Of a DNA stretch of 64,000 bases, positions 1 through 64,000 are shown piece after piece. The DNA is from Magnetococcales bacterium. GTDB lineage: Bacteria; Pseudomonadota; Magnetococcia; Magnetococcales; JADFYX01. How positions within the stretch are numbered: the stretch's first letter is position 1; each line of letters opens with the position of its first letter. Made by a program: the position numbers and the translations under genes. Below the pieces are notes generated by a model. The model had not been told where the DNA came from. It ran no database searches and saw only the letters and a program-made list of their open reading frames with translations. The DNA is taken from contig PEAM01000006.1 in assembly GCA_002753565.1 (NCBI GenBank), positions 1 through 64,000 of the forward strand, given 5' to 3'.

Positions 1-59
1 GCAAGCCGAACGGCCTCAATCTTGTACTCCTTCGAATAGTACTTCCTTGCCTTTCCCAT
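1..59 (-). CDS. IS3-family transposase OrfA, N-terminal fragment (cut by window edge)
   Basis: The first 19 codons read MGKARKYYSKEYKIEAVRL, the typical opening of the helix-turn-helix OrfA of IS3-family elements (compare K-[KR]-[YR]-[ST]-xE[FY]K-xEAVRL). A GGAGGTGA ribosome binding site lies 3-10 bases upstream. OrfA normally binds the terminal repeats and is fused to the DDE OrfB by frameshifting. The rest of the gene is outside the window. Confidence 0.75.
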   Translation of the reverse strand, partial: MGKARKYYSKEYKIEAVRL

Positions 60-118
60 AGGTCACCTCCTGAATGGATTATCATCCTTTTCGGAGTGTC
101 CATCAAATCGGTGACCTA
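1..118 (-). mobile_element. End of an IS3-family insertion sequence (runs off the left edge)
   Basis: The minus strand carries the start of an IS3-type OrfA preceded by a terminal sequence with TGATGGACACTCCGAAAAGG (reading leftward from 105). This resembles the terminal repeats of IS3-family elements, which begin with TG. The outer boundary cannot be fixed from one end; it lies between about 105 and 121, just where the integrase reading frame is lost. The other end and the second orf are outside the window. Confidence 0.7.
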
Positions 119-664
119 CCATTCAGTGATAATCCCATATTTGAATACCTGCGCCACTGTTGCTCTGATCCGGTTTGGTAGATCTGTGGCTCCTCGCTTT
201 TCCATAGCTCGTAATGGGTCCAATATCTCCATAGGAGCTATTTCATTGATTGGACGATGACCAATAGCGGGGAAAATGTCTGATTCCAACCGGCGCATGA
301 TGTAACCAGCATGGCGTGGGGTCCACCTTGGCTTGTTTGTTTCCGCCCATTCACGGGCTACCAATTCAAAAGAGTTTTCAGCAGCCACCTTTGCTGCTCG
401 TTTTTTTTCCTTTTTTATTGCTATAGGGTCTACCCCATCAGCAAGCAACCTCTTTGACTCGTCCCGTTTAACTCTGGCATCTTTCAAACGGACTGTAGGA
501 TAGACACCGATAGCAATTGTTTTGCGCTTCCCTGCAAATCGGTAATCCATTCTCCAGTACTTTCCAGCCGGTTTCACCAGCAGATACAACCCACCCCCAT
601 CTGAAAGCTTGAACGCCTTATCAGCGGGTTTGGCTTGTCTTATGGTGGTATCGGTCAGCGGCAT
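116..664 (-). pseudogene. P4-type tyrosine integrase, truncated by the IS
   Basis: The 182-residue product starts MPLTDTTIRQAKPADKAF and has the N-terminal DUF4102 domain (SDGGGLYLLVKPAGKYW, then YP-x2-LKDAR) followed by the core-binding SAM-like domain (about residues 95-180). The frame stops at VFKYGIITEW, beside the IS end, so the whole catalytic domain (R-H-x-x-R and Tyr) is missing; the family is about 400 residues long. The ATG at 664 has an AAGGAG site; the frame stays open upstream through the tRNA, but that part is not coding. The gene lies 180 bp downstream of the 3' end of a tRNA-Ser on the same strand, the usual place for such an integrase at a genomic-island edge. The island would extend leftward. 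The protein should be inactive. Confidence 0.85.
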
Positions 665-675
665 AACGACATCTC

Positions 676-745
676 CTTTGACGGTACTTTTTATGACGGT
701 ATCTGCAAGTCCCGTCAAAAGTACCGCTAAAAAAGACGGTATGTC
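676..745. repeat. Clustered GACGGTA repeats upstream of the integrase
   Basis: GACGGTA occurs as direct copies at 680, 695 and 735, and the first forms an inverted repeat (TTTGACGGTACTTTT against CCGTCAAAAGTACCG, about 677-726). The cluster lies between tRNA-Ser and the integrase start. It could be arm-type integrase binding sites or an autoregulatory operator. The repeats are visible in the sequence; the function is inferred. Confidence 0.45.
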
Positions 746-842
746 AATACACTTGTTTGGATGGTGCTGGACACAAAAAAAGCCACTGACGTTGAAATCA
801 ATGACTTTTTTGGATATTTCTGGACTCTCTTGGAGTCTAATC

Positions 843-930
<88 letters not shown>

Positions 931-996
931 GCCGCATAAGTTACTCTAAATGGGCGGAGGATGACAGGGGCAAAGAGGTTCTTTTGAAAAAAAAAT

Positions 997-2283
997 TTAT
1001 CCTTTTGCAATCACTCTCATGCCACCCATGTAGGGTTGAAGGGCTTCGGGTATGGCAACGGAGCCGTCGGCCTGTTGATAATTCTCTAAAATAGCGACCA
1101 GTGTCCTTCCTACCGCCAGCCCAGAGCCATTCAGGGTGTGGACCATTTCTGGTTTTTTGGCTCCGGTTCGGCGAAAACGGGCTTTCATCCGTCGGGCCTG
1201 AAACCCCTCGGTGTTGGAGCAGGATGAAATCTCCCGATAGTGGCCCTGACCCGGCAGCCACACTTCGATATCATGGGTTTTAACCGCTGAAAAACCAAGA
1301 TCTCCCGTGCAGAGAGCGACCGTGCGGTAGGGTAACCCCAAGCGACGCAGCACCTCTTCGGCATGATTGGTGAGTTTTTCCAGGGCCGGAGCGCTCTCTT
1401 CGGGTTTGGTAATCCAGACCAGCTCTACCTTGTCAAACTGGTGTTGGCGAATCAATCCACGGGTATCTTTGCCTGCTGCACCGGCCTCACGACGAAAACA
1501 GGTTGTCCAGGCGGTCATCTGGAGAGGCAGCTCCTCTTCGGATAAAATCTGATTGCTGACCAGATTGGTCAACGGCACCTCGGCGGTGGGAATCAGAAAC
1601 AGGGGGTCATCACGGGTGGCAAAAAGATCCTCTTCAAACTTGGGAAGTTGACCGGTTCCATAGAGGGTCTGTCGGTTGGCTAACAGGGGGGGCATAACCT
1701 CTGTATAGCCGTGATCCCCGGTATGCAGGTCGAGCATGAAGTTAATCAGTGCCCGAGAAAGTCTGGCTCCGGCCCCACGCAACACGGTAAACCGTGCCCC
1801 TGCAATGGTGGCACCGGCATCAAAATCCAGAATACCTAACGCTTCACCAATTTCCCAATGGCTCTTGGGGGTAAAGGCCAAGGGGGGAGGGTCTCCGGCA
1901 GCAGGCCAGCGGCGCAGTTCGACGTTACCCCCTTCATCCTCGCCTTCTGGAACATCCTCTGCGGGCAGGTTGGGCAGGCCAGCTAAAACGGCCTCAACCT
2001 CCTGCTCCTGCTCTTTGAGATTGGCCTCCAGGGTTTTGAGTTGTGGGCCTAGCTGCTTCATCTCGGTAAAGAGATCAGCGGCATCCTCCTTGGCCCCTTT
2101 ACGGCGTCCGATCTCCTTGGAGATTTCATTGCGGCGAGCCTGAAGGTTTTCTACCTGAGCCTGAACCTGACGTTTTTCAGCCTCCAGACCGTGAAAGCGG
2201 GTTAAGTCGTACTGGCCACTTCGGCAGGAGAGTCGGCTTTGAACCCACTCTGGTTTTTCTCGGATTAATTTGATATCCAACAT
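997..2283 (-). CDS. serS: Seryl-tRNA synthetase
   Basis: A 428-residue class II aminoacyl-tRNA synthetase, the usual SerRS length, which charges tRNA-Ser (and tRNA-Sec) with serine in the cytosol. The N-terminal coiled-coil arm that grips the long variable arm spans about residues 30-105. Motif 2 is visible as [21 protein letters not shown], and motif 3 near the C-terminus as [12 protein letters not shown]. The ATG at 2283 lies three bases after the gyrA stop codon, so the two genes are probably cotranscribed. A tRNA-Ser gene follows on the same strand. Confidence 0.97.
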
Positions 2284-2286
2284 GGT

Positions 2287-5136
2287 CTACTTCCCATCAT
2301 CTGAATCATCATCTACTGACTCATCCGCATCTGTCGGTGAGTCACTCTCCATGGAGCCTGGATCTAATTCGGTTGAGGCCTCCTGATCAGCTCCGCTTAA
2401 CGCTTCTTCATCCATCTCCTCGCCCATCTCCTCATCCAACTCCTCATCCAACTCCTCAGGCTCCGCCAACCGGGCAACCGAGGCAACCCGCTCGCCTTCC
2501 GAAACGTTGAGAACCTTGACCCCCTGGGCATTGCGGCCTGTCAGGCGGATGGAGTCGATACCGGTTCGCAAGACCGTTCCCTGGTCAGAGATCAACATGA
2601 CCTGATCCCCTGGCCAGACGGTCAATGTCGCCACCACCGAGCCATTTCGCTCGCTGGTTTGGATGCCGATCACCCCCTGGGTTCCCCGCCCTTTGGTGGG
2701 GAACTGGGTCTCCTCTGACCGTTTGCCAAAGCCATGTTCTGTAATGGTCAGAACCTGACAATCGGAACCGGGCAGAAGAATGTTGAGAGCAATCACCCGG
2801 TCGTCACCTTTCAGGCGCATACCCCGTACACCTCGGGCAACCCGTCCCATTCGGCGAACCTGGCTGGTACGGAATCGGACCGCCTTTCCGCCCCGTGAGT
2901 AGAGCATGATGCGGCCTGGTTTGGGTCCTGCTTCTTCGTTATCGGCAGAGATATCATCGGTATCGACAGCGCTCTCTGTCTCTAGCAGCTCCCCGTCGAT
3001 GGTCTCCCCGTCGATGGACTCCTCGTCGGACTCATCCTCGTCAGCAGCAGACTGTTCCTCTGGCAGAACCGGCAGCAGGGCAACACCAATCAGATCATCC
3101 CCTTCCACCAGATCGACCGCCCGAATTCCGGTTACCCGAATATTGGCATAGGCCGATAGCAGGGTTTTTTTGATCAAGCCCCGGCTGGTCGCAAAGAGCA
3201 GCTCCCACTCATCCCACTCATTCCGTGTAAAGGGGGCTGGTAGAATCTGTCGGACCTTCTCCCCTTCAACCAGGGAGAGCAGATTGACGATAGGTCGTCC
3301 GCGAGCGGCCCGGCCTGCGGCGGGAAGGTCGTAGACTTTCAGCCGGAACACCCGACCCTGATCGGTAAAGCAGAGAATGGTATCGTGGGTGGAGGCGACA
3401 AAAAGCTGGGCGATAAAATCCTCTTCCCGCATGCCTGTCGCACTTTTACCTCGACCACCTCGACGTTGGGTTCGATATTCGACGCTGGGTTGACGTTTGA
3501 TGTAGCCAGCATGGCTGACGGTAACCACCATCTCCTCTTCGGGGATGAGGTCGGCCATGGAAAAGTCGCCCAGGCTGCCAACAATCTGGGTGCGGCGGGG
3601 GTCGGCAAACATCTCTTTGATGAGAAGCAGCTCATTTTTAATGACGTTCATCAGGACATCGTCAGAAGCGAGAATTTTTTTCAAGCGGGCGATCTCCGCC
3701 AGAATCTCTTCAAACTCGCCATGGATCTTATCTTGCTCCAGGCCGGTCAGGCGGTGAAGGCGCATATCGAGAATGGCCTGAGCCTGGATCTCGGTCAGCC
3801 TATAGCCCCCCTCAACAAACTGAGGTGAGGCGACATCTCCCGCTTCCAGCGCCCGAACCAGCATGGCCTCAACCGGGCCACGGTCCCATATTTCTGCAAC
3901 CAGATTGGCCTTGGCAATGGCAGGGTTGGGTGCCTCTCGGATAATTTTAATCACCCGGTCGATGTTGGCCAGAGCCACCGACAGCCCCTCCAAGAGGTGA
4001 CTACGGGCCTGGGCTTTTTTCAATTCGAACAGGGTTCGGCGGGTCACCACCTCTCGGCGATGTTTGATAAACTCGTCTAATATTCTTTTTAGAGGCAGCG
4101 TCTCCGGGCTACCGTTTACCAAGGCCAGGGTGTTGACCCCAAAGCTGGACTGCATGGGGGTGTGTTTAAAAAGCAGGTTGAGCAGAACGTCGGCATTGGC
4201 ATCCCGTTTTAGTTCGATAACCACCCGCATTCCCTGGCGATCCGACTCATCTCGAAGGTCGGAGATACCGGTTATTCGTTTTTCCCGGACCAGTTCAGCA
4301 ATACGCTCGACCAGTTTGGCTTTATTGACCTGATAGGGAAGCTCATGGATGACAATGACCTCCTGACCGGATTTTTTGATTTCGATGTCGGTTTTGGCTC
4401 GCACCACCACGGAGCCTCGCCCGGTCTCGAAGGCGCTTTGAATACCGCCTCGACCATGGATGATGCCACCGGTAGGAAAGTCCGGTCCGGGGATGAGGTC
4501 CATCAGTTCGGTGGTGTCGATATCCGGGTTGTCGATGACTGCACAGGTGGCGTCGACCACTTCTCCCAGGTTATGGGGTGGAATGTTGGTGGCCATACCG
4601 ACGGCAATACCCGAGGAGCCGTTAACCAGTAGATTGGGAAATTTTGCCGGCAGCACTTTCGGCTCGGACATGGAGCCGTCATAGTTGGGGATAAAGTCCA
4701 CCGTCTCTTTTTCCAGATCTGCCAGAAGATCCCCCGCCAGGCGGGTCATGCGCACTTCGGTGTAACGCATGGCGGCAGCGGAGTCTCCATCCACCGAGCC
4801 AAAGTTACCCTGACCGTCAATCATCAGGTGGCGCATGGAAAAGTCCTGGGCCATGCGGACAATGGTATCATAGACAGCGGTATCACCGTGGGGGTGATAT
4901 TTACCGATGACGTCACCCACCACACGGGCCGATTTTTTATAGGATCGATTCCACTCATTTCCCAGCTCCCGCATGGCAAAAAGCACCCGGCGGTGAACCG
5001 GTTTCAGTCCGTCCCGAACATCCGGCAAGGCCCGACCGACGATTACGCTCATGGCATAATCCAGGTAGGAGTTGCGCATTTCGTCTTCGATGTTGACGGG
5101 AAGTTGCTTGGGTATTATTTCGGAGTCGTCACTCAT
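2287..5136 (-). CDS. gyrA: DNA gyrase subunit A
   Basis: A 949-residue type IIA topoisomerase subunit that, with GyrB, introduces negative supercoils. The catalytic tyrosine sits in [11 protein letters not shown], the quinolone region reads [10 protein letters not shown] (Thr at the E. coli Ser83 position), and the GyrA box QRRGGRGK marks it as gyrase rather than ParC. The C-terminal beta-pinwheel is interrupted by an acidic insert (about residues 715-765, rich in D/E/S) and the protein ends in a roughly 65-residue D/E-rich tail. Both make it longer than E. coli GyrA (875 aa). It heads the gyrA-serS pair. The ribosome binding site before the ATG is weak. Confidence 0.97.
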
Positions 5137-5317
5137 AAACTTCGCTGGCTCTTTTTTTGGGTTGGTCGAGTAGGGTTAACGGGAAAAATCAGGCGTCCAT
5201 TAACGAACGCCTCAGTATAGCCGATAATACCCCGCCTGCCTACCCTGTAATCCACAATTTTTGCAGGGAAAAAAGAATCGACCCGAGGGGTCGGTGCCCA
5301 AGGAGAAAAAGGGGTGT

Positions 5318-5740
5318 CTAGCGGGTGAGGATTCGGGTGGTCAACGTAGCAGAGCAGACCCGCTCTCCCTGATCATCAACCAGATCCATATGCCACACAT
5401 GGCTACCTTTTCCCAGATGGAGCGGGGTGGCGGTTCCGGTCACATGCCCCTCTTTGACCCCCTTAAGATGGCTGGCTGAGATGGACTGTCCCACCGCCAG
5501 ATAGCGGTCGCTATCCAGACAGAGGTTGGAGGCCAGACTGCCCAAGGTTTCGGCAAGCACCACGGAGGCGCCACCATGCAGAGAGCCAAAGGGCTGTTTG
5601 GTTCGGACATCCACCGGCATGGTGCCGGTCAGGGTCTCGGCCCCCAGAGCAGTCAGTTGAATACCCAGGTGGTGGATCATATTGATTTGATAGCGGCTGT
5701 TGAGTTCAGCAACCGAAAGATCCCTATACCAGATGGTCAC
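5318..5740 (-). CDS. menI: 1,4-dihydroxy-2-naphthoyl-CoA thioesterase (hotdog fold)
   Basis: A 140-residue hotdog thioesterase that hydrolyses DHNA-CoA to DHNA before prenylation in menaquinone synthesis. The block KQPFGSLHGGASVVLAETLG, with the catalytic Glu, closely matches E. coli MenI (YdiI), including MPVDxRTKQPFG upstream and PLHLG downstream. I chose a GTG start at 5740 because an AGGAG site precedes it and the product then begins like MenI (xIWYRDL). The start lies 17 bp inside the end of menE, which suggests translational coupling. It is the last gene of the men operon. Confidence 0.88.
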   Translation of the reverse strand: MTIWYRDLSVAELNSRYQINMIHHLGIQLTALGAETLTGTMPVDVRTKQPFGSLHGGASVVLAETLGSLASNLCLDSDRYLAVGQSISASHLKGVKEGHVTGTATPLHLGKGSHVWHMDLVDDQGERVCSATLTTRILTR

Positions 5741-6824
5741 ACTTTTTCTCCTGTTGCAGGGTTTTAATCCGGTCCCACTTACCGCTGGCAGTCTGGACAA
5801 AAGCTGGCACCGCAACGATCTGACGTGGCGCCTCATAGGGGGGGCAGAGTTTTCGACAGGCCGCCAGGATAGCCGCCTCCTCCGAAGGGGTGACCCCCTC
5901 CCCTTCCAGATAGAGGGTGACAGACTCCCCCAGCCGCTCATCCTCGACACCGGCAATCAGATAGTTTTTCTGCCACGTTGCCATCAGCGGCGCAAGGGCC
6001 CGCTCCACAACCTCTGGGTGGATCTTGATACCGCCACTGTTGATCACATGGTCCAGACGACTCAACCAACGAAAGGCGGTAGAGCTGATCAACTCCACCC
6101 GGTCTCGGGTTGTGAGCGGGCCATCCAGAAGGGCGGGGGCCTGGATAATCAACTGACCCGCCTCTCCCTGGGAGAATTGAACCCCCGGCAACCCCTGATA
6201 GCTCGACTGAGCCGGCCCGGGAGCAAGGCGGCGTAGAGCCACATGGCTTAAGGTTTCGGTCATGCCGTAAGTCACATGGATCGGGTTGGGACCGCAGGAG
6301 AGAAGGCGCTCCAGGTGGGGCGAGGGAGCGGCCCCTCCCACCAACAATGAGCCTATTTTTTCAAGCAGCCCCCCATCACCCCCCTGCCCTACCATCCCCA
6401 GCAACTGACTGGGGGTGGCGGCCAGCAGATCGTAGCGTCTGTCCGGCAGATCTTGCCAGGTCAACCTCCGCCCTGGGGCCATGGGAATCAGATCCAGTTC
6501 GCCAACCAGGGCACGCACCACCATCATCACGCCGGCAATGTGGGTTGTGGGCAGAATAAGCAGCCCCTTGCCCCCAGGAGCAATGTTCAGATGGTCCAGG
6601 GTGGCCCGTGCGCTGGCCTCCATCCGGGCTTTCTCTGCCCGGATCAACTTGGGAGGACCGGTAGAGCCGGAGGTTTTCAGGGTGAGGGTCGCATCGGGAC
6701 CAAACCAGGCCCGCAGCAGATCGAACAGCGCCTGCTCCCAGGGGGGGAGCAGGCGTTTTTGTTGCTCTGATTGGATAAAGTCGAGCAGCCCCTGGGGGGA
6801 GTAGGTGGTCCCGTTGAGTCTCAT
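5724..6824 (-). CDS. menE: o-Succinylbenzoate-CoA ligase
   Basis: A 366-residue AMP-forming ligase of the ANL superfamily that activates o-succinylbenzoate to its CoA ester. The P-loop-like AMP-binding motif TLKTSGSTGPPKLIR is at about residues 49-63, the A5 region reads VTYGMTETLSH, and the C-terminal part carries SRLDHVINSGGIKIHPEVVE and the lysine of SGKWDRIK. It is shorter than E. coli MenE (451 aa) because the N-terminal region is compact. It is separated from menC by a 118-bp gap with a palindromic repeat and overlaps menI at its 3' end. Context makes the substrate assignment firm. Confidence 0.9.
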   Translation of the reverse strand: MRLNGTTYSPQGLLDFIQSEQQKRLLPPWEQALFDLLRAWFGPDATLTLKTSGSTGPPKLIRAEKARMEASARATLDHLNIAPGGKGLLILPTTHIAGVMMVVRALVGELDLIPMAPGRRLTWQDLPDRRYDLLAATPSQLLGMVGQGGDGGLLEKIGSLLVGGAAPSPHLERLLSCGPNPIHVTYGMTETLSHVALRRLAPGPAQSSYQGLPGVQFSQGEAGQLIIQAPALLDGPLTTRDRVELISSTAFRWLSRLDHVINSGGIKIHPEVVERALAPLMATWQKNYLIAGVEDERLGESVTLYLEGEGVTPSEEAAILAACRKLCPPYEAPRQIVAVPAFVQTASGKWDRIKTLQQEKKCDHLV

Positions 6825-6836
6825 AGCGTCACTCTA

Positions 6837-6916
6837 AACCAAATTTGTACAAAACTATCTCGGATGGGTCTGAGAAGGCATGGATCTCTTCCCAGACCCA
6901 TCCAAAACGGTTTGGC
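6837..6916. repeat. Dispersed palindromic repeat, copy A (between menC and menE)
   Basis: The unit AACCAAATTTGTACAAAAC is followed by an imperfect 42-bp palindrome at 6862-6903 whose arms are GGATGGGTCTG and CAGACCCATCC, and then by CAAAACGGTTTGG. The same modules recur at 13551-13656 and 24934-25036. It lies within the men operon, so its RNA would form a hairpin between menC and menE and could adjust menE-menI expression. Confidence 0.8.
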
Positions 6917-6942
6917 ACCTCTTTGGTCTGGTATCTTCAGGT

Positions 6943-8055
6943 CTACCCTCCCTCGGCAAACAGAGCCGAGAGATCCCAGTACCGATCCGGTACAACGGCC
7001 AGGGTCTCCCCCTGCTGAACCAAGGGAGAGGGGAAATTGTCGACAAACAGTCCGCCGGTTCCCAACCCTTGTGGTCGGGGATTTTGCAGGGTGGCACTCC
7101 ACTGGGCCAGGGCGTTCAGACCGACATTGGACTCCAAGGCCGAGGTAATCCACCAGCCAATACCGTGCCGGTTGGCGAGATCCATCCAGCCTCCTGCCCC
7201 GGAAAAACCCCCGATCAAAGCCGGTTTTAAAATCAGATAGTGGGGTTTAATCTGCGCCAAAAGAGCCAGCCGTCGGGGCTGGTCATCCACCCCAATCAGC
7301 TCTTCATCCAGCGCAATGGCAATCGGCGAGGCCGCACAGAGGTGGGCCATAGCCGGGTAGTGACCCGGCGGCAGAGGCTGCTCGATGGAGTGGATGCCGA
7401 AGGGGGCCAGCCGCGCCAATTTTTCTTCGGCCTCGTCGGGGGCAAAGGCGCCGTTGGCATCCAGGCGGATTTCAACCTCCTCTTTGGAAAACCGCTGACG
7501 AATGGCTTGGATCATGGCGCACTCCTGATCAAAATCCTCCGCACCAATTTTTAATTTGATACAGCGAAACCCCTGCCCCAGCTTCTCCTCCACAGCCACC
7601 AACATGGTGGCTACCGACCCCATCCAGATAAGACCATTGATGGTGATGGCCTGCTCCCCGCGGGTGAAGGCAGAGGGGAAAAGCGTCCGCTCTCCTCCTC
7701 CCAACAGATCCAACAAGGCCATCTCGGCCCCAAAGCGAACCGAAGAGAGGGAGAGGGCATCCAGAGCCTCGCGGGGTCCGTGGGAGGCCAATCTTTGGCA
7801 AAACAGATCCAACTGGGGGGGGATCTGCTCGGGTGACTCCACACTTAAACCAGCCAGGGGGGGCACCTCTCCCAGACCAAAAAGGGTGGCATCATCGGCT
7901 TGGCTCACCCGCAAAAACCACAGGGGACGATGGTCCATCACCCCACGAGAGGTGCGGGCCGGCCGCCGAAACGTAAGGCACCATGACTGCCAACTGGCCT
8001 GCAGATCTGGCAGGCCATCCAGGCGGCCCGCCAGAGGGTTGAGCGGATTGCGCAT
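6943..8055 (-). CDS. menC: o-Succinylbenzoate synthase
   Basis: A 370-residue enolase-superfamily enzyme that dehydrates SHCHC to o-succinylbenzoate. The Lys pair is in CIKLKIGAEDF, and the metal ligands are the Asp of EIRLDANGAF, the Glu of SIEQPLP and the Asp/Glu of ALDEEL, followed by a lysine in LILKPALIGG. The start codon touches the menB stop at 8055, and menE follows. It belongs to the divergent MenC class found in E. coli rather than the N-acylamino acid racemase-like class, as far as motif spacing shows. Confidence 0.92.
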   Translation of the reverse strand: MRNPLNPLAGRLDGLPDLQASWQSWCLTFRRPARTSRGVMDHRPLWFLRVSQADDATLFGLGEVPPLAGLSVESPEQIPPQLDLFCQRLASHGPREALDALSLSSVRFGAEMALLDLLGGGERTLFPSAFTRGEQAITINGLIWMGSVATMLVAVEEKLGQGFRCIKLKIGAEDFDQECAMIQAIRQRFSKEEVEIRLDANGAFAPDEAEEKLARLAPFGIHSIEQPLPPGHYPAMAHLCAASPIAIALDEELIGVDDQPRRLALLAQIKPHYLILKPALIGGFSGAGGWMDLANRHGIGWWITSALESNVGLNALAQWSATLQNPRPQGLGTGGLFVDNFPSPLVQQGETLAVVPDRYWDLSALFAEGG

Positions 8056-8879
8056 CAGATAAATTTGGGGAATTTTTTAAAGTCCGGCTCCCGCTTCTCC
8101 AGGAAGGCGTCCCGCCCCTCCTTGGCCTCTTCGGTCAGATAATAGAGCAGGGTGGCGTTGCCCGACAGCTCTTGAATACCGGCCTGGCCATCCAGGTCGG
8201 CATTGAAGGCGGTCTTTAACATGCGCAAGGCCAAAGGGCTGCGTTTCAAGATTTTCTGACACCAGGCAACCGTGGTCTCCTCCAGTTTTTCCAGAGCCAC
8301 CACCCGGTTGACCAATCCCATGGCCAAAGCCTCTTGGGCATCGTACTGATCACACAGATACCAGATCTCCCGTGCCTTTTTCTGTCCCACCACCCGAGCC
8401 AGATAGGAGGCGCCGAACCCACCATCAAAGCTGCCTACCTTGGGGCCGGTCTGACCAAAACGGGCGTTGTCGGCAGCGATGGTCAGATCACACACTACAT
8501 GGAGCACATGGCCCCCACCAATAGCCCATCCAGCCACCATGGCAATCACCGGTTTGGGGATGGAGCGGATCAGCTTTTGCAGAGTCAGGACATTGAGTCG
8601 GGGTAGCTGATCTGCGGCCAGATACCCCCCCTCCCCGCGCACCGATTGATCACCCCCACTACAGAAGGCTTTTCCCCCTTCACCGGTCAGGATGATCACC
8701 CCAATATCGGTCCGCTCCCAAGCCATCTCCATGGCGTCGATCATCTCTTGAATGGTCAGCGGTGTGAAGGCGTTGTGAACCTGGGGGCGGTTGATGCTGA
8801 TTTTGGCGATCCCGTCATAAAACTGAAAGGTGATCTCCTGGTAGGTTTTGATGGGCTTCCATGGCAGTTTACTTTCCAT
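8055..8879 (-). CDS. menB: 1,4-Dihydroxy-2-naphthoyl-CoA synthase
   Basis: A 274-residue crotonase-fold enzyme that closes the ring of o-succinylbenzoyl-CoA. Diagnostic segments are [11 protein letters not shown], the oxyanion-hole region [20 protein letters not shown], and [20 protein letters not shown]. The start at 8879 gives [16 protein letters not shown], the normal MenB N-terminus; the frame stays open upstream but that part is not MenB. Its first 11 bp overlap the end of menD and its stop codon adjoins menC, so it is tightly coupled in the operon. Confidence 0.96.
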
Positions 8880-10566
8880 TGTTTGGCTCTTCTCCTCGGC
8901 AAAAGGCTTGGTAACAGCATTGGCTGATGGCATGGTCGATCTGGATCTCCAGCAGTTTGGCACCCGGCTCTCCGTGGAGCAGCCATGGAATAGCCTGCTG
9001 CACCGAAGCGTGGTCGGTGGCGGTCCGGTAGTCCACCCCTGCCTCATTGGCGGCCCCTCTGGCACTGGATGTCTGCTGGGCGATGAAATGGCTTGCACAC
9101 TCCGGCTGATCCGAAGGACCATCAATCACACCAAAAATACGCCCACCCCCATTATTGAGCAAGACAATGCGGATGGTATCGGGAATCTGTGCCAGCCACA
9201 GGGCATTGCGCCCATAGTGAAAAGCCATGTCGCCGATAATCAACAGATGCAGCCGATCAGAGACCAGGCTATGGCCCATGGCCGTGGCCAAACAGCCATC
9301 AATTCCGGCGGTTCCCCGGTTGGCCCACACCCCGTCCGGCTGGATCTGGGGGGCCATCAGGGCGCCGTAGCGAACACTCAAGCTGTTGGCCAGATGCAGG
9401 TGGGCGGTTGGGGGCAGAGCCGCCAACAGCTGCCCGACGGCCTGCAGCTCGCTGTAGGGTTGAGCGGCAAAAAAGCGCTGATCAAACCGTTGGGATGCCC
9501 GATCCTGGCAGCGCCAGCTCTCTGCCAAGGCGCTCGGCTTGCGGGGCTTGATCCGCTGGGTGAGCTGATTAAAAAACAGGGCAGGCTCTGCAGTAATACG
9601 CCGGGTGAGCGAGCAAAAGGGATCGGCGATGCCAAAACCAGCCTCAACATGCCAGTGATAGAGAGGGGGATGGCGCCGGATCTGCTGTTTCAACCCTTTG
9701 GAGAGCAGAGACAAGCCGAAGGTGATCAGCAGGGTTGGTGGAGCCGATCGCCACAAAGAGGGGTCACGCTCTGCCCGACGGCAGACCTCTTCCCCCGAGG
9801 GAATATTGGCCAGTATATCGGCTAATACCACCGTTCCCAACCGATTGGCCAGCGCTGTTACCGCCGCCGAGAGGTCAGGGTCGGGGGGGGATTGTCCCGC
9901 CAGAAGCAGAACCGTCTCTGCCCCTTCATACTCTGCCAGCAAGGGGACCCACGCCGACTCCGTCAGTTGGCACACGGTTGAGGGAGAGTGGATAAGCCGC
10001 AGATCGGCTGGCAGAGGAAAGGTCTCCCCCGGCTCGGGATAGAGCGGCTCATACAGGGGGACATTCAGATGCACCGGCCCCCTGGGGTGCTGGCGGGCCA
10101 ACAGGACCAGCTCTGACAGCTGCCGCCATCCCGACCATCGGCTGCTCACCCTCTCCAGCGCCGCCGGCCACTCCCCGGATTTTTTCACATGGCGCCCATA
10201 AAGATTACGCTGATGAATGGTCTGCCCATCCCGCTGGTCAATCCACTCCGGGGGTCGATCTGCCGTCAGAACCAGCAGAGGCACCTGAAGATAGAAAGCC
10301 TCGCTCACCGCCGGGCCATAGTTGAGGGCTGCGGTTCCCGAGGTGCAGATCAGGGCCACGGTCCGGTTGGTCTGTTGTGCCATCCCCAGGGCGATGTAGG
10401 CGGCGGTCCGTTCATCGGGCACCGTCATACACTGAATGTGGGGATGGCGCACAAAGGCCAGCGTCAACGGAGCGCAACGGGAGCCAGGGGAGAGAACCGC
10501 ATGGGTTATCCCCTGCTGATGACAGATTGAGGCGATCGCCCAGATGGCCGAGAGGCTCTGACTCAT
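8869..10566 (-). CDS. menD: SEPHCHC synthase (ThDP-dependent)
   Basis: A 565-residue thiamine-diphosphate enzyme that joins isochorismate and 2-oxoglutarate to make SEPHCHC. The opening ([18 protein letters not shown]) and [18 protein letters not shown] are typical of MenD, and the ThDP/Mg motif is [16 protein letters not shown] with [10 protein letters not shown]. The ATG at 10566 overlaps the menF stop as ATGA, and menB starts inside its 3' end. No separate menH gene follows, although MenH normally acts next (MenD product eliminates pyruvate slowly on its own). Confidence 0.95.
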
Positions 10567-11750
10567 TTGGCCAGAATCTCCACCATGGTCTCCATTTTCA
10601 TCTCGGTCTCCCGCCACTCATCACTGGGAACAGAGCCCCGAACCACCCCGGCTCCGGCATAGAGAACAGCGCTCTTTTTTCTAAACTGCATGCAGCGCAA
10701 ATTGACATACAGATCCACCGCCCCATCCTCCTGGATCGGCCCCAGATAACCGGCATAGAGCTGGCGAGACGACGCCTCTTGAGCCAAGATGAAGTCCAAC
10801 GCCGCCTGACGCTCAACACCACACACCGCCGGGGTTGGATGAAGCTGCTTCAACAGCCGAAAAGGAAGCTCATCATGAGGATTATCGGAGCCATCTACCT
10901 GAAACCGGGTCTGAATATGGACCATATCATAGGCCGTGACGGTCTCCGGCTTACTCTCCTGGATGTTGGTCAATCTCAACCGATCCAAACAGTCCCGAAT
11001 ATAGCCGGCGACAACCTCCTGTTCATTCCACTCCTTCTGGCTCCATGGCTGAAGGGCCGATCTCCGGGTTCCGGCCAGGGCCATGGTACGGCAGATACCC
11101 TGCCCATCCCGACTGATCAACAGCTCCGGGCTAGCACCACACCAGGTACCCAAATCAGGAACCGAAAGCAGGGAGATCATCCCGGATCGATTACGCTTCA
11201 GGCGTGTTTTATAAACATCCACCGGATGGCTTCCGGCTTGGAGAGAGACCCGTTTTTGCCGGGAGAGGACCACCTTTTCCAAATGACCCTGCTCAATCTG
11301 GGTCAACCCTTGAGAGACCCCCTGCTTATATTTTTTTTTGCCGGTCTCAATCAGCCTCTCCGGCGCCGGACTCACCTGCCACCCGGTTGGAGATTGATTG
11401 TTTTTTACCGTCAACCACCCTCGCAAACGACGAAAAAAAACGGCAGCCTCCTCCCCAAAATCGCTGGTAATGGTCCAACGTTTCTGCTGCCAGACAAGGC
11501 GGATATCCGGCTTTAGAAGATGACACAACCCCCCCGTATTCATAAAAGGGCCGATGACAAACCCAGAGAGGTGGGGCTGCATCTGCAGGTTTTTTTTATC
11601 AGGTGAGTAGGAGAGATCCACCAACACCTCGACATCCTCACCATCAGGAAGTCGCCAGGAGGCGACCGCCACCCCCTGCTCTACCCCAATCGCCAACATC
11701 CCTTTGAGTACCCGCGAAAAACCAAACGGGGAAAAATCATCACACTCCAT
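10563..11750 (-). CDS. menF: Isochorismate synthase
   Basis: A 395-residue chorismate-binding enzyme that converts chorismate to isochorismate, the first committed step. The chorismate-binding domain covers about the last 260 residues, with VVLSRQKRV, SPELLISRDG, ALAGTRR, TAYDMVHIQTRF, HPTPAVCGVERQAAL and YAGYLGPIQ. This last set is characteristic of isochorismate synthases. It is the first gene of the menFDBCEI run, and menA starts 74 bp away on the other strand, so both promoters must lie in that short gap. EntC-type enzymes share the fold, but the men context settles the role. Confidence 0.92.
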   Translation of the reverse strand: MECDDFSPFGFSRVLKGMLAIGVEQGVAVASWRLPDGEDVEVLVDLSYSPDKKNLQMQPHLSGFVIGPFMNTGGLCHLLKPDIRLVWQQKRWTITSDFGEEAAVFFRRLRGWLTVKNNQSPTGWQVSPAPERLIETGKKKYKQGVSQGLTQIEQGHLEKVVLSRQKRVSLQAGSHPVDVYKTRLKRNRSGMISLLSVPDLGTWCGASPELLISRDGQGICRTMALAGTRRSALQPWSQKEWNEQEVVAGYIRDCLDRLRLTNIQESKPETVTAYDMVHIQTRFQVDGSDNPHDELPFRLLKQLHPTPAVCGVERQAALDFILAQEASSRQLYAGYLGPIQEDGAVDLYVNLRCMQFRKKSAVLYAGAGVVRGSVPSDEWRETEMKMETMVEILAK

Positions 11751-11824
11751 TACGTCTCTTTCTCCATCCTGGGGACGCCAGGATCATTGCCACTCAACCG
11801 GATTGACGATAGAGTAGCCCGCCT

Positions 11825-12730
11825 ATGAATCATACCGAAAACAGATGGCTTAACTGGTGGCATGCCTTACGCCCAAAAACCCTGACCCTGGCTGCTACAC
11901 CGGTTTTGGTTGGTAACAGTTGGGCTTTTGCCTTCCAGGGAGAGGTAGCACTCTGGCCCATTTTCCTCACCCTTATGGCTGCCATGAGCGTACAGGCTGG
12001 AACCAATCTTTACAATGATGCCGCCGATTTTGAGCGTGGTGTGGATCAACCCGGTCGCCTGGGTCCTACCCGTGCGGTTGCTTCCGGGCAGATCTCCGCT
12101 TGGCGCGTCTATCTGGGTGCCCACATCAGCTTTACCATCGCCTGGATTGCCGGCTGCTACCTTATCTGGATGGGTGGCTGGTTTATCTTTCTGCTGGCCA
12201 CCCTCTCCACTTTGGCCGGGTATGCTTATACAGCCGGTCCCCGACCCATTTCAACCACCCCTCTGGGAGAGTTGACGGTTTTTCTCTTTTTTGGGGTGGT
12301 CGCCGTGGTGGGGAGCTTTTTTCTGCAGACCGGCCTGGTCAACCTGACAGCCGTGGCTCTGGGTGGTTTGGTGGGGCTGCCAGCCGCTGCCGTGTTGATG
12401 GTCAACAACTATCGGGACCAGGTGAGCGATGCCAAAGCGGGACGCCGAACCCTGGCTATTGTTCTGGGAGTGGAGCCATCCCAAGCGGTCCTTGCCCTTC
12501 TGCTCTACAGCCCTTTTCCTCTGCTGCTGCTTCTGCCTCTCGCCATTCCGGCCATTCTTCCCTGGCTTGGCCTGCCCGGCATCGCCCTTGTGTCAGCCTG
12601 GCGGTTGGTTGTCGCCTTCCGAAAAACCCCCATCTCTCCGGCCTTTAATCAGATTTTAGCCAATACGGCTCGACATCAGGCTTTTTTTGGGCTGCTTCTA
12701 AGCCTTGCATTACTCTTGTCTGCAGTATAA
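11825..12730 (+). CDS. menA: 1,4-Dihydroxy-2-naphthoate polyprenyltransferase
   Basis: A 301-residue UbiA-family membrane prenyltransferase that attaches the polyprenyl tail to DHNA in the inner membrane. The first aspartate-rich motif is GTNLYNDAADFERG, the second is NNYRDQVSDAKAGRRTLA, and the N-terminus has the usual RPKTLTLAATPVL. About eight to nine hydrophobic helices are visible. It is divergent from the men operon. The product is demethylmenaquinone; the final methyltransferase (MenG/UbiE) must be elsewhere. Confidence 0.94.
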   Translation: MNHTENRWLNWWHALRPKTLTLAATPVLVGNSWAFAFQGEVALWPIFLTLMAAMSVQAGTNLYNDAADFERGVDQPGRLGPTRAVASGQISAWRVYLGAHISFTIAWIAGCYLIWMGGWFIFLLATLSTLAGYAYTAGPRPISTTPLGELTVFLFFGVVAVVGSFFLQTGLVNLTAVALGGLVGLPAAAVLMVNNYRDQVSDAKAGRRTLAIVLGVEPSQAVLALLLYSPFPLLLLLPLAIPAILPWLGLPGIALVSAWRLVVAFRKTPISPAFNQILANTARHQAFFGLLLSLALLLSAV

Positions 12731-12785
12731 CTCTAAACTCCGATTCAGCAGTTGAACAGGCACCATAAAAGAGGATGAATCCACA

Positions 12786-13532
12786 ATGATCAAAATAACG
12801 GCAGTTCTACTCCTTGTTTTGCTTCACCCTTCAGCGGTCATGGCACAAGGGGCTGAGGATGAGGATGTTGACCTATACAACGGCAGAGATATCAACGGAG
12901 TCTGTGCCGCCTGCCATGGAGAGTTGGGACAGGGGAGTAAAAATGGGGAGTACCCCCGGCTGGCCGGTCAGATTCGCAGCATCTTGTTACGGCAACTCTA
13001 CAGCTTCCGAGACCGAAAGCGGATCAACCTACCCATGATCCCCTACACCGATCCACGGGAGCTGTCGGATGAGGATATTCTGGATGTTGCCAGCTATCTC
13101 TCCTCTCTGCGCATTGATGTCACCATCCCCTATGTGGAAGGGGATGTTGCGGCGGGTAAAAAGTTTTTTGCATCCGAGTGCGGTAGCTGTCATGGCGCAG
13201 AGGGTCGGGGTAAAGAGCGGGAGGGGGAAAGCGAAAAATTTGGCCCGGCCCTTACCGGACAGTACCCTCTCTATTTAACCCGTCAGATTGCCAACTTTAA
13301 AACCGGAAAACGCCACCATGAGGAGATGGAGGAGACCGCTCGGGATCTGACCGAAGAGGAGTTGACCAATATCCTCGCCTATCTGGTTACCCTGGAACGC
13401 CACCCAGGCCTGGCAGAAGAGGTGGCCCAAGAGACCCAAAAACGGTTTAAAAGTATTCTCGGCAGCCTGAATCAGACCATCGAAGCCCCCATACCAGAAG
13501 AGAAACCGCTGGCGCCACCCCCCTTAGAATAG
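12786..13532 (+). CDS. Dihaem c-type cytochrome (c4-like), periplasmic
   Basis: A 248-residue exported protein with a signal peptide (cleavage likely after HPSAVMA, about residue 20) and two covalent haem sites, C40-AAC-H and C132-GSC-H. Each is followed by a conserved cytochrome-c4/c553 fold with RLAGQ and the YPLYLTRQI-x-NFKTGKR segment. The two similar halves and PxLAGQ/PALTGQ pattern match cytochrome c4. The tail is Pro/Glu-rich (about 25 residues). An AGAGGA site lies upstream. It lies just downstream of menA and could carry electrons to a terminal oxidase; this is inferred. Confidence 0.9.
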   Translation: MIKITAVLLLVLLHPSAVMAQGAEDEDVDLYNGRDINGVCAACHGELGQGSKNGEYPRLAGQIRSILLRQLYSFRDRKRINLPMIPYTDPRELSDEDILDVASYLSSLRIDVTIPYVEGDVAAGKKFFASECGSCHGAEGRGKEREGESEKFGPALTGQYPLYLTRQIANFKTGKRHHEEMEETARDLTEEELTNILAYLVTLERHPGLAEEVAQETQKRFKSILGSLNQTIEAPIPEEKPLAPPPLE

Positions 13533-13550
13533 AGTGGTTCCAACGGTAGA

Positions 13551-13656
13551 GATTCCAAACCCAATGGCTGCAAAACAGGGGCGGATGGATCTGGGAAGGT
13601 ATTCATGCCTTCCCAGATCCATCCGCAATCGTTTTGTACAAATTGGGTTTGAAATC
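13551..13656. repeat. Dispersed palindromic repeat, copy B (106-bp imperfect palindrome)
   Basis: The arms at 13551-13599 and 13608-13656 are 49 bases each and match at roughly 40 positions. The inner 19 bp (13581-13599 with 13608-13626) are perfect, with loop TATTCATG. The flank CAAATTTGTACAAAAC (minus strand) matches copy A. It lies between a cytochrome gene and the 3' end of a convergent MCP gene, so it may also stop transcription from both sides. Confidence 0.88.
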
Positions 13657-13708
13657 TCTATAAATCAGACGTGGACAGGACTTGGGCTCCAGGGACGGGC
13701 CCCAGTCG

Positions 13709-15247
13709 TTATGCCTGGAAACCCTCGCCCTTTTCCAGTTGAAAGTGGGAGACCTCCTGAGTGAGCCGATCAGCCTGATTATCCAGCTCTTTGGCTGTCG
13801 AAGACATCTCCTCCGATGCCCCGGCATTTTGCTGGATAACATGATCCAGCTGCTGAAGCGCGGTGTTGATCTGCTGGCCACCCCGGTTCTGCTCTTCACT
13901 CGCGGCCGCAATCTCCTCGACCAACTCGGCTGTTTTTTGAATATTCGGCACCAGATTGGTCAACAAGGTACCGGCCTTCTCCGCCACGGCAACACTGGAG
14001 CCGGTCAACTGGGTAATCTCTCCCGCAGCCCCCTGACTCTTCTCTGCCAATTTGCGCACCTCTGCCGCCACCACCGCAAAACCCTTGCCATGCTCCCCGG
14101 CTCGAGCCGCCTCGATGGCGGCATTGAGGGCCAGCAGATTGGTCTGACGGGCAATCTCCTCAATAACGGAAATTCTACCCGCAATCTCCCGCATGGCATT
14201 CACCGCCTGAGCGACCGCCTCCCCACCCGCTTTGGCATCTTTGGCAGCCTGGCTGGATGTCTTGGCCGTAATCCGGGCACTCTCGGTATTCTGCTGAATG
14301 CCCGAAGTCATCTGCTCCATGGAGGCCGAGGTCTCCTCGATAGAGGCCGCCTGCTCACTGGCCCCCATAGAGAGAGCGTTGGAGGCTGAAGAGAGTGCCT
14401 GGCTACCACTGGATACCTGTTCGGAAGCCTCACGAATACTGCGAACCACTTCGATCAGGTTGGTGGTCATTTTTGTCAATGCCGTTGAAGCACCCCCTTT
14501 TATCTCACCGATGCATTTAACCTCAACGGTTAAATCACCTTCTGAAATCGCCCTGGCTACATGGGCAATCTCTTTGGGCTCACACCCCAATTGTGACAAG
14601 ATCTCCTGGATGACAAAATAGGAGACCAACCCCAACAAAAGGGTGATGGCCAACAAAATCCAGAGGGAACTTTTAACCGTACGAATAAAAGCCGCATCCA
14701 CATCGTCCAGATAGATGCCCGAGCCCACAATCCAGCCCCACGGCTTGAACCCCTTGACATAGGAGACCTTGGCAACCGGATCATCAAAGCCGGGTTTAGG
14801 CCAGACATAGTCAACAAACCCCTCCCCCTTATCCCGAACCCGGCGCACCATCTCGGCAAAAAGCTGGGTTCCCTGTTTATCTTTGAATCCGTGCAGGTTT
14901 TTCCCATTCAACTTGGGTTTCAGGGGGTGCATGACCATGACCGCCTGCATATCATTGACCCAAAAATAGTTGCTGCCGTCATACCGGGCAGAGCCAATGA
15001 CAGCCAAGGCCTCTTCTTTGGCCTTCTGCTGGGTCATGGCCCCACTTTTTTCCTGTTGAAAATAGTGGGCCAAAAGACTGTGGGTGGTCTCCACCACATT
15101 TTGCGTCTTAATCTTTCTGTCCTGTAACATCTGCTCCTTCTGAGACAGAGCAGAAACCGCCCCCAACACCCCAATCCCCGCCACCGCAAAAAAAACCACA
15201 ACCAAAATTTGTGCTCTTAATGTGAGCTTATCAAGCAGAAAAGACAT
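13709..15247 (-). CDS. Methyl-accepting chemotaxis protein with Cache sensor
   Basis: A 512-residue transmembrane chemoreceptor. Order: TM1 (about 12-32), a periplasmic single Cache domain (about 35-185; [15 protein letters not shown] and [14 protein letters not shown]), TM2 (about 190-212), HAMP (about 212-265) and the cytoplasmic signalling domain with the hairpin tip [29 protein letters not shown] chose ATG 15247 because the product then starts at the short cytoplasmic segment before TM1; the frame is open further upstream. No C-terminal NWETF-type pentapeptide is present. It is a solitary gene with a TATAAT box about 95 bp upstream. The ligand is unknown; such Cache domains often bind small organic acids. 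Confidence 0.93.
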
Positions 15248-15338
15248 GGTGATTATTTTACCTTTTTTAGAGGAAGGAAAACGACAAGAGCGCTGTGACT
15301 GCCAGGAAAAGCCAGACAAAATATCAACTTTTTATCGT

Positions 15339-15344
15339 ATTATA
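15339..15344 (-). promoter_or_regulatory. Possible -10 box for the chemoreceptor gene
   Basis: A perfect TATAAT on the minus strand about 95 bp before the receptor ATG, in AT-rich DNA. No good -35 hexamer lies 16-18 bp upstream, so this is a weak call. Confidence 0.3.
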
Positions 15345-15432
15345 TCTAGCCATTTTACACTTTTTTAACAAAAAAGCATTATAAAAGGGTACGGTTTGGT
15401 TTGGGATAGCTTCTTTGGGGTTTCACCATCAA

Positions 15433-15471
15433 CCTGGAGACGGCAGTTGTCAGCATGCTGCCGTCTCCAGG
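15433..15471 (-). terminator. Strong hairpin after the spermidine-synthase-like gene
   Basis: CCTGGAGACGGCAG (15433-15446) pairs perfectly with CTGCCGTCTCCAGG (15458-15471) over 14 bp with an 11-base loop, starting 15 bp after the stop of the 15486-17783 gene. No U-tract follows, so it may be a mRNA-stabilising hairpin or a non-canonical terminator. Confidence 0.6.
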
Positions 15472-15485
15472 GAGAACGATCAGGA

Positions 15486-17783
15486 TTAATACCGTCTCCA
15501 CTCATGGCCCATATTATCATCGGTTATTGGCCGGGATTGGGCGGTTAGTTTTTGAATCTCTTCCGTACTTTTCAATCGGGAAAGTCTGTGTAAAATACCC
15601 TGAATAATCCTCTTGGAAGCAGGAGAGTCTTGCTGCAATACCGGCTGACCGTCGATGGTATAGTTGGTCAAAACCGCCCGCAACCGTTCAGGATCGGCCT
15701 GGATGGGGCTGTTCTTGGCAATCAGCAGGTTATACTGGGTAACAGCGGGAAAAACCAGCGTGGCAGACCGCTTGGCCTCCAGAGAGTTGGTGGTGTTGAA
15801 CATAAACAGCCCCTCCTCTTTAAGAGACGAACGGACGATATGAAAAAATTCGACAGAGAGCAGGTTGCTGTTGAAGCTCCGCCAGTGGTGGGTATTATTC
15901 ATATAGATCAGGTCGAACTTCTCCTCCGGATTGGCCTGCAGCCAGCGGCGACCGTCGTTAATGATAATCTCCACTTTGGGATTGTCCATCAGGGAGGCTA
16001 TTTCCGGGAACTGTCTGGTCACCTCCAGATAGCCGGGGTTGATCTCGATAATGGTCATTTTTTCCAGCTCAGGCAGGTTGGCAAGCACCTGAGCGTGGGC
16101 ACCGGAGGACATCCCCACCAGCAACACCTTTTTAATAGCCGGATGAAAAGCGGCCGGAACATAGGATGAAACCACGTTGTTATAAACGGTTGCCCCCGAA
16201 CCCGGCTCTTTTTGTTTCATTCTTTTGCGGTCAAGATAGGTGTTGACGGTGCCATCATACGCCCCGCCACCATAGACAACCCCTTTGTTGGAGACGGTTA
16301 TAACCCCGCTTCTGTTTTCAATCACCATCTTAAAAGTCTGCAGAGGGATATCGGCTTTTTTCAACCCCTTTTTATAGGTCAGTTTTTCATAGATCTGAGC
16401 GTAGAGAACCGGTGTCCAGACAACCATCACCACCGCAGCCAGAGAGATGGTCAGGGCGGCGCGCCAGAGGGGTTGGCGGTGTCGATCTCGTAAAACCACA
16501 AACATCAGCCAGGCCATGAGCAGTCCCAACAGCCCCAAAATAAGAGAGATCTGTTGAATCTTGAAGATATCCATCAGGATAAACCCGGTGATCAAGCTGC
16601 CAGAGACCGACCCGATGATATTGCTGACATAAATATAGCTTAAACCCGACCCAGCCTTGCTATCCGCCTTGACCGAGATATGGCTGAGGAAGGGGAGCAT
16701 CGCACCCCAGAGAGCAGAACCGAGGGTAATCAGGGGAAGTGAGAGGTTATAGTAGTAAAACATTTTATAGATCTGCCCCCCCGTACTCTGGCGGTCCATC
16801 AGGGCATAAGGGTCAAGAAACTGGATCATCTGTCCGATCAAGGGGATCAGCAAAAAACCGACCCCATTGGCACAAACCAGCAGAATAAAAATCAGCCGCA
16901 GGGTTTTCATCTTGCCTTTTCTGGCCATGTCGGCAGAGATCTTGTGACCGATAAGAGAGCCAAAGGCGACACCAATCAGAAAAAAGCCCAACACATAGGC
17001 GAGACTGCCAGCCTCTCCCCGAGTCAGGTAGGCGTAAACACGAATCCAGACAATTTCAAAGGAGAGAGAGATAAACCCAGCCATACCGGCAAAGAGCATG
17101 GCCATGGGAATTTTCAGGGAGATGGGAGAGAGGTCCGGCGAGGGGTCGTGAGACTCTGTTAGACTCTGTTGGGGCTTAGGCGACGCCTTGGTAAGAAGAT
17201 GGGCGACCAAGGCCCCGCCACCCACCATCAGATTCAGGGCGACCGCCACGTAGACCGTCCCCTGTTGACCCAGGTGGCCCATCAAATAACGGGCCGCAGC
17301 AAAGCAGGCAAACGCAGAGCCCAAGGTATTGACAAAATAGAGAATCCCCACCGACTTGCCCACACTGCCCGAAAGGCGTACCAGATAGGCGGTGAGAATG
17401 GGCAGGGTAGCCCCCATCAACATGGTGGGCAAAAGAACCAGCAGAAAGGAGATGATGCCCAACTCCCAGAGAGGGCTTCCGGCATGGGTGCCGCCAACCC
17501 ACTGAAAAAGGGCAAGTGAGATCAGGCCAAAAGTGCCGATGGATAGCTCGATCAGAGCAAAGGCTGCCAACAGTCGGTGTTGAATCCTATCCGACAGATA
17601 ACCGCCCCCCAAACTACCCAACCCCAACCCCGCCATAAAGGCCGCCACCACCACGGTAACCGATTCGATGTTGGTTCCAAACAGGGTAAAAAGAGACCGC
17701 TGCCAGACAATTTGATACAGGAGGGCTGGAATACCGGAGAAGAAAAACAGGGGGTAGATCCAGAGAAGGTTGTGTTTTTTCAT
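15486..17783 (-). CDS. Membrane protein with C-terminal spermidine-synthase-like domain
   Basis: A 765-residue protein. The N-terminal two thirds hold about twelve to fourteen hydrophobic helices (first one IYPLFFFSGIPALLYQIVWQ). The last roughly 270 residues form a soluble SpeE-type Rossmann domain (KKVLLVGMSSGAHAQVLANL, then TIIEINPGYL, then EIIINDGRRWL and KFDLIYMNNTHHW). This is the known family of fused MFS-like/spermidine synthase proteins. The glycine-rich loop GGGxG of true spermidine synthases reads VGMSSGAHA, and the catalytic aspartate region reads MNNTHHW, so aminopropyl transfer is doubtful. The substrate is unknown. It is a single gene with its own 3' hairpin. Confidence 0.82.
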   Translation of the reverse strand: MKKHNLLWIYPLFFFSGIPALLYQIVWQRSLFTLFGTNIESVTVVVAAFMAGLGLGSLGGGYLSDRIQHRLLAAFALIELSIGTFGLISLALFQWVGGTHAGSPLWELGIISFLLVLLPTMLMGATLPILTAYLVRLSGSVGKSVGILYFVNTLGSAFACFAAARYLMGHLGQQGTVYVAVALNLMVGGGALVAHLLTKASPKPQQSLTESHDPSPDLSPISLKIPMAMLFAGMAGFISLSFEIVWIRVYAYLTRGEAGSLAYVLGFFLIGVAFGSLIGHKISADMARKGKMKTLRLIFILLVCANGVGFLLIPLIGQMIQFLDPYALMDRQSTGGQIYKMFYYYNLSLPLITLGSALWGAMLPFLSHISVKADSKAGSGLSYIYVSNIIGSVSGSLITGFILMDIFKIQQISLILGLLGLLMAWLMFVVLRDRHRQPLWRAALTISLAAVVMVVWTPVLYAQIYEKLTYKKGLKKADIPLQTFKMVIENRSGVITVSNKGVVYGGGAYDGTVNTYLDRKRMKQKEPGSGATVYNNVVSSYVPAAFHPAIKKVLLVGMSSGAHAQVLANLPELEKMTIIEINPGYLEVTRQFPEIASLMDNPKVEIIINDGRRWLQANPEEKFDLIYMNNTHHWRSFNSNLLSVEFFHIVRSSLKEEGLFMFNTTNSLEAKRSATLVFPAVTQYNLLIAKNSPIQADPERLRAVLTNYTIDGQPVLQQDSPASKRIIQGILHRLSRLKSTEEIQKLTAQSRPITDDNMGHEWRRY

Positions 17784-17938
17784 TCGCTATCCGCATCCCC
17801 ACTAGCCTGGCTCTCTTTTGGCTCCCTTTTTAAGGGTTTTGATTCGGATGCGTGGGACGCAAAGCACCACCGTTGACTTATCCCCTGGTCAAAACACTGT
17901 GCAAAGAAGATCAGGCGTCTTTAGTAAGTTGATGGAGC

Positions 17939-18577
17939 CTAGGTGACTTTTTTCAAGGCCTGTTCGATATTGATGGAGGAGGAGGAGACCTCGCCGATAA
18001 TCCGGTCAATCTCACCAGCCAGTTCACGGGCAACCCGGGCGGTGCTTTTCACCTCTCCCGCTACCACGGAAAACCCCTTGCCAAACTCACCAGCCCGAGA
18101 GGCCTGGATACCGGCATTGATGGCGAGAACCTCTAGTTCGTTGGATATTTTTTCGATGCCGTGGAGGGCTTTGGAGGCATCACGGGTGTTGCGGTCAATC
18201 TCCTTGCGGACACTGGAGAGGTCGGAGAAAATCTGCTGGTTGGCATGACCGCGGTTCTCCTCAAGCATTTTAATCAGCAACAAGGCTGCCGCAGAAGGGA
18301 CTACCTTACCCTCTGCTTTGTAGGTTTCGATCTCTTCGTCTGTCGAGCCGGCATCGAAAAGAAAATCTACCGGAAAGTTTTTCATGGCCATATCCAGCCG
18401 GGTCAGGGTTTTCAAGCCCATTTTGGCGGCAGCCTTCATAGCGGGGGCCTCGCTGTCAGCATCGACAACGAACAGAAGCTCTATTCCCTTGCTTTTGGCA
18501 AAGACCTCGAGTAACGACTTGCCCTCAATACCACCACCGACAATGCCGACCTTTTTGGTTCCCTCTATTTTTTCCAT
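17939..18577 (-). CDS. Soluble fusion of a Rossmann NAD-binding-like domain and an MCP signalling tip
   Basis: A 212-residue protein without membrane segments. Residues 8-105 look like a nucleotide-binding Rossmann unit: KVGIVGGGIEGKSLLEVF (GxGGGxxG), beta-strand LLFVVDADSE ending in acidic residues as in NAD-binding folds, then VDFLFDAGSTDEE. Residues 115-205 resemble the tip of a chemoreceptor signalling domain: LEVLAINAGIQASRAGEFGKGF then SVVAGEVKSTARVARELAGEID. The MCP part is truncated to the hairpin core and lacks methylation helices. It may report redox or metabolite state to the CheA/CheW array from the cytoplasm. The domain calls rest on motifs; the role is inferred. Confidence 0.78.
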   Translation of the reverse strand: MEKIEGTKKVGIVGGGIEGKSLLEVFAKSKGIELLFVVDADSEAPAMKAAAKMGLKTLTRLDMAMKNFPVDFLFDAGSTDEEIETYKAEGKVVPSAAALLLIKMLEENRGHANQQIFSDLSSVRKEIDRNTRDASKALHGIEKISNELEVLAINAGIQASRAGEFGKGFSVVAGEVKSTARVARELAGEIDRIIGEVSSSSINIEQALKKVT

Positions 18578-18841
18578 GAAAATACCCCGGTTTTTTAGGA
18601 CAGCCTAAAAAAAGTTAAACCCTCGATTGATAAAAACCGCCTGATGGCTGAATGACAGCACCTACCAAAATTTTTCGCAGCATAACACACTCCATACCTC
18701 ACTGTTAAGCTCTCTTGAGAAGAAAATCATCTATTTGGCAACAAGGAGGAATCTCTTCACCTTTTACCTGTTCCAACCTGCTTTTAGGATCGATCAGGAT
18801 GATCCATTTCACCTTCAGCCACCAACCCGAGATGAGAGCGC

Positions 18842-19324
18842 ATGCAAACAATACCTTCCCCGATCACACTCCCTGCCACCGAAGAGAACAGCCAAGGGAA
18901 AAGAGCCGAAAAAAAAACGGTGAAGAGCCGAAAAAAAAGTCCTCGAACCAAAAGAGCACCCCACTCAGCCTCACCCCATGGTACAACCCGCGACTGGCTC
19001 TCCCGAGAAAAACGAAAAACCTTGTTGGACAGGCTCTTAGGCGAGTTTCTTTTTCTCCACAAAGAGGCCATGGAGTCGGTTAAAGGGGAGGTGGTGGACC
19101 CCATCCAAAGGGTGGAGGCCCTGACCAAGCTCTCTCAGGCGCTGGACAGAACCCTCAACGCCCTGGTCAAGGCCACTCCCCACACACCGCATTTAACCGT
19201 TGCTGAAGATGTGTTAAAACATCAGGTGACTTTTGTTGAGTCCCACTATCCTCAACATGCTACGGCCCTGCTGACTATCTTGGAACCCTTTGGTCGAGAG
19301 TTGATCAAAATTTTTGAGGAGTAA
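18842..19324 (+). CDS. Hypothetical protein with basic N-terminal stretch
   Basis: A 160-residue product I do not recognise. Residues 16-45 are very rich in Lys/Arg/Ser and probably disordered. From about residue 50 to the end the sequence looks alpha-helical (LLDRLLGEFLFLHKEAMESV, then RVEALTKLSQALDRTLNAL, then LLTILEPFGRELIKIF). No signal peptide, cysteines or membrane segments are seen. The start has a weak GAGATGAGAG site. It is followed 35 bp later by the ferredoxin gene on the same strand. Other frames overlap its first half, so the call is only moderately secure. Confidence 0.55.
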   Translation: MQTIPSPITLPATEENSQGKRAEKKTVKSRKKSPRTKRAPHSASPHGTTRDWLSREKRKTLLDRLLGEFLFLHKEAMESVKGEVVDPIQRVEALTKLSQALDRTLNALVKATPHTPHLTVAEDVLKHQVTFVESHYPQHATALLTILEPFGRELIKIFEE

Positions 19325-19358
19325 AGAGGGGAATAATCCAATAACAGATGGGAGAGCC

Positions 19359-19631
19359 ATGAACACCTCACTGATTGCCTGCATCAAAGATAGAGCCACA
19401 GCCAAACCCTCTTGCGGCGGACGGGGCAGTGAAGCACTCGTCGACCAGATCGAGGCCGAGGTCAACCGCCAGAAACTCCCTATCGCAGTTGTCCGAATGC
19501 GCTGCCTGGGAGAGTGTTCCAAAGGACCCAACATGCGCATTGCACCGGGTGGGCAGTTTTTTTATGGCGTAAAAGAGGAGACCATCCCCGAGATCATCAC
19601 CGCCTTGAAAGAGGCGCTGAACAGCCCCTGA
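19359..19631 (+). CDS. Thioredoxin-like [2Fe-2S] ferredoxin
   Basis: A 90-residue protein of the thioredoxin-fold (2Fe-2S) ferredoxin family (as in NuoE C-terminal and CysD-type ferredoxins). The ligands are C8 and C19 (CIKDRATAKPSC), and C48/C52 in RCLGECSKGPN. The ATG at 19359 follows a GGGAGAG site. It probably acts as a small electron carrier. Its neighbours (a hypothetical protein upstream, an ATP-grasp protein convergent downstream) do not reveal a partner. Confidence 0.85.
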   Translation: MNTSLIACIKDRATAKPSCGGRGSEALVDQIEAEVNRQKLPIAVVRMRCLGECSKGPNMRIAPGGQFFYGVKEETIPEIITALKEALNSP

Positions 19632-19646
19632 TCACCCCACCCCTCG

Positions 19647-20765
19647 CTACGGGACAATTCGTACCGGGGCATAGCCGCTGCCCGGCTCTTTAAAGTTGGT
19701 CACCTGCCCCTGATAGATGCGGGCTGTCACCCCCAACACCTTGGCGCCGTAGACAAAGAGTCTCAAGTCGGTTTTCATCGGTTTGCCATCCCAGGGACAG
19801 GGGGTAGTGGAGGGGGGCACCAACTTCTGAACCAGGGTTGTCTCCTGGCAGAGTACGTTAAAACGATTTCGACTCAACCCTTTGCCCAGAATCACCCCCC
19901 GACTCCCAAACGAATCCACCGGCTTCACAACCCAGCTTCGCCGATCCGACCAAAAGTGATCGGCATCGAACCACTTGAGAAGATGACAGGGAGGAACCCC
20001 CGCCAGCAGAGTCTGTTGGCTCACCTCCCCCACCCCCAACTCTTTCAAAGCCTCCTGACTGCTCCAGAGCAGCATGCGCCGCTTATCCGCCAGCAGACCA
20101 TAGGCTCTGGGGTTGGGGGTCAAACAGACCTTGGCTGCCAGATAGGCGGCCCGAATACCGGCAAGGGGTGGTGTTTCCAGATAGAAGTCACAATGGCGGT
20201 TATAGATCAGATCCACCGGCTTTCCGGCTAAAAACACCCCCTGGGCGTTGGCCTCCAGTTGACCGGGGTCCACCACCTCTGCCTCCACGCCTCGCGCTCT
20301 GAACAGCAGGGCAAACTGCTGCATCTCTGGATAGAGAAACTGCTTTTCCGGTTCGGAGTCGATGATGACCACCCGTTCTGGCCGTTTTTTCCTGCCGTGG
20401 CTGAAACGGTCCATCTCTTGATTGAAGGTGGCCATCAGGTTGGAGGCTGGTCGCCCTATGGCCTCTTGCGAAAGAGAGCGGCTTAGCTGGTGGGCTTGCC
20501 AGGCCAACATCACCCCTCCGGCATTGGTATTGACCTCAATCAGCCGAGGCCCCTCCGTCGTCAGGTGAAAATCATACCCCATCATCACCGACTCATGGCC
20601 GGGGTCCAGGCGGGCCGACTCCGGCAGTTGCGGGGTGACAAAAGATCGATAGGGGACCATCTGTTGCAGCTGATAGAGGGCCTTGACCAGTCTGATCATG
20701 GTTTTCAGATCTTTAACCGGTAGAAAAACCGGGCATTCAGATGAATCGGGAACCCTGTCAGCCAT
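19647..20765 (-). CDS. ATP-grasp family protein
   Basis: A 372-residue product with ATP-grasp features: YDFHLTTEGPRLIEVNTNAGG (N-terminal ligand-like region), the ATP-binding lysine region SWVVKPVDSFGSRGVILG, and a final metal-binding part TDLRLFVYGAKVLGVTARIYQGQVTNF. ATP-grasp enzymes form carboxylate-amine or carboxylate-thiol bonds through acyl phosphates. It may be related to circularly permuted or glutathione-synthetase-like members, but I cannot name a substrate. The start at 20765 overlaps the stop of the upstream MFS gene by 8 bp, so the two are probably cotranscribed. Confidence 0.75.
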   Translation of the reverse strand: MADRVPDSSECPVFLPVKDLKTMIRLVKALYQLQQMVPYRSFVTPQLPESARLDPGHESVMMGYDFHLTTEGPRLIEVNTNAGGVMLAWQAHQLSRSLSQEAIGRPASNLMATFNQEMDRFSHGRKKRPERVVIIDSEPEKQFLYPEMQQFALLFRARGVEAEVVDPGQLEANAQGVFLAGKPVDLIYNRHCDFYLETPPLAGIRAAYLAAKVCLTPNPRAYGLLADKRRMLLWSSQEALKELGVGEVSQQTLLAGVPPCHLLKWFDADHFWSDRRSWVVKPVDSFGSRGVILGKGLSRNRFNVLCQETTLVQKLVPPSTTPCPWDGKPMKTDLRLFVYGAKVLGVTARIYQGQVTNFKEPGSGYAPVRIVP

Positions 20766-21951
20766 GGTGACTCCTTGCAAAAGTGTGTGAAGCACGAAGA
20801 GAGACAATCACTCCCAAACCGGCTGCCAACGCCATGAGACCAAAAAGGGCTTCGGCTCCAATCCGTTCGAACAGAAACCCCGACATCAACAACCCCATCC
20901 CCCCACCAACACCAAAAGAGAAGGCCGAATACCAGGCCTGAGCGGTGCCTCGGCTGGCATGGGGAGCCATGGAAAACACCCGCTGCACCGAAGCCACATG
21001 AAAGGCGCCGAAGGTAGCGGCATGCAGAATCTGTCCGAAGATGAGCAGAGGCCAGAAGAGGGTAACCGAATAGATCCCCCAACGGACCGTCGCCAAAACC
21101 AGCGAGCCGGTTAAAACCGCCGAGAGGCCAAACCGAGCCAGAACCGGCCCGGATCGCATCATGAAAAGCACTTCGGCCAGCACACCAAGAGACCAGAGCA
21201 GGCCAATGGCGGTTTTTGAAAAGCCGTTATTCTCCAAATAAATGGACATAAAACCGTAATAGGCCCCATGGGAAAACTGCATCAACAGGGCGGTCAGGTA
21301 GAACCAGCGCACTTCGGAGCGATGGAACAGTTTGCGGCTGGAGACATCAACCTGGGTTGGATGAGGCTCCCCTTTGGGTAGAAACAGGGCAAAACCAGAC
21401 CCGGCAGCCAGCAGAAAAATGAGCGTAAACGGGACCACCCCCATCCCCCAATAGTCGGTTATCGGTCCCAGCCCCAACGAAAGCAGAATAAACCCCCAAG
21501 AGCCCCAAAGGCGGATGTTTCCATACTCCCCCCCATAGCGGGTAACGGTCTCCATGGTGGTCGCTTCGACCAGAGAGAGGGGGCCGGTATGAAAAAAACT
21601 GTAGACAACCGCAGCCGTCAACATCAGTGGAAGGGAAGAGCCCGCCAAAAAAAGGGTAGAGGCCGCACAGGCGGCAAAGGAGGTGAGGACAATAACCCGA
21701 TGGCGGGAGCCTCGGTCCGCCAGCCCGCCCCATATGGGTGGTGCCAACACCTTGATACCCAGTGCCAGGGCGGTCAGCACTCCGATGGACTCTGACGTGT
21801 GGCCCAAATCGGCCATATAGAGCGGCCAATAGGGAATCCAGACGCCCAACACAGCAAAATAACAGGCGTAAAATCCAGAGAGGGTCCAGTAGGTTCCGGG
21901 GTTCAAGGTGTCACAAATCTTTTGGCTGAATGAGGGTCTGCTACCCCTCAA
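20758..21951 (-). CDS. MFS transporter (3-phenylpropionate/HcaT-like)
   Basis: A 397-residue inner-membrane protein with about twelve helices. The loop motif GGLADRGSRHRVIV after TM2 (G-x-x-x-D-R-x-x-R) is the MFS signature, and the N-terminal half (FYACYFAVLGVWIPYWPLYM, then EYGNIRLWGSWGF) resembles the MFS_1_like group that includes HcaT-type transporters. The substrate is unknown. It overlaps the ATP-grasp gene, suggesting that the transporter exports or imports that enzyme's product or substrate. Confidence 0.82.
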   Translation of the reverse strand: MRGSRPSFSQKICDTLNPGTYWTLSGFYACYFAVLGVWIPYWPLYMADLGHTSESIGVLTALALGIKVLAPPIWGGLADRGSRHRVIVLTSFAACAASTLFLAGSSLPLMLTAAVVYSFFHTGPLSLVEATTMETVTRYGGEYGNIRLWGSWGFILLSLGLGPITDYWGMGVVPFTLIFLLAAGSGFALFLPKGEPHPTQVDVSSRKLFHRSEVRWFYLTALLMQFSHGAYYGFMSIYLENNGFSKTAIGLLWSLGVLAEVLFMMRSGPVLARFGLSAVLTGSLVLATVRWGIYSVTLFWPLLIFGQILHAATFGAFHVASVQRVFSMAPHASRGTAQAWYSAFSFGVGGGMGLLMSGFLFERIGAEALFGLMALAAGLGVIVSLRASHTFARSHHG

Positions 21952-22190
21952 AGTCTAGTTAAGCGTGCCATTGTCGGCCCGACGGCAATAATGTGCAAGT
22001 CTGTCATGAGAGGGCGGGCAATAGGTTGCTTTTTATCCATTGATATTGAAACATATTTTTCTCTCTTTAAGGTTGAGACCGTATAAAAAAAACCTTGCCA
22101 TTTCCTCTTAGGGGGGTTTCAGCTTACACTGTCAAGCAGCTTGGGATGGCAATCACGGTAAGGACCGATCAAAAAAGGTTAAGACAGACT

Positions 22191-24935
22191 ATGGAATCGA
22201 CGGACAAAAAAAAACTCTTTTTAATTGACGGCTCCGGCTACATTTTCCGAGCCTTTTACGGCATCCGCAACATCTCCCGGCGAGATGGCTTTCCGACCAA
22301 TGCCCTGTTTGGCTTCATCAAGATGTTACAAAAAGTGGTGCTGGAGCAAAAACCAGACCTGCTGGCTATTGTTTTTGACGAAAAGGGCCCCACCTTTCGC
22401 AACACCCTGGATGCCAACTACAAAGCCAATCGCAAACCCATGCCCGAAGAGTTGCGTCCCCAAATCCCCCTAATCCACGAAGCGGTCTCAGCCTTCAACA
22501 TTCCCCACTTCTCTCTGGCTGGCTATGAGGCCGATGATATCATCGGCACCATGGCGGTGGCGGGAGAGGCGGCTGGCATGGCGGTGGTGATTGTCTCGGG
22601 TGACAAGGATATGATGCAGTTGGTCACCGACAACATCTCCATGCTCGATACCGGCAAAGATCAGTGGTTCCATGCCGAGGAGGTCAAAGAAAAATGGGGA
22701 GTACCACCGGAGAAGGTGACCCAGGTGATGGCTTTGGCAGGCGATACGGCGGATAATATTGCCGGTGTGCCCAAAATTGGCCAGAAAACCGCGGCGCAGT
22801 TGATTGGCGAATTTGGCGATCTGGAAAACCTGCTGGCCCAGGCCGAAACCATCAAACAGCCCATGCGCCGCAAAAACCTGTTGGAATTTGCCGATCAGGC
22901 ACGACTGGCCCTGCAGTTGGTCACCATAAATTGTCACACACCCATTGCCTTTGACCTGGATAAACTCCCTTGCTGCGGGCCGGATCGGGAGCGGTTGAAA
23001 AAGCTCTATACCGAGATGGAGTTCTCTTCTCTGCTCAAACAGTTGGAGACCGAGCAGCAGCCCACCCCTTCTTCATCAGCAGAGCAGGGGGAGCTACCCC
23101 TCGGATTGAATCCAGCCCCCCTCACCCTGGACTATCGAACCCTGCTGACCGAGGGGGCGTTTCGGGGATTTTTAGCCGACCTTCAAAACCAGCGCTCTTT
23201 TAGTTTTGATACAGAGACCACCGGCACCGATCCGGTACAGGCTGAGCTGGTCGGGCTATCCTTCTCCTGGAAGAGCGGTCAAGCCACCTATCTGCCGGTA
23301 GGCCACATTCCGGAGGCGGCTCCGGCAGGTCAGCTCAATCGGGACAAGGTGCTGGCAGCGCTCAAACCCCTGCTGGAGAACCCCGAAACAGCCAAAACCG
23401 GGCAGAATATCAAATATGAGTATGTCCTCTTGCTTAAGTATGGTATTCGGTTGGCGGGGATCGCACGGGACCCCATGCTCTTCTCCCATCTGATCTACGG
23501 CTCCAGTGAGCGCCATAACCTGGATGCCATCGCCGCCAGCCAACTGGACCGGACCACCACCACCTTCAAAGAGGTCGCTGGGGTTGGCAAAAAACAGCTC
23601 CGCTTTGATCAGGTGCCTCTGGACAGAGCGGGACCCTACGCCTGTGAAGATGCGGAGGTAACCTGGCAGGCGGCGGAAAAGCTGGCCCCCGCCCTGGCGA
23701 ACTTAAGCTCGGTTTGGAAACTCTACCAGGAGGTTGAACGTCCTCTGATCCCGGTTTTGGGGGAGATGGAGGCGGCAGGGGCGCTGATCGACCGGGAGGC
23801 TCTGCAGCAGATGTCAGACCGTTTTACCTTGAGGCGGGAGGCGCTGGTTGAGCAAATTCACCAACTGGCCGGAGAGGTGTTCAACGTTAACTCCACCCAG
23901 CAGTTGGGGCAGATTCTTTTTGAAAAAATGGGGCTGAAGGGGGGCAAAAAAACCAAAACCGGTTTTTCAACCGATGTAACGGTTTTGACCAAACTGGCCG
24001 ACCAGGGCCATGAAATACCCACCAAACTACTGGAGTATCGCTCTCTTACCAAGCTACAATCTACCTATACCGATGCTCTGCAAAATCTGATCAACCCCAA
24101 AACAGGGCGGGTTCATACCAGCTACAATCAAGCTGTCACCCTCACCGGAAGACTCTCCTCCTCTGAGCCTAATCTACAGAATATTCCCATCCGCACCCCG
24201 GAGGGACGAGAGATTCGGCGGGCTTTTGTCTCCCCTCCGGGCTGGCAACTTCTCTCGGCAGACTACAGCCAGATAGAGCTGCGACTACTGGCCCACATGG
24301 GGCAGGTTCCCCGTCTGTTGGAGGCCTTCTCCCTGGATCGGGATATCCACTCAGCCACGGCGGCGGAGCTTTTCGGGGTGGCGCTGGAGACCGTTGATGA
24401 GGCACAACGGCGGATGGCCAAAACCATCAATTTTGGCTTGGTCTATGGCATGAGTGAATATGGCCTGGCCAAACGGTTGGGGATCTCCAACTTTGAGGCA
24501 CGAGACTATATGGACCTCTATTTCAAACGCTATGATGGGGTTCGAAGTTTTATGGACAGCAATGTGCAGTTTGCCAAAACCCACGGCTATGTCGAGACCA
24601 TCGGCGGACGGCGCTGCCTGATTCGAGATATTGATCACAGCAACCGCAATCTGCGCGAGTTTGCCGAACGGACCGCCATCAACGCCCCCTTGCAGGGGTC
24701 GGCAGCCGATTTAATCAAAATAGCCATGATCCGCCTCCACAACACCTTGAGAGAGAAGGGGTGCCAAAGCCGGATGATACTCCAAGTTCACGATGAGCTG
24801 GTTTTAGAGGTAGAAGAGAACGAAACAGAGGCGGTGAAGAGGTTTGTTCGAACCGCCATGGAGGAGGCGCTCTCTCTTTCGGTCCCTTTAAAGGTGGATA
24901 TGGGTATTGGCTCCAACTGGGATGAGGCGCACTGA
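22191..24935 (+). CDS. polA: DNA polymerase I
   Basis: A 914-residue family A polymerase with all three domains: the 5'-3' exonuclease (about 1-290; LIDGSGYIFRAFYGI, YKANRKPMPEELRPQ, VSGDKDMMQLV), the 3'-5' proofreading domain (about 320-520; FSFDTETTGTDPVQ with both acidic residues) and the polymerase (about 540-914; DYSQIELRLLAHM, RRMAKTINFGLVYGMSEYGL, LQVHDELVLEV). I chose ATG 22191 because the product then begins at the exonuclease fold; an AAGG lies about 12 bp upstream. It removes RNA primers and fills repair gaps. Confidence 0.97.
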   Translation: MESTDKKKLFLIDGSGYIFRAFYGIRNISRRDGFPTNALFGFIKMLQKVVLEQKPDLLAIVFDEKGPTFRNTLDANYKANRKPMPEELRPQIPLIHEAVSAFNIPHFSLAGYEADDIIGTMAVAGEAAGMAVVIVSGDKDMMQLVTDNISMLDTGKDQWFHAEEVKEKWGVPPEKVTQVMALAGDTADNIAGVPKIGQKTAAQLIGEFGDLENLLAQAETIKQPMRRKNLLEFADQARLALQLVTINCHTPIAFDLDKLPCCGPDRERLKKLYTEMEFSSLLKQLETEQQPTPSSSAEQGELPLGLNPAPLTLDYRTLLTEGAFRGFLADLQNQRSFSFDTETTGTDPVQAELVGLSFSWKSGQATYLPVGHIPEAAPAGQLNRDKVLAALKPLLENPETAKTGQNIKYEYVLLLKYGIRLAGIARDPMLFSHLIYGSSERHNLDAIAASQLDRTTTTFKEVAGVGKKQLRFDQVPLDRAGPYACEDAEVTWQAAEKLAPALANLSSVWKLYQEVERPLIPVLGEMEAAGALIDREALQQMSDRFTLRREALVEQIHQLAGEVFNVNSTQQLGQILFEKMGLKGGKKTKTGFSTDVTVLTKLADQGHEIPTKLLEYRSLTKLQSTYTDALQNLINPKTGRVHTSYNQAVTLTGRLSSSEPNLQNIPIRTPEGREIRRAFVSPPGWQLLSADYSQIELRLLAHMGQVPRLLEAFSLDRDIHSATAAELFGVALETVDEAQRRMAKTINFGLVYGMSEYGLAKRLGISNFEARDYMDLYFKRYDGVRSFMDSNVQFAKTHGYVETIGGRRCLIRDIDHSNRNLREFAERTAINAPLQGSAADLIKIAMIRLHNTLREKGCQSRMILQVHDELVLEVEENETEAVKRFVRTAMEEALSLSVPLKVDMGIGSNWDEAH

Positions 24936-25036
24936 AGTCAAATACTTGGAACCTTGGGTGCTGCCCAAACCCGCTGGGAAGGCATCCATGCCTTCCCAGA
25001 CCCATCCACCACGGTTTTGTCCCCATTTGGTTGGGA
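24934..25036. repeat. Dispersed palindromic repeat, copy C (right after polA)
   Basis: It starts at the polA stop codon. The core CTGGGAAGGCAT-CC-ATGCCTTCCCAG (24974-24999) is a perfect 12-bp palindrome. The right flank, read on the minus strand, begins AACCAAATGGGGACAAAAC and matches copies A and B; the left flank GAAGTCAAATACTTGG to CCCAAACCCGCTGGG matches copy D at the right end of the window. It lies between the convergent polA and Mor-like genes and may terminate both. Confidence 0.85.
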
Positions 25037-25043
25037 CTCTCTC

Positions 25044-25406
25044 TCACGCAAAACTCTGGGAGAGGATGGAATAGATCTGCCTCTCCGTCAACTTGAAAGC
25101 CCGAGCTAACTCCGGCACTCTCTCCCCCTCACCATAGCGCAAGATGATGGTTCGATTGCGCACCTTTTTTTTGGCCCGGCTCGCCCGAACAATTGTCAGG
25201 GTCTCCCCTCCAAAATAGGCACTCATCTTCTGAGCCGCTTCCAGGCCAAGCAGGTTGGCCAATCGATGTTGGGCCTTCAAGTTGCGTGGAATAAACAGAC
25301 GGGTTCCCCCACACAGGTCCAGCAGTTTAATTGCCCCCTCCAATCCAACCACCTCTTTAATCTCGACAAGAGAGGCCGGCAAATCTGACTCTTGAAAATG
25401 GATCAT
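25044..25406 (-). CDS. Mor-family transcription activator (phage Mu type)
   Basis: A 120-residue protein with the layout of Mu Mor/C activators. Its middle reads GGTRLFIPRNLK, and it ends in a helix-turn-helix, ILRYGEGERVPELARAFKLTERQIYSIL. In Mu, Mor switches on the middle genes as a dimer that recruits RNA polymerase. A strong AGGAGA site precedes ATG 25406, with a sigma70-like promoter about 65 bp upstream. No other Mu genes lie nearby, so it is a lone activator paired with a divergent repressor. Confidence 0.83.
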   Translation of the reverse strand: MIHFQESDLPASLVEIKEVVGLEGAIKLLDLCGGTRLFIPRNLKAQHRLANLLGLEAAQKMSAYFGGETLTIVRASRAKKKVRNRTIILRYGEGERVPELARAFKLTERQIYSILSQSFA

Positions 25407-25439
25407 CTCTCTTCTCCTGGAAAAAGTGGCGTTGCCTCG

Positions 25440-25449
25440 GTTCGGTTTT
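25440..25449 (+). promoter_or_regulatory. GTTCGGTTTT box 1
   Basis: First of four identical 10-mers in the Mor-repressor gap. It lies about 14 bp downstream of the predicted start of the Mor transcript, where a bound protein would block elongation. It is probably a repressor site; this is inferred from the repetition. Confidence 0.6.
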
Positions 25450-25469
25450 TCATTTTGCTTCCCTATCGC

Positions 25470-25498
25470 ATTATCAAACTGTTTAGATGAAGGAACAA
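25470..25498 (-). promoter_or_regulatory. Sigma70-like promoter for the Mor-family gene
   Basis: On the minus strand TTGTTC (25493-25498) and GATAAT (25470-25475) are separated by 17 bp. The start of transcription would be near 25463, giving a leader of about 57 bases. Confidence 0.55.
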
Positions 25499-25523
25499 AA
25501 CCTTGCTATATATCATATTTACT

Positions 25524-25545
25524 GAACTCTATTATAATATAGTTC
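25524..25545. promoter_or_regulatory. 22-bp palindrome over a TATAAT box
   Basis: GAACTCTATTATAATATAGTTC is a near-perfect palindrome (one mismatched pair) that contains TATAAT at 25533-25538 and runs into box 2. An operator overlapping a promoter of the repressor or activator is the simplest reading. Confidence 0.5.
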
Positions 25546-25551
25546 GGTTTT
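25542..25551 (+). promoter_or_regulatory. GTTCGGTTTT box 2
   Basis: Second identical copy; it overlaps the right arm of the 25524-25545 palindrome. Confidence 0.6.
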
Positions 25552-25583
25552 GTTCATGATTATTATTATTCATCGTCCATTCA

Positions 25584-25593
25584 GTTCGGTTTT
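25584..25593 (+). promoter_or_regulatory. GTTCGGTTTT box 3
   Basis: Third identical copy, 42 bp (four helical turns) from box 2, so both boxes face the same side of the DNA. Confidence 0.6.
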
Positions 25594-25668
25594 CTTAAAT
25601 AAATTTTACATGTTGTGATTAAGAAAGATGTTTTTTTCTTTCTGGTGATTAATGGGATTTAGAGCTCT

Positions 25669-25678
25669 GTTCGGTTTT
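25669..25678 (+). promoter_or_regulatory. GTTCGGTTTT box 4
   Basis: Fourth identical copy, 65 bp before the repressor start codon, in AT-rich DNA. Confidence 0.6.
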
Positions 25679-25742
25679 ACTCTAGCATAGATCATTACAT
25701 TGGATTATTATTATCAAAGATTTAAAACTTTGGAGATTTGTT

Positions 25743-26468
25743 ATGGATGGTCAAGATGTCAAGCCAGGGTTTCAAGACCGGCTCCGACTGGTAATCGGAG
25801 ATCAGGCACCGTTTCGATGGGCCAGAGAGGTAGGAATTGGTAAATCAACCTTTGATGGATTGTGGAATAAAGGCACCAGACCCCAGTTAAAGACCCTCCT
25901 GAAGATCGCCTGGGAGACCGACATCTCCCTAAGTTGGCTCTTAACCGGAAAAGGGGGCCACAAACTCCCGTCCACTTCAGAAGAGTACCAGCCAATCACT
26001 CTCTGCTCACAAACCGAACCGCTTAACACACTCTACCCCCTCCATCGCGAAGGCTATATTCTTGTGCCACGCTACAGCATTCAAGAGTGCCCCAAAGCAC
26101 ACAACTTTTTTTGCCAGGCCCAACAGGTGGATCATCTGGCTTTTAAAGCTGGCTGGATTATTCAGGATTTAGGATTGGACCCAGAAAAACTCGCCCTTAT
26201 TCCTGTCCAGGGTGACAGCATGACCCCCACCCTCAACCAAGGGGATCTACTGCTTCTCGACAGAAGAGAGCGGCTGGTGCGTAGCGATGGAATTTATGTG
26301 GTTTGCCAAAAGAGGCATTTAATGCCCAAAAGGCTACAACGAGGGTTTGATGGTTCGGTTATGATAAAAAGCGACAATCCCATCTACGAAACTCAAACGG
26401 TACAAGAGAGAGAGGCCGCACGACTGACCATTGTCGGACGAGTGGTCTGGGCCGGCCATCGGATGTAG
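25743..26468 (+). CDS. CI/C-type phage repressor with S24 peptidase domain
   Basis: A 241-residue protein with a helix-turn-helix at about residues 10-70 (APFRWAREVGIGKSTFDGLW, then LKTLLKIAWETDISLSWLLTGKG) and a LexA/CI-like S24 domain in the C-terminal half (LIPVQGDSMTPTLNQGDLLLLDR with the nucleophilic Ser, and the probable general-base Lys in LMPKRLQRGFDGS). Such repressors cleave themselves when RecA-ssDNA forms, so the lysogenic state breaks under DNA damage. ATG 25743 has a GGAG site 8 bp upstream. It is divergent from the Mor-like gene, and the four boxes between them are the likely operators. Confidence 0.88.
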   Translation: MDGQDVKPGFQDRLRLVIGDQAPFRWAREVGIGKSTFDGLWNKGTRPQLKTLLKIAWETDISLSWLLTGKGGHKLPSTSEEYQPITLCSQTEPLNTLYPLHREGYILVPRYSIQECPKAHNFFCQAQQVDHLAFKAGWIIQDLGLDPEKLALIPVQGDSMTPTLNQGDLLLLDRRERLVRSDGIYVVCQKRHLMPKRLQRGFDGSVMIKSDNPIYETQTVQEREAARLTIVGRVVWAGHRM

Positions 26469-26501
26469 ACCTACACAAAAAATGAGGGAACAGAGGTTAT
26501 C

Positions 26502-28733
26502 TTACAGACAAGAACTTTTATGCTGTTTGCAGCTTTGGCCCGAGCCCAAACGACAGGCACTCTGCCAATCACGACACTCTTTAGCCGTCTGGTTCAGCTT
26601 CTCAAAGAGAGAGGCCCGAGCCACATAGTAGCTCGACTCGTCACCGGTCAGGGCGATAGCCTGGCTGAAATCCTCAATAGCCCGCTGGATCTGGCCCGAA
26701 GCCGAATAGGCCTTCCCCCGCTCAAAATAGTGGTCGGCTCGGCCCAGTTTTCTCTTGATTCCCTGGCTTAAATCTTGGATGGCAGCATCATATTTGCCCA
26801 GCTTTGCCAACACCCGACCCCGCTCAAAATAGACCTCCAACCGGGTCCGACTTCGGCTCAGGGCAGCGTTCAAATCCCGCTCGGCATCCTCAAGACGCCC
26901 CATGACACTAAAGGTCAACCCTCGCTCAAAATAGCCTTCCGCCGACTGCGGGCTCAAGGCGATGGCCCGACTTAAATCCAGATAAGCTGTGGTGTACTCT
27001 CCCCGCTGTCGATAGGCTACCGCCCGCCCGACCAGAGCCTCCGCCGACTTGCCATTGACGGCTAAAACCCGGTTAAAATCCTCGATCCCTCGGGTCGAAT
27101 CACCCTTTTTGGTATAGGCTCTCCCACGGGCAAGCAGGACGGCCATCTCTTGTCCTGGAACCCGCAATGCCTGATCAAAATAGATGATAGCTCGACGATA
27201 ATGGCCCAGATCCAAGGCTTTCATACCCCGATCGTACATCTCGTTTTGGGGTGGTGTGGGGTTTTTTTTTAGGGATCTGGACGGTGTGGCGCTCTCGACA
27301 CGGCCTCTTTCATCCCTGCTTATCTGCTTTTTGGGATCAACCTTCGGCAGACCGGGGGGGGATAAAGGGTGCTGAACAATCCGACGCTTTGGCGCCAAGC
27401 CTCCACCTGGATAGGATGAGGAAACAGGCATAACCAATACACGACTCATAGAGAGGGACAACCGACGACCCTCTCGCCAGGCTGGCAGTCGGGAATGACC
27501 CATCGATACACTATTCAAACGGGCAGAGAGCTGTCGACCGATTCTCGCCTCAAACCGCGCACCGGCCAGCACAACCGGCCTCTTCACCCGAACCGAAGCC
27601 ACGGGAGGGGGCGGCACAACCTCACTCTTGGCAACCAACGGACGGGCAGCTTTTTTGAGGCTCTGCTTGGGGGGATCCTGCCAATAGGGCTTGACTACCT
27701 TAGGGGTTATGTCCGGCAGATCATCCGGCCTCTCCCTTTCAGGAGGTGGCGCACTCAACAGCGTCTTTTTCCTGGTTTTGGCTCTATCCACCGAATGGGT
27801 AATCCGCCGCTCCATTTGATCCAGGTAGGAGGGGGTCGACTTTTTCAGCGCCAGCCCAGCCATTACCCGACCCTTCGCCGCGGGGGCAGAGGGTTGATGG
27901 TCGGAATAGCCGGGGGGCTTGAAGGGTGAGCTTGGCGAGAGAGGGGCAGACTTTTGGGCGGCACGCTCCTGGTCCTCCCTGGCCCAACGATCCACCCGCA
28001 TCCGGTCGGATGGCGATAGTTTAGCCGATAAGGATGGCGAGACAGCTCTCTCCTTGACCGGTTGTCGCCTCTCGATTGGGGCGGGTTTTTTGGGTGGTTC
28101 CGCAGCAATAACTGGCGGTGGCAGGTTGGACATTTTGATCGGTTTTTTGGGCTGAATAACCGATGCCAACGGCCCAGAAAGAGCTGCTCGACCTGAAAGC
28201 GGATGGTTTTCCAGACCAACCGATCGGGAATCAGACCCTTCATGAGAGGGAAACTGGTTGATACCCGGCAGCTGAGCCACAACAGGGGGGGCCGGCTGAA
28301 CCGGTGAATAGAGAACAAACGTGTTCTCTTTAAACAGTCCCGCCTGACGCCGTCCATCCGGCCAGGTTTTGATACCATAGCCATTCTGGCGACCGTGGCG
28401 CCACTCACCTACATACTTTTTTTTCGAGGCCCAAACAAAGGTTCCCTTGCCGTGGCGCACACCCTGGAGATACTCCCCCACATAAAGGGCTCCATCGGCA
28501 AACATGTAGCTTCCCGCCCCATGGCGAATTCCCTTTTTAAAATCCCCATCATAACGGGCCCCCGATGGCCAGATGAAGGTACCGAATCCGTCGACACAAT
28601 CTCCACGAATACACTCTGCCGCCGCATTTTCAACACCCACAAACCACGGGCCAACCAGGAAAAGTGCCGCCAGAAAGCCCATGCGCCCCCTTGCTCTGCT
28701 CCTGGTCGATTGTTGTGAGAACAAAACAGCCAT
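26502..28733 (-). CDS. Secreted MORN- and TPR-repeat protein
   Basis: A 743-residue protein with an N-terminal signal peptide (hydrophobic FLAALFLVGPWFVG, cleavage near VENAAAE). About residues 40-145 hold four to five MORN repeats of the type GxGxYxFADGALYVGEYLQG and GKGTFVWASKKKYVGEWRHG. A long Pro/Lys/Ser-rich, probably disordered, linker (about 150-490) follows. Residues about 500-735 contain six or more TPR units (for example YDRGMKALDLGHYRRAIIYF, then AEGYFERGLTFSVMGRLEDA and ADHYFERGKAYSASGQIQRA). The C-terminus has four cysteines. It starts 3 bp after the stop of the TolC-like gene, so they form an operon and may act together at the cell envelope. Confidence 0.85.
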   Translation of the reverse strand: MAVLFSQQSTRSRARGRMGFLAALFLVGPWFVGVENAAAECIRGDCVDGFGTFIWPSGARYDGDFKKGIRHGAGSYMFADGALYVGEYLQGVRHGKGTFVWASKKKYVGEWRHGRQNGYGIKTWPDGRRQAGLFKENTFVLYSPVQPAPPVVAQLPGINQFPSHEGSDSRSVGLENHPLSGRAALSGPLASVIQPKKPIKMSNLPPPVIAAEPPKKPAPIERRQPVKERAVSPSLSAKLSPSDRMRVDRWAREDQERAAQKSAPLSPSSPFKPPGYSDHQPSAPAAKGRVMAGLALKKSTPSYLDQMERRITHSVDRAKTRKKTLLSAPPPERERPDDLPDITPKVVKPYWQDPPKQSLKKAARPLVAKSEVVPPPPVASVRVKRPVVLAGARFEARIGRQLSARLNSVSMGHSRLPAWREGRRLSLSMSRVLVMPVSSSYPGGGLAPKRRIVQHPLSPPGLPKVDPKKQISRDERGRVESATPSRSLKKNPTPPQNEMYDRGMKALDLGHYRRAIIYFDQALRVPGQEMAVLLARGRAYTKKGDSTRGIEDFNRVLAVNGKSAEALVGRAVAYRQRGEYTTAYLDLSRAIALSPQSAEGYFERGLTFSVMGRLEDAERDLNAALSRSRTRLEVYFERGRVLAKLGKYDAAIQDLSQGIKRKLGRADHYFERGKAYSASGQIQRAIEDFSQAIALTGDESSYYVARASLFEKLNQTAKECRDWQSACRLGSGQSCKQHKSSCL

Positions 28734-28736
28734 CTA

Positions 28737-30572
28737 TCAGTTTCCCGTTACCACAAGGGGAAACCCCTCTGAGGAGATCGGCTGTTGCGCATCCGAAACC
28801 ACCACCCCAGGGGGGAGGTAGCCGGGGAGAGGGGCCGGAGGGGCTGAAAGGGTTGTCGGTGGGGTCGTCTGAGGTTTTTTCTCCTCTTTGGTCCATTGCT
28901 CCAACGTGTCGGAGACCTTCTCCAAACCGTTCCAGATCTGCCCCACCCCTTTCCGCTCCAGAGCGCCGGTATCGGTCTCTGCCGACGGCTGTACCGGCGC
29001 AGAGGGGTGCATGCGGGTCAGCAGCAGAGGCTTGGGGATGGCGGAGATCACCGCCGTGGTTGCACTAGCCTGTCGCATGGCCAGCAGCTGGGAGAGGGTT
29101 CGAATATCGGCATGGACCAGCTCGCTGCTTTGTGGAAGCGGGTCTATTCCCAAGGTATGTTGGATTCGGCCCAAGGCGCTCTGCATCTGCGCAAACGCCA
29201 TGCCCTGATCCATTCGGGCCACCAGGGCCTTGGCCCGCTGCTCAATCCGCCGGATATCGGAACGATGGATGGGACTCTCCTTGACCTCACCCGCGCGCAC
29301 CTTCCTGGCCTGCAGACGATGGATGTCTTGGGCGATGGAGAGGTCACGCTGGGAAATATGATAGCTCTGCAGAGCAATACGCAACTGGGTTACCGTCGCC
29401 ATGCTGAAGGCCAGACGTCGAGAACGAACCACCTCTTTTTTCAGTTTGGCAATCGCCATTTTTTGGGGGGTGGCAGCCAGATTGAACAGATCCCAGGAGA
29501 TCTGCATACCCAAGGCCCGCCAGGTCTGATTGTGCAGATATTGATTGCTCTCGTGGGAGAGCCCTTCGGTTATCATCAGATTGGGCAGCATTTTCAGCAA
29601 CACCTTGCGGACCTCCAAAGCGCTCATTCGCTCCTCATAATCCTCCACCCTCAACTCTGAACGGTTTAACAAAGCATAGTGGTCCAGAGCCTCAACCGGC
29701 AGATAGACCAGGGTATCATCCAACACCTCGCCGGCTTGGGGAGAGGAGAGATAGAGGGTTCCAGGAGGCAGATTCATCAAGACAGCCAACTGGGTCTTGG
29801 CCTCAACCAACCTCTTGCGCATCTCCCAGAGTTGATGGGTGGTATCCAGCAATATCTGCTGATCCTCCAGAGCAACAGCCGGAACCTCCTGACCGGCGGC
29901 CTCCATGCGCTGCACATCTCGAAGGGCCAGCTTGGTCTCCTCCAGGAGCGCATCCAGTCGGGGAACCAGAAAATCGGTCATGGCGGCCTGCCAATAGCGG
30001 CTGCGCACCTCTTGGGTGATGGTTTGAATGGATTTACGCCGATGTTGTCGGTGGATCATGACCCGGTCCGCCTTCTGCCGGGCCTGGACATACCCAACAC
30101 CAAAATCCAGAACACTCCAAGCCCAGCTCAAACCGGCCATTCCCTGGCTGTTATCCTTCTCTACCACCTCCAGGTTGGTGTTTTTGACGGTGATGACCCG
30201 CTCACTGTCTCGAACGGAGTAACCGGCTGAAGCGGCAATTTTGGGCAGAAGATCCTTTTTGGCCAGGGAGAGATCCTCCACGGCAATAGCCTCCTCCATC
30301 TGCCTGACCCGCCGTTTCAGATTGTATTTGACAGCACGGGCCATGGCTTCGTGAAGCCCGATTTGATAGGAGCTTGGCTCCTGATCGCTGAACAGACTAC
30401 CCAGATCCTTCTGAACACGCCGCTCCACAGCCTGAGGGGTAACAGGCTCCAACTTGACCGAACAGCCGGAAAGCACCACCCCCAACATCAGGGAAAACAG
30501 CCCCAGAGCGCGAAGAGCAGAGGGGTCCCCTGAAGAAAGAGTGGAACCGCTTTTGTCAGAATGGACAGACAC
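28737..30572 (-). CDS. TolC-family outer-membrane lipoprotein
   Basis: A 611-residue protein with a signal peptide ending in a lipobox (LGVVLSGCS, lipidated Cys at about residue 36). The rest is the alpha-helical barrel fold of outer-membrane efflux proteins: two related halves with long helices (LHEAMARAVKYNLKRRVRQM, and later LLNRSELRVEDYEERMSALEVRKVLLKM). TolC/OprM proteins form the exit channel of tripartite pumps and type I secretion. About 100 residues at the C-terminus are Pro/Thr-rich. No periplasmic adaptor or pump gene lies next to it, so its partners are elsewhere. The next gene is the MORN-TPR protein. Confidence 0.85.
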   Translation of the reverse strand: MSVHSDKSGSTLSSGDPSALRALGLFSLMLGVVLSGCSVKLEPVTPQAVERRVQKDLGSLFSDQEPSSYQIGLHEAMARAVKYNLKRRVRQMEEAIAVEDLSLAKKDLLPKIAASAGYSVRDSERVITVKNTNLEVVEKDNSQGMAGLSWAWSVLDFGVGYVQARQKADRVMIHRQHRRKSIQTITQEVRSRYWQAAMTDFLVPRLDALLEETKLALRDVQRMEAAGQEVPAVALEDQQILLDTTHQLWEMRKRLVEAKTQLAVLMNLPPGTLYLSSPQAGEVLDDTLVYLPVEALDHYALLNRSELRVEDYEERMSALEVRKVLLKMLPNLMITEGLSHESNQYLHNQTWRALGMQISWDLFNLAATPQKMAIAKLKKEVVRSRRLAFSMATVTQLRIALQSYHISQRDLSIAQDIHRLQARKVRAGEVKESPIHRSDIRRIEQRAKALVARMDQGMAFAQMQSALGRIQHTLGIDPLPQSSELVHADIRTLSQLLAMRQASATTAVISAIPKPLLLTRMHPSAPVQPSAETDTGALERKGVGQIWNGLEKVSDTLEQWTKEEKKPQTTPPTTLSAPPAPLPGYLPPGVVVSDAQQPISSEGFPLVVTGN

Positions 30573-30911
30573 AGTTTTTTTGTCCTATTTCAAATGTAAA
30601 ATAAAAGCAGGCCAACACCGACAAAAAAAAGCCGCTATTCTGGCTCTGCAACGACCCACAAAGGGGCTGGACAATGGCCCCACATGCCGAATCAGATCAA
30701 AGAAGAGAACAAAAGGATAGTTTAGAAAAACCATTCAAATACCATAAGGTTATGCACCAAACCAAGCAAAAAACAACCGGAGGAAAAGGGGCAACCTACC
30801 AGCCCGCCTTCTCAACCCTCGTCTTGGAAAAGGGCGCCCGTCTAAAATAATGCAATAAATATGCCTTTTGACAGAGCATCTATTTACAATAGATTCAACC
30901 AGGCAAAATAT
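30573..30911. other. Intergenic region upstream of coaBC with no recognised gene
   Basis: AT-rich stretch with short open frames lacking good starts. A small hairpin, GGGGC-TGGACAAT-GGCCCC-like, lies near 30663-30682. No tRNA, IS or conserved element is seen. It separates the promoters of the divergent TolC-like gene and coaBC. Confidence 0.6.
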
Positions 30912-30940
30912 TTGACTTACACCGTAAATGGTGGATAATC
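30912..30940 (+). promoter_or_regulatory. Sigma70 promoter of coaBC
   Basis: TTGACT (30912-30917) and ATAATC (30935-30940) are separated by 17 bp, and the start would be about 25 bp before the coaBC start codon. Confidence 0.65.
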
Positions 30941-30971
30941 CCCCTTATATTTGTTTTGAAAGGGTTTTAAT

Positions 30972-32204
30972 TTGAAATTTTGGACTGACAAAAGGGTTGT
31001 CCTCCTCGTGAGCGGTGGCATTGCCGCCTATCGAAGCCTGGACATTATTCGCCTCTTCCGAGAGCAAGGGGCTGTTGTTACGGTGGCCGCAACCGACTCG
31101 GCACTGGAATTTGTCACGCCCCTCTCGTTTCAAGCCCTCTCAGGAGAGCCGATCCACAACAGCCTCTCCAACCCCACTACCCCAGACGGCATGGATCACA
31201 TCCATCTGGCTCGTCAGGCTGATCTGTTTGTCATCGCACCGGCAACAGCCAATCTTCTGGCGAAAATGGCGGCAGGATTGGCCGACGACCTGGTCTCGAC
31301 CCTGCTTCTGGCCTTTGATGGGCCGGTTTTGGTGGCCCCCGCCATGAACACCAATATGTGGAACCACCCTGCCACTCGGCGCAACGTTACCCAACTCAAA
31401 GCCGATGGCTGCCACTTTGTTGGTCCTGCCAAGGGTCTGCTGGCCTGTGGAGAAGAGGGGGCGGGCCGACTGGCCCCTGTCGATGAGATTGTTGAAGAGG
31501 CCCGAACCATCTTAACCCCCAAAAGCCTCGCCGGACGACGCCTTCTCATCACCGCCGGCCCCACCCACGAGGCCCTGGACCCGGTTCGGTTTATCGCCAA
31601 CAGCTCCTCAGGAAAAATGGGCTGGAGCCTCTGCCGGGCTGCTCGGCGGGCCGGGGCCGATGTGGTGCTGGTTCACGGCCCGGTCTCCCTCCCCTCGATA
31701 CCAGGGGTGGAGAGCCATCCGGTCACCTCCGCTCAGGAGATGTTTGAGACCACCCTCTCCCTATGGCATCAAAGCAAGGATAGGCCAGGATGTGATGGCG
31801 CCATTTTAACCGCTGCAGTTGGTGATTACCGACCGGTCACCCCACAAACCGATAAAATCAAAAAAAATCCCGACCAAACAGAAATATCCCTGACCCTGAC
31901 CACCAATCCCGATATTTTAGCCACCCTGGCCTCTCAAGGGGCCGGTAAAGTGGTGGTGGGCTTTGCCGCCGAGACCGGAGATGCCCTCAACCGTGGGGTG
32001 GAAAAGATGGCTCGCAAAGGGTGTGACCTTCTCGTGATCAACGACCTTCTCGAGCCGGGTGCCGGCTTCGGAACCGACACCAACCGGGTAACCCTTCTCA
32101 ACCGAAAAGGGGAGATGACACCCTGGCCCCTCCTCTCGAAAGAGGAGGTGGGGGAACAGTTGATTCAAACCGTTGCAACCCTGATCCAAGAGAGAGCCAA
32201 ATGA
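30972..32204 (+). CDS. coaBC: Phosphopantothenoylcysteine decarboxylase / phosphopantothenate-cysteine ligase
   Basis: A 410-residue bifunctional enzyme of CoA synthesis. The N-terminal FMN-dependent decarboxylase (about 1-185) has [17 protein letters not shown], the substrate clamp [13 protein letters not shown] and GRLA; the C-terminal CTP-dependent ligase (about 186-410) begins [16 protein letters not shown] and contains [20 protein letters not shown]. The start is TTG at 30972, preceded by an AAAGG site; no ATG lies near enough to replace it. The stop overlaps the dut ATG (ATGA), and the coaBC-dut pair is common in proteobacteria. Confidence 0.95.
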
Positions 32205-32659
32205 GCGACAACAGCCTGACCATCAAGCTATTGATTCTGCCCCATGGCAAGGGGTTGACCGTGCCGGGCTACGCCACGGCTGATTCAGCCGGAATGGATC
32301 TACGGGCCGCCATCCCAGAGGGTGAACCTCTCACCCTGGCACCCGGAGAGAGAGGATTGATTCCTACCGGGATCACCCTGGCTATCCCTCAAGGCTGGGA
32401 GGGGCAGGTACGACCCCGGTCTGGCCTGGCCATCAAAAAGGGGATCACCGTTCTCAATGCCCCCGGCACCATCGATGCCGACTATCGAGGGGAGGTAGGG
32501 GTCATCCTGATCAACCACGGCGATCGACCGGTTACGATCGAACGGGGAGAACGGATTGCTCAAATTCTATTCGCCCCTGTGGTGCAGGCTGAGTGGCATC
32601 TGGTTCCCAGCCTGGACCGGACTCAACGCCAAGGGGGGTTTGGAAGCACCGGCCTGTAG
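32201..32659 (+). CDS. dut: Deoxyuridine triphosphatase (dUTPase)
   Basis: A 152-residue trimeric dUTPase that hydrolyses dUTP to dUMP and PPi, keeping uracil out of DNA. All five motifs are visible: [46 protein letters not shown] and the glycine-rich tail RQGGFGSTG. It overlaps coaBC by four bases. Confidence 0.97.
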
Positions 32660-32736
32660 GGAGCGGAGCTTCCATACCATCATAACAACAACCAAAGCAG
32701 ATGTTTCATACTGTGAGGGGGGGAGAGAGAATTGGC

Positions 32737-33198
32737 ATGTTAAAGTTTTCGAAGAAATTACTCTATGCTATTGAAGCCGTGACGGATATCGCCTACAACT
32801 CAGGCGGAGAACCGGTCCAGATACGCGAGGTGACAAGCCGCCAGGGGGTTCCACAACGCTATCTGGAACAGGTGATGCAGCGGCTGGTTAAAGCAGGCAT
32901 ATTAAAGGGTATTCGGGGGCCCAGAGGCGGCTACCTTCTGGCTCGGGAGCGATCCAAAATCAGTGTGGGGGATATCGCCCGTGTGGTGATGGTGGTTGAG
33001 GAGGATATGGAGTCGGGTCTGCCGGATGATATGGCTATCGGCCCCATTGGGCGGCAGGTCATTCGCCCCTTGTGGTCGGAGTTTCAAGACCAGATTCTGG
33101 AGATGATGGATAAGATTACCGTGGAGGAGCTGACCACCAGAGCCTTTAAAAATGGGGTTCCCAGTGAGGTCTACAACCGGATAACCTACTCCATTTGA
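32737..33198 (+). CDS. Rrf2-family transcription regulator
   Basis: A 153-residue winged-helix regulator (LLYAIEAVTDIAYN, then VTSRQGVPQRYLEQVMQRLVKAGILKGIRGPRGGYLLAR). It has no cysteines, so unlike IscR it cannot hold a cluster by the usual CX5CX5C triad. This points to a CymR-like type. In Bacillus, CymR senses cysteine through cysteine synthase CysK, which fits the cysteine synthase gene 0.7 kb downstream. A GGGAG site precedes ATG 32737. It probably regulates the downstream sulfur genes; this is inferred. Confidence 0.88.
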   Translation: MLKFSKKLLYAIEAVTDIAYNSGGEPVQIREVTSRQGVPQRYLEQVMQRLVKAGILKGIRGPRGGYLLARERSKISVGDIARVVMVVEEDMESGLPDDMAIGPIGRQVIRPLWSEFQDQILEMMDKITVEELTTRAFKNGVPSEVYNRITYSI

Positions 33199-33896
33199 AC
33201 AGGCCAATCAGACAGATTCTCATGATTGGGGCGGGGGGCCTGGGCTGCGCCACGGTGCTGGCGCTATTGGCTCAGCCAAAAATCAGTGGGTTGGACCGGA
33301 TCATCCTGGTCGATCCGGACCAGGTAGAGCTCTCCAACCTGCACCGTCAGGTTCTCTTTACCATGGAGGATCTGGGTGCCGACAAAGTTCAATGCGTTGC
33401 TCAACAGGTCGAAAAGAGCCGGGCAGACTGGCAGGTTGTACCGGTGGTTCGCCGTCTGCAGGGGGTTGGGGATATTGTCGCCATGGCCGACGGCTGTGAG
33501 CTGATTGTGGATGGATCGGATAACGTTACCACCCGCTTTGAGGCCAACGACGCCGCTCTGCAGCGGTCCATTCCCCTGGTCCATGGTGCTGCCATTGGTT
33601 TCAGGGGTCAACTGATGACCCTGCTTCCCGGTCAATCGGCCTGTCTGCGCTGTCTCTTTTATGGCCCACCGGCAACCGAGGGGGCCAGCTGTCGCTCTGA
33701 TGGCGTTTTGGGACCACTGGTTGGCGAGGTGGGGTGGTTGATGGCGATGGAAGTTGTAAAAATTCTGACGCAACAGGGCGCTCCACTTCTCAACCGCCTG
33801 CTCACCATCGATGGGCAAAAACAGCGGCGACACACGGTCCCCTTACAGAAACGTGCCGGGTGTACCGGGTGTGGAAATTTAGGTCTTTTAGCTTGA
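33195..33896 (+). CDS. E1-like ThiF/MoeB/HesA adenylyltransferase
   Basis: A 233-residue ubiquitin-activating-like enzyme. It has the nucleotide-binding MIGAGGLGCATVLALL, DPDQVELSNLHRQVLF, the adenylation DGSDNVTTRFEANDA, and zinc-binding pairs CLRCLF and CTGCGN. ThiF and MoeB proteins adenylate the C-terminal glycine of sulfur carriers (ThiS, MoaD). The start is a TTG at 33195 overlapping the Rrf2 stop codon (TTGA); an internal ATG at 33222 would remove part of the glycine loop. It precedes cysteine synthase, a second E1-like gene and tusA. Confidence 0.85.
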   Translation: MNRPIRQILMIGAGGLGCATVLALLAQPKISGLDRIILVDPDQVELSNLHRQVLFTMEDLGADKVQCVAQQVEKSRADWQVVPVVRRLQGVGDIVAMADGCELIVDGSDNVTTRFEANDAALQRSIPLVHGAAIGFRGQLMTLLPGQSACLRCLFYGPPATEGASCRSDGVLGPLVGEVGWLMAMEVVKILTQQGAPLLNRLLTIDGQKQRRHTVPLQKRAGCTGCGNLGLLA

Positions 33897-33923
33897 TATT
33901 GAAAGGGTAATTTTGGAAAGATC

Positions 33924-34850
33924 ATGGGGAAAATTCATACCGATATCACCGGAACCATTGGTCAGACACCCCTTGTTCGGCTTAACAAGATAGGGGCCGA
34001 ATTTGACGTTGACCTGCTGGTTAAATTGGAATCCTTCAACCCTATGGGCTCCCTGAAAGATCGCATTGGCCTGGCGATGATTGAAGCGGCAGAAAAAGAG
34101 GGAAAGATTTCAGCCGGAGCTCGGATTGTCGAGGCGACATCCGGCAACACCGGCATCGCTTTGGCCTTTATCTGTTCATCCAGGGGCTATCAACTCACCC
34201 TGACCATGCCGGACAACATGTCTGTGGAGAGACGCAAACTGTTCAAACTTCTTGGTGCCGAAGTGATCCTGACCCCCGCTCTGACCGGCATGAAAGGGGC
34301 GATCGATAAAGCCACAGAGGTACTAAACCAGAACAGCAACTGCTTTATGCCGAGCCAGTTTTCCAACCCCGCCAACCCCAACATCCACGCATTGACCACC
34401 GCTGAAGAGATTCTGGACGATACCGACGGTCAGTTGGATGTGATCGTTGCCGGCGTGGGAACCGGCGGCACCCTGACCGGGCTGGCCCGCGCCCTTAAAA
34501 AGAGCCGCGCGGCACCGGTCAAAGTGGTGGCGGTGGAGCCGGAAAACTCTTCGGTTCTCTCTGGCGGTATGCCCGGCCCCCACGCCATCCAGGGCATTGG
34601 CGCCGGGTTTATTCCTCCGGTTCTGGATAGGGCGCTGATCGATCGGGTGGTGCGTATCAGCGACCATCTGGCCATAGAGATGGCGGGGCGCTGTGCCAAG
34701 GAAGAGGGGATCGCTTGCGGCATCTCCTCGGGTGCGGCGGTCGCGGCAGCCCTGGTGCTGGCAGCCGAACCGGACTATCAGGGAAAACGGTTTGTCATCA
34801 TCCTGCCTGATATGGCAGAACGCTACTTTTCAACCCCCCTGTTTCAGTAA
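33924..34850 (+). CDS. cysK: Cysteine synthase (PLP-dependent)
   Basis: A 308-residue type II PLP enzyme that makes cysteine from O-acetylserine (or O-phosphoserine) and a sulfur donor. The PLP lysine is in NPMGSLKDRIGLAM, the substrate loop is EATSGNTGIALAF, the phosphate-binding loop GVGTGGTLTGLARAL and the C-terminal GISSGAAVAAAL. CysK and CysM cannot be told apart safely here. It lies in a run with two E1-like genes and tusA, which suggests a protein-bound sulfide donor. Confidence 0.95.
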   Translation: MGKIHTDITGTIGQTPLVRLNKIGAEFDVDLLVKLESFNPMGSLKDRIGLAMIEAAEKEGKISAGARIVEATSGNTGIALAFICSSRGYQLTLTMPDNMSVERRKLFKLLGAEVILTPALTGMKGAIDKATEVLNQNSNCFMPSQFSNPANPNIHALTTAEEILDDTDGQLDVIVAGVGTGGTLTGLARALKKSRAAPVKVVAVEPENSSVLSGGMPGPHAIQGIGAGFIPPVLDRALIDRVVRISDHLAIEMAGRCAKEEGIACGISSGAAVAAALVLAAEPDYQGKRFVIILPDMAERYFSTPLFQ

Positions 34851-34878
34851 ACAGATGGGCGAGGAGAGAGCCGAGTGG

Positions 34879-35541
34879 ATGCACCGCTACTCCCGACAGA
34901 TCATCCTGCCGCAGATTGGCGGGGTCGGTCAAAAAAAACTGCAGACAAGCCATCTCTGTCTGGTGGGAGCGGGGGCAGTGGGCTATCCGTTTTTTCTGTA
35001 CGGGTCAGGCAGTGGCATCCAACAGTGGACCCTTCTGGAGCCAGATCCATCTTTGGCCGAGAGGCTGGTTAAAGAGGCCCGGAGAAGAGATCCTTCTATC
35101 ACGGTCACTGTTTTACCCTTTGCCCACCTGGCCGACACACTGAACAGCGGCCTGCAAACAGGACAGTGGTCGGCCGTGGTGGAGGCCAGCAACGATTTCG
35201 CCATCCATCACAAGGTGGTCACCCTCTGTCACCGCCAACCGACCCCCCTGCATACCGCTTGGCTTTCGGCTGGCATCGGCTGGCTGGCCTGCTCTCCCTG
35301 CCCCTGCTCCCTGCCCCCTCCTTCCACCTCGCCCCACAGAGCTTCTCCCTTTGAGGCTATGGGAATGGGGCTGATCGGGACCCAGTTGGCCCAACAGGTT
35401 ATCCTGACCATTCTGGGCAACAACCCGACGGAGAAAAAAGCGCCTTGGCAGGGTTTTCAACTGGAGAGCGGCACTTTTTCAACCCAACAAGCCAACTGCG
35501 GCCCAGAGTGCCCAACCTGCAGGGATGGATCGACCCCATGA
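34879..35541 (+). CDS. Second E1-like (ThiF-type) protein, divergent
   Basis: A roughly 220-residue protein opening MHRYSRQIILPQIGGVGQKKL, the classic MoeB/ThiF N-terminus, with the glycine loop LVGAGAVGYPFFLYG. The rest is weakly conserved: the usual ARxGG adenylation aspartate segment is not obvious, and a Pro/Cys-rich stretch (residues about 132-155) replaces the crossover loop. It ends with a CGPECPTC zinc-like motif. I favour ATG 34879, which has an AGGAGAG upstream; ATG 34855, four bases after cysK, is the alternative. It may be a partner or inactive subunit for the first E1-like protein. Confidence 0.72.
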   Translation: MHRYSRQIILPQIGGVGQKKLQTSHLCLVGAGAVGYPFFLYGSGSGIQQWTLLEPDPSLAERLVKEARRRDPSITVTVLPFAHLADTLNSGLQTGQWSAVVEASNDFAIHHKVVTLCHRQPTPLHTAWLSAGIGWLACSPCPCSLPPPSTSPHRASPFEAMGMGLIGTQLAQQVILTILGNNPTEKKAPWQGFQLESGTFSTQQANCGPECPTCRDGSTP

Positions 35542-35765
35542 ACAGTGATGAATGGATTGATATTACCGCCGAACATTGTCCCATGACCTTTGTGCGGGTC
35601 AAACTCAAACTAGAAGAGATGGCCTCGGGCCAAACCCTCTCTGTACGGCTCAATCCGGGAGAGCCGCTTGCCAATGTTCCCCGCTCTCTGCAAGAGGAGA
35701 ACTATCTGGTCTCTCCACCACAGGCCAGTGGAAACTCTTTTATTATTTACGTTACAAAACCTTAA
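35538..35765 (+). CDS. TusA-family sulfur carrier
   Basis: A 75-residue protein of the TusA/SirA fold. The catalytic Cys sits in ITAEHCPMTFVRVKLKLEEM, which matches the CPxP(x)xxxKxxL signature except for MT in place of the prolines. TusA proteins move persulfide sulfur from cysteine desulfurases to tRNA thiolation, Moco or sulfur assimilation. ATG overlaps the upstream stop (ATGA), so it is the last member of the operon. The missing prolines suggest a divergent member. Confidence 0.86.
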   Translation: MNSDEWIDITAEHCPMTFVRVKLKLEEMASGQTLSVRLNPGEPLANVPRSLQEENYLVSPPQASGNSFIIYVTKP

Positions 35766-35918
35766 TTTTTTTACTTATTTCTTCCAATCCTTTACAATAA
35801 TGCCTTGTCTCTTTAAGTTGCTAAGGGGTAGATTGGATGCGGGCTGGTGGCAGCCAAGCAGGCAGACACCCCCACGGAAGCAACTCATTTTCACCACAGT
35901 GCCAAGGTTTTTAACATC

Positions 35919-36320
35919 ATGCAATGGGACAAAAAACTGGAGCTGGGGATCGACTCGATTGATCGCCAACACCGAGCCATCATCGAACGGATCAATCGGC
36001 TTGAGATCGCTTTAAATAGTTCTGTAACCAGCGTCACAGTACCTCGACTTCTGGAGGTCTACGACTATTTGGACCAATATATCGCCACCCACTTCCGGGA
36101 GGAGGAGGAGCTGATGGCCCAGAACAACTATCCCAACCTGGAGGCCCACAAAGCCCTGCACCACGGTTTTGAGGCGGAGTTGGCCAAACTGCGTGACAGT
36201 CTGGAAGGGAGCGGCCTGATCTCCTATGCCACCGCTCAACTGGTTGGCTATCTGGGCAAATGGTTCATCACCCATATTCAGGGTGAAGATCCCAAGTATG
36301 TCTCCTACATCAAAAAATAG
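35919..36320 (+). CDS. Bacteriohemerythrin
   Basis: A 134-residue hemerythrin with diiron ligands in IDSIDRQHRAI (His18), YIATHFREEEELMAQ (His and Glu), the LEAHKALHHGF pair and a final His/Asp in FITHIQGEDPKY. These proteins bind O2 reversibly and are common in motile microaerophiles. I chose ATG 35919 because the product then begins MQWDKKLELGID as in the family; a GTG at 35847 would add 24 residues with no homology that I can see. Confidence 0.9.
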   Translation: MQWDKKLELGIDSIDRQHRAIIERINRLEIALNSSVTSVTVPRLLEVYDYLDQYIATHFREEEELMAQNNYPNLEAHKALHHGFEAELAKLRDSLEGSGLISYATAQLVGYLGKWFITHIQGEDPKYVSYIKK

Positions 36321-36349
36321 CCCTGCCACAACACCCTACCCTATTATTT

Positions 36350-36742
36350 CTATTCAGAAAAGAGGCAAGATCGGGTATAGAGAGCGGCATCGTTGGGAGA
36401 CCACGCCACTTTGGGCTTGGCCTTAAGCTGGGCACACCATTCGGGGCTCCCTTCTTCCTCGGTGAGCAGGTTGGTGCAAATCTGCTTGAGTTTCTGCTCT
36501 GTCATGGCCTTGCCTGGGCCGATAAGGGATTCAAACCGGGCCGCATACCCTGCCGGAAGCGTTACACTTCCTTGTTGCAGACCATAATTGGTCAACGAGA
36601 CCCCCAAAATCAACAGCACAATCCAGAGCGCCATAGAGAGCCCTTTGCCAATAATTTTAACAATACCCACCAGTACCAGCACCGCACCGATAGCCAACCC
36701 AATATTGGGGTCCAGATTCATCTGGCTTAGAATGGATTCCAT
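36350..36742 (-). CDS. Hypothetical small membrane protein
   Basis: A 130-residue product I do not recognise. Two hydrophobic segments lie at about residues 15-35 (AIGAVLVLVGIVKIIG) and 36-53 (MALWIVLLILGVSLTNYGL), then a soluble C-terminal part with three cysteines. An AGAGGAA site lies 5 bp before ATG 36742. Confidence 0.7.
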   Translation of the reverse strand: MESILSQMNLDPNIGLAIGAVLVLVGIVKIIGKGLSMALWIVLLILGVSLTNYGLQQGSVTLPAGYAARFESLIGPGKAMTEQKLKQICTNLLTEEEGSPEWCAQLKAKPKVAWSPNDAALYTRSCLFSE

Positions 36743-36761
36743 GGTTCCTCTTTAGAGTATT

Positions 36762-36844
36762 GTTATTTCAATTGAAAAATGGACAGTAATTCCTGGGAGG
36801 GCTGTAAGCCCAAGAATTACCGTACACTTTTCAGTTAAAATAAC
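36762..36844. repeat. 83-bp inverted-repeat element
   Basis: Two 36-base arms (36762-36797 and 36809-36844) match at 30 positions around an 11-base centre that itself holds GGCT/AGCC pairing. Four of the six mismatches become G-U pairs in minus-strand RNA, so the RNA hairpin is best in the direction from the cyclase gene towards the 36742 gene. It may be a terminator, an RNA stability element or a miniature transposable element. Confidence 0.75.
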
Positions 36845-36901
36845 ACTATTAACTTAAGGGTCTATCCGAAAACACTTTTTTCTACCAAGAACACGCGACT
36901 C

Positions 36902-38554
36902 TCACGGCAGATCCGTCAGGGCATTCACCAGATGAGCAGTAAGCGGCCTGTCCCGACCCCGAATGGCCAACGCCCGAACCGGACTCTCCGGCAACGAAAG
37001 CCCGCTGAGCTTGAGCGTCCGCTGGGAGACGATCAGTTGAACCCCGTTCTCCTTGGTCAATCCCTCCAGACGACTGGCGGTATTGACCACATCTCCGATG
37101 GCAGTCAACTGCTTGGCTGTACCATACCCCATCTCACCGATAATAGCTCTTCCGGTATGGATACCAACCCCGATACGCAAAGGTGACGAAAGCTCTGAGG
37201 CAAGAGAGTTGTTGAGTTTTTCTAAAGCCTCGCCCATGGCACGAGCCGCTTTCAGGCTCGCCCGAGTCGCCTGACCCACCTCACCCTCCAAGCCAAACAG
37301 AGCCATGATGCCATCGCCGATAAACTTATCCAGATACCCCCCATTTTTTTCGATGGCCTCCCCGGTTACCTGAAAATATCGGTTGAGAATAAACACCACA
37401 TCATAAGGAAAACGATCTTGGGAGAGCTGGGTAAAGCCCCGCAAATCAGCAAACAGCACCACCACATCCCGCTCTTCACCATGTCCCTTACCGTGGTTGT
37501 CGGTCACAGCCTCCGAACAGACAGTAGGCTCCAGCAGAGGATAGAGGGCAAGATCGGCAACCGGCTGAATCTGACAAGCCAGGCGCACCCCAGCCGGTGC
37601 GGCAATCCGTGACAAAGCGGCCGATTCGGTAGGGTTACGCTCGGGAATCTCCCCCTCCCCCTCCACCACGCGAACCCGGCAGGTGGTGCAACGTCCCCGA
37701 CCACCACAGAGACTGGGATGGGGAATACCAGCCAGATGAATGGTCTCCAACGCCGTGGTTCCCGGCGCAAACTTCAGCCGTCTTTTGCCGTCATAGTGAA
37801 GATTCAACCTCCCCTTGCCCCCATGGGACAGGGTAGTACGTAACCATCGGGCCACAAAGAGAGCCGCCACAAGAGCCAGCAGAGAGAGCCAGGCGGTCAT
37901 AATAGCCTGTTTGGCGACCTCATCAGCCACATCGACAAACCCAATCTGTTGGGCCAGCTGCCTCCGCCATTCAGGGTTTTCTGCCAACAGCCGGACACGC
38001 ATGCCCGCTGCCACATAGCCAGAGAAGGCCAGAGAAGGCAGCAAAATAGCCAGGCTCCCCAAGGTAAGCCGCCACCTTCCAAAGCCGGATTTCAACCGAA
38101 GCCAAGACCAAACCCCGATCACGCTATGCATCCAGACCAAAAACAGTAACAAGATTTGTACAACATTCCGTTCCGGGCTGCCCCCCCACAAAAAAGCCAG
38201 AACCGAGTGATAGTTGATGGCAATGGCATACCCCCCGATATATATCAGGGCCGGAATAAGGTGGGGAGCCAAAAAAAACGGCATGAGCAGGCCGGTAAAA
38301 AACTGGTATTTCTGCCAGGTAGGCATTCTCAAATGTCGCCGACGGTACAGACCAATCAGGGAGGTGGCCACATGGGCCACCAGCGCCGTCATCAGAAACC
38401 ACACCAAGGGGGGCTGCCCCCAAGGGTGGGTAAAATACTGAGCCCCGCTCTCTTGGGTATTTGGTGAGATAACCCCCAAGGCATGGTTGATAAAGTGCAG
38501 CGTAACAAACAGGGTCAGAAACAAACCGCTGCCAAGCCGAATGGTACCAATCAC
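36902..38554 (-). CDS. Membrane-bound class III nucleotidyl cyclase with [2Fe-2S] ferredoxin domain
   Basis: A 550-residue protein. The N-terminal part (about 1-230) has five or six helices with histidines in LFVTLHFINHALG and AYFTHPWGQP-like positions, resembling cytochrome b-like anchors. Residues about 245-335 are a plant-type ferredoxin (SLCGGRGRCTTCRVRV, later ACQIQP: C-x5-C-x2-C...C). Residues about 360-545 are a class III cyclase (VVLFADLRGFTQL, GGYLDKFIGDGIMALFG, GVGIHTGRAIIGEMG, GDVVNTASRLEGLTKE), with both metal aspartates. Redox state of the cluster probably controls cAMP or cGMP formation. Its ATG overlaps the stop of the CoA-transferase gene. Confidence 0.9.
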   Translation of the reverse strand: MIGTIRLGSGLFLTLFVTLHFINHALGVISPNTQESGAQYFTHPWGQPPLVWFLMTALVAHVATSLIGLYRRRHLRMPTWQKYQFFTGLLMPFFLAPHLIPALIYIGGYAIAINYHSVLAFLWGGSPERNVVQILLLFLVWMHSVIGVWSWLRLKSGFGRWRLTLGSLAILLPSLAFSGYVAAGMRVRLLAENPEWRRQLAQQIGFVDVADEVAKQAIMTAWLSLLALVAALFVARWLRTTLSHGGKGRLNLHYDGKRRLKFAPGTTALETIHLAGIPHPSLCGGRGRCTTCRVRVVEGEGEIPERNPTESAALSRIAAPAGVRLACQIQPVADLALYPLLEPTVCSEAVTDNHGKGHGEERDVVVLFADLRGFTQLSQDRFPYDVVFILNRYFQVTGEAIEKNGGYLDKFIGDGIMALFGLEGEVGQATRASLKAARAMGEALEKLNNSLASELSSPLRIGVGIHTGRAIIGEMGYGTAKQLTAIGDVVNTASRLEGLTKENGVQLIVSQRTLKLSGLSLPESPVRALAIRGRDRPLTAHLVNALTDLP

Positions 38555-40380
38555 AAAGTCAGCTCCAGATAGGCCTCCGTAGGATCTTCTGTCGCCACGG
38601 GGACAAAGCCTTTTTTCTTCAACACCTTCAACATGGCTTTATTCCCAACCCGAACCAGAGCAACCAACTTGGCAAGCCCTCTTGTCTGGGCAATGCCAAT
38701 CAGAGCTTGCAGCAGCTCTGCCGCCATCCCTTGTTGACGGCTGCTCTCCCGGACCACAAAGGCTACCTCGCCATAGTTACCCTTTTCTACAAAGTAATAA
38801 CGGCCAACCGCATGAATCCGCTCTTTGGGTCCCTTGCGGCGAACCAGACAGAGGGCCAAATCTTTGGTCTGATCCACATTAACCAGGGTGTAGGCCTTCT
38901 CCCGAGACATGCGATTGACCCCGGAGTTGTAGCGCATGAGCAGGGTCTCTTCGGTGTGGGAGTAGAAAAACTCCTGCAAAATCCTTTCATCGGAAGCACG
39001 CAGAGGACGCAGAACAAATTTTTTCTGTTTCAGCTTCATTTTGATCATTTCAGATTCCCCCAACTCCACCACTCGGGTAGAGCGGGCCAACTGATAGTTG
39101 GGCACCCAATAGAGGGTACGCACCTGACGCAGCAGCTCTTCTCGAAAATCGGGATGGGCCACCTGGATCAGCTCCAGTGCCCGCTCGCGAATACTCTTAC
39201 CCCGCAGGGTAGCAATGCCAAATTCGGTGACCACATAGTGTACATCACCCCGAGAGGTTACCACCCCAGAACCCTGACTGATGGAGGGTACAATGCGGGA
39301 GACCGTCCCCCCTTTTGCCGTGGCTGGCAGGGCGATGATGGGCCGACCATTCCGGCTTTGGGAGGCGCCACGGATAAAGTCAACCTGACCACCAATACCG
39401 CTATAAAGACGGCTCCCCACCGAGTCGGCAACCACCTGGCCGGAGAGATCCACCTCGATGGCACTGTTGATGGCGATCATCCGGTCATTCTGAGCAATGA
39501 TGGAGGGGTTGTTGGTATACTCTGAAGGGTGAAACTCCACATGGGGATTTTCGTGGACAAACGAATAGAGCTTTTTGGTCCCCATGCAAAACGAGGTGAT
39601 GGTTTTACCCGGATGGAGACTCTTTCGGCTGTTATCCACCACCCCCTTCTCCATCAGATCGATCAACCCATCGCTGAACATTTCGGTGTGGATGCCCAGC
39701 CGTCGATGATCCTGAAGACTTTGCAACACGGCATCGGGAATCCGACCGATGCCCATCTGCAGGGTGCTGCCATCCTCAATCAGCATGGAGACATTTCGAC
39801 CGATGCGCAGGGTAATGTCATCTTGAGGTTTGGGGGGTAGCTCGATGAGGGGTTCGTCTACCTCGATATAGGCATCAATGGAGTTGAAGGGGATAAATCC
39901 CCGCCCAAAGGTTCGAGGCATGGAGGGGTTGATCTGGGCAATCACATAGCGGGCCGAACGACAGGCCGCCGCTACGATGTCCACCGAGACACCCAGAGAA
40001 CAAAAGCCCTGCTTATCCGGTGGAGAGACCTGAATCAGGGCCACATCCAGAGGCAGAACCCCTTCGGTAAAGAGAGAGGGAATTTCCGAGAGAAAACACG
40101 GGGTATAATCGGCAATACCGCTGGCAACCGCCTCCCGAGAGCCTGCCCCGAGAAACAGAGAGTTCACCTTGAAGGCGTGACGATATTTTTCGTCGGTCCA
40201 AGGGCTCTCACCCAAGGTCAGAATATGGACCAACTCCACATCCCGAAAACGGTTGGATTGCTTCAACAATAGAGCGACCAACGCATGCGGACAGGCCGCA
40301 TTGGAACCCAGAAACACACGGGCTCCCGATTTAACATAGGGACGCCAATCACTTAATTTTTTTGGTACTTTTACAGCCAT
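38551..40380 (-). CDS. Acetyl-CoA hydrolase/CoA-transferase fused to a GNAT acetyltransferase
   Basis: A 609-residue protein. Residues about 1-430 are a class I CoA-transferase of the 4-hydroxybutyrate CoA-transferase/acetyl-CoA hydrolase type (LQMGIGRIPDAVLQSL, then GIHTEMFSDGLIDL with the catalytic Glu, then GVVTSRGDVHYVVTEFGIA). Residues about 445-609 are a GNAT domain (FVLRPLRASDERILQEFFYS, then AFVVRESSRQQGMAAELLQAL with the acetyl-CoA loop RQQGMA). I chose ATG 40380, which has an AGGAGA site. The stop overlaps the cyclase ATG, so the pair is cotranscribed. GNAT may acetylate the enzyme or partners and tie acetyl-CoA level to the cyclase; this is inferred. Confidence 0.9.
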   Translation of the reverse strand: MAVKVPKKLSDWRPYVKSGARVFLGSNAACPHALVALLLKQSNRFRDVELVHILTLGESPWTDEKYRHAFKVNSLFLGAGSREAVASGIADYTPCFLSEIPSLFTEGVLPLDVALIQVSPPDKQGFCSLGVSVDIVAAACRSARYVIAQINPSMPRTFGRGFIPFNSIDAYIEVDEPLIELPPKPQDDITLRIGRNVSMLIEDGSTLQMGIGRIPDAVLQSLQDHRRLGIHTEMFSDGLIDLMEKGVVDNSRKSLHPGKTITSFCMGTKKLYSFVHENPHVEFHPSEYTNNPSIIAQNDRMIAINSAIEVDLSGQVVADSVGSRLYSGIGGQVDFIRGASQSRNGRPIIALPATAKGGTVSRIVPSISQGSGVVTSRGDVHYVVTEFGIATLRGKSIRERALELIQVAHPDFREELLRQVRTLYWVPNYQLARSTRVVELGESEMIKMKLKQKKFVLRPLRASDERILQEFFYSHTEETLLMRYNSGVNRMSREKAYTLVNVDQTKDLALCLVRRKGPKERIHAVGRYYFVEKGNYGEVAFVVRESSRQQGMAAELLQALIGIAQTRGLAKLVALVRVGNKAMLKVLKKKGFVPVATEDPTEAYLELTL

Positions 40381-40559
40381 CACACCTTCTCCTAACCGGT
40401 CAATTTTGTCCACTTGATTATGTTGCAAATACGTCATTTTCCCCAAGCTTCAGAGCTATTTCATCACAGTATTGCGACATACTTTATGCCGAGAATACTT
40501 ATTGGGCATACTATGCAGGTACCTTATTATTTCAACCCACTGAATGGAGTTCCAAACCC

Positions 40560-40928
40560 ATGAAAAAAAGGCTCTCTCTCGTCACTTTTACCGCCGCATT
40601 CATCGGCATCACCAGTATAGCCAGCGCCGAGTGTACCGTCGACTATACACGCACCGCCTGCAAAGGTCAGGAGGCCATCTCCTACAAAAAATGTGATGGA
40701 AAACAGTCCTGTCAGAAAGTCAAAGAGGCCGACTCCCTGCATGCCTGCTGGCAAGCCGCGCTTAAATCCTGCAATAATGGTCGGTTGGATATTACCAAAT
40801 ACAAAAAGATTACCGCCACCTACAACGGCCAGCAACTGATTGGCGGACATGGTCCCATGGGAAACCCTGCAAAAAAAGGGAAAAATTTTTGTTTAAACAG
40901 CCGTCCTGACCTCAATCAGTGCCAATAG
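40560..40928 (+). CDS. Small exported cysteine-rich protein
   Basis: A 122-residue product with a signal peptide (MKKRLSLVTFTAAFIGITSI, cleavage near ASAE). The mature part has eight cysteines (first two in ECTVDYTRTACKG), suggesting disulfides in the periplasm. No match to a family that I know. ATG 40560 has a GGAG about 10 bp upstream; the frame stays open upstream but without a signal peptide. It is alone, with a strong hairpin after it. Confidence 0.78.
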   Translation: MKKRLSLVTFTAAFIGITSIASAECTVDYTRTACKGQEAISYKKCDGKQSCQKVKEADSLHACWQAALKSCNNGRLDITKYKKITATYNGQQLIGGHGPMGNPAKKGKNFCLNSRPDLNQCQ

Positions 40929-40941
40929 GGTTCATCCAACA

Positions 40942-40986
40942 CCCCCCTCCCAACCCTGCAGACCGTTAGCAGGGTTGGGAGGGGGG
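40942..40986. terminator. Long GC-rich hairpin after the cysteine-rich gene
   Basis: CCCCCCTCCCAACCCTGC (40942-40959) and GCAGGGTTGGGAGGGGGG (40969-40986) form an 18-bp perfect stem with a 9-base loop, 13 bp after the stop codon. No U-tract follows directly; the intrinsic terminator at 41018 completes the stop. Confidence 0.75.
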
Positions 40987-41017
40987 AACAGATCGATTGG
41001 GCCAGAAAAACAAAAAT

Positions 41018-41059
41018 AGGTCCGGCTCTCTCCCAATGAGAGTGTCGGACCTTTTTTTT
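41018..41059. terminator. Rho-independent terminator
   Basis: AGGTCCG-CTCTC pairs with GAGAG-CGGACCT around TCCCAAT and is followed by eight T residues. The left flank is A-rich, so it also works on the other strand. Confidence 0.85.
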
Positions 41060-41282
41060 CTGGTGTCAGATCAGCAACCTACACAGACCATCCTCCCCAA
41101 AATGGTTCCATCTGGATGGCCACGCAACCTTTCATCAATCGATTTACCATTGACAAGGGGCCACAAGAAGAAGACCTTGTCCTGCCCTCCGGACGCACTC
41201 TTTAAATTCCTATCACAGTTGATTGGCAGCGTTCGGCGAAGCCAGTCTCTATGATTTATTAAGAGCCAACGGAAATAACTTA

Positions 41283-42671
41283 GTGTCCGATTTTTCAGAT
41301 ATCCCCCTTATTCCCTCCCTTCACAACATACTACTCAAATTAGGCTTTCAAAAACCAACCCCCATTCAGTCTCAAGCCATTCCATCCCTTTTGGAGGGCA
41401 GAGATCTTTTGGGAATCGCCCAGACAGGCACCGGAAAAACCGCCGCCTTCGCTCTGCCCATCATCAACCGGCTGGTACAGAATAAACGGCGGACAGGTGG
41501 AAAAAGAGCCCGTGTGTTGATCTTAACCCCCACACGAGAGCTTGCCTCACAGATTGATGCCAGCTTTGCCGATCTCAGCCGGAATCTGCGTCTGTCTCGC
41601 GCTGTTGTCTTTGGTGGTGTCAGCCAAACCCCCCAGGTACGAACCCTATCCCGTGGCGTGGATGTTCTGGTCGCCACACCGGGACGACTGCTGGACCTGA
41701 TGAACCAGGGCCACATCCAACTCGACCAACTGGAAACCTTTGTCCTGGATGAGGCTGACCGGATGTTGGACATGGGTTTTATAAACGATATCAACAAAGT
41801 TATCGCTACGCTACCCCGCAATAGACAGACCTTGCTGTTTTCGGCCACCATGCCACCCAATATCGGCACCCTGGCGGCAACCCTGCTCAGAAATCCGGTC
41901 AAGGTCGAGGTAACCCCTCAGGCGACGACAGTGGAGAAAATTCGCCAGACCATTCGCTATGTCGACAAAGCCAACAAACGAAAATTGCTACAGGATCTCA
42001 TCGAAAAAGGCAACATCCAACGCACTCTGGTCTTCACCCGCACCAAACATGCCGCCAATCGGGTAGCGGAAGATCTCATCAAGGCCGGCATTCAGGCCAC
42101 CGCCATCCATGGAAACAAATCTCAAGGTGCCAGAGAAAAAGCGCTGTTGCAGTTTAGAAAAGGTCAGGTTCGGGTTTTGGTAGCCACCGATATTGCCGCA
42201 CGCGGGATTGACGTCAAAGATATCTCCCACGTCATCAACTTTGACCTGCCCAACGAACCGGAAAATTATGTCCATCGAATTGGACGAACCGCTCGGGCCG
42301 GACGGGAGGGAGAGGCGGTCTCTTTTTGTGATGGTGGAGAGCGTTATTATCTGCGTGAGATCCAGCGTGCCATCCGCCAAGATATCGATGTCGACAGCGA
42401 CCACCCCTACCACTCAGATGGTGCCGCCAAAGCAGCTTTTGTCAAACCCAAACCCAACGGTGGTCAACGAGGTGGTGGTGGTGGAGGCCCCCGTGGTCAG
42501 CGAAAAGGGGGCGGGAAAAAAGGTGGCACAGGTGACGCGACCGGAAACCGCAGCGCCAACGCAGGAAGAGGTGCAAAAAGCACAGAAGGCAGCGGCGGAG
42601 CCCGCACAGCACCCAACAAAAAAAGACGATTCAAGCCCAAAACAAAGCGGATCGGACGACCCACAGCGTGA
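41283..42671 (+). CDS. DEAD-box RNA helicase (RhlE-like)
   Basis: A 462-residue helicase. All motifs are present: KPTPIQSQAIP, AQTGTGKT, PTRELA, TPGR, DEAD, SAT, FTRTKHAAN, TDIAARGID and HRIGRTARAG. The C-terminal about 90 residues are Gly/Lys/Arg-rich and probably bind RNA. I chose GTG 41283 because the product then begins VSDFSDIPLIPSLHNIL, a typical DEAD-box start; a TTG at 41223 is the alternative. Likely role is ribosome assembly or RNA unwinding at low temperature. Confidence 0.92.
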   Translation: MSDFSDIPLIPSLHNILLKLGFQKPTPIQSQAIPSLLEGRDLLGIAQTGTGKTAAFALPIINRLVQNKRRTGGKRARVLILTPTRELASQIDASFADLSRNLRLSRAVVFGGVSQTPQVRTLSRGVDVLVATPGRLLDLMNQGHIQLDQLETFVLDEADRMLDMGFINDINKVIATLPRNRQTLLFSATMPPNIGTLAATLLRNPVKVEVTPQATTVEKIRQTIRYVDKANKRKLLQDLIEKGNIQRTLVFTRTKHAANRVAEDLIKAGIQATAIHGNKSQGAREKALLQFRKGQVRVLVATDIAARGIDVKDISHVINFDLPNEPENYVHRIGRTARAGREGEAVSFCDGGERYYLREIQRAIRQDIDVDSDHPYHSDGAAKAAFVKPKPNGGQRGGGGGGPRGQRKGGGKKGGTGDATGNRSANAGRGAKSTEGSGGARTAPNKKRRFKPKTKRIGRPTA

Positions 42672-42704
42672 TGATCAGGCAACGCTTACACTAACGTCCT
42701 AAAA

Positions 42705-42731
42705 AAGGGGTGGGGTACAACCTCACCCCTT
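42705..42731. terminator. Hairpin after the helicase gene
   Basis: AAGGGGTGGGGT pairs with ACCTCACCCCTT (one mismatch) around a 3-base loop. On the minus strand a T-run follows, so it is a good terminator in that direction and a hairpin in the other. Confidence 0.6.
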
Positions 42732-42807
42732 GCATTTGACAACTTCTTGGCAGACATAGACCAAGTTAGCTTGGAAACACTTCCGATCCTCAGGAGTCTA
42801 GCAATAA

Positions 42808-43035
42808 CCGAAGCTAGCCTTACCGCTCATCCTGACAGGCGTTTTTTCTATTTCTCCCGCACTGCTAGCCTTTTGGTATGGGCTCAATGCAAGAATTCCT
42901 TTTCAAAATGTCATCCATATTTGTGATTCGAAAACAAAAAAAATTTTTGTTGTGACGGCACTTCTGTGCGCAAGCACAGCTTTTGTCTCCGGCCTGTTTA
43001 TTGGTTTAGAGTTTTTGTTGTCAATCTTTACTTAG
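42808..43035 (+). pseudogene. Start-less 75-codon frame encoding two hydrophobic segments
   Basis: Between a TAA at 42805 and TAG at 43033 the frame is open for 75 codons with no ATG, GTG or TTG before late positions. The translation includes LALPLILTGVFSISPALLAFWY and KKIFVVTALLCASTAFVSGL, both membrane-like. It may be the remnant of a membrane protein gene or chance. The rest of the 42732-43046 gap shows nothing else. Confidence 0.3.
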
Positions 43036-43046
43036 AAAATGGGGAT

Positions 43047-43931
43047 TCAACGGTTCATCGCCTGGGAAGCGAAGAACAGAGTGATGGCCAGCCAGCCAAT
43101 CCAGATCATCAACAGTTGTACACCGGATAATTTGAACGCCTTTTTGGTTCGCATGGTTGCCGACTCATTTTCAAACCATTTTTTCAGAGCCTGGCTTGGG
43201 GTGGCATGATCCAGGTTAATCTGGGCAATCTCTTCATTATAGAGCGTGACATACCGCTTGAGGGTCTCGTCCAGATTCTCATCGGGTTGAAAATAGCGGC
43301 TCTGTTTGATGGCGTCGAGAAAAGAGGCAGGATCAGCGGAGATCTGCTTGAGTGTAGGGGGGGTCGGCTCAGCGAGTAAATGTTGAATATCCCATTTTTT
43401 GCAGGCCACATCAAAGGGATGTAATCCCGTCGGTTTTCTCTCCCGAGAGCCATCGGTAAAGCGTTCACTCTCTTCTGTGAGAACCCGGGTAATTTTAAAA
43501 GGGGCCACCTCCGCCAAGCGGTGCAAAAAAGCGGTTGGGGCAGTTGTTTCCAGCGTGTCGCACACCTCACAATAGACCCAATGGGTTGCCCGATCGGTGG
43601 CGATCAGGAGAGAGCGCTCTTCTTGACCATCGGTCAGGGCCGGTAGCGGTTCACTGTTCAGGTGGATAAACCCCACATCATAACTTTTAAAGGTTTGATA
43701 GTGCAGTTGGCTCTCGTCTCCCTGAGTTGAAACCTCTTTACCGGCAGCGGTTTTATGTTTCCGCAGGCAGCGAGCCAGAGCAGAGAGGGAGATGTTGGGG
43801 TGAACAAAAGCCTGAACCACCACCAACAGATCATTTAGAGGAAGCAGCAGGTTTTTGCTTAGAGCAAGGGCAATCGCCTCCTGGGTGGCCGTCAGTTCGA
43901 CACGCTCCACAGGGGAGTGGTTGTTTTCCAT
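43047..43931 (-). CDS. Catalytically dead IS481-type transposase with C-terminal membrane anchor
   Basis: A 294-residue protein homologous to the integrase-core transposases of IS481: LTATQEAIALALSKNLLLPL, ARCLRKH, then YDVGFIHLNSEPLP, IATDRATHWVYCEV, ITRVLTEESERFTDGS and YVTLYNEEIAQINLDHATPS align with conserved IS481 segments. The first catalytic Asp (normally FIHIDVK) is Asn, the second (LTDNGxEF) is Glu in TEESERF, and the segment with the third acidic residue (VERFNG) is absent. The N-terminal helix-turn-helix is missing and the protein ends in a hydrophobic helix, VQLLMIWIGWLAITLFFA. The ATG at 43931 has a GGAG site. No terminal repeats flank it. It looks like a domesticated DNA-binding or scaffold protein at the membrane. 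Confidence 0.85.
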   Translation of the reverse strand: MENNHSPVERVELTATQEAIALALSKNLLLPLNDLLVVVQAFVHPNISLSALARCLRKHKTAAGKEVSTQGDESQLHYQTFKSYDVGFIHLNSEPLPALTDGQEERSLLIATDRATHWVYCEVCDTLETTAPTAFLHRLAEVAPFKITRVLTEESERFTDGSRERKPTGLHPFDVACKKWDIQHLLAEPTPPTLKQISADPASFLDAIKQSRYFQPDENLDETLKRYVTLYNEEIAQINLDHATPSQALKKWFENESATMRTKKAFKLSGVQLLMIWIGWLAITLFFASQAMNR

Positions 43932-44287
43932 GAATTGAATCTCCAATAATCATTCGATTGATATGCCATTCTAATCTCCTCCTGCTTAGGATCAATGGAT
44001 AAAAAAAGGGTCGGTCACAGCTGTTGTTGAGAACAAGTATTATTCTCATTTACCTTTCTTGGATTTATGCTAGACTCCTGATTGTTTTTAGAAGATGAAC
44101 TGACCTCTCCTTGTCAATGAGACAAGCCACACTCTGTCGAAGGAGTGTTTGTCGTCATATTATGAGCTTATGCCAAATAGGTGCGACAACTACTGTTCCT
44201 GGGTTCAATCCTCTACAGATAAAAAGCAATGCTTTTGGTCCAACAGACCAATGTCTTTAATATTGTTATGAAACAAGGAGTCCCATA
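43932..44287. other. Intergenic region between divergent genes
   Basis: No gene is recognised. It holds a 21-bp palindrome at 44028-44048 and short inverted repeats near 44130 (CACACTC/GAGTGTT). The promoters of both neighbours must lie here. Confidence 0.6.
44028..44048. promoter_or_regulatory. 21-bp palindrome, possible operator
   Basis: TGAGAACAAGTATTATTCTCA has six-base perfect arms and AT-rich centre, resembling Fur-type sites only loosely. It lies between the dead transposase and a cytochrome gene. Confidence 0.3.
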
Positions 44288-45085
44288 ATGAAAAAAAGGT
44301 TTTTTTGGGCGCTATTGCTTGGAGCAAGCTTGGCATCTGGTTTTGCCGGGGCAGACGGTGAAAGTGGAGAAAAAAGGGGGCAGGCGGCCTCATCTGAGAG
44401 CTTGAACCATTCGGACTGGGGTATACAATCCTCTCTGGCTCGAGGGGGGCGTCTCTATGATAAGTGGTTCAAGGAGGCTGGCAAACCAACCCCCAAAGAA
44501 CTTCATCCCGCCTATCCAGCCACATCAAACTATGCCAAAAAGCCTGATAGCCATTGGCGTTGTAAAGAGTGTCATGGTTGGGACTATCAGGGAAAAGAGG
44601 GAGCTTATGCCTCTGGAAAACACTATTCCGGCATTAAAGGCATCCAAGCCATGGCTGGCAAAAAACCGGATCAAATTATCAGCCTATTAAAAAATGATAC
44701 CCATCGTCTGACTGGATTGATCTCTGAGGCAGATTTTCAAGATCTGGCTCTGTTTGTCTCTAAAGGGCAGGTGGATATGGATCAATTCATCAACCGGTCC
44801 AATAAAAAGGTAATGGGTGCCAATATTACCAAAGGAGAGGCCTACTATCAGACCATCTGTGCCAACTGCCACGGTAAAGAGGGCTGGATGATCAAGGAGA
44901 TGCCGCCACTGGGCAAAGTCTCCAATGCCAACCCCTGGGAGACCCTACATAAGATTCTTAACGGTCAGCCAATGGAAGAGATGCCAGCACTGCGGGCACT
45001 AAGCCTGGAGCCGACAAGCCGTCATATTCCCCTGGATATTCTGGCTTATATTCAGACCCTGCCCGAAGAGAAGCCAAGCAACTAA
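44288..45085 (+). CDS. Dihaem c-type cytochrome, periplasmic
   Basis: A 265-residue exported protein with a signal peptide (KRFFWALLLGASLASGFAGA). Two haem sites, C92-KEC-H and C191-ANC-H, lie about 100 residues apart; the first is preceded by SHWRCKECHGWDYQGKEGAY. This resembles a known family of cytochrome c proteins with a c-type domain of the sulfur- or tetrathionate-metabolism kind, but I cannot name it. AAGGAG lies 8 bp before ATG. It is unlike the c4-type protein at 12786. Confidence 0.88.
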   Translation: MKKRFFWALLLGASLASGFAGADGESGEKRGQAASSESLNHSDWGIQSSLARGGRLYDKWFKEAGKPTPKELHPAYPATSNYAKKPDSHWRCKECHGWDYQGKEGAYASGKHYSGIKGIQAMAGKKPDQIISLLKNDTHRLTGLISEADFQDLALFVSKGQVDMDQFINRSNKKVMGANITKGEAYYQTICANCHGKEGWMIKEMPPLGKVSNANPWETLHKILNGQPMEEMPALRALSLEPTSRHIPLDILAYIQTLPEEKPSN

Positions 45086-45119
45086 TTCGGTTGATTGCTG
45101 CAAGATATTGGTTTAGCTG

Positions 45120-45177
45120 CTGTCATAGAAAAAATCGACGTCACCCTAATGGGTGATGCGACTTTTTTCTATGACAG
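45120..45177. terminator. Long hairpin between convergent cytochrome and clpA genes
   Basis: Arms 45120-45146 and 45151-45177 (about 27 bases, few mismatches: CTGTCATAGAAAAAATCGACGTCACCC) face each other around TAAT. The A- and T-rich runs within the arms let it terminate both neighbouring transcripts. Confidence 0.75.
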
Positions 45178-45233
45178 ACAGCTGGTGAATCAAGAGGTTA
45201 CGCCAAGTATGAGCCAACCAACTGTCGTTTCCA

Positions 45234-45276
45234 GGTTAAAAGCAAGGTCAACACCTTGGGAGGCCTTGCAGGCCCC
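45234..45276. repeat. 43-bp dispersed repeat, copy 1
   Basis: GGTTAAAAGCAAGGTCAACA then CCTTGGGAGGCCTTGCAGGCCCC matches 63880-63922 at 41 of 43 positions. It lies 12 bp from the clpA stop codon. Confidence 0.85.
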
Positions 45277-45288
45277 TTCCCCACTAAA

Positions 45289-47598
45289 CTAGGCTGGGAC
45301 GGCGGTTGGAGATCGCTTGCTCCCCTTTTTTGCCAGCCCACCCGCTTTTTTGGTCTTGACTTTCAACTCGCCTTTTTCCGCCCGAAGCGTCACGGTGCCT
45401 CCCTCGGTCAGATTGCCAAACAGCAGCGCCTCAGAGACCGGTGTTCGGATTTTTTCCTTGATGATTCTCTCCATGGGGCGGGCACCGTTGTTGCGGTCAT
45501 AGCCCTTTTCAGCCAACCACTCTCGTGCGCTGGCAGCCACATTGAGGGTGACGTTCTTGTTTTCGAGGTCGGCCTCCAGTACCAGCAGAAACTTATCAAC
45601 AACCCGAATAATGGTCTCCCGCTCCAAAGGCCTGAAAGGGATGATGGCATCCAGGCGGTTGCGGAACTCCGGGGTGAAAAGACGGCGGATCTCCTTCATC
45701 TCATCACCGACATGGTCCTGATTGGTAAAACCAATGGAGGAGCGGTCGATCTCCTGAGCGCCGGCATTGGTGGTCATGATCAGGATGACATTGCGAAAAT
45801 CGGCCTGTCGACCATTGTTGTCGGTCAGCTTGCCGTGGTCCATGACCTGCAGAAGAATATTAAAAATATCCGGGTGGGCCTTCTCTATCTCATCCAGCAG
45901 TAAGATGGCATGGGGATCTTTGGTGACCGCCTCGGTGAGCAGCCCGGCCTGATCAAAACCCACATAGCCCGGCGGGGCGCCAATCAACCGAGAGACCGTG
46001 TGCCGCTCCATATATTCACTCATATCAAACCGCACCAACGCCACCCCCATCTCGCGGGCCATCTGACGGGCCAGTTCGGTTTTCCCGACACCGGTCGGAC
46101 CAGAGAGGAGAAAACTACCCATGGGTTTTTCCGGGTTACCCAGGCCAGAGCGAGCCAGTTTAATGGCGGTGCAGACATTTTCCAAGGCCTGATCCTGACC
46201 AAAAAGAGTCAGTTTCAGGTTGGCCTCAAGATTTTTCAACACCTCCCGATCATCATGAGAGACCGACCGAGCCGGAATCCGGGCCATACGGGCGATAACG
46301 GTTTCGATATGGTCCACACCAACCTCCTGGCACCGTTCCGCTTCGATCATAATCTGGATGGCGGCCCCCGCCTCATCCAGCACATCGATGGCGGAGTCGG
46401 GGTGGCGGCGGTCGTGAATATGCCGAGAAGAGAGTTCAGCCGCAACCTGAATGGCATCAGGGGAGTAGACAATGCCATGGTGGGCCTCATAGCGCCCCTT
46501 CAGCCCTTTTAAAATAGCCACGGTCTCATCCAGGGATGGCTCGGGTACATCAATTTTCTGAAAGCGGCGCGCCAACGCCCGATCTTTTTCAAAAACACCA
46601 CGAAACTCTTCATAGGTGGTGGAGCCGATACAGCGCAACTCCCCGTTGGCCAGCAGGGGTTTGAGCAGATTGGAGGCATCCATGGTACCGCCACTGGTGG
46701 AGCCGGCTCCGATGATGGTGTGGATTTCGTCGATAAAAAGGATGGCATCCGGCTGAGATTTAAGGGCTTTTAAAACCCCTTTCAGACGGGCTTCAAAATC
46801 GCCCCTGAACTTGGTTCCTGCCAATAACGAGCCAAGATCCAGAGAGAATATCACACAGTTTTTCAGAGGTTCCGGCACACTACCCTCTTCAATCTTCAGG
46901 GCCAACCCTTCGGCAAGATGGGTTTTTCCCACCCCGGACTCTCCGACAAACAGGGGGTTGTTTTTTCGGCGACGACAGAGAATCTGAAAGCTACGTGTCA
47001 TCTCCGCTTCCCGACCGATGAGAGGGTCAACCCGCCCCTCCTTGACCAACTGGTTGAGATTGACGGTATAAAGATCCAAGGGGCTTTTTCGGGCCTCCGA
47101 TGGGGACGGCTGGGCAGAACCCTGCTCAGACGCCGACTCATCGGTAGAGAGATCCTCCTCAGCCGACTCCTCTTGTCCGTGGGAGAGTGCCGATTGAATA
47201 TCCAGACGACTGATATCCTGTCTTTCGAGAAAATGAACCGCATGGGACTGCTTTTCGCTAAACATGGCCACCAGCACATAGGCCCCGGTCACGGTGCTGC
47301 GCCCCGAAGCCTGAACCTGATAGACCGCTCGCTGGATAACCCGCTGAAAGCCAACCGTCGGGGTGATCTCCTGGATGGGGCTCTCTTCGTCAACCGTGGG
47401 CACATGGGCGGTGAGGTGGTTATCCAGATCTTTGGTGAGTTGGCTCAAGTCACACCCACAACTGAGCAGCAGCCCGGTTACCTCCGGGTTTTCCGTCAGG
47501 GCCAGGAGCAGATGCTCGACGGTCGCATACTGTTGGCGTCGCAGTTGGGCGCTGCGAATCGCTTTATTGAGCGTGGTTTCAAGATGTTTGCTTATCAT
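45289..47598 (-). CDS. clpA: ATP-dependent Clp protease ATP-binding subunit ClpA
   Basis: A 769-residue AAA+ unfoldase that feeds substrates to ClpP. The N-domain (about 1-145) binds ClpS; AAA1 has Walker A GESGVGKTHLAEG and AAA2 has GPTGVGKTELARQ with LLDEIEKAHPDIF. The ClpP-binding IGF loop region reads DRSSIGFTNQ. It lies 7 bp after clpS, the usual order. Confidence 0.96.
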   Translation of the reverse strand: MISKHLETTLNKAIRSAQLRRQQYATVEHLLLALTENPEVTGLLLSCGCDLSQLTKDLDNHLTAHVPTVDEESPIQEITPTVGFQRVIQRAVYQVQASGRSTVTGAYVLVAMFSEKQSHAVHFLERQDISRLDIQSALSHGQEESAEEDLSTDESASEQGSAQPSPSEARKSPLDLYTVNLNQLVKEGRVDPLIGREAEMTRSFQILCRRRKNNPLFVGESGVGKTHLAEGLALKIEEGSVPEPLKNCVIFSLDLGSLLAGTKFRGDFEARLKGVLKALKSQPDAILFIDEIHTIIGAGSTSGGTMDASNLLKPLLANGELRCIGSTTYEEFRGVFEKDRALARRFQKIDVPEPSLDETVAILKGLKGRYEAHHGIVYSPDAIQVAAELSSRHIHDRRHPDSAIDVLDEAGAAIQIMIEAERCQEVGVDHIETVIARMARIPARSVSHDDREVLKNLEANLKLTLFGQDQALENVCTAIKLARSGLGNPEKPMGSFLLSGPTGVGKTELARQMAREMGVALVRFDMSEYMERHTVSRLIGAPPGYVGFDQAGLLTEAVTKDPHAILLLDEIEKAHPDIFNILLQVMDHGKLTDNNGRQADFRNVILIMTTNAGAQEIDRSSIGFTNQDHVGDEMKEIRRLFTPEFRNRLDAIIPFRPLERETIIRVVDKFLLVLEADLENKNVTLNVAASAREWLAEKGYDRNNGARPMERIIKEKIRTPVSEALLFGNLTEGGTVTLRAEKGELKVKTKKAGGLAKKGSKRSPTAVPA

Positions 47599-47605
47599 GG
47601 CAGCT

Positions 47606-47920
47606 CTAGTTTCTTTCGATGCGACATTTCAGGGGGTGTCCATTTTGTCGGGCAAACTGGTTGACCTGATTCATCTTGGTCTCTGCAATATCCCGAGGAT
47701 AGACACCGCAGACACCAAAACCTTCATGATGGATACTTAACATGATCTCCGTTGCCTCCTCGGCAGATTTGCTGAAAAATTTGATAATGAGATCAACCAC
47801 AAACTCCATAGGGGTAAAATCATCATTCAACAAAACAACCTTATAAAAATCGGGCGCCTTAACCTTTTTTTTGCTTCGGGTGACGGCCTCTGTATCGTTG
47901 TCCGAATGTGTCATGCTCAT
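47606..47920 (-). CDS. clpS: ClpS adaptor (N-end rule)
   Basis: A 104-residue adaptor that delivers N-degron proteins to ClpAP. The core is YKVVLLNDDFTPMEFVVDLI (the D-D-F-T-P-M-E binding site) followed by HHEGFGVCGVYPRDIAETK. I chose ATG 47920; a GTG at 47935 and ATG 47914 are also possible. It is cotranscribed with clpA. Confidence 0.95.
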   Translation of the reverse strand: MSMTHSDNDTEAVTRSKKKVKAPDFYKVVLLNDDFTPMEFVVDLIIKFFSKSAEEATEIMLSIHHEGFGVCGVYPRDIAETKMNQVNQFARQNGHPLKCRIERN

Positions 47921-48039
47921 GGAATTATGCTTCACTCAATATAAACGGTTGATTAACGGCTCGGTCCGGCATCTGCTCGGTTTAAGAAAAGTTTACCCCA
48001 TTTTACCCCCAACGGCAGAGGTTTGAAACGCTAATCTTT

Positions 48040-49737
48040 TTACGAGGCTTTATTCGGGGCGGTTTTGGCCGCAGAGAGCAGGGCTTTGGCGTTGTGTCTG
48101 GCGGGGGCGGTAACCTTGTTTCCGGCCAGCATACGCGCCAACTCTTCGATACGATCCGGGGGGCTCAAGGCGACAATCCCCGCCTGGGTTTTCCCCTGCC
48201 GGGCCTTTTTTTCCACCTTTAAATGGTGCTCTCCGAAGGCGGCAACCTGGGGTAGATGGGTGATGGCCAGCACCTGTCGTCCGTGGGCTACCTGGGTCAG
48301 TTTTTCGCCGATACTGGCAGCAACCCGACCTCCGACACCGACATCCACTTCATCAAAAATCAGCGTGGGGGTGGCGATCAGATCGGCCAGAACCGTTTTA
48401 AGAGCCAACATGAGGCGGGAAAGCTCGCCACCCGATGCAATCTGTTTAAGGGGTTTGGGGGGCTCGCCGGGGTTGGTGCTGACCAAAAACACCGCCTCCT
48501 CCATACCGTTGGGGCGTGGGTCGCCGTTTTGAGGGGTGAGGGCGATGGAGAGGCGTGTGTTGGCCATGTGCAGAGCAGCCAGTTGCTTTTCCACTGTACT
48601 GGAGAGCTGTTTTCCGGCTTTTTTTCGAGAAGCCGTCAGCTTTTTGGCCTGGATGAAATAGGCCTCTCGGGCTTTCTCCTGCGCCTGCTGCAACTGGGCG
48701 ATGCGCTGGTCGGCATGGTCGATGGCATCCAGCTCCTCTCGCCACTGTTGCGCCAACAGCTCCAACTCATCGGCGGACCGGTGGTGTTTACGGCTGAGGC
48801 GGTGGATCAGATCGACCCGCTCCTCCACCTCATCCAGCTGAGCCGGGTTGATCTCCAGACTCTCCAGATAGTGCTGAACCCGCTCCACGGCGTCATCCAG
48901 CTCGTAGTGAAGGGAGCGAACAGTCTCTGCCAGCGGCTCCAGGGTTGGGTCGAGATTGGCGCTGCCCTCCAGCTCACCGGCGGCCTGACTGATCAGGGAG
49001 ACGCCTCCCCCGTTCTCTTCGGTTGCCCCCCCCAGCAGGGCCAGGGCCGCCTGGGTGGATTGCGCCAGTTGGTTGGCGTGGGCCAGACGGGAGCGGCGGC
49101 TCTCCAGCTCTTGCAACTCCCCCGGCTGAATACCGGCCTGCTCCACCTCCTCCAGTTGAAAAGCCAGATAATCTCGCCGTTCAAAGGCCTCACGGGCCTG
49201 TTTTTCCACCATCTTTAGTTGGCTTTGCAAGCTCTGCCACGCCTTAAAGTCACCGGCTACCTGGCTGGCAAGATCCCCCTGCTTGGCAAAGGCGTCCAGC
49301 AGAGCGAGATGGGTGGTACTGTTAAGGAGAAGCTGGTGATCATGCTGACCGTGAATCTCCACCAGTTGATCACCCAATGCACCAAGAGTCGCCAAGGGAA
49401 CGGCGATTTCGTTAATATAGGCGCGGCTGGCTGTTTTAATGCCAACCACCCGGCGGATAATCAGGAGTGACTCTTCACCCTCCAGATCCTTCTGTGCCAA
49501 CCACGACTGGACCGGATGGTCATCGGCAAGCTGAAAGCAGGCGGTGACCATGGCCTTGTCCGCCCCGCTGCGAATCAGGGTGCTGTCGGCCCGCTTACCC
49601 AACACCAGACCCAAGGCATCCAGGATAATGGACTTCCCCGCACCGGTCTCACCGGTCAGAATGGTCAATCCCGGTTCCAGCGCCAGATCCAGATGATCAA
49701 TCAGGGCAATATTTTTTATGGTCAGATGGTTTAACAT
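48040..49737 (-). CDS. recN: DNA repair protein RecN
   Basis: A 565-residue SMC-like ATPase for double-strand-break repair. Walker A GETGAGKSIILDALGLVLG is at the N-terminus, a long coiled coil covers about 155-370, and the C-terminal signature ASGGELSRLMLALK and Walker B LIFDEVDVGVGG complete the head. The protein is the usual length. Confidence 0.96.
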   Translation of the reverse strand: MLNHLTIKNIALIDHLDLALEPGLTILTGETGAGKSIILDALGLVLGKRADSTLIRSGADKAMVTACFQLADDHPVQSWLAQKDLEGEESLLIIRRVVGIKTASRAYINEIAVPLATLGALGDQLVEIHGQHDHQLLLNSTTHLALLDAFAKQGDLASQVAGDFKAWQSLQSQLKMVEKQAREAFERRDYLAFQLEEVEQAGIQPGELQELESRRSRLAHANQLAQSTQAALALLGGATEENGGGVSLISQAAGELEGSANLDPTLEPLAETVRSLHYELDDAVERVQHYLESLEINPAQLDEVEERVDLIHRLSRKHHRSADELELLAQQWREELDAIDHADQRIAQLQQAQEKAREAYFIQAKKLTASRKKAGKQLSSTVEKQLAALHMANTRLSIALTPQNGDPRPNGMEEAVFLVSTNPGEPPKPLKQIASGGELSRLMLALKTVLADLIATPTLIFDEVDVGVGGRVAASIGEKLTQVAHGRQVLAITHLPQVAAFGEHHLKVEKKARQGKTQAGIVALSPPDRIEELARMLAGNKVTAPARHNAKALLSAAKTAPNKAS

Positions 49738-49793
49738 GGCACAATTTTACCGCTCCTCCCGGTGGGAGTCTCGGACTTAAAATAGAAAAGCCG

Positions 49794-50891
49794 CTAACCC
49801 GCCATTATTTTTTTAATCAACCCGGCGGCCTTTTGCGGGCCATCCAGAGGGGGACGACGGGGAGGGGTCTGCTGCATGAGGGCGATGAGGGCCTCACCCC
49901 ACGCCCCGGAACGAAACAGAACAGGGTCCAGTGCCATCGCCCGGTTGTTGTGTTGCAGCCAACGACTGATGGGCTGCTCATCGGGAAATCGGCCACGACA
50001 ACTGTATAGATAGGGCACCCCATCCACCGCAGAGGCCACCGACATGCCGTATCCCGGCTTGCTGACCAGGGCATCGACCGAGGCCGAGAGGGTTCGAAAG
50101 GGCCAACCGGTCAGGGTTGAGACCCCATGGAGATGCTCCTCTCCCGGTGGCACGTCACAATCGAGCAGCCAGTGAAACCGCTTGTCCCGACGCAACACTT
50201 GGATGGGAAGAGAGTGAGAAGGTATGCCACCCAGACTCACCAACACAAGGGGGCGCTCATCGTCATCCACCAACCCCAACCCACGGCGCAGTGCCGCTTT
50301 TTTGGCTCTGGCCGGGGAGGTTAACGGGGGGATAAAGTGCTGGTTTGGAAAAGTATCTCCCTCAATGGCTGGGTCTGGAAGCAGCGCCAGCGTGGTTTTG
50401 GCGTAGGCGCTGCGCATGCTCTTCCACCAAGAGAGCGGTTCCGCCTCCTCAAGGGAGTAATAGGCCGCCAACACATGGTCCCAACTCAACGAAGCAATGG
50501 CCACCGTGGGCACCCCCAACTGATGGGCCGCTTCGATAGCAAGGTAGGGGATATCCGAGAGGAGCAGATCGGGCTCAAAGGCAGCCATCTCACGTTTCTC
50601 TTCCTCCAACTGGTCGGGCCAATGGTGGTGAAAGGCGCGGAGAGCAACTGTGGTAGCCGGCAGATCCACCACCATGGGATCGGACTGAACCAGGCCGACA
50701 TCCTGGGCACGAACGATGTGGTGACACGGCCGGTTGAGATACCCCTTCACCACCCGACTGGGAAGGGTGCCGGCCAGGGTGATCTCCAACCCCTCAATCT
50801 CCTGATCCAACTGGTTGAGGAGAGGGTAAAGTTGAGAAAAATGGCCAAACCCGTGGCCGGACAACGCACACCACACTCTCTTTTTTTTCAT
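49794..50891 (-). CDS. GT-B-like glycosyltransferase
   Basis: A 365-residue protein of the glycosyltransferase/UDP-GlcNAc-2-epimerase-like GT-B type: WCALSGHGFGHFSQLYPLL (glycine/histidine opening), LLLSDIPYLAIEAAHQLGVP, VLVSLGGIPSH and VDALVSKPGYGMSVASAVDG near the C-terminus, where the donor nucleotide usually binds. The sugar and acceptor are unknown. It is a solitary gene divergent from the kinase operon. Confidence 0.8.
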   Translation of the reverse strand: MKKKRVWCALSGHGFGHFSQLYPLLNQLDQEIEGLEITLAGTLPSRVVKGYLNRPCHHIVRAQDVGLVQSDPMVVDLPATTVALRAFHHHWPDQLEEEKREMAAFEPDLLLSDIPYLAIEAAHQLGVPTVAIASLSWDHVLAAYYSLEEAEPLSWWKSMRSAYAKTTLALLPDPAIEGDTFPNQHFIPPLTSPARAKKAALRRGLGLVDDDERPLVLVSLGGIPSHSLPIQVLRRDKRFHWLLDCDVPPGEEHLHGVSTLTGWPFRTLSASVDALVSKPGYGMSVASAVDGVPYLYSCRGRFPDEQPISRWLQHNNRAMALDPVLFRSGAWGEALIALMQQTPPRRPPLDGPQKAAGLIKKIMAG

Positions 50892-51116
50892 GGCTGCCTA
50901 CCCCTCCCATCCTGCCACAAGCATCGTATCCAGGCAAAAACCACAGACCTTAACGATGCCAAGTTGATTATTTGGCTTCAAGGGTAGCATATATTTGAAA
51001 TAAGGTCTTATTGATGCGATTATAACCGATCATTTTCTCTGTTCAATCCTTGTGTAGGTTTGTATTAAGGCATCATCAAGATTAGCCGATTCAAGTGAGT
51101 CTTCCTGGAGCGTATC

Positions 51117-54100
51117 ATGCGTCTGTTGTTGGTTCTGTTGTTAACCCTGTTTTCCTGTGGCATGCCTCTCTCTGTTGCGGCGGCGGAACCCTTATCACTT
51201 ACAGCGGATATCCGCCATCGCCCCCCCGAGATGATTGTCGATGGCAGGTTTCAGGGCGGGCCACTCAAAACCATTCTAGAGGAGGCTGCCAACCAGATCG
51301 GTTATCAGGTCAACTGGCGATCGGTCCCCTTCTCCGCCAGCATCGAAGATCTGAGAACAGGTCTAACCGACGTGGTTCCCAGAACCATCCGCAAAGCCGA
51401 CCGAGAGGCCTATATCCAGTTTCTTGGTCCCATCCGTTCCCAGCGCAAAGAGATCCTGTTTTTGGTCCGGGCCGGCAACGAGCAGCTGATTCAAAACTAT
51501 GGTAATCTGGCCAAGCTCCGTATTGGGGTTAAATCCAAGACCGCCTATTTTTCCCAGTTTGATCAAGACACAACCCTCAACCGGGTTGTCTCGGATGGGG
51601 GAGACTACGCCCTGGCCAGACAGTTGATTGAGGGGAAGGTGGACACGGTTGTGGTGCTGGATAAAGCGGCCATGGATAGCGCCCTGGCCGGGTTGGGATT
51701 TAAAGCCTATGACTATGCCCAATATCGTCATATTCTTACCCTGGACAACTATTATGGTCTCTCCAAACACTCTGCCAACGCCCACCTTTTCGAGCCCCTG
51801 AACCGTACTCTCAAACAGATGGTAGATTCGGGTCGGGTAGAGGAGATTTTTCAAAAAAACCAACTTTCAACCCCCGAAGCCAACCGCTCTGTTACCAACC
51901 TGACTGTGGCGGAAAAACAGTGGTTGGCTGATAATCCCGGCCCTTTTCTTGTCCATAACGAGAAAGATTATCCCCCGTTCAACTATTTTGAAAACGGTCA
52001 TCCCAAGGGCTTTTCCATCGACTACATGAACCTGCTGGCCAAAAAGCTGGGCATCACCATCCAATATGTCACAGGTCCCAACTGGGAGACCTTCATGGAG
52101 CAGCTCCGGGATGGTCGCCTGGATATCATGCTCAATATTGTCAAAACAGATAAACGGTCCGACTATCTTACCTTTACCCCCCCCTATGCCGAGAGTCCCG
52201 CTGTTTTTGTCACCCGTAAGGATCGTCAGCCGGTGCGAAACTTTGACGACCTTTTTGGTAAACAGATTGCCATTCCCAAAGGCTTTTTCTATCAGGAAAT
52301 TCTAGAAAAAGAGTACCCTGAAATCCAGCTGCTGCTGACCGAAAACCTACAGGAATCCCTGCAGGCTGTGGCGGGGGGAGAGGCAGAGGCCGCTTTGGGT
52401 GGCCTGGCGATTGAAAACTGGTTGATTCAAAAATACAGCCTGACCAATTTGCGTATTGACCGGGTGGTCAGCAACCCTCTTTTTTCCAATGCGATGCATC
52501 TGGCGGTCCACAATAAAAAGGCTCTTTTAGCCGACATTCTCTCCAAAGCCTCCGCCAAGGTAACCCAAGAAGAGTACACCGCCCTGCAACGCAAATGGTT
52601 CAGTGGGAACACCAGCAGCTCTCAGGCTCAACTGACCCTGGAGGAGTTGGAGTGGATACGCCGCTTGGACGAGCCGTTACGGGTTGGTTCCGAGATGGAT
52701 TGGCCCCCGTTTGACTTTGTCGAAAACGGCCTGGCTACCGGCTTCTCCAATGAGTTGCTACGGGCGATTGCCAAGGAGGTCGGGCTACCTGTCACCTTTA
52801 TCCATGGCAACACCTGGGCGGAGATCATCCAACAGTTTGAAGCGGGAAAGCTGGATATTCTACCCGCCTTATACCGAACCCCGGAGCGGATGAAAAAGTT
52901 CCTCTATACCACCTCCTACGCCTCCAACACCTCGGTGGTGGTCATCCCCTCGAACCGCCCGGAGATACAGTCTCTCAAAGATCTGGGCAAAGGCCGGATA
53001 GCCATTGTCGAAGGGTTTGCCACCACCCAGCTTCTGACTAAACGCTTTCCTGAAATTGAGCAAGTCGATGTGTCCAATGCTCTGGACGGGCTGCGTGCGG
53101 TCTCCCTGGGCAAAGCCGACGCTTTCATCGGTAGCTATGCGGTCATCAACCACCTGCTCAAAGAGCATGTGATTCCCAACCTGCATATTCTCAGTGAGGT
53201 GTGGCTTACACAGCCGGAGGAGAGGCGACTGCACATCAGTGTTAAAAAAGAGCATCCGCTCCTGCTGAGTATTCTGCAAAAAGGGCTTAATGCCCTACCA
53301 TCGGAGAAGATTGCCACGCTACACCGTTATTGGTTGCCTATGGCATCACAGCTCAGCTCGAACCACCAACAGGTTGACCTCACCTCAGCCGAAAAACGCT
53401 GGCTCAAAGAGCATCCCATACTGCGCCTGGGCGACGATTTTAGCTGGCGCCCCTTCTCCTTTCTCGATAAGGAGGGAAAACACAGTGGCATCAGCGCCGG
53501 ATATGCTCAAGCCTTTTCTGATCGGCTGGAGTTGATCTTCCGGCCGGTTGTGGGGCTGAAGTGGGATGAGGTAATTGCGGGGATTAAAAATCGTGAGTTG
53601 GACATTGTTCCGGCTGTGGTTCGCACCCCAGAGCGAGATGAGTTCATGCTGTTCACCAAACCCTATCTCACCTTCCCGGTGGTCATTGCCACCCGCAAAA
53701 ACAGCCCCTTTGTCGACCATCTGGATAACCTTGTTGGTAAACGGGTCGGGGTGGTCAAAGGGTATGCCATCGAAACCGTGTTGCGGAAGAAACACCCCAA
53801 ACTCAACCTGATGACCGCCCCCACCATTGAAGAGGGGTTAAAACAGTTGGATGAGGGAGATACGGACGCTTTTGTTGATAATCTGGGGGCCATCACCTAT
53901 GAGATGGAGCGGTCTGCCATAGGCAACGTTAAAATAGCCGCCCCAACCTCCTACCAGTTTGATGTCTCCTTTGGCGTTCGAAAAGATTGGCCGGAGTTGG
54001 TCACCATCCTCAACAAAGCTCTGGACTCTTTAAAACCGGCCGACCGGGCTGCCATCAAAAACACCTGGATGGCGGTGACGGTCCAGTTTGGTACCGATTT

Positions 54101-57100
54101 AACCACCATTCTTATCTGGGCGGTCCCCATCGGGTCGGGCCTGTTTCTGGTCTTGGGGCTGATCCTCTTCTGGAACCGCAAAATGGGACGGGAGATCGAA
54201 CAGCGCCGACAGGTTGAGCGGGAGATGCGAAAATTGACCCTGGCGGTGGAAAAAAGCCCCTCAGTGGTGATCATCACCGACCCGGAGGGTCGGTTTGAGT
54301 ATGTAAACCCCCGTTTTGTTGAGGTAACCGGCTACACCCAGGATGAGCTGCAGGGGAAGACCACCCAAATTCTCGACTCAGGCAAGACCCCTGAAGAGAC
54401 CTTCAAAGAGATGTGGCAGACCATCTCGGCTGGCCATATCTGGCGCGGGGAGATTATCAACCGCAAAAAAAATGGCGATCTCTACTGGGCTTCTGTCTCC
54501 ATCAGCCCGATTTTGGTGGAAGGGAACATTGTCAATTTCATCTCTCTTCAAGAAGATGTAACAGAACAAAAACGCAGTGCCGAAGCGATCAAAGAGCGTG
54601 AAGAGCGGCTAAACCTGGTTCTCAAGGGGGGAGATCTGGGCTTTTGGGATGTCAACCTGGATAGCGGCCTTACGGTGGTCAATCAGCGCTATTCGGACAT
54701 TTTTGGTTTTCCCATGAACACCATGGAGGGACAGCAGAGCCAGTGGCTTGAGCGGTTGCATCCAGAGGATAAAGAGCGAGTATTAGAGACAGGAAAACTG
54801 TATCGAACCGGTGTGTTGGATGACTATGAGATAGAGTATCGCATTATTACCGAGGAGGGAGAAGAGAAATGGGTCATCTCCAAGGGGGCCGCTGTCTCCT
54901 GGGGAGAAGATGGTACGGCTCAGCGTATGGTCGGCACCGTACAGGATGTGACGGAGCGCAAAACCATGGAGGCGGCCCTGGCCGAGTCGGACGAGCGCAG
55001 CCGACTGATTCTCTCTTCGGTAACCGACGGTATTTTTGGGCTGGATCTGGAAGGAAAGACCACCTTTGTCAACCCGGCTGCCACCCAACTGCTGGGTTTT
55101 TCGGAAGAGGAGATGGTGGGGCAAGCCATGCACGACAAAGTGCATCACAGCTACCCGAATGGCACACCCTATCCCAAAGAGGATTGCCACATGCGGGCCG
55201 CCTTCCAAAAAGGGCAGCTCAGCCAGATCAGCGATGAGGTGCTCTGGTGCCAGGACGGAAGCAGCCTGCCGGTCGAGTACAGCGCGGTCCCCATGCACAA
55301 AAAAGGGGAGCGGGTTGGGGCGGTGGTGGTCTTTCGGGATATCCGGGAGAGGCTCAAGGCCGAAGCTCGACTGCGTGCGCGGGAGCAGGAGTTCCGCACC
55401 CTGATAGAGTCGGCCCCGGACGCCATGGTGATTGCCGATGAGCAGGGCATCATCAAAATGGTCAACCGCCAAACCGAACAGCTGTTTGGCTACAAGCGGG
55501 AGGAGATGCTGGAACAGCCGGTCGAAATGCTCATTCCCCAGCAGTTTCAGCAGGCCCATCCCAAGCAGAGGGCCTCCTATCAAGAGAACCCCAACGCCCG
55601 GCCCATGGGGGGCAATCAAGAGCTGGCAGCCCTGACCAAAGCGGGCAAGCAGGTTCCGGTAGAGATCTCCCTAAGCCCCATCAAAACAGAACAGGGGCTG
55701 ATGATTGCCAGCTCGCTGCGGGATATTTCCGCTCGCAAAGCGGCGGATGAAAAAATTCGAGAGGGGAATCAGGCCAAGGCTCGGGTTGAAGAGGTAGAAC
55801 GGTTCAACCGGCTGGCACTGGATAGAGAGACCCGAATTCTAGAGCTTAAAGAGCAGGTAAACGCTCTCTTCCTCCAGACCGGTCAGGAGATCCCCTATCC
55901 GGTAGCCGGACCAGAGAACCAACCCACAGAAGAGATTCTTGCTTCGCCAGGGGAGGAGAGATCGGAAGAGGAGGAGAAGCCGCAGATATCCCATTTGATG
56001 GACCTGGCCCAGATGCAAAAGCTGCTGGATAACTACTGCAACTCTGTCGAAATTGCCTCTGCCATTATCGATCTGGAGGGGAATATTCTGGCGGCCTCCC
56101 GTTGGCAGAGGGCCTGTACCGATTTTCACCGAGCCAAAGAGAGTAGCTGCGCCCGCTGTATCGAGAGCGATACCGAGCTATCTCTCAAGCTGGATGAGGG
56201 GGCGAGCTTTACCCTCTACTCCTGTAAGAATGGCCTCACCGATTGTGCCGCCCCCATTGTCATCAACGGCGAGCATCTGGCCAACGTCTTTATTGGTCAA
56301 TTTTTACTTAAAACCCCCGACATGACCTTTTTCCGCCACCAATCGGAACAGTTTGGCTACGACACCGATGATTATCTTCAGGCCATTGGCGATGTCCCTA
56401 TCATAGAAGAGGACAAACTACCGGATATACTCAGCTTTTTAAGCGGATTTTCCCAGATGGTCGCCAACCTTTCTCTAGAGAGATATCGAGCTGGTCGGGC
56501 CGAGGATGCCATCAGCCGTCGAGCCAAGGATCTTCAAGAGGAGCGGATTGCCGCCATGAGTCTGGCTGAAGATGCCCAGCAGGCCCGTGCAGAGATTCGC
56601 CGCCATCAGGAACATCTGGAGCAACTGGTAGAAGAGCGAACCGCCGACCTGACCCAGAGTCAGGCGCATCTGGCCAAAGCCAAAGAGGTGGCCGAGGAGG
56701 CCAACCAGGCCAAGTCAGACTTTTTAGCCAACATGAGCCATGAGATCCGCACCCCCATGAACGCCATCATCGGCATGAGCTACCTGGCCTTGGGGACCGA
56801 GCTAACCAGCCGACAGCGCAACTATATTCAAAAAGTCAACCGCTCGGCGGAGTCTCTTCTGGGCATCATCAACGATATTCTCGATTTTTCCAAGATTGAA
56901 GCGGGAAAAATGGATATGGAGTCCATCGACTTCCGCATGGAAGATGTCTTGGATAATCTGGCCAATCTGGTGGGACTCAAAGCCGAGGAAAAAGGGGTAG
57001 AGCTGCTGTTTGACACCGACGCCGATGCCCCCATGGCCCTGATTGGCGACCCTCTGCGGCTGGGACAGATCTTGACCAACCTGGGTAACAATGCGGTTAA

Positions 57101-58928
57101 ATTTACCGATAACGGACAGATTGTCGTCTCCTCCCAAATGGAACAGAGCCACGACGGCAGCGCCCTGTTCCATTTTAGCGTGCGAGATTCTGGCATCGGC
57201 ATGACCCCCGAGCAGCAGAGCAAGCTGTTCCAATCGTTCTCTCAGGCCGACAGCTCCACCTCGCGCAAATATGGCGGAACCGGTTTGGGGTTGACCATAT
57301 CCAAACGGCTGACGGAGATGATGGGGGGCAAAATTTGGGTCGAGAGTGAAGCCGGCGTCGGCAGCACCTTCCACTTTACCGTCAACCTGGGCATTCAGTC
57401 CAACCCTGAAGAGCGCCAGATCATCAACCGGGAAGAGCTGGTTGATCTACGGGTATTGGTGGTCGATGACAACGCCTTTGCTCGGGAGATTCTCTCCACC
57501 ATGGCGGTCAGTTTTGGCATGGAGGTGGATGTGGTCCCCAACGGCAAGGAGGCCTTGGTGGCGGTTCGTCAGGCTGTCGACCAGAAAATCCCCTACGACA
57601 TTGTCTTCATGGATTGGCTCATGCCGGGCATGGATGGTATCGAGTGTATTAAAAATATGAAACAGGAGATGCATCAGGAGACCCCGTCGGTCATCATGGT
57701 CACCGCCTACGGGCGAGAGGAGGCCATGCAGAGCGCCAACGACAAACAGATTACGGTCAACTCTATCCTCACCAAGCCGGTCACCCCCTCCTCTTTGCTG
57801 GATGCCATCGGAGAGACCCTGGGACGAGGCGTGGTACGCAACAATGGCAAGGCGGCGGCGGCCAACGACCATTCGGAAGCGCTGAACCATCTGCGAGGGG
57901 CGCACCTGCTGTTGGTAGACGACAATGAGATCAATCAGGAGCTGGCTCTGGAGCTGTTTGCCAATGGTGGCCTGACGGCTACATCGGCTTCTAACGGTCA
58001 GATCGCCCTGGATAAGTTGAAATCTGGGGAAGTATTTGATGGGGTGTTGATGGATATCCAGATGCCGGTGATGGATGGCTACACCGCCACACGGGCCATT
58101 CGTCAACTGCCCCATTTTAAAGATCTGCCGGTGATTGCCATGACCGCCAATGTCATGTCTGGGGATCTGGAAAAGGCCGCCGAAGCAGGCATGAACGACC
58201 ATATCGGCAAGCCGATCAATGTGCGAGAGATGTTCCTTACCATGGCCAAGTGGATTACGCCAGCCAACCCGGTTGATGCGCCAGAACCATTGGCTTCAGA
58301 GTCTGAAGCCAGCGCAGCAGAGGAACCTTTTCCGCCGCTTGAGGGTATTGAGGTTGAGGAGGGGCTGGCTCGGATTGGTGGCAACGCCAAATCCTATCGC
58401 AAGCTGCTTAAAAAGTTCTACAGCAACCAGGAGGGGGTTCCCGAACAGATTATCTCGGCTCTGGAGCAGGAGGACAGCCTGTTGGCGGAACGGCTGGCCC
58501 ACACCCTGAAGGGGGTAGCCGGGAGCATCGGTGCAACCGCACTGCAGGGGGTTTCTGCCTCCCTGGAGAAGGCCATACGGGAGGGAGAACAGGCGGTGGT
58601 CGACGCTCTGCTGCCGGAGGCCACCAGCAAGCTGGAACAGGTCAGGGATGCCATCGCCACCCTGGAGGCTGAACCGGCCAAGGGTGAAGCGGTTCAAAAC
58701 AGAGTCGACCTTGCTACCCTGATGCCGGCGCTGGATCTTCTTCAAGAGCGGCTGGAGGAGGATGATATTGAGGCGGCTGAAAGGGTTGAAACAATTCTGG
58801 AGCAGCTGACAGGAACCCCGTTGGCCTCCCATTTGCAAAAAATTGAGGCGGCGATAAGTGGCTACGATTTTGATGAGGCTTTGTCCCAGTTGGCCCAGTT
58901 GAAAGAGAGCTTGGCAAGCCACACCTGA
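51117..58928 (+). CDS. Giant hybrid sensor kinase with four periplasmic solute-binding domains
   Basis: A 2603-residue protein. Order: signal peptide (1-23); four SBP_bac_3-like domains (about 25-250, 265-500, 505-745, 755-990), each preceded by a linker such as [18 protein letters not shown] or [20 protein letters not shown] (about 996-1017); four PAS domains (about 1040-1550); a PocR-type ligand domain (about 1626-1790, CARCIE and [16 protein letters not shown]); coiled coil; HisKA with His1875 ([15 protein letters not shown]); HATPase; two receiver domains (Asp2166, Asp2313); HPt with His2462. It is built like the BvgS/EvgS group but with twice the usual number of Venus-flytrap domains. 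Start ATG 51117 has a GGAG site. Confidence 0.93.
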
Positions 58929-59024
58929 AAAGGGAGATAAACCTGGGGCTGCACCCACAAAAAAACACGCCGTCGTTTTTGGTTACCTTGTCTCTCACAC
59001 CACAGCTGTTTAACAGAGGTAATA

Positions 59025-62000
59025 ATGTCTCTTTTTAATACTCTGAAGATCCGAACCTTCAACAAGATCTTCTTTTTTCTCCTGCTCTTTCTCGGCTTGA
59101 CCATTGCGGGAACCTCCTACCACATTCAAAAAGATATCAAAACCGTTCATAAATCCTGGCAGCAGTTCAAACTGGATCGATCGGAAAAGGCCCTTCTGGA
59201 GAGCTCTCTGCGTTCGGCTTTGGGTTATGGTGGCATGATCCATGAGTTCAAAAACCTCATCTTGCGCAAACAGATCGATAAAGTCCCACGCATCCAACAC
59301 CATCTGGGGGCGGCGGAAGGGGTGATAGAACAGTATCGCATCCTACCGCTGAGCAATGCCGAAACAGCCGCCTTGGAGGATATTTTACAGGTTGTCCAAG
59401 CCTATGAAGAGGCTTTGGAGGTCGCCCAGGATCTTATCGCCCAAGACAAAGAGCCAGAAGCATTGGATGCCCATGTCAAAGTGGACGACACCCCCGCTTT
59501 ACGGGGCTTGATGACTCTGCGCCAGGAGGTAAGACAACAGGGTGATATCTTGGCGGCTACCCCAAGTAAGGCCCGGATTGTTGCCGATATCCGTGGCGAC
59601 CTGGGTTACGGTGGCATGATCCACCATTTCAAAAACTTGATCTTACGCCACGATCCCAAACGTATTCCCAGTATTCTGGAGGATATCGCTGCCATCCGAC
59701 AATCCCTTCAACTCTATCATTCCCTGGGGCTATCGGCTGGGGAAAAAATCGCCCTGGATGATATTGCACGCACCGTTGAAGCCTACCAACAGAGGATTGG
59801 TATGGTGGAAAAATCCATAGTGGAGGGAATGACCGCGGCCGAGATTGATCAGGGCGCCCAAATCAGCGATTCAACCGCTCTGCGGGGGTTGGGCATTTTG
59901 GATCGGGAAATTGCCAGGCAGCTTGAGAAACGGGACCACTACGTAAGTGATGCCCTCAAGGAGGTGAAAACTCTGGCGGATCTCTCTTCGTGGATTTCCA
60001 CCTCCCTGATTCTCCTTCTGGGGGCTTTTTTGCTCTGGTTGACCAACTTTCTCATCATCAAGCCCATCCAGACCCTGACCGCTGTCATGGAAAAGCTCTC
60101 TCAAAACCGGTTGGAGACCCCCATTCCCCTTTTTGCGGAAGAGAACGAAATTGGCCAGATGGCCAAAGCGGTCGGTATTTTCAAGCAGAACGCGCTGCAA
60201 CAAAAAAAGATAGAAGATAAACTGGCTGCTGAAGTTAAAAAAAGCCGCTCCATGGCCAATAATCTCATCCGCAGCGAGTCCCAAATACGCACGATCCTAG
60301 CTACCGTGGTGGATGGTCTGATTACCATCAATAGAAAGGGGATAATCCAATCCTTCAACCCGGCTGCCGAACGCATTTTTGGCTATCAGGAGCGTGAAGT
60401 TAAAGGGGCCAATGTCAAGATGCTGATGCCCAACCCCTACCACGATGAACATGACAGCTATCTGAGCAACTATGTTCAGACCGAGAAACCGAAGATTATC
60501 GGTATTGGTCGGGAGGTGTTGGGGCTGCGAAAAAATGGCGAGATTTTTCCTCTCGATCTGGCCGTCAGTGAAAGTCGATTTGAGGGAAGCATCCTGTTTA
60601 TCGGTCTCGTCCGTGATATTACCGAACGCAAAGAGGCTGAGAAGCAGTTACTGCAAGCCAAAGAGCGGGCCGATGCCGCCAGCCGATCGAAAAGCGATTT
60701 TCTGGCTAATATGAGCCACGAAATCCGCACCCCCATGAATGCCATCATCGGCATGAGCCACCTTGCTTTGCGTACCGAGTTGACCGACAAACAGCGAGAC
60801 TACCTGGAGAAGATCCAATCCTCCTCCAGCGCTCTGCTGGGCATTATCAACGATATTCTCGACTTTTCCAAAATCGAGGCAGGCAAGCTCACCATCGAAT
60901 CCATCGACTTTCAACTGGATGCCGTTCTCACCAGCGTCTCCAATCTGGTGGCAATCAAGGCCGAAGAGAAAGGTCTGGAGCTGCTTTTTCATCGCCCCAA
61001 AGAGGTTTCAAACAGTCTGATTGGCGACCCCACCCGTCTGGGGCAGATTTTGGTCAACCTGACCAATAATGCCATTAAATTTACGGATCAGGGTGAAATC
61101 TGCCTTACCATCGAAGAGATCCAACGGCAAGGTAATCGCCTTCAACTGGGGTGTCGTGTGCAAGATACGGGTATTGGCATGACCCCCCAACAGTGCGACA
61201 AGTTGTTTCAATCTTTCAGTCAGGCCGACACCTCCACCACCCGAAAATATGGCGGGACCGGCCTGGGGCTTTCCATCAGCAAACAGTTGGTGGAGATGAT
61301 GGATGGCTCCATTCGCGTCGAAAGCGAAGCGGGGGTTGGTAGTATCTTCTCTTTTGATGTGTGGCTGGATTTACAAACGACTCAAAAAAAAATTCACTCT
61401 CTGCTCTCAGCCGACCTGAAGGGGATGCGTGTTTTGGTGGTAGACGACCACGACCACTCCGCTCAAATTCTGGCCGAAACCCTGGACTCCTTCGGTTTGC
61501 AAACCGCCATGGCCAACTCGGGCATAGAGGCGTTGGAGACAATCAAACAGCAAAATGATGGCTTCGATCTCATTTTTCTAGACTGGAAAATGCCAACCAT
61601 GAGCGGTATTGAAACCGCCAAACAGATTATCCAGATGGAGAATAAGCCGGCCCCCCATCTGATTTTAATCTCGGTCCATGGTCATGAAGAGATGGAGCAG
61701 GATCTGGCCCAGGTACCCTTTGAGGCCGTGATTCAAAAACCTCTCAACCCCTCCGTCATACTGGACTGCATCATGACTCTTTTTAGCAAAAAGGGTGTGG
61801 GGGCCGGCAGCCAACAGAGCGTAGTCCGTGATGTGGAGGCGATTCAAGGTATTCTTGGCGCAGAGGTTCTGCTGACCGAGGATAACACGATCAACCAGCA
61901 GGTTGCGACCGAGTTGCTGGAGAGTAACGGCTTGATTGTTACCCTGGCCCATAACGGTCGGGAAGCGGTCGAAAAGGTCACAAAAGGCGGGTTCGAGGTG

Positions 62001-62918
62001 GTCTTGATGGATATTCAGATGCCGGAGATGGATGGCTTTGAAGCAACCAAGAGAATTCGAGAGCTGCCGGGTTGCAGCAAGCTGCCCATTCTCGCCATGA
62101 CCGCCCACGCCATGGCTGGGGACCGAGAAAAAAGCCTCGCTGCCGGAATGGATGACCATATCACCAAACCCATCGACCCCGATAAGCTTTTTGATGCGTT
62201 GGTCCGTTGGATTCCCAAGAGAAACCGGCAAAAATCTCTCACCCCCCCCCCTTCCAGCAAGCCCAAAGCCGCTCTTACCTTACCCAGCAGCCTGCCAGGG
62301 CTCGACCTGGATGTGGGGCGAAAGCACCTTTCGGGGAATGAGCCTCTATTCATCCGACTGCTTGGGGAGTTCTATCACGATTATCAACACAGCGTAGAGA
62401 CCATTCGCTCTTCTCTATCGGCTGGAGAGCTGCAAACCGCCCAACGGGTGGCCCATACCCTTAAAGGGGTTGCCGGATCTTTAGGGGCCAAGGCGGTGCA
62501 ATCGGCGGCGTTGGCTGTGGAGAGTGCCCTTAAAAAAGAGAATGTGACCGAAGTGGATCTTCTATTGCAAGAGTTACAGCTCTGCTTGGAGACCCTCCTT
62601 GGTGGGCTGGCCTTTTTAAAAGAGGAGCAGGCAGATACGGCAGAAGAGGTGAAAGAGTCCGTGCCAATCCAGCTGGATTCCGCTACCATTGACGCACTGA
62701 AACCCCTGTTTGATACGTTGGCCGGCCTACTCCAAAGTGGTCACTCACAATGTCAGGAAACATTAGCCGAGATTCGAACCCTTTTCAACCACAACGCACC
62801 ATCGGAATTAGACCAAATGGATGCACTGGTTGAAGAGTACGAATTTGAGGATGCAATAGAACAGCTTGCCAGGCTGGCACAACAACTTGGTCTATCCAGT
62901 AAAAAGGAAGAAAAATAA
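59025..62918 (+). CDS. Hybrid sensor kinase with duplicated GYGGMIH periplasmic domain
   Basis: A 1297-residue protein. TM1 (about 13-31), a periplasmic region (32-340) with two similar halves, each containing [16 protein letters not shown] (about residues 66-82 and 192-208), TM2 (about 340-360), HAMP, PAS (about 430-550), HisKA with His565, HATPase, two receivers (Asp853, Asp996) and an HPt with His1144 ([14 protein letters not shown]). The cytosolic layout mirrors the 2603-residue kinase upstream, with closely similar [14 protein letters not shown] and [16 protein letters not shown], so they share ancestry. It ends one base past the ATG of the diguanylate cyclase. Confidence 0.93.
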
Positions 62919-63820
62919 TGGCCGTTAAAGCAGGCACCATTTTGATTGTCGACGATGAGCGGTTTAATATTACCGTACTCAAAGATCTTCTCGACCCCCA
63001 CTACGACACCATGGTCGCCAAAAACGGCAAACAAGCTCTGGACCGGGTCGCTTCTGCCAACCTGCCGGATTTGATTCTGCTGGATGTGATGATGCCGGAA
63101 ATGGACGGCTATGAAGTGTGCGAACAGTTAAAAAAAGAGCCAAGAACCGCCGCTATTCCGGTCATTTTCATTACAGCCCTCAATCAGGCAGGGGATGAGT
63201 CCAAAGGTCTCAAGCTGGGGGCTATCGACTACATCACCAAACCATTCAGCCCGGAGCTGGTGCTGTTGCGGGTTAGAAATCATATTCAGTTTAAGTTAAT
63301 GAGTGATCAATTCCGTGATATGGCCACCCTGGATGGATTGACAGGCATCGCCAATCGCCGCCGTTTTGATCTCTTTTTAGAGCAGGAGTGGCGCCGTGCC
63401 ATGCGATCACGCTCTCCCCTCTCGCTGATTTTAATGGATATCGATTTTTTCAAGCCATTTAACGATAATTATGGCCATTCGGCGGGGGATGAGTGTCTTA
63501 AAAAAGTGGGGAAGGCACTGCACAACACCCTGACCCGCTCAACAGATCTGGTCGCCCGTTATGGTGGGGAGGAGTTTGTCTCTGTTCTGCCGGATACAAC
63601 CCTGGAAGGGGCCATCAAATTTGGTGAGCTGCTCAGGCTCTCCGTCTCCGATCTGCAGGTCCCCCATGCCCACTCCCAAGTGACAGACCACGTAACCATG
63701 AGCCTTGGAGTCGTCACCTTAACGCCCACTCAAGAGAACAAGCCAGAAGATTTAATCACCTCAGCCGATGAAAAACTCTACCTTGCCAAAGAGCAGGGGC
63801 GCAATCGACTGGTCTCTTAA
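62918..63820 (+). CDS. PleD-type response regulator, diguanylate cyclase
   Basis: A 300-residue protein with an N-terminal receiver (LIVDDERFNITVLKDLL, phospho-Asp in LLDVMMPEMDGYE, Lys in YITKPFS) and a C-terminal GGDEF domain (LTGIANRRRFDLFLEQ, GGEEF at ARYGGEEFVSVLP). The inhibitory I-site RSTD lies five residues before GGEEF, so product inhibition by c-di-GMP is expected. It is coupled to the kinase upstream (TAATG) and is the likely output of both kinases. Confidence 0.94.
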   Translation: MAVKAGTILIVDDERFNITVLKDLLDPHYDTMVAKNGKQALDRVASANLPDLILLDVMMPEMDGYEVCEQLKKEPRTAAIPVIFITALNQAGDESKGLKLGAIDYITKPFSPELVLLRVRNHIQFKLMSDQFRDMATLDGLTGIANRRRFDLFLEQEWRRAMRSRSPLSLILMDIDFFKPFNDNYGHSAGDECLKKVGKALHNTLTRSTDLVARYGGEEFVSVLPDTTLEGAIKFGELLRLSVSDLQVPHAHSQVTDHVTMSLGVVTLTPTQENKPEDLITSADEKLYLAKEQGRNRLVS

Positions 63821-63854
63821 TCGGCGGGTTAAACGGTGGGTGTAGCCATCAGTT

Positions 63855-64000
63855 AAAACCAAATTGGGACAATGACAATGGTTAAAGGCAAAGTCAACAC
63901 CTTGGGAGGCCTTGCAGGCCCCCAAACCCCCACGATTTTAAACTAAAAAAAAAGCAAAGTCAAAGGCTTAGGACATTGGGCGCTGCCCAAACCCGCTGGG
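63855..64000. repeat. Composite dispersed repeat, copy D (runs off the right edge)
   Basis: It begins AAACCAAATTGGGACAATGA, like the end of copies A to C, then holds the 43-bp repeat (63880-63922), then a 45-base stretch (63956-64000) ending GCGCTGCCCAAACCCGCTGGG that matches the left flank of copy C (24934-24978) at about 37 positions. The palindromic core would lie beyond the edge. Confidence 0.8.
63880..63922. repeat. 43-bp dispersed repeat, copy 2
   Basis: 41 of 43 bases match 45234-45276 in the same orientation. In this copy it is nested in the composite repeat D. Confidence 0.85.

Follow-up and report, generated by a model that had tools for sequence, protein, structure and literature searches.

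Within the window (the whole stretch of DNA that was analyzed, 64,000 nucleotides), a minus-strand gene encodes a 212-residue soluble protein in which a Rossmann domain is joined to the signaling tip of an MCP (Table 1). The initial annotation had read the protein in this way from the letters alone, and Pfam, profile, and structure searches bear out this reading. Of the two outcomes that would have refuted it, lack of a Rossmann fold in the N half and failure of the C half to form the MCP hairpin, neither was observed. The plus strand of the interval 17939-18577 contains internal stops. Transmembrane, HAMP, and methylation segments are all absent from the protein; residues 1 to 95 make up the Rossmann domain, and the hairpin helix follows directly. 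Soluble chemoreceptors likewise lack transmembrane segments.

Table 1. Features of the fusion gene, its product, and its divergent neighbors
Feature	Position	Strand	Basis
CDS, Rossmann-MCP tip fusion, 212 aa	17939..18577	minus	ATG start, full ORF, relatives
Rossmann input domain, N-terminal, residues 6-101	18275..18562	minus	AF2 strands; acetaldehyde dehydrogenase and Gfo/Idh folds
Glycine-rich loop G14-G-G-I-E-G19, GxGxxG intact in window copy	18521..18538	minus	sequence
D39, end of beta2	18461..18463	minus	invariant in 22 aligned members
MCP signaling hairpin, residues 97-212, ~57 residues per leg, equivalent to Tsr ~324-439	17942..18289	minus	Pfam MCPsignal; superposition
Tip core, residues 146-177	18047..18142	minus	alignment to Tsr
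Tip-core equivalences: E147 (Tsr Q374), Q158 (E385), R161 (R388), E164 (E391), F169 (F396), K177 (R404)
DUF1804 protein, divergent neighbor, conserved upstream partner in several families	18842..19324	plus	PF08822 1.9e-18; synteny
Thioredoxin-like [2Fe-2S] ferredoxin, divergent neighbor	19314..19631	plus	PF01257 6.4e-5, just under cut-off; synteny

Upstream of the gene, several families have a divergently oriented unit that comprises DUF1804 or some other small protein together with a degenerate GGDEF protein and a [2Fe-2S] ferredoxin; the divergent upstream ferredoxin also occurs in the MC-1-like and other families. In two families, f4 and the MC-1-like f13, MsrB is found on the other side of the gene. 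While the ferredoxin and MsrB neighbors are suggestive of a redox theme, the conserved ferredoxin neighborhood could be inherited proximity. No che genes were recognized adjoining the fusion gene in the loci examined. In relatives from families f12 and f14, a Mor-like activator and an S24 repressor lie directly downstream of the fusion gene; the window holds homologs of these downstream genes, a Mor-like activator and S24/CI-like repressor pair at 25047-25505 (minus) and 25743-26468 (plus). At 15486-17783 (minus), the window also encodes a 765-aa protein that joins an MFS-like transporter to a spermine/spermidine synthase domain.

Rossmann domain and its nucleotide site

AlphaFold2, supplied with 22 relatives, modeled the whole chain with a pLDDT of 88 and gave a Rossmann fold N-terminally and an MCP hairpin C-terminally; the whole-chain pTM of 0.53 means that the mutual placement of the Rossmann domain and the hairpin is not fixed by the model. 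Five strands (residues 8-13, 32-38, 56-58, 72-75, and 92-94) alternate with helices (17-27, 45-52, 61-67, and 81-88) in the beta-alpha-beta order, and helix then continues to the end of the chain. Modeled alone, the N domain reached a pLDDT of 84.8 and a pTM of 0.77.

Its best structural neighbors are NAD enzymes, among them acetaldehyde dehydrogenase 4lrs (Z 11.8, 91 residues, 2.2 A) and the NAD complex 6nor (Z 11.5, 91 residues, 2.3 A). MurC and formyltransferase folds score close behind, so that the fold by itself leaves the ligand unfixed. At the sequence level, the N half alone matched the acetylating acetaldehyde dehydrogenase family TIGR03215 at 1.2e-5, below the cut-off, in a single-sequence search against curated families, and a profile of the relatives matched solved acetaldehyde dehydrogenases with E values down to 8.8e-08. 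The catalytic C-terminal half of the acetylating enzyme is absent, and residues 97 to 212 form the MCP hairpin instead. The Pfam matches to the N half were weak, nearly all below cut-off, and split over GFO_IDH_MocA, NAD_binding_3, RS_preATP-grasp, and others. No single Pfam model fits the N domain, which belongs to an un-named family of input domains.

A GxGxxG motif and an acid closing beta2, which usually contacts the ribose, are features of NAD-binding Rossmann folds. All three glycines (G14, G16, and G19) are present in the window copy; of 32 members, all keep the first, whereas 9 lack the second and 14 the third. Position 39 is Asp in 30 of the 32 and Glu in the other 2, Asp is invariant in the 22 aligned rows, and D39 is nearly invariant across all fusions. 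The putative nucleotide site is thus constrained yet not uniform. Since the beta2 acid is retained and the closest folds are NAD enzymes, NAD(H) is a plausible ligand and a reasonable first guess, and it is likewise plausible that the window protein would pass NAD(H) state to the chemotaxis array. However, part of the MCP branch has a degenerate GxGxxG motif, and these members may no longer bind a dinucleotide.

Distribution of the fusion and of its N domain

Scanning a genome collection gave 23 full-length relatives, which are all from Magnetococcales and 50 to 67% identical, and the search across the order found the same fusion in 33 of 48 Magnetococcia genomes, representing 13 of 17 genera and nearly always in single copy. 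One genome carries a second, very divergent copy (L053, G012:C22:60309-60932), which has Ser at the Tsr E391 position. Full-length orthologs in 13 genera rule out a gene artefact or a frameshifted receptor. The 15 genomes without the fusion include all 7 of genus g13 and the window genome's four congeners, of which some are incomplete; as it is missing from a whole genus and from these congeners, the gene is dispensable. Compared with the window copy across families and the order, the hairpin is 67 to 82% identical, whereas the N domain is 35 to 52% identical. Rows from the same family group together in the gene tree, which has few strongly supported deep forks.

The MCP-tip fusion was found neither in about 350 other Pseudomonadota genomes (E <= 1e-22) nor in 198 Nitrospirota genomes (E <= 1e-18), both weak negatives from sets without a positive control. 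The 198 genomes come from the phylum of L032 (Candidatus Magnetomicrobium), which we take to be Nitrospirota. When the N domain was searched by itself as a profile, on the other hand, matches came from 99 of 398 Pseudomonadota genomes; outside Magnetococcia, nearly all of these fall in family f18, which has small genomes and which we guess may be Zetaproteobacteria, plus f42, f23, and f82. The domain is also present in 107 of the 198 Nitrospirota genomes, with E values down to 1e-34. By sequence and family scans, its fused outputs include GGDEF, PAS-GGDEF, and GAF-HisKA-HATPase-REC-REC-GGDEF, and there are further fusions to LiaS/NarQ-like kinases, AtoS-like kinases, and NifA/AtoC-like AAA (sigma-54) activators. 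Stand-alone N-domain proteins of 135 to 149 aa exist as well; cyclases, histidine kinases, sigma-54 activators, and stand-alone proteins thus have the domain in common (L082-L101, L124-L142). Rossmann-GGDEF versions occur in two Magnetococcia genomes too (L055, L056).

Since the same domain lies N-terminal to GGDEF, kinase, and sigma-54 outputs, it is an input module, with the MCP tip as one output of several, and the MCP-tip fusion appears to be the Magnetococcia version of the N-domain architecture. The proposal that the nucleotide-binding-like unit acts as a sensor is strengthened by this shared N-terminal placement of the same domain. The glycines of GxGxxG are nearly always intact in the GGDEF and kinase fusions, in contrast to their relaxation in the MCP branch. 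The full-text literature, of which the open-access part was covered, contained nothing relevant on a Rossmann chemoreceptor or on such an input domain.

Signaling hairpin and its specialized tip

Residues 113 to 206 match MCPsignal (PF00015) with an E value of 6.6e-17 and 62.3 bits, against a curated cut-off of 34.6, and the MCP hairpin was also matched in the PDB profile search. Residues 113 to 212 superpose on Tsr 6s1k_E 340-439 over 100 residues at 1.4 A (Z 11.9), and the hairpin superposes on Thermotoga maritima 3g67 over 116 residues at 1.7 A (Z 12.0). Both legs align with 6s1k, 3g67, and 1qu7 at Z 11 to 12 (VIA-align; YfmS 9a72 included). This superposition on both hairpin legs rules out a single straight helix for residues 95 to 211, which are unbroken in DSSP.

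By superposition, the hairpin covers Tsr ~324-439 only, and the methylation sites of Tsr lie beyond this range. As the hairpin is limited in this way, the methylation helices are missing and there is no CheR/CheB adaptation; a signal from the fusion protein, if any, cannot be adapted by methylation. The predicted structure and the superposition thus uphold the view that the methylation helices and the membrane sensor are gone and that a Rossmann unit stands in their place. Short as it is, a hairpin of such length can be enough for contact, since the receptor chain in 4jpb is a separate T. maritima hairpin of only ~90 residues. The 4jpb ternary complex has been used for modeling the CheA-P5/receptor interface (PMC6746300).

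The initial annotation had called the signaling hairpin nearly intact, a description that underplays how specialized its tip is. With residue n of the fusion protein corresponding to Tsr n+227, the kept Tsr positions are N381, R388, E391 (30 of 32), F396, V398, and E402, with Lys for R394 and Lys for R404. Tsr R394 contacts CheA P3/P4 (PMC6746300), and the Lys at this position is invariant in the fusion family. With the CheA/CheW-facing core retained in the family, a contact with CheA/CheW is predicted. Three positions are changed in all 22 aligned rows, namely E385 to Gln158, Q374 to Glu147, and N376 to Glu149; these rows are the unbiased basis, as 32-member residue counts for 146-163 are circular, the members having been chosen by that motif. 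The other aligned tips of the window genome have Glu at E385 in 20 of 22 and Gln at Q374 in 19 of 22.

In ordinary receptors, E385-R388' forms an ionic lock between dimers within the receptor trimer and F396 stacks, and a Q344-K374' contact in a homologous transducer corresponds to Tsr 374-404 by its numbering (PMC8144572). The fusion family departs from the mixed-trimer contacts described there (E385-R388' and Q374-R/K404'): R388, K404, and F396 are kept, while E385 is Gln and Q374 is Glu. The Gln at E385 means that the E385-R388' lock is lost; a swapped 374-404 salt bridge is possible, and mixed trimers with ordinary receptors are doubtful. These substitutions point to a specialized, perhaps homotypic, trimer contact and, being unlike the genome's other receptors, mean that membership of a common array cannot be assumed.

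The window genome contains other unusual MCP proteins. In L120 (C76:186732-187148), an MCP-like protein of 342 residues, the tip deviates (SLNARIVAARAG) and places Val where Tsr has E385. Two further proteins, L115 (C49:66870-67190) with 165 residues and L119 (C71:58820-59158) with 161, consist of an MCP tip and have no sensor domain. Given these two, short MCP proteins are normal for the lineage, which lowers the surprise.

Proposed function and relation to known systems

We propose that the fusion protein works as a minimal receptor, soluble and non-adapting, through which an internal ligand acts on a chemosensory kinase, a reading that we give a probability of roughly 0.5. In this model, the N-terminal Rossmann domain would be a cytosolic input module, most likely binding NAD(H), a similar dinucleotide, or a small metabolite. 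Ligand binding would alter the domain, probably its dimer geometry, and the change would pass through a continuous helix from residue 95 straight into the MCP hairpin, which would form the usual antiparallel four-helix dimer. The hairpin tip would then contact CheA/CheW or a dedicated paralog, altering kinase output. Having no CheR/CheB adaptation, the protein would report internal state tonically, and its altered trimer-contact residues would favor homotypic assembly or a special coupling partner, not free mixing with ordinary receptors. The analysis shows both folds by prediction, the conservation of the family, the lack of methylation segments, the modular use of the N domain, and the tip substitutions; the dimer, the ligand, the CheA/CheW contact, and the direction of the effect we infer.

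With lower probability, the protein could instead be a structural or inhibitory part of the array, its hairpin filling CheW/CheA or trimer sites without ligand control and its Rossmann unit serving merely as a dimerization or docking platform. Relaxation of GxGxxG in the MCP branch, and not in the GGDEF and kinase fusions, would fit such a role, and sensor-less MCP proteins do exist, as seen in the two tip-only proteins of the window genome and in the DosM scaffolds of double-layered arrays (PMC9321776). Nevertheless, D39 and the nucleotide-site architecture are kept although the domain is just 35 to 52% identical to the window copy across the order, and its other fusions place it in the input position of enzymes and regulators.

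It is unlikely that the hairpin works outside chemotaxis, as a dimerization or recognition module for the DUF1804, degenerate GGDEF, or ferredoxin partner that would control another redox or c-di-GMP response: most CheA/CheW-facing and tip-turn residues are still invariant, a constraint beyond plain dimerization, even though the unusual tip NELEVLAINAGIQASRAG is itself invariant and the conserved divergent gene cluster lacks che genes. Far less credible still is a decaying receptor or a functionless chance fusion. While the patchy absence from 15 of 48 genomes might hint at decay, the ORF is stop-free and full length in 13 genera, the hairpin is 67 to 82% identical to the window copy across families, and start and end are fixed; these conservation data largely refute the idea.

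Beyond the minimal receptor itself, we offer as speculation, and as a rather improbable whole, a scenario in which an un-named, probably dinucleotide-responsive Rossmann domain has been plugged into most bacterial signaling outputs. These would range from c-di-GMP synthesis through two-component kinases and sigma-54 activators to the minimal chemoreceptor of Magnetococcia. This receptor would have re-cut trimer contacts, with the 374-404 pair replacing the 385-388 lock, and would form orthogonal complexes of its own, through which a chemosensory kinase would be informed of the internal redox state.

Three things are new here: the way the fusion is built, the tip changes found throughout the family, and an input domain that has no name. 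If the proposed mechanism is true, the redox or metabolite state inside magnetotactic cocci, which navigate oxygen gradients, would be tied directly to their chemosensory kinase at the molecular level. A 212-residue receptor without an adaptation segment would also be a convenient minimal system for what the tip alone can do, and identifying the ligand of the Rossmann module would account at once for many kinases, cyclases, and activators that are now orphans (107 of 198 Nitrospirota genomes and many Pseudomonadota).

Among known systems, Bacillus subtilis YfmS is similar in being cytosolic and short, with an MCP hairpin without membrane segments, and the YfmS-CheW model 9a72 superposes on residues 96 to 212 (Z 11.2, 1.3 A, 117 residues). 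However, YfmS has 286 residues in the model, the alignment ends at the hairpin, and its N-terminal part is unmatched to the Rossmann domain. Tsr/Tar-type MCPs share the signaling hairpin tip, whereas the fusion is without their periplasmic domain, transmembrane helices, HAMP, and methylation helices and carries Gln for E385, Glu for Q374, and Glu for N376. DosM and other sensor-less MCP proteins are similar in having MCP hairpins in cytosolic arrays without a normal sensor (PMC9321776); DosM, however, has two signaling domains and mostly no sensor, whereas the fusion has one hairpin and a Rossmann module. The NAD-binding half of acetylating acetaldehyde dehydrogenase (DmpF/TIGR03215) matches the N domain best in both sequence and fold; the N domain differs in lacking the catalytic half and, in many fusion members, the third Gly of GxGxxG. 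Finally, the un-named Rossmann-GGDEF, -kinase, and -sigma-54 proteins of Nitrospirota and small-genome Pseudomonadota have a homologous N domain, with the acid, four residues, and A-[PV]-[GA] after beta2, but they carry an enzyme or activator output in place of the MCP tip and a GxGxxG motif that is nearly always intact.

Follow-up and report, generated by a model that had tools for sequence, protein, structure and literature searches.

A domesticated IS481 transposase with a predicted C-terminal membrane anchor in Magnetococcia

Positions 43047–43931 of the window (the whole stretch of 64,000 nucleotides from a Magnetococcales bacterium that was analyzed here) raise the question of what a relative of IS481 transposases does in a genome that contains one copy of it and no other IS481-like gene. 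An earlier note, made from the DNA letters alone, had described the product as a domesticated transposase with a membrane anchor and had suggested a new host function, such as tethering DNA to the membrane. The reading frame is intact and uninterrupted over all 294 codons, and it possesses the normal start and ribosome-binding site claimed in that note (ATG at 43931, GGAG with a 9-base spacing; Table 1).

Table 1. Positions in the window of the gene, of the encoded protein features and of the flanking repeat
Feature	Position	Strand	Remarks
Domesticated IS481 transposase gene (strongly supported)	43047..43931	-	294 aa; ATG at 43931, stop at 43047; catalytically dead, tail-anchored (predicted)
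GGAG ribosome-binding site	43941..43944	-	9 bases between GGAG and ATG 43931
Second helix-turn-helix (HTH), residues 15-58, three helices	43758..43889	-	AlphaFold helices 15-28, 32-42, 49-58; IS481 alignment
RNase H/integrase core, residues 83-248, dead, acidic, net -11	43188..43685	-	
Codon N92, replacing catalytic D1	43656..43658	-	N in 5/5 orthologs, D in 5/5 IS481s
Codon E153, replacing catalytic D2	43473..43475	-	L or I in three orthologs
Codon A199, catalytic E3 column	43335..43337	-	NGMVERFN motif lost
Codons SGVQL (269-273)	43113..43127	-	align with IS481 right inverted-repeat end, PG-P/L/C-N/D-T/S/I
TTG (Leu274), putative site of ancestral TAG/TAA stop from target-site duplication	43110..43112	-	inferred from alignment
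Predicted C-terminal transmembrane helix (tail anchor), residues 270-292	43056..43124	-	KK..K just before helix
Inverted repeat, left arm	42790..42813	+	16 nt match to dispersed MITE-like end (AGGAGTCTAGCAATAA)
Inverted repeat, right arm	44058..44081	-	AGGAGTCTAGCA

Relationship to IS481 transposases

The NCBIfam model of IS481 transposases (NF033577) matches the 294-aa protein with an E-value of 8e-22 over profile positions 56–283 of 284, which bears out the clear homology claimed earlier; the score of 78 bits is below the cut-off of 224 bits, i.e. the protein is homologous to the family but falls short of its threshold. All five orthologs described below match the same model, and the multi-copy element of genome G039 exceeds the cut-off (251 bits). 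A Pfam search with the 294-aa protein returned nothing significant, and a sequence search of the PDB found no relatives. The catalytic columns were read from an alignment of the five orthologs with five IS481 transposases, including that of G039. The D1 column is occupied by N in all five orthologs, the D2 column by E, L, I, L and E, and E3 with its NGMVERFN motif is absent from all of them (among the comparison sequences, G039 has K at E3). The loss of all three catalytic acids relative to the IS481 enzymes (D1 to N92, D2 to E153, the E3 column to A199) was therefore read correctly in the earlier note, and the DDE triad required of a functional IS481 transposase is absent in five orthologs of five. 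In the AlphaFold model, which is of moderate quality (pLDDT 66), the best structural matches of the core in the PDB are retroviral integrases and IstA (E-values down to 5e-9), and the integrase-type RNase H fold appears to be retained despite the dead triad.

Two further claims stood in part. Of the two N-terminal HTH segments of IS481 transposases only the second remains, so that the reported HTH loss applies to the first (about 55 residues), while residues 15–58 are kept and well conserved. TGT..ACA inverted repeats with a target-site duplication were not found around the gene, nor was an IS481 left end; the codons of the tail, on the other hand, align with the IS481 right end. In the absence of IS481 ends the gene is presumably immobile. 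The sole inverted repeat that brackets it belongs to a different family: its 24-nt arms lie 1,244 nt apart (1,292 bp overall, 42790–44081), and the arm motif, which has ten sites in the genome compared to one for a reversed control, corresponds to the ends of MITE-like elements of 125–159 bp. Such an inverted pair arose in 4 of 300 mononucleotide shuffles. No target duplication was seen at the repeat, which is absent from the gene loci of the other species, and its resemblance to this dispersed family led us to reject it as a pair of IS481 ends. It may mark how the gene reached its present, non-syntenic position, and 42790–44081 could be a passenger cassette by which the gene was relocated in this species. 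The MITE-like family itself (ends AGGAGTCTAGCAATAATAACTTG) has about ten end-like sites, e.g. G000:C78:4686-4848 (L091) and G000:C75:82415 (L090), and no transposase was recognized by eye in the stretches read.

Orthologs, selection and the origin of the tail

Among 48 Magnetococcia species (class and order coincide in this sample) orthologs are present in five genomes, one full copy each, as a test proposed in the earlier note had called for. Four of them belong to the five genomes of the same genus, the other three carriers being 48–50% identical to the protein studied here; the fifth, G012, comes from a different family (32–33% identity), and its placement relative to the genus was not resolved at depth in a RecN tree. 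A profile built from the five orthologs found no sixth member in the 48 genomes, and a scan of 84,980 species returned only three of those already known, all from Magnetococcales MAGs. In a sample of 399 genomes of the phylum the five orthologs extend to profile position 290–291, whereas all other matches end at 271 or earlier, short of the tail. The viral contigs searched gave no match, and the plasmid matches listed are mostly annotated IS481 copies, all below 60% identity. One of the plasmid matches, on Serratia pK17-KPC, reaches residue 293 but was rejected, as it has stop codons and resembles a disrupted IS copy. The orthologs form a separate clade (support 98/97) in a tree that includes five IS481 transposases.

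For three pairs (G001, G003, G004) dN/dS of the gene is 0.11–0.18 (NG86), far from one and indicative of purifying selection; it is close to that of the adjacent cytochrome (0.15–0.19) and somewhat above that of the neighboring Crp gene (0.05–0.09), all these values being rough since dS (0.9–2.2) is measurable but near saturation. Ratios of about 0.1–0.2, similar to those of neighboring genes, indicate domestication rather than decay. Identity between the close orthologs is highest in the pre-anchor and tail (82–87%), followed by the second HTH (73–76%), the core (61–73%) and the linker (48–57%), which marks the anchor as a part under selection. Single-copy orthologs and shared losses of mobility features across five species, together with purifying selection, are the marks of a domesticated transposase gene, and there is strong support for regarding the gene as a domesticated IS481 transposase of a small Magnetococcia branch.

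The C-terminal transmembrane helix reported in the earlier note is well predicted: hydrophobicity peaks at residue 270 (KD19 1.96; 1.96–2.33 in the five orthologs), the AlphaFold model has a helix at residues 270–292, and the same helix is predicted in all five orthologs. A single such helix, preceded by a K-rich segment and followed by a short tail, is what the sequence of a C-tail-anchored inner-membrane protein would be expected to contain. Domestication, which is well supported, and membrane anchoring, which is strongly predicted, are taken together very probable.

Related IS481 elements suggest where the tail came from. The four copies of the G039 element share sequence from TGTAAAATCCCGG to CCGGGACCCAACA, and the stop codon of its ORF (TAG) lies just outside the element, in a flanking CCTAGC that is duplicated at the left. 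Likewise, G281 has GTTAGT on both sides, with the TAG stop inside the target-site duplication, G224 has GCTAAC on both sides, with a TAA stop in the same place, and the ISRe46 ORF also takes its stop codon from the target-site duplication (PMC6794481). The ORFs of such elements would thus cross the right inverted repeat and terminate only in duplicated host DNA. A gapless alignment pairs their C-terminus (PG-P/L/C-N/D-T/S/I-stop) with SGVQLL of the genus, the TAG of PGPNT* being replaced by TTG or CTG, although this relic of the IS border is short and its similarity at the codon level is modest. The transmembrane helix starts directly at the former IS/host border, so that read-through into host DNA was probably its source; loss of the borrowed stop, extension of the ORF and acquisition of a hydrophobic tail would be the simplest origin of the anchor. 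Since the G012 tail shares W280, F287, A288 and S289 with the genus, a single capture event probably accounts for all five orthologs. Stop-less IS481 ORFs could be a natural fusion device, able to capture C-terminal segments encoded by the host.

Gene neighborhood and possible function

In three species the gene order is rhodanese, triheme cytochrome, the gene studied here, a Crp/Fnr regulator (reverse), a pentapeptide-like protein and nir genes (heme d1). The triheme cytochrome (c'-like, with CXXCH motifs) is the direct upstream neighbor, and the gene follows it after 50–60 bp on the same strand. In the present genome the gene is isolated, with a different c-type cytochrome (44288–45085) lying divergent to it; in G012 its divergent neighbor encodes a small, secreted Cys-rich protein. 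The triheme cytochrome is unlinked to the gene in both of these genomes. The distribution of this cytochrome is nevertheless identical to that of the gene (the same 5 of 48 genomes), and both are missing from G002, which is nested in the genus according to RecN and has a nir/Crp locus with neither of them. A naive calculation (1 in C(48,5)) puts the chance of this coincidence below 1e-6, but the independent events behind it are few, with four of the five genomes from one genus and the genes adjacent in three. Because a single deletion in that genus could remove both genes, the link is only suggestive.

Other candidate partners were rejected: the nir cluster is too widespread (29 of 48 genomes above the cut-off), and the rhodanese differs from the gene in distribution. 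The secreted Cys-rich protein (40560–40928, 122 aa, no Pfam family), which is close to the gene here and adjoins it in G012, is non-specific (23 of the 48 Magnetococcia genomes). A role in a defense system was dismissed, as PADLOC gave no convincing match. Three species encode a fusion of 907–911 aa (L025:4863-7589) composed of radical-SAM NirJ-like, cytochrome c and cytochrome d1 domains, whose counterparts in this genome are split between two ORFs (L096 11949-13502 and 13489-14637). In the window, inspection by eye suggested an ORF in which an acetyl-CoA hydrolase/transferase-like domain precedes a GNAT-like acetyltransferase domain (38551–40446) and a hybrid sensor kinase of 2,603 aa that contains PAS-like domains and several repeats of a solute-binding-like type (51117–58928).

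We propose, with a probability of roughly 0.55, that this domesticated IS481 transposase gene acquired its tail by read-through and now encodes a membrane adaptor linked to cytochrome respiration. The protein would be held at the inner membrane on its cytoplasmic side, with its N-terminus inside and the lysines before the helix, and would act as a protein-binding adaptor or scaffold rather than as a DNA enzyme or a DNA tether. Its likeliest partners would belong to (anaerobic) respiration via c-type cytochromes, which we propose because the triheme cytochrome has the same distribution and precedes the gene beside the nir cluster in three species. The adaptor role tied to cytochrome respiration, taken by itself, is our best guess at about even odds; that the stop-less IS481 route yielded a tail-anchored, dead integrase-fold adaptor that forms part of a cytochrome-based respiratory system is a more speculative suggestion.

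Of the new host function claimed in the earlier note, the domestication with an anchor has held up, while the tethering of DNA is disfavored. A retained HTH could bind DNA, or a promoter, which the tail would then keep at the membrane, so that the protein would be a tether or a membrane-bound regulator, and the conservation of the second HTH in close orthologs, its recognition helix, which is still basic (+4) in this species, and the conserved anchor would all agree with this. However, in every one of the five orthologs a formerly basic core is now acidic (net charge -7 to -11, compared to +3 to +10 in IS481 transposases), which speaks against a DNA-binding core; the pI of the whole protein has dropped from 9.7–9.9 to about 6–7, the recognition helix has gone from +2 to +4 in IS481 to -1 to +1 in four of the five, and the first HTH is missing. 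The second HTH may still bind DNA to some extent, in this species above all, but we regard a tether or regulator as unlikely. Slightly less likely still is a membrane role unrelated to respiration, for instance in envelope or organelle scaffolding, with the cytochrome match a coincidence of shared ancestry: the unlinked genes in two of five genomes and the paucity of independent events would permit it, but the match is perfect over 48 genomes and includes the joint absence in G002 inside the genus.

Dead transposase fragments can poison an active transposase, and a dead, membrane-held subunit might in the same way mix with an active IS481 enzyme and repress transposition. Four of the five host genomes have no IS481-like match other than the gene itself (G012 adds two short fragments), which would agree with this, yet most other Magnetococcia genomes are also free of IS481 without possessing the gene, the charged surfaces have changed, and the host genomes contain no active IS481 left to repress, all of which makes this role improbable. 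A decaying IS remnant with a frame open by chance would account for the missing catalytic residues and IS481 ends, but is effectively ruled out by the low dN/dS and by orthologs in five species that share the open frame, the architecture and the conserved tail down to about 30% identity.

Comparison with known systems

Few domesticated transposases have been described in bacteria, and both RAYT and TldR still act on nucleic acids; in the open-licence literature we found no membrane-anchored example. If our reading is true, a dead, acidic and membrane-anchored transposase under selection would represent a route out of DNA chemistry, and the stop-less ORF would provide a concrete and testable origin for such fusions wherever IS481 elements occur. 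With IS481 transposases (NF033577; the multi-copy element of G039, ISRe46 in PMC6794481) the protein shares homology over most of its length, the second HTH and the integrase-type core, and related ORFs of that family have their stop supplied by the target-site duplication; unlike them, it has lost all three catalytic acids as well as the first HTH, and has an acidic core, a membrane tail and a single copy. TnpA-REP/RAYT proteins (PMC8266576) are likewise transposase derivatives retained by the host, but they are active enzymes of another class that process REP DNA, whereas this protein is a dead DDE-type with a predicted membrane anchor. TldR (PMC13418256), a TnpB-derived RNA-guided transcription factor, is also an exapted transposon nuclease without catalysis; it acts by binding DNA, whereas here the DNA-binding features are weakened and a membrane anchor has apparently been gained. 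Finally, the retroviral integrase and IstA structures in the PDB, which the predicted core resembles most closely, are active enzymes of about 13% identity that have no membrane tail.
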